Part shown: positions 1 to 30,983 of the stretch, piece by piece
Numbering within the stretch: the stretch's first letter is position 1
Layout: each line of letters begins with the position of its first letter
Virus record (IMG/VR): IMGVR_UViG_3300040788_000030
Span: 1-30,983 of that record
DNA: 30,983 nt
Source: a virus
Direction: 5' to 3' (one strand)
Notes under the pieces: generated by a model
The model's database searches: none
The model's input: only the letters and a program-made list of their open reading frames with translations
What the model was told of the DNA's origin: nothing
Position numbers and translations under genes: made by a program

Positions 1-1866
1 TACTACGATTACGACAGGATCCCGGCCGAACGCCGCGCCCTGCTCCCCTCAAAGGACGATCTAGTCCGGGCCGCCCGAGAGACACAGGCCCAGGATCGCC
101 TTCAGCCACTCCGCCAGAGCTTCCAGGAGGCTATCGACGCTGAATTCAAAGCGTATCTGGTGCACTATGCGGAGGAGACGGACACGAGGTGCCGAGAGCT
201 GAGCCGCGCCGCCGCTGTTCTGGTGGCGGTGCGGCGGGAGCAGGTGCGCCGCGGCGTGGATTCGCGGAGCATGACCCTGTTCAAAGACGCCGAACGGCTG
301 GTGAAGGAACGTGGCGGCATCCGCTACTTCCCGCGTGACCACCGGATCATTAAGCAGAAGGCACTAGACGAGCGCCCGGCCTACGATGTCATCAAGTTAC
401 CCCGCAAGGGCAACACCAACTCCCGAAAGTGGGACGATCCGAGCACCCTGGCCATGCTCTTGATGATGCGCAACGACCCCCGCAACGATACGAGCGCAAC
501 AGTGCGCCGGCGCTTTAAGCGACTGATGGTGCTGGCCGATAAGAAGTGCCCTTCGGACAGCTGGATCGACATGAAACTGGCCGAGAACGCCACCAAGTTC
601 CTCACGGCGGGCCGCTACGGCTCCGGACGCTACGCCCACCAGTTCCAGACCTACGTTCCGATCAAGGGAGCGGCCTACGCCGGCGACTGCTGGCAGATGG
701 ACGGTACCCGGATCAACTTCCAGGCGCACCGGACTCCGGACGGCCGCGATAAGTGCCTCTTCATCACCACGGTCTACGACGTACACAGCCGCGACCTGGT
801 GGGTTACGCCCTGGCCGAGAGCGAGGACCGCTGGACCTACGTCGAAGCCCTCGATATGGCCGTCAACCATACCGGCTATCTGCCCTACGAGCTGGTGACC
901 GACCGTTTTCCGGGCCACAATACGGAGGAGTGGGAACACATCACCAGGCGTCTGGAGAAGCGGGGCACGAAGATGACCGTTACCAGCACGAAGACCGGCA
1001 AGGCGCTCAACGAACGCTTTTTCGGTACCCTGCAGAGCGTCTTTCTCTCCGAGCACGACATGTACTACGGCGAGGGCATTCAGTCGAAGAGCCTGGCCGC
1101 CCACCGCTCCCCTGAGCATAAAGCCCGGGCGCTGAAGGAAGCCAAAAAGACCGGTTGGACGGAGCAGGACGCGATCCGCGAGCTGGTCCCCATCCTGGAG
1201 AAGTACCGGGATACCCCTCTTAGCAGCTACAGCCGCCGCTACGCCACGATCACGGAGAGCCCGCGGCAGCTGCATAACGAGAGCGACAAGCCCAGCGTGA
1301 AGGTGCTCGACGACCTCGACCGGGTGGACCTCTTCTGTATGGAAAAGGCGCTGCAGATCCGCAACGTCAATATGCTCCGGACCGAGATCAACAAACAGGT
1401 TTACCACTACCGGGTCGCGGACTACGACACCTACAAGAATCACAAGCGGGTGCGCGTGGCCTACGACGTGAATGACCTGAGCAGGGTGCACCTCTTCGAG
1501 GACAGCGACCAACTGAACCGCAAGTACCTGGGCGAGGCGCTGGAAGAGCGCGCCGTGGCCCGCTACGGTGCCGAGGGTAGCGAGGAGAACGTAGCCCAGG
1601 CCAAAGCGCGGGCCGACCGGGCACTAGTCCGGCGAAACGAAGAGATGGCCGCCCAGGAGGTCGCCGCCGCGGAACTAGCGGTGCAGTACCCCCTCCTATC
1701 GGACAAGACCACGGTGGGGGATGCCGAGACGATGATTATCGAGCAGCTGTCGAATCACTACCTGGGTAAGACCAGGCTATTCGGAAAGCCACCACCGCCG
1801 CCGGAAGAGGACGACGATGACGACCACGAATCGGACCTACGGGCCTCGCTATACGCCCAGATGTAA
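1..1866 (+). CDS. MuA-like DDE transposase, 5' end cut by window
   Basis: DDE recombinase that would cut and join the phage ends into target DNA during integration and replicative transposition. The frame is open from base 1 with no start, so the N-terminal end-binding domains are missing. The opening residues (YYDYDRIP...) resemble the region leading into the MuA catalytic core. Candidate catalytic residues are Asp at 700-702 (in WQMDGT), Asp at 901-903 (in LVTDR) and Glu at 1012-1014 (in ALNERFFG). The first two are 67 residues apart, as D269 and D336 are in MuA; the second gap is 37, shorter than MuA's 56. A beta-barrel-type region probably follows, then a very acidic tail. MuB and Gam follow directly. 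An ATG at 160 is internal to this frame and is not the true start. Confidence 0.93.
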   Translation, partial: YYDYDRIPAERRALLPSKDDLVRAARETQAQDRLQPLRQSFQEAIDAEFKAYLVHYAEETDTRCRELSRAAAVLVAVRREQVRRGVDSRSMTLFKDAERLVKERGGIRYFPRDHRIIKQKALDERPAYDVIKLPRKGNTNSRKWDDPSTLAMLLMMRNDPRNDTSATVRRRFKRLMVLADKKCPSDSWIDMKLAENATKFLTAGRYGSGRYAHQFQTYVPIKGAAYAGDCWQMDGTRINFQAHRTPDGRDKCLFITTVYDVHSRDLVGYALAESEDRWTYVEALDMAVNHTGYLPYELVTDRFPGHNTEEWEHITRRLEKRGTKMTVTSTKTGKALNERFFGTLQSVFLSEHDMYYGEGIQSKSLAAHRSPEHKARALKEAKKTGWTEQDAIRELVPILEKYRDTPLSSYSRRYATITESPRQLHNESDKPSVKVLDDLDRVDLFCMEKALQIRNVNMLRTEINKQVYHYRVADYDTYKNHKRVRVAYDVNDLSRVHLFEDSDQLNRKYLGEALEERAVARYGAEGSEENVAQAKARADRALVRRNEEMAAQEVAAAELAVQYPLLSDKTTVGDAETMIIEQLSNHYLGKTRLFGKPPPPPEEDDDDDHESDLRASLYAQM

Positions 1867-1902
1867 CCCCCTTTTAAACTCATTCAAACCCCGTTTAAAT
1901 CC

Positions 1903-2835
1903 ATGCTTACCAATCAAAAACACGAAATTTTAGGCTCCATCGAGCGCTACGTCGAGTCGACGGGTAGCCAGTCGGCGGTCGCCAACATGACCGGCGCGAG
2001 CTCGGCCACCATCAGTCACATGATCGCCCGTAAGTGGGACAAGATCAGTGATGAGATGTGGCGGCAGGTCGGCGGGGCCCTCGGCTGGAAGGCTGACGGC
2101 TGGCAGCTGGTGGACACCACCACGAGCCGCTGGTTCGCCAGCGCCTACGAGGCCAGCAAAGAGCAATCGATGTGGCTCTGCATCACGGCTAATGCCTCGG
2201 CCGGTAAGACGGCGAGCGCCGTGGCCTACCGCACTGCTAACGCCAGCCGGGGAGTGTACCTCCTCAGGGCCCAGGAACTGGCCCCCCGGGCCTTCATGGA
2301 GGAGCTTTGCGTCGCCACTGGCATTAAGGCCGGGAGAAAGGACACTCGCCATACCCTGCTGAAGAAGGTGGTCCGCTTCTTCAAGGAACGGGCCGACCTG
2401 AAACCCCTCCTGATCATTGACGAGGGCGACAAGCTGACCCACGGGGCCATGCGGATGCTGATACCCCTCTACAACCAGCTGGAGGACGAACTGGCCGTGG
2501 TGATGCAGGCTACAAAGAACCTGGAGCGACAGTTCAATATCGGGGCCGACTGGCACCGCAAGGGCATTGAGGAGGTCCGCAGCCGCTTCGGGGATGCCTA
2601 CCTCCACCCGCCGGGCAACAAAAAGGCCGACGTGGAGGCGATCTGCCGGGCCAACGGCCTGACCGACGCGCAAGCGATCGCTCGCGTCTGGGACGGCCTG
2701 GAAAAGGACTACGAGACCACGACCACCCCCGCGGGCCAGCGCAGGCGCGTGGTGCGCGTCCGCAAGATGCGCCGCGTGAAGCACCTCACCAAACGAGAAT
2801 TACTAACCCTTTCAACCCCCCTTATCCATGCATAA
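1903..2835 (+). CDS. MuB-like target-capture AAA+ ATPase
   Basis: ATPase that in Mu binds target DNA, delivers it to the transpososome and gives target immunity. A helix-turn-helix lies near residues 18-50 (SQSAVANMTGASSATISHM), as in MuB. The Walker A motif is ANASAGKT at residues 96-103 and Walker B is LLIIDE at 169-174. At 310 residues it is the usual size. It starts 37 bases after the transposase stop, with an A/T-rich leader (TTTAAA twice) instead of a Shine-Dalgarno site, and its end overlaps the next gene by 8 bases. The assignment rests on both motifs and on its place directly after MuA. Confidence 0.92.
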   Translation: MLTNQKHEILGSIERYVESTGSQSAVANMTGASSATISHMIARKWDKISDEMWRQVGGALGWKADGWQLVDTTTSRWFASAYEASKEQSMWLCITANASAGKTASAVAYRTANASRGVYLLRAQELAPRAFMEELCVATGIKAGRKDTRHTLLKKVVRFFKERADLKPLLIIDEGDKLTHGAMRMLIPLYNQLEDELAVVMQATKNLERQFNIGADWHRKGIEEVRSRFGDAYLHPPGNKKADVEAICRANGLTDAQAIARVWDGLEKDYETTTTPAGQRRRVVRVRKMRRVKHLTKRELLTLSTPLIHA

Positions 2836-3337
2836 TCCACCCAACCACTGTACCATCACCCGCGCCGAGGCGGAAGCCGCGGTCACCCGTGCCCTGCAGG
2901 CCGAAAACCAGCTGCAGGCGATCGCCACTCAGATCAACATCGAGGTCGCGGCCGTTGAGTCCAAGTTCACGCAGAGCAAGCAGATTCAGCAGGACATCCT
3001 GACCAACGCCCAGGCGGTCGTGGCCTCCTACTTCGAGGCTAACCGAAAGGAGCTCCTGGAGGGCGAGCTGCAGTCCACCAAATTCGGACCCGCCCGGGTC
3101 GGTTTCCGTAAGTCTCCGACCAAGGTGGTCTACACCCAGGGAACGAAGGCGGCCGACGTGATCAAGCGGATCAAGGCACTGGGCAGTGCCGTCTGGCGGC
3201 GGGCCCTAAAGACCACGACCGGCATCGACAAAAAGGCATTGCTGGCCCAGGCCCGCGAGGCCGATCCCGAGACGCTGCGCCAGCTGGGCATCGAGGTCGT
3301 ACAGGACGAGTCCTTCTTCATCGAACAACCCAAGTAA
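2828..3337 (+). CDS. gam: Host-nuclease inhibitor Gam
   Basis: DNA-end-binding protein of the Mu Gam (Ku-like) family, which protects linear phage DNA from exonucleases. The 169-residue length fits the family. Matching features in order are a long N-terminal helix (about residues 15-60), the motif EANRKELLEG followed by a beta section containing VGFRKSPTKVVY, the segment VIKRIKALG, then DKKALL and a C-terminal GIEVVQDESFFI resembling the Gam ending GI..K..IEDFSI. It overlaps the MuB gene by 8 bases, as expected in a translationally coupled early operon. Confidence 0.87.
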   Translation: MHNPPNHCTITRAEAEAAVTRALQAENQLQAIATQINIEVAAVESKFTQSKQIQQDILTNAQAVVASYFEANRKELLEGELQSTKFGPARVGFRKSPTKVVYTQGTKAADVIKRIKALGSAVWRRALKTTTGIDKKALLAQAREADPETLRQLGIEVVQDESFFIEQPK

Positions 3338-3338
3338 A

Positions 3339-3779
3339 ATGCCCAGCAAAGACAACATCCGCCGCTTCCATGCCGCGCTCTCCGGAGCCGGCATGATGAA
3401 ACAGAAGGCGGTCATCCTGGAGTCCTACGGGGTGGAGAGCACCAAGGACCTGACCGACGAGCAGTGCGCCGAGGCGATCGAACGACTCAACGAGATGAAA
3501 GCCAACCGCTATGAGGGGGCCAGTGCCGCGATCCGGGCGAAGCGGGCCATCATTCTGAACCTGGCCACCCAGCTGGGAAAGTACGATCCCCACGAGCGCG
3601 TGTCCGGCCTACGCTGGCAGTCGCTCAACCGATTCCTCCAGAATAAGCGCATCGCCGGTAAGCTGCTCTACGAACTGAGTGGTCCCGAGCTCGACAAGCT
3701 GGCGCGCAAGCTGCGGGCCATGCTAGCCAAGCACGACGTCATCGTCGATGCCGAACGGCGACAGACGATCCTTAACTGA
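3339..3779 (+). CDS. GemA/gp16-like regulatory protein (DUF1018 family)
   Basis: Probable member of the Mu gp16/GemA family (DUF1018), small early proteins implicated in host-gene modulation. The 146 residues include an N-terminal helical segment (IRRFHAALSGAGMMKQKAVILESYG), the sequence DLTDEQCAEAIERLNEM that fits the usual DLs..q...vl.....l core, and a C-terminal WQSLNRFLQNKRIAGKLLYELSGPEL resembling the family's ending. The gene begins one base after gam, and its TGA shares a base with the next ATG. The family call comes from pattern and position rather than an alignment. Confidence 0.68.
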   Translation: MPSKDNIRRFHAALSGAGMMKQKAVILESYGVESTKDLTDEQCAEAIERLNEMKANRYEGASAAIRAKRAIILNLATQLGKYDPHERVSGLRWQSLNRFLQNKRIAGKLLYELSGPELDKLARKLRAMLAKHDVIVDAERRQTILN

Positions 3780-4084
3780 TGAAGGTAGCGATCACCACCC
3801 CACCGGCGCGCTGGCAATTCCTGCGCACCTTCTACGCGGACGTCCTGCAGCGGGCGCCCATTTCGGGCATCGAAACCTCCAGCGTGCTGGTGGGGGAGTG
3901 CTTTCACCGCTACCTGAAAAAGTTCACCTTCCGCCCCAAGACCCTCAAGCTTAGTCTGGCCGAGGCGATGGCACTGAAAGACTGTCTGATCTACCAACAG
4001 GCGCAGGGGATGGCCCCGGACCCATTCATTCACTGCATCATTTATGACCTCCAACTTCTCATCGCCAATGCCACACCGACGTAA
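3779..4084 (+). CDS. Conserved-looking early protein, function unknown
   Basis: A 101-residue protein I do not recognise. It appears globular and helical, with Cys at two places (GECFHRY and LKDCLIYQ) and no membrane segment or signal peptide. The start ATG shares one base with the upstream stop (TGATG), and the end overlaps the next gene, so it is translated as part of the early operon. Position next to the GemA-like gene suggests an early regulatory or accessory role, which is inference only. Confidence 0.7.
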   Translation: MKVAITTPPARWQFLRTFYADVLQRAPISGIETSSVLVGECFHRYLKKFTFRPKTLKLSLAEAMALKDCLIYQQAQGMAPDPFIHCIIYDLQLLIANATPT

Positions 4085-4310
4085 GTACTTCGTCGCCAGA
4101 CGCAACTTCCTTAACCGGGTCCTGGAGATTCAACAGTTTGTCCTCGAACGGCAGGAGCCGGGCCAGCCCATGGCCTTCACCTACCGCGAACACGTAGTTG
4201 GCCGCTTCCACATCAGCCTGAAAACGCTCTACCGCTACATGGGCATTCCTGCCCGCAAGGAGTTGCGGCAAGTGGAGGAGGCGATCGCCAGCTACGACCA
4301 ATCATCATGA
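4068..4310 (+). CDS. Small basic helix-turn-helix-like early protein
   Basis: An 80-residue basic protein. The middle and C-terminal part (GRFHISLKTLYRYMGIPARKEL) reads like a short helix-turn-helix, with ISLKTLYRYM as the recognition-helix candidate, so a DNA-binding early regulator is plausible. I chose ATG 4068 (MPHRRKYF), which gives a 17-base overlap with the previous gene like two other junctions in this window; ATG 4044 in the same frame would add eight residues. Its stop overlaps the next ATG (ATGA). Confidence 0.65.
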   Translation: MPHRRKYFVARRNFLNRVLEIQQFVLERQEPGQPMAFTYREHVVGRFHISLKTLYRYMGIPARKELRQVEEAIASYDQSS

Positions 4311-4786
4311 CTATGCTTCGCTTCGTTTTCCCCTTCCTACTGCTGGCCACGCTGGCCTCCTGTGGCCTGAACCGGCCAAGCCTGGCCGAGCGCTGTGCGG
4401 CCGAGTTTCCGAGCCGGGCCGACACGGTCTACCAGGCTGAGGTAATCACCGATACTCTCGTCATCCCGGACACCTACGTGGAGTACCTGGATACGACGAT
4501 CTGCCCCCCGAACCTGACCGATTCGACCGTCGTGACCCGAACCGTCGTGCGCCGAGTGCCGGGGCAGACGATTTACCTGCGCGATACGGTCTACATGCGC
4601 CAGGTCAAATACACGGATGGCCCCCTGGTGGGCCGGCTCCAGGAGGAAGCCAGACAGCACACCGTCGAGCTGGCCGAACTACGCGGCTCCCGGGCAACGC
4701 TGCGGTGGACTACGGCCACCCTTGGCCTGCTGATCCTGATCATGGTCGGATCCTTCGCGGTCCGACGACTACGACCCATGTTTTGA
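4307..4786 (+). CDS. Lipoprotein with C-terminal membrane anchor (candidate unimolecular spanin)
   Basis: The 159 residues carry a type II lipoprotein signal (hydrophobic residues 6-17, lipobox LASC with Cys19). A periplasmic middle rich in beta-type strands with repeated DT and V pairs follows (VITDTLVIPDTYVEYLDTTI), then a short helical stretch, and a hydrophobic segment at about residues 136-152 ending in RRLRPMF. A lipidated N-terminus for the outer membrane plus a C-terminal inner-membrane helix with basic residues on the cytoplasmic side is the layout of unimolecular spanins (T1 gp11 type), which fuse the two membranes at lysis. It is the last gene of the early operon, away from the amidase, so the role is inferred from architecture alone. 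Confidence 0.66.
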   Translation: MTMLRFVFPFLLLATLASCGLNRPSLAERCAAEFPSRADTVYQAEVITDTLVIPDTYVEYLDTTICPPNLTDSTVVTRTVVRRVPGQTIYLRDTVYMRQVKYTDGPLVGRLQEEARQHTVELAELRGSRATLRWTTATLGLLILIMVGSFAVRRLRPMF

Positions 4787-4801
4787 GTGAGTATTTACGC
4801 A

Positions 4802-4890
4802 CCTCCCCGGCGAATCGGGGAGGAAGCTGACCGGCTGCAGGGAGCGTCGGGGCCGGGAGGCCCCGGGGAGGTTCGAGGCCACCGCCGGTC
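4802..4890 (+). ncRNA. GC-rich structured region with a tRNA-like T-arm
   Basis: The space after the early operon contains a perfect 8-bp hairpin (4802-4809 with 4816-4823, loop GCGAAT). It is followed by a compact fold closed by a perfect 7-bp stem, GACCGGC (4829-4835) with GCCGGTC (4884-4890). Inside lie a 6-bp hairpin, GGGGCC-GGGA-GGCCCC (4849-4864), and a T-arm-like hairpin, GGAGG-TTCGAGG-CCACC (4867-4883, 4 of 5 pairs), directly against the closing stem as in tRNA. The closed unit is 62 bases, too short for a normal tRNA, and I see no convincing anticodon arm. Transcription and function are unknown. Confidence 0.4.
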
Positions 4891-4920
4891 GCGTATGATC
4901 GAATGTTAGTGTCTTTTCTA

Positions 4921-4963
4921 GCGGGCCGGCCGTCCGCAGTTTTCTCGCCGGCCCGCATTTTTC
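4921..4963 (+). terminator. Rho-independent terminator after early operon
   Basis: A perfect 10-bp GC-rich stem, GCGGGCCGGC (4921-4930) with GCCGGCCCGC (4947-4956), is followed by ATTTTTCC. It would separate the transposition operon from the accessory block that begins at 4988. Confidence 0.8.
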
Positions 4964-4987
4964 CAATCCCTTTAAAACAACCCTTAG

Positions 4988-5473
4988 ATGAAGTTTTCCA
5001 CCCTACGCCCCACGGGGCGTTCCAGCCAGTCCTGTGCCGCAACGGCCCGGGCGGCCTTCAGTCATCTGCGTCGTCAGCGGCGCAGCGACCAGGTTGCGCG
5101 CCAGCGCGCCCGGCGTCGCTCCGGGGCCCCGGACCCCTCCATTCTGCTCGTCTGGACGGCCCGCTACCTGGGCACCACCGCCGGGCAGATGCTGGACGGC
5201 TCCCGCAGCCGGGCGGCCACCGATCGCCGGAGTCTGTACGCGCTGATCTGCGCGCATTACGGCTACGAGCCGGCCGCCGCCGCGGGTACACTCGGTTGCC
5301 GCACCCCGACCGTGAATTCACTACTGAAGCGGACCGTCGACCGGTCGCTCGATAGCGAATCCTACCGCCGGGCCATGATCGGTCTGATCAACGAGGTCCG
5401 TGCGCTCAATGACCGCCGGATCGCCACCCAAATCGCTAACCGCAAAACCCCCTACCATGAATCCCTGGCGTGA
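4988..5473 (+). CDS. DnaA domain IV-like DNA-binding protein
   Basis: A 161-residue protein with a very basic, Arg-rich N-terminal 45 residues. A helical domain at about residues 50-115 (WTARYLGTTAGQMLDG SRSRAATDRRSLYALI, then GTLGCRTPTVNSLLKR) follows the pattern of the DnaA C-terminal domain: a first helix, the sRxr..v..R segment, then a helix-turn-helix. The usual DHTTV signature reads RTPTV here, so binding to standard DnaA boxes is not assured. No AAA+ domain is present. It opens the accessory operon behind a TTTAAAACAACCC leader and overlaps the next gene. A role in sensing origin-like sites or in transcription control is inference. Confidence 0.6.
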   Translation: MKFSTLRPTGRSSQSCAATARAAFSHLRRQRRSDQVARQRARRRSGAPDPSILLVWTARYLGTTAGQMLDGSRSRAATDRRSLYALICAHYGYEPAAAAGTLGCRTPTVNSLLKRTVDRSLDSESYRRAMIGLINEVRALNDRRIATQIANRKTPYHESLA

Positions 5474-5867
5474 AGGCGCGCTGCGCAACGAGTATCACCC
5501 CTCACCCGAGCCGCCCAGCGAGATGGAAACGACCCATCCTACTCTCGGTCCGGAACCGATCGACCTGCCCATCACCGAGACGGCCCTACCGTCAGAATTC
5601 GACGAGCTGCCGCCGCTATGGGGCCTGAGCTGGCGCTTCGCGTTCAGCTTCGATGTCGATGTCGATGTCGACGTCGTAGACGGCCTCTGCGAGGAGGAGA
5701 TTCATAGGACACAGCCACAGCGGTTCACGGGCTATGCCGACCACACTATCCTGTTCGACTCCTTTGAGATGGCGGTACGGCTGATAGCCCTTGGCTATGA
5801 GAGGCGCCTAGCCTACCGGCTAGAGTCCGCACCTGCGTCCGCGCCCGCTAAAGAGACCCAGCCATGA
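5457..5867 (+). CDS. Hypothetical acidic protein with a DV repeat
   Basis: A 136-residue protein that I do not recognise. The N-terminal half is Pro/Glu-rich and probably disordered. A run of alternating Asp-Val (FSFDVDVDVDVVDG) sits in the middle, and a more ordered C-terminal part contains DHTILFDSFEMAVRLIALGYERR. ATG 5457 is preferred over the in-frame ATG at 5400 because it overlaps the upstream gene by only 17 bases and removes an Arg/Ser-rich shadow extension. Its TGA overlaps the next ATG. Confidence 0.62.
   Translation: MNPWREGALRNEYHPSPEPPSEMETTHPTLGPEPIDLPITETALPSEFDELPPLWGLSWRFAFSFDVDVDVDVVDGLCEEEIHRTQPQRFTGYADHTILFDSFEMAVRLIALGYERRLAYRLESAPASAPAKETQP
5651..5676 (+). repeat. Six-base tandem repeat (GTCGAT-type) inside a gene
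   Basis: About four units of a 6-base repeat (GATGTC, the last GACGTC) lie in frame and encode alternating Asp-Val. Unit number changes would alter the protein by two residues each without a frameshift. Confidence 0.75.
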
Positions 5868-6076
5868 CCGAGCATGGTCCATCCCTGCGCACGCACTTTG
5901 ATGACGAGGATCTGGAACTGATCGTGGCCGCCTGTCAGACGAAGATGAAGCACCACGAGTGGAAGGCGGACAACCTGAATACACCCGACCGCAACATCGA
6001 GGTGGTGATGCGTCACCGCAACAAGGCCCGCAAACTGAAGGGCATCATTGACATCATAATTGTAGAATCCATCTAA
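5864..6076 (+). CDS. Small hypothetical protein
   Basis: A 70-residue charged, largely helical protein with no membrane segment. Its middle (CQTKMKHHEWKADNLNTPDR) contains His and Cys residues but no recognisable metal-binding pattern, and the C-terminus is Ile-rich. The start overlaps the previous stop as ATGA, and the next gene begins two bases after its stop. Reality is supported mainly by this tight packing; function is unknown. Confidence 0.6.
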   Translation: MTEHGPSLRTHFDDEDLELIVAACQTKMKHHEWKADNLNTPDRNIEVVMRHRNKARKLKGIIDIIIVESI

Positions 6077-6078
6077 TC

Positions 6079-6804
6079 ATGAATACGAGTAAACGAGAGC
6101 AGCTACTGGCCAAGCTGAAGAAGGTAATGGCCCTACGCAACAGCCCCGACCCGGGGGAAGCCGCCGCGGCCATCCAGATGGCCGCTAAACTGATGCGGGA
6201 ACACGGGCTAACCGAAGCCGAGGCGGAGCTCCTCGAGGTAAAGGAGGAAAGCACCAAGCTGCGCCGGTTCAAGCCGACGGACTACGACAACCTGCTAATC
6301 AACATGGTGGCGGAGGTCTTCGGTTGCGAGGTTTTCATCAATATGAACCACGGATTCCCCGGGCTTATTCCAGCTCATTCCCACGTAATTTTCATCGGGG
6401 AGGAACCGGCAAGCGAGATCGCAACCTACGCCTTCCAGGTCCTCAGCCGGCGCTTGCACGTCGCCCGGCAGGACTACCTGGCCACCATCCCCCGCAGGTT
6501 CAAGCGGAGCAACCGGACGAAGCGGGCCGATGAGTACGCTATGGGCTGGGTCATGGGTTGTAACCGCGCCGTCCAATCCATTCGCCCGCCGCAGGAGCCA
6601 AGTGCTAAAGTAGCGGCCTACATGGACAACAAGTACCCCGACCTGCAAACCAAGTCCGGTCGCAATACGGGAGGTTATGAGGGAAGCCGTGACTATGATG
6701 ACGTGTATCGTGGCATCCGGGACGGGAAGAAGCAGCGCCTGGAGGCCGGGGTAGCCGGTGGTGGATCAGGTTCCCCGAAGCCCAAACAGCTCGACCGTGG
6801 CTAA
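6079..6804 (+). CDS. DUF2786 domain protein
   Basis: The N-terminal 50 residues (LLAKLKKVMALRNSPDPGEAAAAIQMAAKLM, then EHGLT) match the DUF2786 pattern: K.k.lLalA....nphEA..A...A..Lm..hgl. The following domain contains a conserved-looking segment (VIFIGEEPASEIATYAFQVL, residues about 105-130), and RADEYAMGWVMG plus a Gly/Asp-rich C-terminus (YEGSRDYDDVYRGIRDG). Such two-domain proteins are common in phages; their biochemical role is not established. The gene is 241 residues long and overlaps the next one at its 3' end. Confidence 0.8.
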   Translation: MNTSKREQLLAKLKKVMALRNSPDPGEAAAAIQMAAKLMREHGLTEAEAELLEVKEESTKLRRFKPTDYDNLLINMVAEVFGCEVFINMNHGFPGLIPAHSHVIFIGEEPASEIATYAFQVLSRRLHVARQDYLATIPRRFKRSNRTKRADEYAMGWVMGCNRAVQSIRPPQEPSAKVAAYMDNKYPDLQTKSGRNTGGYEGSRDYDDVYRGIRDGKKQRLEAGVAGGGSGSPKPKQLDRG

Positions 6805-7036
6805 GTGGCAGCTCCCGATCAAGGATGGCTGGTCAAACTGGAAGATCGCCGTGCTGCCGGACGCCGGACCGGTAAGCGAAGAGCAGGCTATCGAATGGTG
6901 TACTGACCGGCCGGTCGAGGAGATGGAGGTCGGTTATTTCGAGCAATACGAGGGGGAGATCAGGATAGCGATCAGACCGCTACGCCTGAATCCCCCCCCC
7001 TTCGCGGCAACTGAAAATTCAATTCTGATACCATGA
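6797..7036 (+). CDS. Small hypothetical protein
   Basis: A 79-residue acidic protein with no recognised domain (KWQLPIKDGWSNWKIAVLPD is its opening). I chose GTG 6797, which overlaps the DUF2786 gene by 8 bases; an ATG at 6758 in the same frame would give 92 residues but adds a low-complexity stretch. A run of nine C residues at 6992-7000 lies near the 3' end and could hide an indel or shift the frame. The stop overlaps the next ATG. Confidence 0.55.
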   Translation: MAKWQLPIKDGWSNWKIAVLPDAGPVSEEQAIEWCTDRPVEEMEVGYFEQYEGEIRIAIRPLRLNPPPFAATENSILIP

Positions 7037-7257
7037 TCGATATTCTAGCCATAATTCTGGGTACCCTTGGGGCCAGCGTCCTGCTACTGGCTGTCTACTT
7101 CGGCCTGGTCCACCTGGCCGAAGTGTACGTCCGCTTCACCCTGCGCAAGCTCGACCAGGTCGATGCCTTTCGCCTGTTTCAGCACGACCGGCGCGCCTAC
7201 GAACGGGCGCGCCGGCACTATGAGAATCTGATCGCTAAGCTCGGAAAGGGTAAATGA
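7033..7257 (+). CDS. Small membrane protein
   Basis: A 74-residue protein with one strong hydrophobic segment (residues about 2-27, IDILAIILGTLGASVLLLAVYFG) and a highly charged, Arg/Lys-rich cytoplasmic-type tail (residues 38-74). Positive charges after the helix suggest an N-out, C-in orientation. ATGA overlaps join it to both neighbours. It could be an accessory membrane factor; a holin role cannot be shown from one helix and this early position. Confidence 0.65.
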   Translation: MIDILAIILGTLGASVLLLAVYFGLVHLAEVYVRFTLRKLDQVDAFRLFQHDRRAYERARRHYENLIAKLGKGK

Positions 7258-7520
7258 GGTTCGGACCGCATCGAGACTGGCCGGAGTTCAGGACTTGGTT
7301 CCTGGAGCTTCACGGGATCCTCTACGAACTGGACTACCCCGGCCTACTGATCCATGAGCTTTTCGTCCACGACTGGCAGCGAGGGTTGCACCCACTGCAG
7401 AGCGCGATGGAGTTTGCCGGGTCGATGGGCTTTTACGTTAATCCATTCACCCCTGCCAGCCGGCGGAAGCTGATGCGGTCGGAGGCGGCGCTGGCAATCT
7501 TCCCACAGCGGCGGCGGTAA
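7254..7520 (+). CDS. Small hypothetical protein
   Basis: An 88-residue protein that I do not recognise. It is rich in aromatic residues (WPEFRTWFLELHGILYELDY) with His residues in the middle and a basic end. It is the last gene of the accessory operon; its ATG overlaps the previous stop and a terminator starts 23 bases after its own stop. Confidence 0.6.
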   Translation: MRFGPHRDWPEFRTWFLELHGILYELDYPGLLIHELFVHDWQRGLHPLQSAMEFAGSMGFYVNPFTPASRRKLMRSEAALAIFPQRRR

Positions 7521-7543
7521 GTCCACCGTATGTACTCAATCGG

Positions 7544-7572
7544 AGCCTGCTGCGTGTGCAGCGGGCTTTTTT
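7544..7572 (+). terminator. Rho-independent terminator between convergent genes
   Basis: A 10-bp stem with one G-T pair, AGCCTGCTGC (7544-7553) with GCAGCGGGCT (7558-7567), has a GTGT loop and a T run at 7567-7572. It ends the plus-strand operon; the minus-strand methyltransferase stops right beside it. Confidence 0.8.
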
Positions 7573-8362
7573 ATTGCCCAATCGGGTAGTTAGCGGTAAA
7601 TACTTCCCGCTTCACCTTCCTGTTAGTCTTCTTGCGGGCTACCGATACAGTCTGCTCGAGACTGGTCTGATGCCAGCCTTGACGCTTCCGATAGGCTTCT
7701 AAGATGTCGGAGGGGTAAGAGCTGAGCAGAAACTTGCCTTCTAGCTTAGATAGGGTCTTCAGCAACATTTCGAAGTCCTCAATGGTGTAGCCATCATAAT
7801 GAGCGCAGTTGCTATTGTAGTAGGGCGGATCGAGGTAGAAAAAGGACGTTGGCCGGTCGCGGGAGGTAATGATCCGGATGGCATCTGTACACTCAATTTG
7901 TACGCGCTGCATCCGAACCGCGTAGTCGAGGGTGAAACTTTCGCGCCGGTTCTGGATCTTCTTTCCCATCGTGTTTCCGGCCACGTCATAGCCCCAGGGG
8001 CCTTCGATCTTACTGGCAAAGCCCTGGTTGGCTAGTGCCCAGACGGCCCAGGCCCGCTTTAGCTCGGAGAACATGTCGGGATTGTCGTAGATGACTCTAG
8101 CCTGGCGATGCTGGTCGCGGCTGTGTAGCGTGATCTGTATCTGCTTCTCCAGACTGACGTAGTCGTGCTGGACGACCCGGTAGAAGTTCACGAGCTCGCG
8201 GTTGGTGTCATTGATTACCTCGAGCATCGATGGAGGTTTGTTCCAGAACACAGCACCACCTCCTACGAAGGGCTCCGCGTAAAGCTGGTGGTCGGGAATC
8301 ATGGTCAGAATGCGGCGCACAAGCTTCTGCTTGCCACCGTAGTAGCTGAAGGGAGGTTTCAT
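7571..8362 (-). CDS. Dam-type DNA adenine-N6 methyltransferase
   Basis: Class D12 adenine methyltransferase, 263 residues, a normal size. The N-terminus YYGGKQKL is the conserved PFx-W/Y-x-GGK motif that precedes SAM motif I, here YAEPFVGGG (residues 28-36). The catalytic motif IV is DPPY at 178-181 in FFYLDPPYYNS, followed by HYDGY. It would methylate adenine in a short site, possibly GATC, to protect phage DNA from restriction or to mark it. It stands alone on the minus strand between two plus-strand blocks, as accessory (moron) genes often do. No partner nuclease is visible. Confidence 0.92.
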   Translation of the reverse strand: MKPPFSYYGGKQKLVRRILTMIPDHQLYAEPFVGGGAVFWNKPPSMLEVINDTNRELVNFYRVVQHDYVSLEKQIQITLHSRDQHRQARVIYDNPDMFSELKRAWAVWALANQGFASKIEGPWGYDVAGNTMGKKIQNRRESFTLDYAVRMQRVQIECTDAIRIITSRDRPTSFFYLDPPYYNSNCAHYDGYTIEDFEMLLKTLSKLEGKFLLSSYPSDILEAYRKRQGWHQTSLEQTVSVARKKTNRKVKREVFTANYPIGQ

Positions 8363-8478
8363 GAGAGCGTGTGTTTAAAACAAATTGTTGCGAATATAGG
8401 GCGCAAGTTGACTCCTGCCTGCGAAATTCTCAAGCTGTAGAAAAAAGTCTATTTTGAGGGCCAATTAACCCCAGACGT

Positions 8479-9054
8479 ATGGATGTACTCTACACCGAAT
8501 CGGCAAAAAAATTGGCAGAATGGAAGCAGATCCTGCGTGACGAAGACATCCCCTTCCAGGAGGTCATGGAGAAAGGCGCTGCCGGCATCAAAACCACCCC
8601 GCCCGGGCTAAAGCTGATCCGCGAGCGGGATGGCTACGAGAACACGATCACACCCCAGATGCGCAAAGAGGAGGAGATGAACCGCAAGGCGCTCCCCTAT
8701 CTAGGTGTACTGATGCTCATCTTCATAGGGTTGGGGTTCGTCATTTGCAGCGACAACAACGCCGAAGCAGAAGCCGCGGCCATGGCCGAAGCTGCTCATG
8801 ACCCAAGGCTAGCCCGCTTTGAGATCGGCACCCCATTCTTTCAACAGTTTACCGAGTACGTCAAGCGGGAGGCGGTCCGTAACCCGCGGACGTTCGAGGT
8901 GGAGGACTACCGGATGCTGACCTACATTCCTGATAGCATGGTGTTGGTGCTGGAGTTCAGCGCCGAGAACGATTTTGGCGTGCGTACGGACCATTCTATC
9001 ACGGTAGTTACCGACAACCAGGGGGCGATCAGTAGGGTCGTTTCGGCGCAGTAG
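8479..9054 (+). CDS. Single-pass membrane protein, function unknown
   Basis: A 191-residue protein in three parts: a charged N-terminal 70 residues (cytoplasmic by charge), a clear membrane helix at about residues 71-90 (LPYLGVLMLIFIGLGFVI), then an Ala/Glu linker and a C-terminal domain of about 75 residues containing DYRMLTYIPDSM and SAENDFGVRTDHS. The latter resembles small Bacteroidota domains with an N-x-FG core, but I cannot name a family. The gene runs away from the methyltransferase, so 8363-8478 should hold divergent promoters; no convincing match was found there. Confidence 0.65.
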   Translation: MDVLYTESAKKLAEWKQILRDEDIPFQEVMEKGAAGIKTTPPGLKLIRERDGYENTITPQMRKEEEMNRKALPYLGVLMLIFIGLGFVICSDNNAEAEAAAMAEAAHDPRLARFEIGTPFFQQFTEYVKREAVRNPRTFEVEDYRMLTYIPDSMVLVLEFSAENDFGVRTDHSITVVTDNQGAISRVVSAQ

Positions 9055-9160
9055 TTGGGGTTCGATGTCCGTCCAATGTTTGCGCCGGCGCAGGCCGACG
9101 TAGGAGGCTTGACGCTGGCGCGGTATTGGGTGCATTATTTATATAATTTTCTCTTTTGGC

Positions 9161-9192
9161 TTGCATATGTGAACACATAGGGCGTATATTTG
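9161..9192 (+). promoter_or_regulatory. Bacteroidota-type promoter with operator-like dyad
   Basis: TTG at 9161-9163 and TATATTTG at 9185-9192 (a full match to TAnnTTTG) are 21 bases apart, as in Bacteroidota sigma-ABfr promoters. The spacer holds a perfect dyad, TATGTG-AA-CACATA (9166-9179), placed where a bound repressor would block polymerase. Transcription would begin near 9199, about 40 bases before the ATG at 9238. This is the clearest promoter in the window. Confidence 0.7.
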
Positions 9193-9237
9193 TACTATAA
9201 GGGAACGGGCGATGTTGCCCACCTTAAAACAACCACC

Positions 9238-9534
9238 ATGCAGACCGCTACTTTCCTCACCACCCCCATTACCGCCGCCAACGCCAACGGCCGCACTTTC
9301 ACCGCTGCGGTCTTTAACCTCGAAGAAATGGGTTGGGACTTTACCAACCACACCGCTTGGGGATTCGCCGATGGTGAACTTGACGGCGACGACGAAGTGA
9401 TCATTAGCGTTGACGATGAAGGAACGACCTACGCCGAGGTCAAAGGAACAAAATCGGAAACGGGCGACGACGATCAGACCATCGCCGATCTTGAAACCCT
9501 GCGTGCCGCTCACCAACTCGAAGAAGAAGTCTAG
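9238..9534 (+). CDS. Small acidic protein behind strong promoter
   Basis: A 98-residue very acidic protein (DGELDGDDEVIISVDDEG) with a Thr-rich N-terminus (MQTATFLTTPITAANANG) and a Glu-rich end. No family recognised. The ATG at 9238 is preferred over an upstream TTG at 9190, which lies inside the promoter element; the leader CCTTAAAACAACCACC directly precedes it. It shares one base with the next start. The promoter and acidic, DNA-mimic-like composition make an anti-host role conceivable, but this is speculation. Confidence 0.68.
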   Translation: MQTATFLTTPITAANANGRTFTAAVFNLEEMGWDFTNHTAWGFADGELDGDDEVIISVDDEGTTYAEVKGTKSETGDDDQTIADLETLRAAHQLEEEV

Positions 9535-9938
9535 TGAAATTCGTTATCCGCGTGACGGACCTTGCCTCTCCCGGTGAGGTCCGTCACTACTCGAACCTGA
9601 AGCTGGCCGTAGTGGACATCGAAAGCCCCTACGATCAGACCTACCGCTCCGCCATGAAGGCCAAGAAAGCGACGGCGAAGAAAGAGCACCCGCAGGACCA
9701 TCTACTAGAGGGCTACAAGAAGGGCTACCCCTTCGTCTCTGGCGGATGTCGGTTCGACGCCATTCCTGTGTACGAAACCTCGGACTGCTTTGAGCGGGAC
9801 GAAGATTGGTCGGACGACGGCACCACGGTGTCGGACGGCCTTGGAACCGTTGCGCCTGCCAATTGTCCATTGTGCGGGGCAGAGATGCAGGTGGTTCGAC
9901 CCGGCGACATCCGATGCTCGGCTGAGTGTCAGGGTTGA
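9534..9938 (+). CDS. Small protein with C-terminal zinc ribbon
   Basis: A 134-residue protein starting at GTG 9534, one base shared with the upstream stop. The end has Cys111, Cys114, Cys128 and Cys132 (CPLC and CSAEC), spaced like a zinc ribbon. A basic stretch (MKAKKATAKKEHPQ) lies before the middle, and the central part is acidic. A nucleic-acid or protein-binding role is likely for the ribbon, with no family identified. It is the last gene before a terminator shared with the minus-strand late operon. Confidence 0.65.
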   Translation: MKFVIRVTDLASPGEVRHYSNLKLAVVDIESPYDQTYRSAMKAKKATAKKEHPQDHLLEGYKKGYPFVSGGCRFDAIPVYETSDCFERDEDWSDDGTTVSDGLGTVAPANCPLCGAEMQVVRPGDIRCSAECQG

Positions 9939-10019
9939 TTGCGCCCAATATTACGCTAGACGCATTGCCAGATTTAGCGAGTTGACGGGTAGCATCATCA
10001 TTTTGTACGAAAAGCGCAA

Positions 10020-10050
10020 CGGCCGGGCACAAGCCCGGCCGCAGTGTTTT
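10020..10050. terminator. Bidirectional terminator between convergent operons
   Basis: A perfect 9-bp stem, CGGCCGGGC (10020-10028) with GCCCGGCCG (10033-10041), has an ACAA loop. A T run follows on the plus strand (10047-10050) and TTGCGCTTTT on the minus strand. It sits between the zinc-ribbon gene and the end of the minus-strand late operon, so it can serve both. Confidence 0.7.
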
Positions 10051-10381
10051 ACTCGTACAGTTCCGGATCCAGACTACTGGGATCGATCAACAACCGGTGC
10101 TGCTGACAGAAGGCCGAGAACGTAGCGAACCGGCCCCGCTCCTCTTCAATGGTGTGCTCCTTCTTCGGGTGGAAGCGAAATTTCATCTTCCATTTGTAGT
10201 TACGTAGCGACATGAAAGATGGAATCTCCATTCTGCTGGGATCGACATCCAGCTTTGCATCGATTGCCTTAGCCAGCCCCTTCACGGCGGCGTAGATCTC
10301 CGGGAGATCCTCCTTTAGGACGTCGTCCTCGTAGCGGTAGGTCGATTCGATGGTGGTGCTGCAGATAAAGGTCGATCCCAT
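10049..10381 (-). CDS. Hypothetical protein at end of lysis/head operon
   Basis: A 110-residue soluble protein that I do not recognise. It has an acidic first half (YEDDVLKEDLPEIYAAVKGL), a basic centre (RNYKWKMKFRFHPKKEHTI) and no signal peptide. It is the last gene of the minus-strand late operon, 32 bases after the cupin gene, and its stop lies at the terminator stem. Function unknown. Confidence 0.62.
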   Translation of the reverse strand: MGSTFICSTTIESTYRYEDDVLKEDLPEIYAAVKGLAKAIDAKLDVDPSRMEIPSFMSLRNYKWKMKFRFHPKKEHTIEEERGRFATFSAFCQQHRLLIDPSSLDPELYE

Positions 10382-10413
10382 GGAGACGGTTTTGTCCCAA
10401 AACTAAGGGCTTT

Positions 10414-10812
10414 CTATGGGCTTGCCGGCGGGAACTCCAGCAACACCGTACTATCCTCGATCGCCTTCATCGCGTGCACCTCGTAGGGGTTGAAGCGGTA
10501 TTGCTGCATGAACCCGTACTGAGCCCGATTCACTTCGACCAGACCGACGACGGTGGTACCCCGTTCCGGACAGTCGTGGTCGTGAAAGCCCAGCACGGAG
10601 CCCGCCGGGATGACGAGTAGCAGAATGATCTGGTTAGGGTCCTCGGTGGGAATACGGTAGGTAGTGGTGCCCTCGACGTAGTAGGGACTACCGGCCGCGA
10701 TCAAAGCGATGTCCCGACGCAGGATGGTGCCCCCGGCCGCAAGCTGGGCGCTAATGCCGTTCAACCGCGCTTCCATCCTCTCCAGCTCGAGTAGTGCTTC
10801 CTGGTGAGTCAT
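10414..10812 (-). CDS. Cupin-fold protein
   Basis: A 132-residue protein with a helical start (residues 1-35) and a single cupin domain. Residues 71-90 fit the cupin motif 1 rule exactly, G-x5-H-x-H-x3-E-x6-G, with His77, His79 and Glu83 as metal ligands (GSVLGFHDHDCPERG). A shortened motif 2 follows (NPYEVHAMKAIEDS), whose His is the fourth-ligand candidate. Cupins bind metals and small ligands with many activities, so the reaction is unknown. Its start overlaps the membrane coiled-coil gene by four bases, in a lysis setting where a cupin is unexpected. Confidence 0.72.
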   Translation of the reverse strand: MTHQEALLELERMEARLNGISAQLAAGGTILRRDIALIAAGSPYYVEGTTTYRIPTEDPNQIILLLVIPAGSVLGFHDHDCPERGTTVVGLVEVNRAQYGFMQQYRFNPYEVHAMKAIEDSTVLLEFPPASP

Positions 10813-11156
10813 GGCAGCTGGTTTCGCAGTTCTTCGTTCTCCTCTTGGAGCATGGCGATCGTCGTATCCCGGCGCTTCAGTTCGTCCTTCAGGGAGCGAT
10901 TGACCAGCTCCTGATCGAAGTTCTTTAGGCGCAGTTCCTGAATCTGCCGTTCGTGTTGCTCGATGCGGTCGTTCATGGCTTTTAGCTTTGCCTGTAGTAC
11001 GTCATCGATGGCCACGATCGCGTTCACGCTTTCGAGCTTGGTGCGCGCCCTGAGCGTCTTCAGCTTCAGGCGGGGGGCAATCAGCCAGATGCCACTTGTA
11101 CCGATCGCTGAAGCGATCACGGTGATTACCGGCCAGTAGGTAGTCAGAAAATTCAC
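10809..11156 (-). CDS. Membrane-anchored coiled-coil protein (lysis-associated candidate)
   Basis: A 115-residue protein with one N-terminal membrane helix (about residues 8-27, WPVITVIASAIGTSGIWLI) and a long charged coiled coil (about residues 45-113, with the KLKAMNDRIEQHERQIQEL type of heptads). Immediately after the amidase gene and overlapping it by four bases, it is a candidate holin-like or inner-membrane lysis factor. An i-spanin has this shape too, but the basic residues directly after the helix argue for a cytoplasmic tail. The role is unresolved. Confidence 0.66.
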   Translation of the reverse strand: MNFLTTYWPVITVIASAIGTSGIWLIAPRLKLKTLRARTKLESVNAIVAIDDVLQAKLKAMNDRIEQHERQIQELRLKNFDQELVNRSLKDELKRRDTTIAMLQEENEELRNQLP

Positions 11157-11860
11157 AGACCATGCTTTTCGACGTGGAGGACGGTGGCGATAATGGCCTC
11201 GATCACCTTCTCCTGAAAGACAGGATCGCGGAGCTTAGCCACCTCGACCAGGTTGGTGAAAAAGCCGATCTCGAGGAGGACCGTTACCGGGATGGTTTTA
11301 CGGGTGATGTACATGGCGGGACTATCCTTAATGCCCCGATCCTTCAGCCCGAGGGCGGCCACCAGGTGGCGCTGGAAAAGCTCCGCCAGCTTTTTTCCTC
11401 GCACACTACCGGGACAGTAGAAAGTCTCGGTACCACTGGGGCTGGTGAACTGAAGCGGGGCGTCAGCGGGAGACCATGCGTTGGCGTGCACACTTACCGC
11501 CAGCTTGGGCAACTGCGACTGCCGCTGGTTGATGCGCCGAACGCGCTGTCGCAGGAAGCTAGCCACATCATCCTCCGGAACGACGTTCCAGGCCGAGACG
11601 CCGAGCGCTTGCAAGCGGGCCACGACTGGCCGAACGATCATTCGATTCCACTCCCATTCGAAGAAGATGGTACCATCGGACAGTACGGGGCTGTGCTTAC
11701 CGCCCTCCAGGCGGCCGTGACCATTATCGAAGGCCCAGTCGTAGCGCTGCTTATGCCGACGGCGGCGGCCCTTGCGTAGTTGGTGGGCGATCGCCCCGGC
11801 CACTACGGGCGTCAGGTAGGGTAGCCACTCGTCGAGGCCGGCCAGTAGATCGTAAGTCAT
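11153..11860 (-). CDS. N-acetylmuramoyl-L-alanine amidase (endolysin)
   Basis: Zinc amidase of the Amidase_3 type that cuts the bond between MurNAc and the stem peptide. Zinc and catalytic residues fit the family: His48 in DNGHG, Glu68 or Glu70 in FFEWEWN, His125 in SVHANA and catalytic Glu197 in LLEIGFFTN. The first 35 residues contain a weakly hydrophobic stretch (LPYLTPVVAGAIA) followed by KGRRRRHK, perhaps a membrane-associated leader, but no cleavable signal. At 235 residues it is a normal phage endolysin size. It lies between the tail-completion gene and the membrane coiled-coil gene. Confidence 0.92.
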   Translation of the reverse strand: MTYDLLAGLDEWLPYLTPVVAGAIAHQLRKGRRRRHKQRYDWAFDNGHGRLEGGKHSPVLSDGTIFFEWEWNRMIVRPVVARLQALGVSAWNVVPEDDVASFLRQRVRRINQRQSQLPKLAVSVHANAWSPADAPLQFTSPSGTETFYCPGSVRGKKLAELFQRHLVAALGLKDRGIKDSPAMYITRKTIPVTVLLEIGFFTNLVEVAKLRDPVFQEKVIEAIIATVLHVEKHGL

Positions 11861-11866
11861 GAGAGG

Positions 11867-12376
11867 TCATGGATTGAAACGTACGGTAAAGCCGGGCTCG
11901 CTATTGTTGCCGCCGGCCTCTCTCCAGGGCTGATAGTCATTTACCACTACTTCCTCGCGGTAGCGGACGCGGTAGGTGATCCGGTAGACGCGCAGGTCGC
12001 TGCGGCGCTCGGTCTGCTGACGCACCCGGACCAGGTCCTGAAAGCTGTCGCCGGCCAGCTGGTGCAGGGTGCGGTTCACCGTCTGCAGTAACTGCAGGTG
12101 AGCCAGGCCTTCGCCTCGGCGATCGGGGGCCTGCCCCTCGAAGGTGTGGGTGGGGTCGAACACCTGGTAAGCAAGACGCACCTCCACCAGGGCGGGGGCC
12201 TCCTGCACTCTATCGCTGACGTGCTCGAAGGTGGCGTCCGGAAAACTGATCAGGGCGCAGGGGAAGGCCAGGGGCGGCAGTGGTTTGACGTCCAGCTGGC
12301 CCATATCGTAGTCGACCATCAACAAGCCATCAGCGGCGATTAAACGGTCGCTTAGGCGTTCAAATAGCTCGGTCAT
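11867..12376 (-). CDS. Candidate tail-completion / head-tail joining protein
   Basis: A 169-residue protein that I cannot place by motif alone. Its first residues (ELFERLSDRLIAA) and a body of alternating strands with paired Tyr/Arg (RVYRITYRVRYREEVV) resemble tail terminator or neck proteins of contractile phages. Its position directly after the G-like morphogenesis gene, with a 4-base overlap, matches where Mu-like phages carry joining proteins such as the gp37 type. The assignment is inference from context. Confidence 0.6.
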   Translation of the reverse strand: MTELFERLSDRLIAADGLLMVDYDMGQLDVKPLPPLAFPCALISFPDATFEHVSDRVQEAPALVEVRLAYQVFDPTHTFEGQAPDRRGEGLAHLQLLQTVNRTLHQLAGDSFQDLVRVRQQTERRSDLRVYRITYRVRYREEVVVNDYQPWREAGGNNSEPGFTVRFNP

Positions 12377-12807
12377 GGCTTACGGAATTTACGGTCCAGG
12401 AGGAGGCGGGCCTTGCGCTCGATGCGCTGTTCCAGTTCGTGGCTCTTGCCGACGAACTGCCGCTTGGGCATATCGAAGCCCTTGCCCCGGCCGGCGCGGC
12501 CGCCCTCGTTGTGTACACCCATGTAGGTGCTGGGAAAGATGAAGTCGACCTGGTTGCCGGAGACCCGGCCCTTGGTCGCTGCCTTCTTCAGGGCGGTAGT
12601 CTTCACCAGAAGTGCCCGCCGCTTGGTCTCCTTCTTGCTGGGCTTACGGGCCGGCCACTTCTGCAGGCTGCGATCGGTGAAGCCTTCGTTCTGAAAATTA
12701 TCCTCGTGAAAGGCTTCGGCCTCAACGGATATAACGTCCTGGGTAATCTCTACCTCAAGGGTAGAGGTCAGCTGCTCCAGGTTGCGGAAAAAGTCACTGG
12801 CGCTCAT
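12373..12807 (-). CDS. Phage virion morphogenesis protein (Mu gpG-like)
   Basis: A 144-residue member of the Mu G / P2 gpS virion morphogenesis family, needed for joining tails to heads. Hallmarks are W-P in KWPARKP, the basic RALLVKTTALKKA segment matching the usual L..sG.L..s, then YMGVHNEGGRAGRGKG and the closing MPKRQFVG, equal to the family's HN.G...G....mP.R.flG. It overlaps both neighbours by four bases. Confidence 0.88.
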   Translation of the reverse strand: MSASDFFRNLEQLTSTLEVEITQDVISVEAEAFHEDNFQNEGFTDRSLQKWPARKPSKKETKRRALLVKTTALKKAATKGRVSGNQVDFIFPSTYMGVHNEGGRAGRGKGFDMPKRQFVGKSHELEQRIERKARLLLDRKFRKP

Positions 12808-13943
12808 GAGGTCGAGATTTGCACCAGGACGGCATCGATGAATTCAAACAGGTAGGTCACGCCCAGGAAGTCGAAGCGGTAGACGCCGTCCCCCACCGGA
12901 AGCAGCTGGGGGATGACCACGTCCAGGGCCGGTAGCAGGTCACTGGCTACGGCGGGCGAGGCCACACTGGTCCGGGGCAGCTTAGCGGCCAGGTCGGTAA
13001 GGCGGTCCGCAGTAATGCGGCCCGGACGGGCGGTGTCCGGTAGATCGAAGGAGCGGCCTACGTAGCGCTCGATGGCCAGGTTCGTGTTCACCTTGCTTAC
13101 CGCACGGTAGCGGCTCACCTCCCCGTTGCGTCGAAGCTCCAGGGCCCGGCTTTCCGTGACATAGTAGTAGGGATGGTCGTCACTGAAGAGCGTCCCGGTC
13201 TTCCCTGGGTTATGGGTAAATCCTCGCGTTGGCTCGAATTCCGGTTCCAGTCCGTTCGGCTCGGCATCCGTCTGGGTTGTACCGCAGCGGCAGTTGTATC
13301 CGTTGGGGGGCATGCGGGTGTCCCAGATGGGATGATCGATGGGATAGATCGCACCGTCCCATAGCAGATGCTGCGGCCGCGTCAGTTCGTCCCGGATGGC
13401 GTTGTAGCGCAAGTTGGGGTAGAGGTAGGCGCGACGCTGGTAGACATCCCAGTTCTCCGCGCTACTGGCCGCCACCATGGCACTACGGGCCTCGGTACGT
13501 AGCCAAGACTGGTTCTGTAGACTCAGGTAAGCCCGACTCTCCCGCATGAAGTCTTTCAGGGGGAGCCCACGCAGCTTACGCAGCTCGGCCGCCAGGGTGT
13601 GGTGTTTAGCGGCCGAGAAGCGGGACGCGCTCTGTCGCAGGCCCTCGAACATGCGCAAGTCCGCCTCCGACCGGGGCGAATGGAATTTACGTCCCCAGCC
13701 CAGTTCGGCCTGCTCGATGATCTGATCGTAGTAGCTGCGGTATATGCCGTCGTGGATACGGGCACCGCCTAGCTTGCCGGCGTGTAGCTCACGCAGAAAG
13801 CTATCCTCCACGCCGCCGGCAACCCCCAGAAAGCGGTTGGGGATGGAGTCGGTAAGCTCAGCCACATCATTGCAACAGGAAGACCCGTAGAGGGCTAGTA
13901 AGTCAGCGTGACGGGTCCGGGCGCGGCTATTGGTCCTTCTCAT
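12804..13943 (-). CDS. Minor head protein, Mu gpF-like
   Basis: Phage Mu F / SPP1 gp7-type head morphogenesis protein of 379 residues. The typical core is present: an N-terminal helical region (YYDQIIEQAELGWG), RTEARSAMVAASSAENWDVY, a segment HLLWDGAIYPIDHPIWDTRMP and the Cys motif NGYNCRCG near the end of the domain. I set the start at ATG 13943 (MRRTNSRARTRHADL), which overlaps the portal gene by 17 bases; a longer frame to 14009 only adds an Arg-rich shadow of the portal's acidic tail. The last 120 residues form an extra domain. Follows the portal gene, as in Mu. Confidence 0.87.
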   Translation of the reverse strand: MRRTNSRARTRHADLLALYGSSCCNDVAELTDSIPNRFLGVAGGVEDSFLRELHAGKLGGARIHDGIYRSYYDQIIEQAELGWGRKFHSPRSEADLRMFEGLRQSASRFSAAKHHTLAAELRKLRGLPLKDFMRESRAYLSLQNQSWLRTEARSAMVAASSAENWDVYQRRAYLYPNLRYNAIRDELTRPQHLLWDGAIYPIDHPIWDTRMPPNGYNCRCGTTQTDAEPNGLEPEFEPTRGFTHNPGKTGTLFSDDHPYYYVTESRALELRRNGEVSRYRAVSKVNTNLAIERYVGRSFDLPDTARPGRITADRLTDLAAKLPRTSVASPAVASDLLPALDVVIPQLLPVGDGVYRFDFLGVTYLFEFIDAVLVQISTS

Positions 13944-15207
13944 CGGCTGGCTTCTTTGGATCGTCCTGGTCCTCGTCCTCTTCGGCTTCCTCCTCGATGA
14001 ACTGGCCAACCGGGGGATCGTCGGCGGTGGGCTTCGGCACGTCGTAGAAATTGTAGAAGTGGCTCTGGGCGATGGGGATGATGCTGGATAGCTTCAGGTC
14101 AACGTCGATGCGCTGGGCCATCGAGAGGTGCTCCCGATCGGGAATGGAGAATTCACCGCCGCCGGCCGGGTAGCCGAGCATAACCAGGTAATCGACCAGG
14201 CGCTCGTTCAGGTACTGCAGGACGTAGGAACGATCGTCCAGCTTGAGCTCGTCCTTCGTCTTTTGGTGGACGTTGGCCTGGGCGTAACCCGAGTTCTTCG
14301 CCTCGGTGGTAGTCATGGTCTGGCCGCCGATGCTGATCTGGATCTCCCGGTTACAGGCATCGATCAGCTGCCGGAAGACTTCGCCGCCGTTGCCGTTCGG
14401 GTTGCCGTGGATGGTCTCGATGTGTGCATCGGTGGGAGCAACCACGTAGCCGGCCGCCCCGGCGTTAGCGAGCTGCTCTTCCAGGCTCACCCGGGTCGCC
14501 TCGGTATCGAATTTCCCCCAGCGGAAGGGCATGCCGAAGACCTCGGCGAATTCAGCCCAATCACCGAAACCACCGGTCTTATAGATGGCATACTGGCAGG
14601 CTTCCAGAATGTCACCCAGGTCCTCATGGTGGCCGGCCTCCAGGGTGGTCAGGGAGAAGGGGCTTTCGCGGAAGGGGAAGCCGGCGGTATCGGCGCGGTT
14701 CTTCAGTACGATCCCGTGACGGGGCCGCACGTAACGGCGGTCGATCTCAGCTGACCAGCCGCCGCGATCCTTGGCCCCCCGGGCCGGCCAGCTCATTTCG
14801 ATCAGGGCGTGGCCGTAGAAGCGGCTGTTCATGATCCCCTGCAGCAGATCGCGGAAGTAAGACTTATTGAGCAGCGCCTTTATCTCCGGTACCGGCTCTC
14901 CGTCGACGCGAAATGAGAATGCGCAGTTCGTGATCGACTGGGTGCGCTTTGCGACTTCGCGCTTCAGCACGCCGTCCAGCATGCACTCCGCGTAGAGCTC
15001 GTAAAGGCGGTAACGGTCCTGGTTGGGACCGTCGGCCAATTCCATGGCCTTCTTCCACTTACGGATGTCAGCGCTCTCCCGCGTATAGGGACGCACGTCG
15101 ACGTTATTGATAATGACCGAGCCCTTGTATTTGCCCTGCGCCCGCCCCGCGAACGGCGAACGCAGCCAGTCGTACAGGTCGCGGCGAAAGGAGCTAGCGT
15201 GTGACAT
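13927..15207 (-). CDS. Portal protein (DUF935, Mu gp29-like)
   Basis: Portal of the DUF935 family, the dodecameric channel at the packaging vertex. The 426 residues are slightly shorter than Mu gp29. Recognisable parts are DPNQ-like DGPNQDRYRLYELYAEC near residue 57, VAKRTQSI, the GFGDWAEFAEVFGMPFRWG segment and the signature ISIGGQTMTTTEAKNSG. The last 30 residues are almost purely acidic plus Lys (FIEEEAEEDEDQDDPKKPAD). It is followed by the F-like gene, but the terminase and DUF1320 genes lie upstream, so DUF1320 has moved compared with Mu. Confidence 0.92.
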   Translation of the reverse strand: MSHASSFRRDLYDWLRSPFAGRAQGKYKGSVIINNVDVRPYTRESADIRKWKKAMELADGPNQDRYRLYELYAECMLDGVLKREVAKRTQSITNCAFSFRVDGEPVPEIKALLNKSYFRDLLQGIMNSRFYGHALIEMSWPARGAKDRGGWSAEIDRRYVRPRHGIVLKNRADTAGFPFRESPFSLTTLEAGHHEDLGDILEACQYAIYKTGGFGDWAEFAEVFGMPFRWGKFDTEATRVSLEEQLANAGAAGYVVAPTDAHIETIHGNPNGNGGEVFRQLIDACNREIQISIGGQTMTTTEAKNSGYAQANVHQKTKDELKLDDRSYVLQYLNERLVDYLVMLGYPAGGGEFSIPDREHLSMAQRIDVDLKLSSIIPIAQSHFYNFYDVPKPTADDPPVGQFIEEEAEEDEDQDDPKKPADEKDQ

Positions 15208-15273
15208 TGGAGCGGGTTGGCCCTGAAAGTCGCTTAGGCGGCGAGTTAAAGGGTAGTTAAACGGTGTTTCGGC

Positions 15274-15687
15274 CTATCGGTAGTTGTTCCGTTTGGGACG
15301 GGAGCCGAAATGAATCTTTTTCTCCGCGGTGATGGCGCGCCGCGGCAGCTCGGTGTAGAGCTCACTTTTCTGCACCGCCCGCAGCCACTTCATGGCCCGG
15401 TCGTAGCGGGCCGTACGGTCCTCGATGTAGTTGCCGGCCTGGGAGCGAGCCACCAGGTGGTAGATGGCGATGTCGGCGATCGCCTGTACGAGCAGCTGTA
15501 GGCGGGGCTGGGGCGACTGCCAGGCGAATATGGCGTCCACGTTGTACTCGTCGGCCAGGTAGGTGCGCGCCGTACTCTCGCCCACGGCAATGCAGGCGGT
15601 GACGATCGAATCATCCCCCTGCGTGATGGACACGAGGTGCTCTTCCTGGATGGAGTTGAGCAGATCTTGTTTTTCGATGTAGGCCAT
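15274..15687 (-). CDS. DUF1320 head-completion protein (Mu gp36-like)
   Basis: A 137-residue DUF1320 protein, the Mu gp36 (J) type that acts at the head-tail connection. Features are the start AYIEKQDLLNSI, an ESTARTYLADEYNVD segment, RLQLLVQAIADIAIYHLVAR and YDRAMKWLRAVQKSE. Its start lies three bases after the terminase stop, and 66 bases with no visible feature separate it from the portal gene. In Mu the equivalent gene follows the capsid; here it sits between terminase and portal. Confidence 0.8.
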   Translation of the reverse strand: MAYIEKQDLLNSIQEEHLVSITQGDDSIVTACIAVGESTARTYLADEYNVDAIFAWQSPQPRLQLLVQAIADIAIYHLVARSQAGNYIEDRTARYDRAMKWLRAVQKSELYTELPRRAITAEKKIHFGSRPKRNNYR

Positions 15688-15690
15688 AGC

Positions 15691-17196
15691 TTAGCGGCGG
15701 TATTTGCGGCGGCGGTACTTGCCACCGGTAATCTTACGGGTCTGGCTCTTACGCTGGCAGAGCCACACACCTCCCTCGGTGGCGTCCGGTCCGTCGTCGT
15801 GGGCGTTGAGCTTGGGGTTGATGGCCAGGAACTGATCCTTCAGGGTCATCATGTGGGGGTTTTGCTTTTCGGCGACGTTGAAGACGAGCTGACCGGATGA
15901 ATTCAGGGGCTCAAGGGTCGACTCGATGCGGAAGAATTTCTCCGGCTTGGACCGGTTGTCGGGCTGGATCGAGATGTGGCCCCGCGTCTTGATCATCTCG
16001 TTGGTCAGCCGCAGGAATGTGTCCTCGTAGAAACTGGCCTGCAGACCACCGGCCTCGACGTACATGTACAGCGCGGTCTTTTCCCCCACCAGGTCGCGAA
16101 TGGTGTAGTACCAGCCGATCATCTTGGAGACCGTGGTCTGGTCGCAAAAGGCGTGGATGACGTAGAATTTGCCCTGCAGGTAGCCGATCAGTACGACGGC
16201 CTTGTAATCGCTCTTCTTTGAGTCGCGGTGAGAGGGATCCCCGTAGGCAATCAGGAACTCAAACTTGGTGAGCGGCGGTACCTCGTCCCAGTAGAGTGTT
16301 TCGAAGACGGTGCCCTCGACGATGGGATTGTTAAAGTACTCCTTCTGCCGGCTGCGGTAGGACATCTTGCTCAGGATGTCGTCGATGTCCTTTTCGGAGT
16401 TCTTCTCCGGCCAGCTGGAGCGGCCCTTGCGATCGCGGATGTTGATCACCTCGTAGTAGTCCGCCATCTCGACGGCCTCCTTCATGATGCAGACTGGGGC
16501 GATGTAGTTGCCGCAGAAAATGATGCGGTAGTTGCCCGATACGTCCACAGTGGGGATCAATGCCTGCTCCACCCAGTCCCAGCGCTCACGTACCAGGGCT
16601 GGGTTGCGGCAAAGCTTGTCATGGTCGAGATCGTCGATCAGCAGGCAGTCCGGCCGGGCGTGCTCATTCTTCGTTCCCCGCGGACTCTGGCCACCGCCGA
16701 TCGCCCGAAAGCTGACGCCGGTCTTGGTGACGAAGTTGCCTGTCTCCCAGCCGCGGTAGCCCTTCTGCGTGCCGTAATCGTTGATCAGTCGCTGGTTTGC
16801 CTCCAGGTTGATCATGTAGGGCATAAGCAGGTCGATGGCGTTGCTCTCGCTGTGGGAGGTCAGCAGGATGTTGCGGATCTCCTTTTTGGCCAGAGCCAGG
16901 TAGAGCACCTCCAGCATGGTGCGGGTGCTCTTGGCCATGCCCCGCGACCAGACGCGGGCCTCGTACCACCGCTTGTTGGCGACGATGCGCTTGGTGGCCC
17001 TCCGGTGAAAGGGGGCCGGTGGCGCTGAGGCGTAGTGTGGGAAGTGATACGCAAACCAGGCTTCGGGGTCGGCCTCCAGGCGGGCGATGCGCCGGACCTT
17101 CTCCCCGGCGGTTTCCTGGGGCAGCGGCGTTTCACGCTCGACGTTAGCCCGGAACTCGTCCCAGCTGATCAGTGCCTGGCGGGAGGTCATACTCAT
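15691..17196 (-). CDS. Terminase large subunit (Mu gp28-like)
   Basis: DNA-packaging motor, 501 residues, with an ATPase half and a nuclease half. The Walker A-like motif is SRGMAKST at residues 84-91 and Walker B is CLLIDD at 184-189, followed by LDHDK. The RNase H-like nuclease begins at AYGDPSHRDSKKSD (Asp320, with Asp330), continues in VVLIGYLQGKFYVIHAFCDQ, and a late acidic site is HDDGPDATEG near residue 475. It drives headful packaging through the portal. The start follows the small-subunit stop without a gap. Confidence 0.94.
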   Translation of the reverse strand: MSMTSRQALISWDEFRANVERETPLPQETAGEKVRRIARLEADPEAWFAYHFPHYASAPPAPFHRRATKRIVANKRWYEARVWSRGMAKSTRTMLEVLYLALAKKEIRNILLTSHSESNAIDLLMPYMINLEANQRLINDYGTQKGYRGWETGNFVTKTGVSFRAIGGGQSPRGTKNEHARPDCLLIDDLDHDKLCRNPALVRERWDWVEQALIPTVDVSGNYRIIFCGNYIAPVCIMKEAVEMADYYEVINIRDRKGRSSWPEKNSEKDIDDILSKMSYRSRQKEYFNNPIVEGTVFETLYWDEVPPLTKFEFLIAYGDPSHRDSKKSDYKAVVLIGYLQGKFYVIHAFCDQTTVSKMIGWYYTIRDLVGEKTALYMYVEAGGLQASFYEDTFLRLTNEMIKTRGHISIQPDNRSKPEKFFRIESTLEPLNSSGQLVFNVAEKQNPHMMTLKDQFLAINPKLNAHDDGPDATEGGVWLCQRKSQTRKITGGKYRRRKYRR

Positions 17197-17634
17197 CTAC
17201 AGCCGGCTCTTAATGAAGGCATCCTGGTATTCCAGGATCATCTGGGCGTGGGCCAGGTCAGCCGAGGCGATGAATTCACTGAACTGCATCTGCACCGTGA
17301 CGATCTCGGCTACCGATACCTCCGTTTCGAGCTTGGCGATCGAGGTGGTGAGCTTGGCGTAGATGTCCCCCTCCTTGGAATTGGCGTAGCGCTGGCCCGG
17401 TTCTTTCTTCCGGATGGCCTGCGATAGCTCGTCGACCTGGTCGTACAAAAAAGCCAGTTGCTGCTGGCGCGTCACCAGCAGACTTTTGCGCAGTTTATCC
17501 CAACCGCCCTCTTTTTTCCACTTAGTTATGGTTGCCGGGCGAACACCAACCTTTTCGGCGAGTTCAGTTTGGTTAGAGACCCCGCCGCGAACGAAGAGCA
17601 TCTCTGCCAGGGCCTTCTTCTGCTTGTTGGTCAT
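17197..17634 (-). CDS. Terminase small subunit / HTH packaging protein
   Basis: A 145-residue protein with an N-terminal helix-turn-helix (QTELAEKVGVRPATITKWKK, about residues 22-41) and a long helical remainder, the layout of DUF1804/terminase small subunits that recognise phage DNA for packaging. It is the first gene of the minus-strand late operon and abuts the large subunit. The C-terminal half (TTSIAKLETEVSVAEIVTVQM) would form oligomerisation helices. Confidence 0.85.
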   Translation of the reverse strand: MTNKQKKALAEMLFVRGGVSNQTELAEKVGVRPATITKWKKEGGWDKLRKSLLVTRQQQLAFLYDQVDELSQAIRKKEPGQRYANSKEGDIYAKLTTSIAKLETEVSVAEIVTVQMQFSEFIASADLAHAQMILEYQDAFIKSRL

Positions 17635-17690
17635 GCGGCCAAAGTAAGCGCACGCCTCCCCCGATTTTCCCGCTTCGCCCCCACCGTAGG

Positions 17691-17729
17691 CTAGTCTCCC
17701 CCTAGCGTAGGGCCGCCCCCCCCTAGTCT
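17691..17729. repeat. Three phased CTAG sites in divergent late promoter region
   Basis: CTAG occurs at 17691, 17702 and 17723, with spacings of 11 and 21 bases (about one and two helical turns). The first and third are part of the identical heptamer CTAGTCT, and the second and third are preceded by a C run. They lie in the 160-bp gap between the two divergent late operons, so activator sites are possible. No protein in the window is known to bind them. Confidence 0.35.
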
Positions 17730-17740
17730 GGGCCGACTAT

Positions 17741-17772
17741 TTAGGAGAAGCGCCGCCGGGCTGCTACAATTG
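17741..17772 (+). promoter_or_regulatory. Weak candidate late promoter
   Basis: TTA (17741-17743), 21 bases, then TACAATTG (17765-17772) gives near matches to the TTG and TAnnTTTG elements with the same spacing as the clear promoter at 9161-9192. Transcription would start about 16 bases before the TTG start codon at 17795. The two mismatches keep this tentative; late Mu-type promoters often need an activator and have poor upstream elements. Confidence 0.3.
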
Positions 17773-17794
17773 CGGCCAATCAAGTCAGCGGCTC

Positions 17795-18799
17795 TTGCCC
17801 AAACACACATTTCTCATCTCGGACGAAAGCGTAAACCATCACGGTTTCCGCATCCTGACGGACGGGATCGATCTGTCGTACTTCCTGGCTAACCCCGTCC
17901 TGCTCTACAACCACCACCGCTCCAATACGGACGTGACCGTCTACGGTCGCTGGGAGGGAATGGAGAAAAAGGACGGCAAGCTCAGCGGCGATCCTGTATT
18001 CGACCTGTCGGATAAAATGGGGAAGAAGCTGGCCAGTAAGGTCAAGGGTGGCTTTCTGCACGCGGTCAGTCTGAACGTACGCATCCTGGAAGCCAGCGAT
18101 GCGCCCGAGCACAAGCTGCCCGGTCAGCGCGGGCCCACCATCGTGCGCTCCCAGTTGCGGGAGGTGTCCATGACCGACATCCCCGGCAACGGCAATTCCG
18201 TGCGCCTCTTCGACGCGGACGACAACGAGATCGACGTCGTCAAGCTCTCCGACTTCACCACCAACGCAAGCTTCAAATCGCAAACAGCTCCCAAAATGGA
18301 CGAACTGCAGTACCTGGGTATGACCCTCGGCCTATCCGACGATAAGCCTAACCTTTCCGCCGTCAACGGTGCCATCCGCAAGCTCATGGATAAGGCCGCC
18401 CGGGTGGACGTCCTCGAAGCCCAGCTTAAGGACTACCAGAAAAAGGAGGAAGCCAGCCAGGCCGACCGGGCCGAGGCGCTACTGACCAAAGCCGAAGAGG
18501 ATGGCCGCATCACCACCGCCCAGCGTACCTCCTTTGCCACCCTGTTCGACAAGGACTTCGAGGGTACGGCCGAAGTGCTGAAGGGGCTGCCGAAGCAGAA
18601 GAAGCTCAAGGACATCCCGGCCGGCGGTAAGGGCGGAGGCGATACCACTACGCTCAGTGAGGGCAAGTACAACGGCAAAACCTTCCGGGAGTGGGAGATC
18701 GAGGACGACGGTACGCTGGCCCGGCTCAAGAGCGAGGACGAGGAAACCTACAACGAGCTGTACAAGGAACAGTACGGCAGCTTTCCCACCAAGGGATAG
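17795..18799 (+). CDS. Prohead protease-scaffold fusion (Mu gpI-like)
   Basis: A 334-residue protein. The N-terminal part (residues 1-170) resembles prohead serine proteases: His40/His41 in LLYNHHRS, Ser92 in GFLHAVSLNVRI and the closing REVSMTDIPGN. Together these suggest a U35/Mu I-type protease. The remainder is helical and charged (LEAQLKDYQKKEEASQADRA), the scaffold part that would be cleaved away. The gene starts at TTG 17795, since no ATG precedes MPKHTFLISDE. It opens the plus-strand structural operon and is followed by the capsid. Confidence 0.83.
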   Translation: MPKHTFLISDESVNHHGFRILTDGIDLSYFLANPVLLYNHHRSNTDVTVYGRWEGMEKKDGKLSGDPVFDLSDKMGKKLASKVKGGFLHAVSLNVRILEASDAPEHKLPGQRGPTIVRSQLREVSMTDIPGNGNSVRLFDADDNEIDVVKLSDFTTNASFKSQTAPKMDELQYLGMTLGLSDDKPNLSAVNGAIRKLMDKAARVDVLEAQLKDYQKKEEASQADRAEALLTKAEEDGRITTAQRTSFATLFDKDFEGTAEVLKGLPKQKKLKDIPAGGKGGGDTTTLSEGKYNGKTFREWEIEDDGTLARLKSEDEETYNELYKEQYGSFPTKG

Positions 18800-18865
18800 C
18801 CGCCGCGGAAGAGAGAAAAGGCAGGCCGGAGGAACCTTCTTTTCAACCTTACAACCAAACCAACC

Positions 18866-19768
18866 GTGGCCGTTCAACAAGAAATCTGGGTCAATTCCAT
18901 TATCGAGGAGCTCTACGACTCCAATCAGTTCCTCCGCTACATGGCGAATCGCTCGGAGTACGTCCGCGACGGTAAGATCATCCACAAGCCCCAGAGCGGC
19001 GGTGGCTCTGGAGTGGAGAAGAACCGCTCGGTCTTTCCCGCCGGCATCCGTACCCGTCTGGACACGGAGATCGCCGAAGTGATCGACGAGTACACCTCCA
19101 ACCCGGTCAAGATCCCCCACGCCGACACGGTGGAGCTGAGCTACAACAAGCGCATGAGCGTCATCCGCGAGATGCTGGGCGAGCTGCTCGAGCAGGTCGG
19201 TAGTGATACCATTGCCGCCTCCGTCCGCGACTGCAAGGCCGGAAATAAGGTAGCGGCTACGGGAGATACCCGGCCGGCCACCGCACCCGGAGCTACCGGA
19301 CCCCGTACCACGGTGATCGGTGACGACGTGCTGAAGTGCGCCAAGGTCCTGGACCTGCATAAGGTGCCCTCCCGGGGCCGGGTCATGCTGCTGGATACCC
19401 AGGACAAGCACGACCTGATGAGCGATGAAAAGCTGAAGTACGCCTTTCAGAAGACCATCGATCTGAAGACCGGCAAGATCGGCCAGCTCTACGGCTTCGA
19501 CCTGATCGACCGCACGCTGGTGCTGCGGATGACCGCCGGCCTGGCTCCGAAGGATGCCTTTACGGCCAATGCGGCCGACGACACCAGCGGCAGCATCTTC
19601 TGGCAGGGCGACCACCTGGAGTACTACCCAGGTATGGTGCGCTTCTTCGAAAACCTCGGAGACCCCACCCTGTACGCTGATGTCTACTCGATGCTGCTGC
19701 GCTTCACCGGCGGGCCGAAGCGGGCCGACGGCAAGGGCTACGGTCTGCTCTACCGCGCCGCCGCCTAA
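18866..19768 (+). CDS. Major capsid protein (candidate)
   Basis: A 300-residue protein starting at GTG 18866, about the size of Mu gpT (305). It is placed right after the protease-scaffold gene and before the tail genes. Visible features are an N-terminal arm (QQEIWVNSIIEELYDSNQFL), a Gly-rich loop, ADTVELSYNKRMSVIREMLG, DLHKVPSRGRVMLLDTQDK and a C-terminal part (GKGYGLLYRAAA). The segment HKVPSRGRVMLLD resembles the VP..gR..v. block common in phage coat proteins with the HK97 fold. Position and size carry most of the assignment. Confidence 0.82.
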   Translation: MAVQQEIWVNSIIEELYDSNQFLRYMANRSEYVRDGKIIHKPQSGGGSGVEKNRSVFPAGIRTRLDTEIAEVIDEYTSNPVKIPHADTVELSYNKRMSVIREMLGELLEQVGSDTIAASVRDCKAGNKVAATGDTRPATAPGATGPRTTVIGDDVLKCAKVLDLHKVPSRGRVMLLDTQDKHDLMSDEKLKYAFQKTIDLKTGKIGQLYGFDLIDRTLVLRMTAGLAPKDAFTANAADDTSGSIFWQGDHLEYYPGMVRFFENLGDPTLYADVYSMLLRFTGGPKRADGKGYGLLYRAAA

Positions 19769-19806
19769 TTCAATCCTTTTTCAATCACCCTTCAACTCCT
19801 GCTTTC

Positions 19807-20235
19807 GTGAAGATCACCAGTGTATTCGAGGCCCATCCTGACGTCGACACGGTCTACCTGGTCGGTAGCCAGCCCTTCGTCAACCACAGCTACGCCCAGA
19901 ACCACGCCCGGAGTACGGGAAAGACCGTGCAGATCTTCAAGCGGGACAAGGTGGAAGCTCAGGGCCGCGCCATCGAGGAAGCCCGCCAGCGTAGCGAAGC
20001 TCTCCGTAAGGACAAGGAAGCGAAGAAGGCCGACGAGCAGCGTCGCCTGCAGGCAGCCCGTGAGCGGGAAGCGCAGCTGAAGGAGCAGGAGCTCGCCGAA
20101 GCAGCCCGCCGGGAAGCTGAGGAGCAGGCCGAGCTCGAGGCACGGGCCGCCGCCGAAGCAGAAGCGGCCGCCGCCGCCGCAGCAGCAGCCGAGGCAGAGG
20201 CTACAGCCAGCGCACCTGCCACCGAAGAAGAGTAG
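19807..20235 (+). CDS. Post-capsid protein with long charged helix and Ala-rich tail
   Basis: A 142-residue protein starting at GTG 19807, 38 bases after the capsid gene. A small N-terminal domain (residues 1-50, VFEAHPDVDTVYLVGSQPFV) is followed by an uninterrupted helix of Arg, Lys, Glu and Ala (residues 55-120) and ends in a run of alanines with Glu. No membrane segment. The N-terminal domain suggests a capsid-associated small protein (decoration or head filament); the helix could act as a spacer. Low-complexity coding makes homology hard to judge. Confidence 0.7.
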   Translation: MKITSVFEAHPDVDTVYLVGSQPFVNHSYAQNHARSTGKTVQIFKRDKVEAQGRAIEEARQRSEALRKDKEAKKADEQRRLQAAREREAQLKEQELAEAARREAEEQAELEARAAAEAEAAAAAAAAAEAEATASAPATEEE

Positions 20236-20289
20236 TCACCCAACCGTAGTCATCACCCGCCCCGGCTTAGGGGCACCACACCGTCTTTC

Positions 20290-20790
20290 ATGAAAAACCT
20301 TTTTTCCCTTCTCTCGCTCCTGTTCCTGCTGACCCTCAGCGGTGTGGGCAGTGAGCTCCGGGCGCAGGCCGACGAAGCGCTCACCGGCACCGAAATAACC
20401 GCCCTTCCCAGCGACGCTCCCGCTCCCGCTGGCATCACCTTGACCTTCGAGTCCAACGACGAGCTGAAGGCGTTCCTGGCCACCCCTGCTACCCCGGCGG
20501 GTACTATCACGGAGCAGGTAGCCATCCCGCAACCTGCCTACGCCATGCAGCTCGCCCCCGAGGACGGGCCGGATGAACCGGACGAGAGTCCCGAAAAGCT
20601 CACTGTCTGGGAATTCGTCAAACGCTACTGGGAGGAGATTGTCTTTGCCCTGATCCTCTTCATCGAGGTTATCGTCAACCTTACGCCCACCACCGTGGAT
20701 GATGCCGGCTTCCGCTGGTTGCGCCGAATCTTCAACGCCATCATCCCGAACCGATCTAAGACTTCCGGGGTCCGCCACCCCGTGAAGTAA
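20290..20790 (+). CDS. Secreted/membrane protein between capsid and tail genes
   Basis: A 166-residue protein with a convincing cleavable signal peptide (residues 1-26, hydrophobic LLSLLFLLTLSGVG, likely cut after AQA) and a second membrane helix at about residues 116-131 (EIVFALILFIEVIVN). A short tail, LTPTTVDDAGFRWLRRIFNA plus IIPNR, follows. The middle is Pro/Asp-rich. Similar tails with an I/V-x-LTPT motif occur in Bacteroidota phage membrane proteins of unknown function. A holin or superinfection role is possible but unproven. Confidence 0.72.
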   Translation: MKNLFSLLSLLFLLTLSGVGSELRAQADEALTGTEITALPSDAPAPAGITLTFESNDELKAFLATPATPAGTITEQVAIPQPAYAMQLAPEDGPDEPDESPEKLTVWEFVKRYWEEIVFALILFIEVIVNLTPTTVDDAGFRWLRRIFNAIIPNRSKTSGVRHPVK

Positions 20791-20809
20791 GACCTCTCTC
20801 CGGCGGCCC

Positions 20810-20901
20810 GGGTATCTGGCTGGTTTCGACCGGCTGGATACCCACCCCCGCGCACCGGCTCACTGGGAGCATTTGTAGTGGTTCGATTCCACCGGTACGC
20901 G
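20810..20901 (+). ncRNA. UUCG hairpin plus tRNA-like fold without anticodon arm
   Basis: Upstream of the sheath gene, 20810-20824 pairs with 20829-20843 as a 15-bp hairpin with three G-T pairs and a TTCG loop. After six bases comes a tRNA-like unit. Its acceptor-like stem is GCGCACC (20850-20856) with GGTACGC (20894-20900), one C-A mismatch. The D-arm is GCTC-ACTGG-GAGC (20858-20870). The T-arm is AGTGG-TTCGATT-CCACC (20877-20893, 4 of 5 pairs) with a canonical TTCGATT loop. Only six bases (20871-20876) replace the anticodon arm and variable loop. The unit is about 52 bases against about 73 for a tRNA, as expected if the 17-base arm is missing. Transcription is unproven. Confidence 0.55.
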
Positions 20902-20938
20902 CTAGGACATTTTCCACTAAGCTCAACCTCCTTTCAGT

Positions 20939-22120
20939 ATGGCACTGCCCGGCGTAAACGTGAACCTTCAGAACGGTGCTCTACCGGGCAGCGCGGACGG
21001 CGACGACGGTCTGGGCTGTATCCTGCTGCAGGGACCCGCAGCGGCCAGCCTTGCGCTGCTCACTCCCCGCCTGATCAGCTCCCTCCAGGATGCGATCGAC
21101 CTGGGACTGGACGCCGACTACGACGCGGCCGGCGAGGTGCATGTCTATCAGCACCTGCGTGACTTCTACGCCGAAGCCGGCGCCGGTCGCAGCGTCTGGA
21201 TCATGTTGGTCTCCCAGGCCGTCACGATGGCCACCATGGTCGACGTCGTCGAGGAGGACTACGCCCGCCGCCTCCTGGACGCCGCTGGCGGGAAGGCGCG
21301 TTTCCTCATCGTTACCCGCAATCCCGCCGACGGCTACGCCCTGGCTACCGTCGATGACCACATCGATGCCGACGTGGTGTCCGCGATCGGCGCGGCTCAG
21401 GAGCTCGGTGAGTTCTACCTGAATGAATTCACCCCCTTCCGCACGATTCTGGAGGGCTACGGCTACGACGGAGATCACGGTGGTCTGGTCGACCTGAAGC
21501 AGCGCACCGATAACCGCGTTGGCATCGTCATCGGTAACACCAGGGCTGGGGCCAGCGCCGCCGTCGGTCTGGTGGCCGGCCGCCTGGCCTCCATCCCCGT
21601 ACAGCGCAATCTCGGCCGCGTCCTGGACGGGCCGGTCCGCGCCGATGACATCTACCTGGGCACCGAGGAGTTCGGCCAGGTCTTCCGTACCGCCGCCACC
21701 ATTCACGATCGGGGCTTCATCACCTTTCGCCAGCACCCCGGCAAGGCGGGCTTCTACATCAGTGACGATCCGGTGGCCACCAACGGGCAGGACGACTACC
21801 GCCGGTTGGCCTACGGTCGCACGATCGATAAGGCGCTGCGCATTGCCTACACGACCTATGCTGGCGAGATCCTTGACGAGGTGGAGGTCGACACCCGCGG
21901 CCGCATCGAGCCGGTCAAGGCGAAGTACTACCAGTCGCTGATCGAGCGCGCACTGAACCAGGCCATGACCGCCCAGGGCGAGATCCTCTCGGTTGCCGCC
22001 ACGGTGGACCTGGAGCGCAACGTACTGGCCCTCGGGGTGGCCGTCGATCTGCGCATTCAGGTCTACGGATACGCCGATCCCATCACCATCAACCTCGGCT
22101 TCCTGCCGATCAACGCCTAA
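20939..22120 (+). CDS. Tail sheath protein (DUF2586-like)
   Basis: The contractile sheath subunit, 393 residues. It opens with LPGVNVNLQNG as Mu-type sheaths do, has long alternating alpha/beta segments (ILLQGPAAASLALLTPRLIS), RVGIVIGNTR, GRLASIPVQRNLGRVLDG and the C-terminal zone GFITFRQHPGKAGFYISDD, YRRLAYGRTIDKA and VYGYADPITINLGF. These fit the DUF2586 pattern of Bacteroidota phages. The tube gene follows after two bases, as expected for a myovirus. The 148-base leader holds the structured element described separately. Confidence 0.87.
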   Translation: MALPGVNVNLQNGALPGSADGDDGLGCILLQGPAAASLALLTPRLISSLQDAIDLGLDADYDAAGEVHVYQHLRDFYAEAGAGRSVWIMLVSQAVTMATMVDVVEEDYARRLLDAAGGKARFLIVTRNPADGYALATVDDHIDADVVSAIGAAQELGEFYLNEFTPFRTILEGYGYDGDHGGLVDLKQRTDNRVGIVIGNTRAGASAAVGLVAGRLASIPVQRNLGRVLDGPVRADDIYLGTEEFGQVFRTAATIHDRGFITFRQHPGKAGFYISDDPVATNGQDDYRRLAYGRTIDKALRIAYTTYAGEILDEVEVDTRGRIEPVKAKYYQSLIERALNQAMTAQGEILSVAATVDLERNVLALGVAVDLRIQVYGYADPITINLGFLPINA

Positions 22121-22122
22121 GC

Positions 22123-22554
22123 ATGCCACTCTTTGACAGCCGGGAGTATTCCTGGAGCAACATCACGATCAACCTAGGCGGCAAGAAGCTGGGCGGCGTC
22201 CAGTCGGTCAAGTACAAGTACGGTACTGACAAGGAGCGGGTATTCGGCAGCGGCAATAAAGCCCGGGCCATCCAGTCGGGCAATACCGAGGTCGACGGCG
22301 AGGTGATCCTGCTCCAGAGCGAGTACGAGAAGATGGCCGCCGCCGCCCGCGTGGCGCTGGGCGATCCCCTGGCCAAGGTCACGGAGCTACCGGGTGTGGA
22401 CATGGTGGTGGCCTACACCAACGGTGCCAAGATCACCACCGACGTCGTCTACGGGCTCAGCTTCACCGAGGTGGAAAAGGGGATGGCGCAGAACGATAAG
22501 TACATGAAGATCACCATGCCGTTTCTGGCACTGGACGTGAAGGAAAGCGCATAG
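22123..22554 (+). CDS. Tail tube protein
   Basis: A 143-residue tube subunit directly downstream of the sheath gene. Its opening (REYSWSNITINLGGKKLGGV), QSVKYKYGTDKERVFGSGNKARAI, SGNTEVDGEVILLQSEYE and the ending YMKITMPFLALDV follow the pattern of the phage tail-tube fold, with its central beta strands and a variable loop. It forms the inner channel within the sheath. A terminator-like stem follows. Confidence 0.85.
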   Translation: MPLFDSREYSWSNITINLGGKKLGGVQSVKYKYGTDKERVFGSGNKARAIQSGNTEVDGEVILLQSEYEKMAAAARVALGDPLAKVTELPGVDMVVAYTNGAKITTDVVYGLSFTEVEKGMAQNDKYMKITMPFLALDVKESA

Positions 22555-22573
22555 GGTTTATAAGGGATTTACC

Positions 22574-22609
22574 AGGGCCGGTGGCTACGGCTGCCGGCCC
22601 TCTTTTTTT
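22574..22609 (+). terminator. Terminator after tail tube gene
   Basis: Stem AGGGCCGG (22574-22581) pairs perfectly with CCGGCCCT (22594-22601), with a 12-base loop, then a run of seven T at 22603-22609. It stands inside the structural operon, between tube and tail chaperone, and may lower downstream expression relative to the abundant sheath and tube. Confidence 0.75.
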
Positions 22610-22628
22610 GCCACCAAATACGAGAGTA

Positions 22629-22925
22629 ATGTCAAAAGTGACTGAAGAACAAATCGCCAGCTGGAAGAAGCAGCACGGCGAGGTATTCCAGCTGACCGGC
22701 CCCGATGGCCGACAGGCCTACATCAGCAAGGCCACCCGCAAGGTGATCAGCCTGGCCCAGTTCAAGATGCAGGAATCGCCCATCTCCGCCGTGGAGGTGA
22801 TCCTGGAAAACTGCTGGCTGGCCGGGGACGAAGAGCTGAAGGAGGATGATGGCTTTGTCCTGGGCGTGCAGCAGCACATCAACACCATCATCGAGACCAA
22901 AGAGGTCGAGGTAAAAAAGCTCTAG
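22629..22925 (+). CDS. Tail assembly chaperone, short (G-type) form
   Basis: A 98-residue protein made when translation stays in frame. It lies between tube and tape measure, where tail assembly chaperones are found. ATG 22629 is preferred over a GTG at 22581, which falls inside the terminator. Visible features are WKKQHGEVFQLTGPDGRQAY, KFQ-like SLAQFKMQESPISAVEVILENCW and HINTIIETKEVEV. The frame ends at TAG four bases after a slippery A AAA AAG, which leads into the long form. Confidence 0.82.
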   Translation: MSKVTEEQIASWKKQHGEVFQLTGPDGRQAYISKATRKVISLAQFKMQESPISAVEVILENCWLAGDEELKEDDGFVLGVQQHINTIIETKEVEVKKL

Positions 22926-23089
22926 CCGACGCCCGGGGCGGCCCTGACGAGGACATCGTCGGCTACGTCAACGCCATGCTGCGCTACTACATGGGAGTGG
23001 CCGACCCCGACGCACTGGATGACCACACCTGGGCGCAACTATTCGCCCACCTAATCGAAATCAGAAAAGCCGAAGCACCGAAACGTTGA
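22629..23089 (+). CDS. Tail assembly chaperone, -1 frameshifted (GT-type) form
   Basis: If ribosomes slip back one base at 22913-22919, reading continues to TGA at 23087-23089, adding 56 residues in the -1 frame for 153 in all. The added part (ALADARGGPDEDIVGYVNAM, then LRYYMGVADPDALDD, HTWAQLFAHLIEIRKAEAP) is helical and has no start codon of its own near the junction. The pair matches the G/GT chaperones of lambda and the Mu gp41 type, which load the tape measure protein. The tape measure gene begins inside the stop codon (TTGA). Confidence 0.82.
22913..22963 (+). promoter_or_regulatory. Programmed -1 ribosomal frameshift signal
   Basis: A AAA AAG lies at 22913-22919 in the correct frame (GTA AAA AAG), a perfect X XXY YYZ heptamer. 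Five bases later a 7-bp stem begins, GCCGACG (22925-22931) with CGTCGGC (22957-22963), holding an inner GGGC/GCCC hairpin. The zero-frame TAG is at 22923. Heptamer, spacing and stem together are the standard signal. Confidence 0.88.
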
Positions 23090-24849
23090 GCGGATTTACC
23101 TACACGATCGATCTTAAAGTACTGGGTGGCGCGGGCCTGACCCAGACTACCACCAAGGTGGATAAGTTCGAGCAGTCGGTACGCAAGACCAATAAGCTCA
23201 TCGGCCGCACCGAAGCGGATACGCGAAGCTTTACCTCGACCGGGTCGGCGGGTTTCGATAAGGTAGGGCGTTCGGCCCTTGGCCTGGACAACAAGATCGG
23301 CAAGGTTCGCAGGTCAACCAACCAGGCCCGCGATCAAATGGATCGCTTCACCGGCAGCGGTCAGCGGGGCTTCATGCGACTCAACCGGGGGGCTACCAGG
23401 TTGATCGGGATTCTGGGCGGCGCTACGGCGGCCTTTTCGAGCGCCCGGGAGGCAGCCGACCTGGAGAGCATGGAAACGGCCCTCGACTTCGCTACCGCCG
23501 GGGAGGGGGCTAAGAACATGGAGTTCCTGGAACAGACGGCCGAGAGCCTGAAGCTCAGCATGCGTTCCAGCCTGCCGGCGTTCAAGAACTGGATGGGTGC
23601 GGTCCGCGGCACTTCCCTCGAGGGGCAGGAGGCGCGTAACACGTTCTACGCGGTGGCCGAGGCCTCCCGCGTCATGGGATTGAATGGCGAGCAGAATGCC
23701 GGCGTGTTCCTGGCCCTGGGACAGATGGCCAGCAAGGGCAAGGTTTCGGCCGAGGAACTGCGTCAGCAGCTGGGCGAGCGGTTACCGGGTGCACTCGGCA
23801 TTGCCGCCCGGGCGATGGGGGTCACCCAGGCCGAGCTGAACAACATGATGGACAAGGGGGAGCTGTACAGCGATGTCTTTCTTCCCAAGTTCGCCCGGCA
23901 GCTGCATAAGGAATTTGCCGGCGGGGTGGAGGAAGCGCTGGGAACGGCCAACGCTAACTTCGCCGACTTCGATAATTCCGTCCTGGAACTGCAGCAGTCG
24001 CTCGGAGGCGGCTTGGTGCCGGTAGGTACCCGCCTGATCAACAATTTTCTCATTCCGGCCATGGACTGGCTGGGGCGGAATTCGGAGATACTGGTAGTGC
24101 TGGGATCGCTCTACGTCGGGGCGGCGGTGAAGACCGGCGTGTTCGCGGCTGCCCAGGCCTGGGCGGCTACCAGTGGCGGGGTGCTGACGCGGGTGATGCA
24201 ACTGCTGAACGTCACCATGTCCCTCAACCCGGTCGGCATGGTCGTCATGGGTATTGCCGCCCTGACCACAGCCATGACCTTTGCCTGGAACGCCTCGGAC
24301 GTTTGGCGCGGCCAACTTCAGGGCACCTGGGAAGCAATCAAGCAGACTGGCTTGGCTATCCTGAAGTGGCTGGTCTTACCGATGCGCGTAGCGGCTAAGC
24401 TGTTCACGGCTGCGCTCACCTTCGATGTGGGTGCGATGAAGAGCGCGCTAGGTGATGCTATGGGCCTGGTAGCTGACAATGTCAACGACTTCACCAGTAT
24501 CGGCGAGAAGTACGGCGAGGGCTACGCTAAGGGGGTTGCGGACTTCAACGCTAAGGGGGAGCGGGCCGCTGCACCTACTGCCCTCGATGCTGCCTTCAGA
24601 GGAAGCGGGGGTGCGCCAGCGGCGAATAACGGCAAGTCAGAAGCGGCAGCCAAAGCGGACGCGAAAGTCCGCAGCGGGCTGAAGGGCATCAGCGGCGGCG
24701 GTAGCAAGAACATCACGATCAACATCGATAGCCTGGTCGAGACCCTGGCCATCCACGCCGCTACGGTGCAGGAGGGGACCGATGACCTGGTCGACCTGGT
24801 CGTGGCCAAACTCACCCAGGGCATTAACCAAGCTCAACAGATGCAGTAA
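23086..24849 (+). CDS. Tape measure protein
   Basis: Determines tail length and passes through the tube. The 587 residues show N-terminal helical coils (TTTKVDKFEQSVRKTNKLIG), then a tape-measure N-terminal domain (residues 130-290, ALDFATAGEGA, KNWMGAVRGTSLEG, GQMASKGKVSAEELRQQLGE) and hydrophobic stretches at about residues 345-400 and 420-440. Start is TTG 23086, overlapping the chaperone stop as TTGA. At the usual 1.5 angstrom per residue it would imply a tail of roughly 90 nm, an inference from other phages. Confidence 0.9.
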   Translation: MSGFTYTIDLKVLGGAGLTQTTTKVDKFEQSVRKTNKLIGRTEADTRSFTSTGSAGFDKVGRSALGLDNKIGKVRRSTNQARDQMDRFTGSGQRGFMRLNRGATRLIGILGGATAAFSSAREAADLESMETALDFATAGEGAKNMEFLEQTAESLKLSMRSSLPAFKNWMGAVRGTSLEGQEARNTFYAVAEASRVMGLNGEQNAGVFLALGQMASKGKVSAEELRQQLGERLPGALGIAARAMGVTQAELNNMMDKGELYSDVFLPKFARQLHKEFAGGVEEALGTANANFADFDNSVLELQQSLGGGLVPVGTRLINNFLIPAMDWLGRNSEILVVLGSLYVGAAVKTGVFAAAQAWAATSGGVLTRVMQLLNVTMSLNPVGMVVMGIAALTTAMTFAWNASDVWRGQLQGTWEAIKQTGLAILKWLVLPMRVAAKLFTAALTFDVGAMKSALGDAMGLVADNVNDFTSIGEKYGEGYAKGVADFNAKGERAAAPTALDAAFRGSGGAPAANNGKSEAAAKADAKVRSGLKGISGGGSKNITINIDSLVETLAIHAATVQEGTDDLVDLVVAKLTQGINQAQQMQ

Positions 24850-25403
24850 TGGCCACCACCTTCCAACTAGACCGCCTGTACTACGAGGCTTTCGGCGAGG
24901 AGCAGGGGGACGGCTTCGAGCTGCCCCAGCTGGAGGATAGCCAGGGGCAGTTCGTCGAGGTGCAGCGCCGCCTGGCCGCCGCCGACCTGCTCGGCCGCGC
25001 CCTGTTCCTGCCGGTTCGGCTCGGGGGGGTTGACCTGGCCAACGAACCCACGTTGCGCATTACCGGCCGCAAGGTGATTCAGAAGACCCGCCCGGTGGGC
25101 TCCCGCCGCAAGGGCTCGGTGAAGGAACTGATCAGCATCGACGACGATAGCATCACCATCCGCGGCATCATCGTCAACACCAAGAGTACCCGCGATTATC
25201 CGGAAGACGAAGTCCTAGCCCTGAAGGAGCTTATCGACCGCCCGGAGGCCCTGGCGATCGAGTGCGGACTCACCGAGCTGCTGGGCATCTACCGCCTGGT
25301 GATTGAAGACTGGGACCTGCCGGAGATACGGGGGTTTCAGCACGCCCAGGCCTACGAGCTGAAGTGCACCTCCGACGAAGACTGGAACCTCGAAATCGAC
25401 TGA
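24849..25403 (+). CDS. Tail/baseplate protein (DUF6046-like)
   Basis: A 184-residue protein between tape measure and hub, where Mu-like phages carry the DNA-circulation or tail-initiator protein. Recognisable segments are TLRITGRKVIQKTRPVGSRR, KELISIDDDSITIRGIIV, YPEDEVLALKELID and the ending AYELKCTSDEDWNLEI. This composition suggests the DUF6046 family of Bacteroidota phages, a probable baseplate/tail-initiation component. The ATG shares one base with the preceding stop. Confidence 0.7.
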   Translation: MATTFQLDRLYYEAFGEEQGDGFELPQLEDSQGQFVEVQRRLAAADLLGRALFLPVRLGGVDLANEPTLRITGRKVIQKTRPVGSRRKGSVKELISIDDDSITIRGIIVNTKSTRDYPEDEVLALKELIDRPEALAIECGLTELLGIYRLVIEDWDLPEIRGFQHAQAYELKCTSDEDWNLEID

Positions 25404-25404
25404 T

Positions 25405-26379
25405 ATGTACGTAATCGACATACAGGCCCGGATCGGAGGTAAGCGCTTTTTCCGCATCAACTCGCTCAGCGTGGAGTCCAGCCTGACCCAGATTGGCACC
25501 AAGGCTGAGCTAACCCTGCCGACCACCGCCCGCCTGACGCGGGCCGGTGAGTTTGTCTCCGAGGTGGAGACGGCCAAGGCCTTCCAGGTAGGGGACGAGG
25601 TGGAGGTCCTGGCCGGCTACGACGGTGATCTGCGGACTGAATTCAGGGGCTACGTCCGGCGCGTTTCCCCCACCATCCCCCTGAAGCTCGAGCTGGAGGA
25701 TGGCGTATACCTACTGCGGCGCAAGAACGTGAAGCGCAGCTGGCGAAGCGTTACCCTGGCCGAGGTGATCACCTTCCTCCTGGAAGACACCGGCATCGAG
25801 GTGGTGGGAGAGATTCCCGGCATCACCTTCAGCCCCTTTTACCTGAAGAACGTCACGGCCGCTTACGCACTGCAGAAGCTGCGCGATCGCTACGCCCTGA
25901 CCATCTACTTCCGCCTCGACGGAAAGCTCTACGTGGGGCTAATCGGCGGTACCGATCGCGTACGGGTGAAGTACCGCGTCGGCCGCAACGTCGTGGACCA
26001 CCGCCTGGAGTGGCAGAGTAAGGACGATGTACGCCTGCGCGTCAAGGCCATCCTGATCCGGCGCGACGGTTCGCGCCTCGAGGAGGAGATCGGTAGCCCG
26101 GACGGAGAACTACGGACCCTCCACTTCTACGACCTCGCCGACGGGCAGACGCTGAAGCAGCGCGCCGAGGAGGAGCTACTGAAGTTCCAGCGCGACGGCT
26201 ACAGCGGTAGCCTGACCGGGTGGCTCGTTCCCGAGTGCCGGATCGGCAATACCGTAGACCTGGCCGACGAGACCTGGGAGAACAACCGGGAAGGGGACTA
26301 CCTGGCCGAAGGCGTGACCACCACCATCGATAGCGGCGGCGCACGACGGCGCGTAAAACTCGGACTGAAGCTGAACTGA
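25405..26379 (+). CDS. Baseplate hub protein (gp27/Mu gp44-like)
   Basis: A 324-residue protein with a start AQI-type strand (VIDIQARIGGKRFFRINSLS), LTLPTTAR, VGDEVEVLAGYDGDLRTEF, RGYVRRVSPTIPLKLELEDG and YALQKLRDRYALTIYFR. This is the beta-barrel and helix arrangement of gp27/gpD hub proteins, and the C-terminal part (SGSLTGWLVPECRIGNTVDL) also fits. It forms the hub on which the spike sits. The spike gene starts in its stop codon. Confidence 0.83.
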   Translation: MYVIDIQARIGGKRFFRINSLSVESSLTQIGTKAELTLPTTARLTRAGEFVSEVETAKAFQVGDEVEVLAGYDGDLRTEFRGYVRRVSPTIPLKLELEDGVYLLRRKNVKRSWRSVTLAEVITFLLEDTGIEVVGEIPGITFSPFYLKNVTAAYALQKLRDRYALTIYFRLDGKLYVGLIGGTDRVRVKYRVGRNVVDHRLEWQSKDDVRLRVKAILIRRDGSRLEEEIGSPDGELRTLHFYDLADGQTLKQRAEEELLKFQRDGYSGSLTGWLVPECRIGNTVDLADETWENNREGDYLAEGVTTTIDSGGARRRVKLGLKLN

Positions 26380-26993
26380 TGCAATTCGCCGACCACATAA
26401 AACGGATGATCGCCGACCGTATGGGGCCGGGCATCGTGACCGTCACCGTGACGGCCGTGGACGAGGCAGCCGCAACGTTCGACGCCGTCGACGTGGATGG
26501 CATCGAGCTTTACGACATTCGCCTACAGGCGGTAGTCGGGGGGGTTGATGGCCAGCTCGTCGTTCCGGCGTTAAAGTCCACGGTCACGATCGCGCCGCTG
26601 CGCTGGACGGAAACCGACTACGCGGTACTCAGCTACTCGCAGATCGCTAAGGTAGTCGTGCGACCCCAGGGCAGCAGCTACCTGGAGATGGATGAGCTGA
26701 AGGTAGCGATCGGCGATCAGGTCGAACTGGGCGGCGGAGCGCAGGAGCCGGCTCCCCGGGGGACCTCGTTGAACGCCAATTTAACCCAGCTGAACGCCAA
26801 CCTGACGGTCCTCAATGCCAATCTCACGGCCTTTGCCAGCGCCCAGGCAAATGTGGCCGCTTCCGGGCCACTTGCTCCGCTTGCACCTGCGTACACCGTC
26901 CTGATTGCATCCCTGCAGTCCCTACAGGCTAACCTGACGGCCTGGAACAGTCAGCTTTCCAATCACCTCTCCCAAAAAGTCACCCTGGCATGA
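26379..26993 (+). CDS. Baseplate spike-like OB-fold protein with heptad repeats
   Basis: A 204-residue protein. Residues 18-75 (VTVTVTAVDEAAATFDAVDV...) form a strand-rich OB-type domain like the gpV/gp45 spike base; then comes YAVLSYSQIAKVVVR plus a short strand region. Residues 131-151 are three tandem 7-residue units (LNANLTQ, LNANLTV, LNANLTA), and later segments (SLQANLTAW) echo them. Such repeats could form a trimeric coiled coil at the spike. It lies between hub and gp25-like genes, the Mu position for the spike. Confidence 0.76.
   Translation: MQFADHIKRMIADRMGPGIVTVTVTAVDEAAATFDAVDVDGIELYDIRLQAVVGGVDGQLVVPALKSTVTIAPLRWTETDYAVLSYSQIAKVVVRPQGSSYLEMDELKVAIGDQVELGGGAQEPAPRGTSLNANLTQLNANLTVLNANLTAFASAQANVAASGPLAPLAPAYTVLIASLQSLQANLTAWNSQLSNHLSQKVTLA
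26769..26831 (+). repeat. Tandem repeat encoding LNANLTx heptads
   Basis: Three in-frame 21-base units (with synonymous changes) encode LNANLTQ, LNANLTV and LNANLTA in the spike gene. The units are not identical in DNA, so the protein pattern is being kept rather than the nucleotide repeat. Confidence 0.75.
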
Positions 26994-27277
26994 TCGATGT
27001 ACTTCTTTCCGCCGCCGGCGATCTCGAGATCATGAACGGCGACCTGGTCATGGGTCGGTCTGATTTGCAGCACCAGCGGCTCCTCCTCTTCACCGATAAG
27101 GGGGAGCTAAGGCAGTACCCGACCGCGGGGGTAGGCCTGCGCACCTACCTGCTCGATGAGGTGCGCAGCGCCACCATCACCGCGGCGGTGAAGCGTGGCT
27201 TTGAGGCGGACGGGATGAAGGTGCGCCGGGTACGGGTGCGCAACCGGGCGATCGAAACGGATGCAAGCTATGAGTGA
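26990..27277 (+). CDS. gp25-like baseplate wedge protein (Mu gp46-like)
   Basis: A 95-residue protein of the GPW/gp25 type, a sheath-initiating baseplate component. It has the pattern of a strand-loop start (DLEIMNGDLVMGRSDLQHQR), LLLFTDKGELRQYPTAGVGL, and RSATITAAVKRGFEADGMKV. It overlaps the spike gene by four bases and is followed by the LysM-type gene, as in Bacteroidota Mu-like phages. Confidence 0.82.
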   Translation: MIDVLLSAAGDLEIMNGDLVMGRSDLQHQRLLLFTDKGELRQYPTAGVGLRTYLLDEVRSATITAAVKRGFEADGMKVRRVRVRNRAIETDASYE

Positions 27278-27548
27278 GGCAACGGTACAAAAGGGTCAGT
27301 GTATGCTCGATCTGGCGATCCAGTATTTGGGCAGCGCGGAAGGGGTATTCGCGCTGGCGCAGCTAAACGGGCTGGCGGTTACTGACCGGCCGGCAGCTGG
27401 ATCTACGGTCCTGCTTCCGGAAGTGGTGGACCGCAGGACGCGCCAGCAGTACGTAGAGCGGGGCTACGAGCCGGCGGTCGGCGTCGAAACTGAAGACGGC
27501 CAGGGCATCGGCTACTGGACTATCGGAGAAAACTTCATCGTATCGTAA
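27270..27548 (+). CDS. LysM-like domain tail protein
   Basis: A 92-residue protein whose first 50 residues (VQKGQCMLDLAIQYLGSAEG, then ALAQLNGLAV and GSTVLLPE) show the LysM pattern: G.s...iA...yGs.......n.........G..l.iP. Such small proteins often act as baseplate linkers (T4 gp53 type) binding near peptidoglycan or the tube. ATG 27270 (MSEATV) overlaps the gp25-like stop by eight bases. Confidence 0.72.
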   Translation: MSEATVQKGQCMLDLAIQYLGSAEGVFALAQLNGLAVTDRPAAGSTVLLPEVVDRRTRQQYVERGYEPAVGVETEDGQGIGYWTIGENFIVS

Positions 27549-28372
27549 TGGCTCGGACAATCGCAGAGATCCAGGAGGCCATGGTGGCCGACATTCGCAG
27601 CCGCGAGGGGCTGGAGGGGCTTACGAGTACTTCCTCAACGGCCCTCTACGTGCTGATCACCTACGTGGTGGCCGCAGCGATCGCTGCGGGGGAGAATATT
27701 CAGGACCTAGCTCGCCGGCAGTTGCGGGAGGATCTTGCAAGGCTGAAACCACACAGCCTTCGCTGGTACAAGGAGATTGCCCTGGCCTACCGCAAGGGGG
27801 TGGCGATCGACGACGCCACGGCCAGCTACCCCGAACCCACCGACAGCGACAACCTGGTCATTCAGCGCGTCGTTCTGCACGCCAGCGTACGCGCTGCCGG
27901 CAGCGTACTGCAAATACGGGTAGCCAAGAAGTACATCGATCCCCTGAGTGTGCCGGAGCTGAACGCCTTTCGCAGCTACCTGGAGGAGGTGAAGGATGCC
28001 GGGGTGGAGCTGGAGGTCAGCAGTCGCCCGGCGGACCGCCTACGGGCTACGTTGGACGTCTACTACGATCCCCAGGTCCTCGATGGTGCCGGTAGACGGC
28101 TCGACGGCACAAAGGACATAGTGGTCGCCTCGGCAGTAATCGACTACACCGAGAACCTGGCCATCGACGGTCGCTTCACCCGCACCGGCCTGGTCGACCG
28201 CCTGCAGCAGGCCGAGGGGGTACAGCTGATCACCATTCGTACCCTGGAGATCGCCCCCGACGGGGAAGCCTACGTTGGCGCCTCCGAGATCTACGAGCCG
28301 GCCAGCGGCTTCGTGCGACTGTACTCCCGCTCTGACCTGACCGTGAACTACATCCCCCTCAGCAATGGATAG
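27548..28372 (+). CDS. Baseplate J-like protein (Mu gp47-like)
   Basis: Baseplate wedge protein of the gpJ/gp6-like type, 274 residues. It opens with AEIQEAMVADIRS, has a hydrophobic helical stretch (residues 35-50), ARRQLREDLARLKPHSL, RWYKEIAL, and a strand-rich C-terminal half (LRATLDVYYDPQVLDG and VQLITIRTLEIAPDG). Its position between the LysM/gp25 genes and a gpI-like gene supports the role. The stop overlaps the next ATG by eight bases. Confidence 0.82.
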   Translation: MARTIAEIQEAMVADIRSREGLEGLTSTSSTALYVLITYVVAAAIAAGENIQDLARRQLREDLARLKPHSLRWYKEIALAYRKGVAIDDATASYPEPTDSDNLVIQRVVLHASVRAAGSVLQIRVAKKYIDPLSVPELNAFRSYLEEVKDAGVELEVSSRPADRLRATLDVYYDPQVLDGAGRRLDGTKDIVVASAVIDYTENLAIDGRFTRTGLVDRLQQAEGVQLITIRTLEIAPDGEAYVGASEIYEPASGFVRLYSRSDLTVNYIPLSNG

Positions 28373-28811
28373 TGTCTACGACATCGACTTTCGCCGCCTG
28401 GTGAGGGACCTAGTGCCGGCGGTACTCCGGAAGGAGCGCCTACTGGCGTTCCTGGACGCGCTCGTGAAGCCCGTACAGAGCCTGCACGCGACGTTCCTGC
28501 GGGCGCGTACCGCAGTGTACGCGGAGCTGCCGATCACGCCGCAGGTCTGTGTATTGCGGTACCACTTGAACGAGCGCTGGGACCGTCTGCTGCGGCGCAT
28601 CCGGATCCTCGATGGCCAGGATGGGGAAGGCCCGCGGCTCTATACCGAAGCCGAGGGCAATCCCCTCTTCCTGCCCCTCACCCTCGAAGCCTCCCGGGTC
28701 GACTTCCTGGTGGAGGTACCTACCGAGCTGCGGGGCTACTCACGAGTCATCAGGGCCTTCCTCGATCGCCACAAGCTCCCCACCAAGAGCTATACAATCT
28801 CCTACGTATGA
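28365..28811 (+). CDS. Tail protein I-like baseplate protein (Mu gp48-like)
   Basis: A 148-residue protein in the position of gp48/gpI, which links the wedge to the fibres. It has a helical start (DFRRLVRDLVPAVLRKERLL), AFLDALVKPVQSLH, QVCVLRYHLNERWDRLLRRI and a strand-rich end (RVDFLVEVPTEL). The next gene, a fibre or collar protein, starts four bases before its end. Confidence 0.74.
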   Translation: MDSVYDIDFRRLVRDLVPAVLRKERLLAFLDALVKPVQSLHATFLRARTAVYAELPITPQVCVLRYHLNERWDRLLRRIRILDGQDGEGPRLYTEAEGNPLFLPLTLEASRVDFLVEVPTELRGYSRVIRAFLDRHKLPTKSYTISYV

Positions 28812-29935
28812 AGCGCATAGACTTCCTCACCAGCCCCTCGGGGTTCCGAGTCCACGCGGACAAGGTCTTCCACTACATGCAGCAGACCTACCAGGAGGGC
28901 ATGAAGGCCTTGGCAAACCTTGCAGGACCCAACTGCATCGTATCGGGCTGTATCGTGTCTGGACAGGCGGTAGGACCCGGCTGGCTGCACCTCAACGGGG
29001 AGCTGGTGCGCTTCGTCGGTGGCTCGCTGGCCACCTCTACACGCATCCAGATCACGGAGACCGCCATTTCGGCCGAGAACGCCAATGGGCAGCCGGTGGA
29101 CCGCTACTTCGACCGGACGGCTACATTGGCTGTCTCCGGAACGACCGAATTCACCAACCTTCGCCGGGCGGGGGACCTGCTGTCGCTGCAGCAGCGGGCG
29201 GCCAGCCTGGTCAATTTTGAGCCGGCCGTAATCGTGTCGGGCTGCACGGTGTCCGGCGTGACCGGCAACACCTCGGGCTCGCTCCGGATATCCGCCGGCA
29301 CCTACGTGCTCGGGGGAGCCTTCTACGATGCCCCAGCCTACGCTGGAACCTACCCGGTCTACTACTCGGCAGCTGGCTACTCCACGCAGGATCCGGGTGG
29401 CGTCCGGGTGGCCTTCGATCCGCACACCTCCCAGCGAGCGGCGGACGTCATCAGTCGGGCTACCTCGAAGGTGGGGGAGCTGAAGGACATTGCGGTCCTC
29501 TCCGATCGCTTCGACCAGGTCACCGGCCTCGGCCGCTGGGAGTGGAAGGGTTGGGGGCTCTGCGACGGCCAGGCCGGCCGGCTGAATCTCGCCGGGCGGG
29601 TGCGGGTTGGACGCTCGAAGGCGGCGGGCGATTATAACCGAGTGGGCGACACCGGAGGCGTGGAGGAGGTCGCGATCAGTATCGACCAGATGCCGCGGCA
29701 CAATCACACCCGCAGTAAGACCGATCCCCTGGGCCCGGGTGAATTCGGCCTGATACGGAAAAGCAAGCAGGGGGATAACCTGACGAACAGCGGCACAGAT
29801 AGTGGCCTTTCCGGCACCTCCCCGGATGTGGAGACCGAACCCATCGGCATCCCGCGAGAGGGCGGGGGGAAGCCCCACGAAAACCGTATGCCCTACCTGG
29901 TAGTGCTCACCGTTCAACGCATCGCAAATGGCTAG
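28808..29935 (+). CDS. Tail fibre protein with collar-type C-terminus
   Basis: A 375-residue fibre. The N-terminal part carries duplicated strands (IVSGCIVSG, VIVSGCTVSG), probably a beta-helical or prism repeat. The C-terminus from about residue 245 (WGLCDGQAGRLNLAGRVRVG, DTGGVEEVAISIDQMPRHNH and HENRMPYLVVLTVQRI) is the tail-collar/Mdp-like domain of receptor-binding fibres. The PRHNH and ENRMPYL motifs are the family hallmarks. It probably contacts host surface structures. Overlaps the next gene by eight bases. Confidence 0.87.
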   Translation: MKRIDFLTSPSGFRVHADKVFHYMQQTYQEGMKALANLAGPNCIVSGCIVSGQAVGPGWLHLNGELVRFVGGSLATSTRIQITETAISAENANGQPVDRYFDRTATLAVSGTTEFTNLRRAGDLLSLQQRAASLVNFEPAVIVSGCTVSGVTGNTSGSLRISAGTYVLGGAFYDAPAYAGTYPVYYSAAGYSTQDPGGVRVAFDPHTSQRAADVISRATSKVGELKDIAVLSDRFDQVTGLGRWEWKGWGLCDGQAGRLNLAGRVRVGRSKAAGDYNRVGDTGGVEEVAISIDQMPRHNHTRSKTDPLGPGEFGLIRKSKQGDNLTNSGTDSGLSGTSPDVETEPIGIPREGGGKPHENRMPYLVVLTVQRIANG

Positions 29936-30623
29936 CCGCGCAACCCTTCTTTCCTTCTTCGAGACGGGTGACATGCCCACCCAGGCCCAGTTCGCTGAAC
30001 TGATCAACTCCCTGCGCTTACTGGACGAAGCGCTGGCCACTACGGATATAGCCGGACTTACCGCGCTCATCGAGCAGGTGGTCGATGCCCGCATCGGTGG
30101 GGTGAATCAGCGTCAGTTCCAGGTACTGGAGGACCCAGGTACGGGCTCGAAGGTGATCACCGTCGATGGCCAGCCAATCGGAGAGATCGGTCAGGCCAGC
30201 GAGCAGGGTCCTGGGCTCATCAATCAGCAGTTCTATACTAAGCTGCGTGACATCAACGCAGCGGCCGAACCTAACCGCAGCACCGCCGAGATCGCCGAAG
30301 ACCTGCGGAATTTCGATCAGCTACGGATTCCGTCCCGGGCTATTGAGGGGCTTCCCGATCCAACGCCAGTTGCCCTATCGGTCAGCCAGGCGCGCACCTA
30401 CGAGGTGCCGGCCGACACGGTGGTGAAGACCTTCTACATCACCCCCACGGGCAATGGGATCGTACGGATTGGGATTACTCCGGGCGGTGGAGAGCTTGTC
30501 GACTACGAGGGGACTGCCCAAGTGCCCTTCTCGGTGGACTATCGGGGTCTATTCCAAAACAACACGACCCTGTACCTCACTGGGTCATTCGATGTGAAAT
30601 TCAAGATTGAAAGTTATGCTTAG
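29928..30623 (+). CDS. Tail fibre-associated protein
   Basis: A 231-residue protein. The start RATLLSFFETGDMPTQAQFA followed by ELINS is the conserved N-terminal block of Bacteroidota phage fibre proteins, probably the attachment end. A helical section follows, then NQRQFQVLEDPGTG, and the C-terminal domain (residues 150-231, VALSVSQARTYEVPADT and YITPTGNGIVRIGI) is strand-rich. It likely forms part of the fibre complex with its upstream neighbour. The next gene starts eight bases before its end. Confidence 0.72.
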   Translation: MASRATLLSFFETGDMPTQAQFAELINSLRLLDEALATTDIAGLTALIEQVVDARIGGVNQRQFQVLEDPGTGSKVITVDGQPIGEIGQASEQGPGLINQQFYTKLRDINAAAEPNRSTAEIAEDLRNFDQLRIPSRAIEGLPDPTPVALSVSQARTYEVPADTVVKTFYITPTGNGIVRIGITPGGGELVDYEGTAQVPFSVDYRGLFQNNTTLYLTGSFDVKFKIESYA

Positions 30624-30983
30624 GACCATCGTCACTATCGTTTATCTCTGCATCAGCGCGATCGCATTCGCGCAAACGGAGCCTGTACGCCCCAAGCGCA
30701 TTCTACGCACCGACGAAGTGAATCTGGGAAGCACGAAGCTTACTGGGGTGGCTCGAAGTGCAGCCGAGGTGCAGGAGGGCAATGCCAACATAGCTGTTTC
30801 AGCTACCGCATTGAAGGAGATGTTGGCCGGAACCGGAAGCTATTCCCTCGACGAAGCGCAGGCCTATGCAGATAGTCTCTTCCAGACGATCGACGGGCTA
30901 TCCACGGAGGCAGCAGCAGCCTACACGGATAGTCTTTTTGCCACGATACAGCGAGGGGATACGCTGAGCCAGGCCCAGCTGGA
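30616..30983 (+). CDS. Secreted protein with coiled repeats, 3' end cut by window
   Basis: An open frame from ATG 30616 to the last base. It has a signal peptide (residues 1-16, TIVTIVYLCISAIAFA, cut before QTEP), then QEGNANIAVSATALKEMLAG and two related segments, YADSLFQTIDGLSTE and YTDSLFATIQRG, suggesting coiled repeats. Fibre-type repeats combined with an export signal are unusual for a virion protein: it may be an exported or surface-located fibre, or an attached accessory. No stop is in the window. Confidence 0.66.
   Translation, partial: MLRTIVTIVYLCISAIAFAQTEPVRPKRILRTDEVNLGSTKLTGVARSAAEVQEGNANIAVSATALKEMLAGTGSYSLDEAQAYADSLFQTIDGLSTEAAAAYTDSLFATIQRGDTLSQAQL

Follow-up and report, generated by a model that had tools for sequence, protein, structure and literature searches.

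A tRNA-like element without an anticodon arm before the tail sheath gene of a Mu-like phage, possibly a tRNA kept for its shape

Why phages carry tRNA genes is a long-standing question, and it takes a particular form at a locus where the tRNA-like sequence has no anticodon arm. The window (the whole stretch of DNA that was analysed, 30,983 nucleotides from the viral record IMGVR_UViG_3300040788_000030) holds such a compact fold just before its tail sheath gene, preceded by a long hairpin. Is this fold a product of chance, the remnant of a decaying tRNA gene, or an RNA that has been retained for something other than decoding?

The sheath leader and its fold

The window belongs to a Mu-like transposable phage, with a MuA-like rve domain, a MuB-like AAA protein, Mu Gam, Mu F, a terminase, a capsid and a sheath. 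A role of the element as an attachment site was dropped because the first three of these mark the phage as transposable. A D12-class adenine methyltransferase gene (7571–8362, minus strand) lies on the strand opposite to its neighbours. Homologues of the sheath are found in Bacteroidota, with the nearest named prophages in Saprospiraceae.

The PHROG match of the sheath gene bears out the position assigned to the element in the original prediction, upstream of that gene, where it sits within a 148-nt gap that follows the gene for a putative membrane protein (Table 1). This upstream protein has no match in Pfam or PHROG. The only relatives recovered by a search with it were a near-identical contig and L009, the closest distinct phage (sheath 56% identical to that of the window), where 2038–2343 encodes a protein of 48% identity across the aligned part. 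The near-identical contig (IMGVR_3300040801_003854, L002) contains the exact element pattern. A search of viral contigs for that pattern, with near-identical records left out by the search, listed no match, and BLASTN with the 161-nt leader found none in phage and plasmid collections. As the neighbouring genes share a strand, and a consensus scan of the sheath leader matched neither a terminator nor a sigma-70 promoter, we infer that a transcript runs across the element.

Table 1. Features of the sheath leader and its flanking genes in the window.
Feature	Position	Strand	Basis or remark
Upstream gene, putative membrane protein (166 aa)	20290–20790	+	Homologue at the equivalent position of L009
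15-pair hairpin, TTCG loop	20810–20843	+	Arms 20810–20824 and 20829–20843; ends 5 nt before the tRNA-like element
Anticodon-less tRNA-like element, whole	20849–20904	+	MFE fold; L009 counterpart in the slot; slot shuffles 26/20,000
Acceptor-like stem, 5' strand	20849–20857	+	Pairs with 20893–20901; C20853 x A20897 mismatch
D-arm-like hairpin, GCTC-ACTGG-GAGC	20858–20870	+	MFE fold; not conserved in L009
T-arm, GTGG-TTCGATT-CCAC	20878–20892	+	MFE fold; T-loop identical in L009
Acceptor-like stem, 3' strand	20893–20901	+	MFE fold
Tail sheath gene	20939–22120	+	PHROG 907, E 1.5e-32

When folded alone, 20849–20903 adopts a minimum free energy structure of -19.4 kcal/mol that coincides with the compact, anticodon-less fold of the original prediction, including the C-A mismatch that it had placed in the acceptor-like stem. 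This stem (C20849–G20857 with C20893–G20901) forms eight pairs around that single mismatch, and between the D-arm-like hairpin and the T-arm there are only seven unpaired bases, ATTTGTA, with no anticodon arm. Folding 20800–20910 gives the identical element fold. An alternative register, with a 2-nt bulge and C20849 opposite T20903, is equally stable (-19.3 kcal/mol), so that the position equivalent to 1:72 is C20849 x T20903 in one of the two registers; in L009 it is G-C, in a register of 7 + 5 pairs. The alternative is also the register that matches the tRNA gene of the relative L211 described below, and C20849 opposite T20903, followed by A20904, then resembles the C1xU72, A73 arrangement of an initiator. 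The D-stem GCTC/GAGC, on the other hand, has C:G where initiators have A11:U24, and there is no CAT anticodon either. If the 148-nt gap is folded whole, the hairpin persists and the bases of the element favour other pairings, which makes the fold of the mini-element plausible, not guaranteed.

Neither ARAGORN nor Rfam at curated thresholds (including RF00005) calls the element, which, together with the absent anticodon arm, supports the view that it is not a decoding tRNA. At lax Rfam thresholds the sole sense-strand match is to tRNA-Sec (14.8 bits, far under its cut-off), and ARAGORN at a lowered threshold was uninformative, returning masses of hits.

The neighbouring hairpin is likewise present as had been described. 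Its 15 pairs comprise 12 Watson–Crick and three G-U pairs, and a T-A pair closes the TTCG loop. Three hairpins of at least 15 pairs, this one included, occur on the plus strand of the window, making it uncommon, not unique, and 3% of 90-mers drawn at random from the window score at least as high. Hairpins in the top 3% of their own sequence end 5, 15 and 6 nt before the (mini-)tRNA in the window, L211 and L359, respectively, that of L359 having 21 perfect pairs. A hairpin common to all members of the clade was looked for and not found: it is strong only in the window, L211, L359 and L169, weak in several relatives and absent from L009. On these sequences, hairpin plus tRNA appears to be a recurrent, not a constant, pairing in the group.

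The same slot in related phages

Taken on its own, the element could be due to chance. Its fold energy does not exceed that of shuffled sequences (z -1.1), and when the window is shuffled with its dinucleotides preserved, 2% of the resulting sequences hold an equally good match to a descriptor with a D-arm and a middle of 15–25 nt, a share that becomes 12–21% with wider gaps. The leader, shaped only by translation and stability, might then hold a stable hairpin next to a sequence that resembles a T-arm with flanking pairing. Within the pre-sheath gap of the window, and with the D-arm ignored, the level of the element was reached in 26 of 20,000 shuffles. Over the whole collection a loose descriptor gave 13 hits against 4–9 in dinucleotide shuffles, a modest excess, and the strict one (at least 11 of 12 Watson–Crick pairs) gave six independent hits against 0–1 per shuffle, which is informative.

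A counterpart occupies the 88-nt gap before the sheath ORF of L009, where GCGCGTG-(17 nt)-GGCGG-TTCGATT-CCGCC-CACGCGC forms a perfect acceptor stem of 7 bp and a T-arm of 5 bp, with the same T-loop as in the window. This pairing of 12 out of 12 was reached in none of 20,000 shuffles of that gap. The 17 nt in the middle leave no room for an anticodon arm and do not align with the middle of the window element. Comparison of the 12 stem pairs in the L009 register reveals six that are the same, four compensatory double changes (A-T/G-C, C-G/T-A, C-G/G-C and T-A/C-G) and two that are unpaired in the window. Conservation of the stems among relatives, on which the original prediction had hinged, therefore stands for one part of the structure only: the acceptor and T stems are kept with compensatory changes in one close relative, L009, which shares neither the D-arm nor the 15-bp hairpin. 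Two mini-elements, those of the window and L009, are known in the sheath slot.

Searches with the sheath brought more than 200 loci into the comparison of the slot, and in four relatives it holds a complete tRNA-Met(CAT), something that the original prediction had not anticipated. In L211 (sheath 50% identical) this gene, called by ARAGORN and Rfam, ends 17 nt before the sheath start; in L090 (51%), L359 (43%) and L141 (41%) it lies about 25, 28 and 65 nt before the sheath, respectively. In L011 (38%) the tRNA is full-length but scrambled and escapes ARAGORN, and several relatives have no tRNA in the slot. Besides their position, the four intact genes share with the window a T-loop of the form TTCRAnT, and the acceptor ends of the L211 gene (CGCGC...GCGCTA) are identical to those of the element; in L211 and L359 a strong hairpin precedes the tRNA, as in the window. 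However, ARAGORN and Rfam detect these genes, which form complete cloverleafs, while the window element has no anticodon arm and is missed by their covariance model. Since an element in the same slot of L009 is not reproduced by shuffling and complete tRNAs occupy that slot in four other phages, the chance reading is very unlikely and can be considered largely refuted; it is the comparison with relatives, at the level of sequence, that indicates the element to be real.

Most of the phage tRNA-Met genes seem to be of the initiator type. Of 12 that were aligned, 10 have no pair at position 1:72 and nine have A:U at 11:24; the remaining acceptor pairs are intact in every cell of the alignment but one. 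The assignment follows the rules of a survey of bacterial initiators that reports a 1:72 mismatch in 98.6% of them and A11:U24 in almost all (PMC5143459), and it is less clear for L320 and L345 (C11:G24). Host initiators in genomes of this group resemble the phage genes.

Genes for tRNA-Met(CAT) also recur elsewhere in the head/tail operon, around the sheath in L065, L180 (= L320), L345, L279, L303, L048, L297 and L301, and about 3.9 kb downstream of it in L154; they are mostly initiator-like, and their distance from the sheath varies. Across 367 loci, every tRNA called by ARAGORN is a tRNA-Met(CAT) except for two odd ones in L090, both in its early region. These are adjacent tRNA-like genes (16302–16374 and 16224–16295, minus strand) reported as tRNA-??? 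on account of abnormal anticodon loops, and behind them lies a terminator-like hairpin with a T-run.

Other tRNA-like elements were observed away from the sheath. Those of L119 (18161, minus strand) and L121 (18443, minus strand) are syntenic, lie in the early region upstream of one shared small gene (59% identical proteins; a search with this gene found those two only) and fold into cloverleafs with a stub replacing the anticodon arm. L109 (20649, minus strand) has an intergenic bare minihelix, with a 7-bp acceptor, a 5-bp T-arm with a TTCGACT loop, and nine bases between them. Further early-region elements, in L150 (18872), L164 (19608), L098 (19847) and L120 (16465), all on the minus strand, pair perfectly or almost perfectly in acceptor and T-arm and have odd middles of 39–80 nt.

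Descent and retention of the acceptor/T half

In the sheath tree, the window and L009 are sisters (100/99) separated by 0.91 changes per site. They fall in an 11-member group, with a poorly resolved branching order, that also holds L211 with L090 (97/95), L359 with L141 (100/100), and the tRNA-less L212, L168–L170 and L213. As relatives carry a complete initiator-type tRNA-Met in the slot, descent of the mini-element from a tRNA gene seems likelier than independent mimicry. Its descent from an initiator in particular has fair support, argued from position, T-loop and acceptor ends and not from a score: a covariance model built from the 12 aligned tRNA-Met genes recovers nothing of the mini-elements beyond the T-arm, which scores 10.2 bits in the window (E 0.65, rank 5) and 13.2 bits in L009. 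The simplest history would be a single loss of the anticodon arm before the split of the window phage and L009, with the acceptor/T half retained, although two separate losses are possible because the two middles do not align.

Such a history could also have left a pseudogene, that is, a phage initiator tRNA from which a deletion removed the anticodon arm and which is now decaying and functionless. The mismatch and short T-stem of the window would fit this decay, as would the loss of the D-arm in L009, the scrambled full-length version in L011 and the relatives whose slot is devoid of a tRNA. Nevertheless, L009 has kept all 12 pairs and the T-loop, and four compensatory double changes separate it from the window over a large divergence, an argument that would be weaker if two independent losses were recent. 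At 0.91 changes per site, an unconstrained sequence of 55 nt should be erased. A pseudogene is thus judged unlikely, and continued selection on the element has fair support in these comparisons. In the broader sense of a tRNA-derived or tRNA-like RNA with its acceptor/T half under selection, the element is probably genuine.

A cutting mark or a released RNA

The tRNA-like RNAs without an anticodon arm are already known, in bacterial Y RNAs and laboratory minihelices, as are tRNA-like cutting marks within longer RNAs. An example of the latter is the mascRNA of MALAT1, a tRNA-like structure in a longer transcript that serves as a signal for tRNA-processing enzymes. In both mini-elements the acceptor stem is stacked on a T-arm with a TTCRANN loop, with one mismatch in the window and 12 of 12 pairs in L009, and this helix lies inside a putatively transcribed leader, the structure and position looked for in an mRNA processing element. 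Bacterial RNase P binds the stacked acceptor/T helix and cleaves minihelices in vitro, substrates that resemble the element in having a T-loop on top of some 12 stacked pairs (PMC11221534). Those minihelices, however, are laboratory constructs with an RCCA end, whereas the element is natural, lies in an mRNA leader and has no encoded CCA. RNase P also cleaves several phage RNAs and mRNAs, among them the C4 and M3 RNAs, which similarly place a tRNA-like signal for processing enzymes inside a longer transcript (PMC11143913). Unlike in those RNAs and mascRNA, cleavage here is predicted from structure and position, and no common origin is implied.

The preferred account, held tentatively and at a little less than an even chance in its full form, is that the tRNA slot was reduced to its acceptor/T half and kept as an RNase P/tRNase Z cutting mark that separates capsid and sheath messages. 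An ancestor of the window phage and L009 would have lost the decoding half of the tRNA gene, leaving the acceptor stem and the T-arm (plus, in the window, the D-arm-like hairpin), probably because this is the half that recruits both enzymes. On the late polycistronic transcript, the half-tRNA would be cut at its 5' border by RNase P and at its 3' border by tRNase Z. The capsid-side message upstream would then be shielded by the 15-bp hairpin close to its 3' end, and that for the sheath and tail would start with a short leader of about 35 nt. Both the processing and its effect on sheath expression are deduced from structure and position. Because RNase P acts poorly on initiators with C1xA72 (PMC5143459), that of a cutting mark need not have been the original role of the slot.

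Several observations argue for the cutting mark: the complete pairing of L009 with its four double changes, the intact tRNA-Met of four relatives, the sister relationship of the mini-elements across their divergence, the fact that the retained part is the helix bound by RNase P, and the strong hairpin 5–15 nt before the (mini-)tRNA in the window, L211 and L359. Against it count the presence of only two mini-elements in the slot, with middles that cannot be aligned, the C-A mismatch of the window and its two pairs out of 12 that are open in the L009 register, the recovery of nothing but the T-arm by the tRNA-Met model, the lack of the hairpin in L009 and its weakness in several relatives, and the other pairings that win in the whole-gap fold.

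Alternatively, the element might act in trans, as a released and perhaps CCA-tailed mini-tRNA that occupies a tRNA-binding enzyme, such as a host defence toxin directed at the acceptor end, while offering anticodon nucleases no anticodon. One proposed task of phage tRNAs is to offset host defences that deplete tRNAs, cleavage of the tRNA-fMet anticodon loop is known (PMC10264068), and acceptor-directed toxins exist (PMC11559606, PMC10435456); moreover, similar anticodon-poor elements occur in the early regions of related phages. The fixed position of the element in the sheath leader speaks against such a role, for which both a discrete RNA and its target are hypothetical, and we consider it rather unlikely. 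Its extension to a whole class of anticodon-less mini-tRNAs in Bacteroidota Mu-like phages, comprising sheath-slot and early-region members that act as stable trans decoys, for instance against acceptor-directed defence enzymes, with the sheath-slot members stemming from initiator tRNAs that shed their decoding half, is more doubtful still.

A long stem adjoining a tRNA mimic also recalls bacterial Y RNAs of the YrlA type, which combine a Ro-binding stem with a tRNA-mimicking module that, like the element, has no anticodon arm; tRNA mimicry by bacterial Y RNAs has been described (Chen et al. 2014, cited in PMC4726728). In contrast to a YrlA, the long stem here forms its own hairpin on the 5' side and does not pair the two ends of the RNA, the YrlA model has no match in 20700–21050 even at E values up to 10, and a search of the record for the TROVE/Ro domain (PF05731) that detected its positive control in Deinobacterium found none, although the host might supply such a protein. 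A YrlA with its Ro protein was rejected on these last two grounds, and a Y RNA identity is extremely improbable.

Returning to the cutting mark, an anticodon-less element in the initiator-tRNA slot of a phage was not found in the open-licence papers searched. A phage tRNA gene fixed in the late operon appears here to lose exactly its decoding half and to keep the half that is read by processing and tRNA-binding enzymes. This suggests that the tRNA has been retained for its shape and not for decoding, perhaps to mark a cutting site in the mRNA. If the retained half is indeed cut or bound, some phage tRNAs would serve to punctuate mRNAs or to occupy tRNA-binding enzymes, rather than to supply codons.
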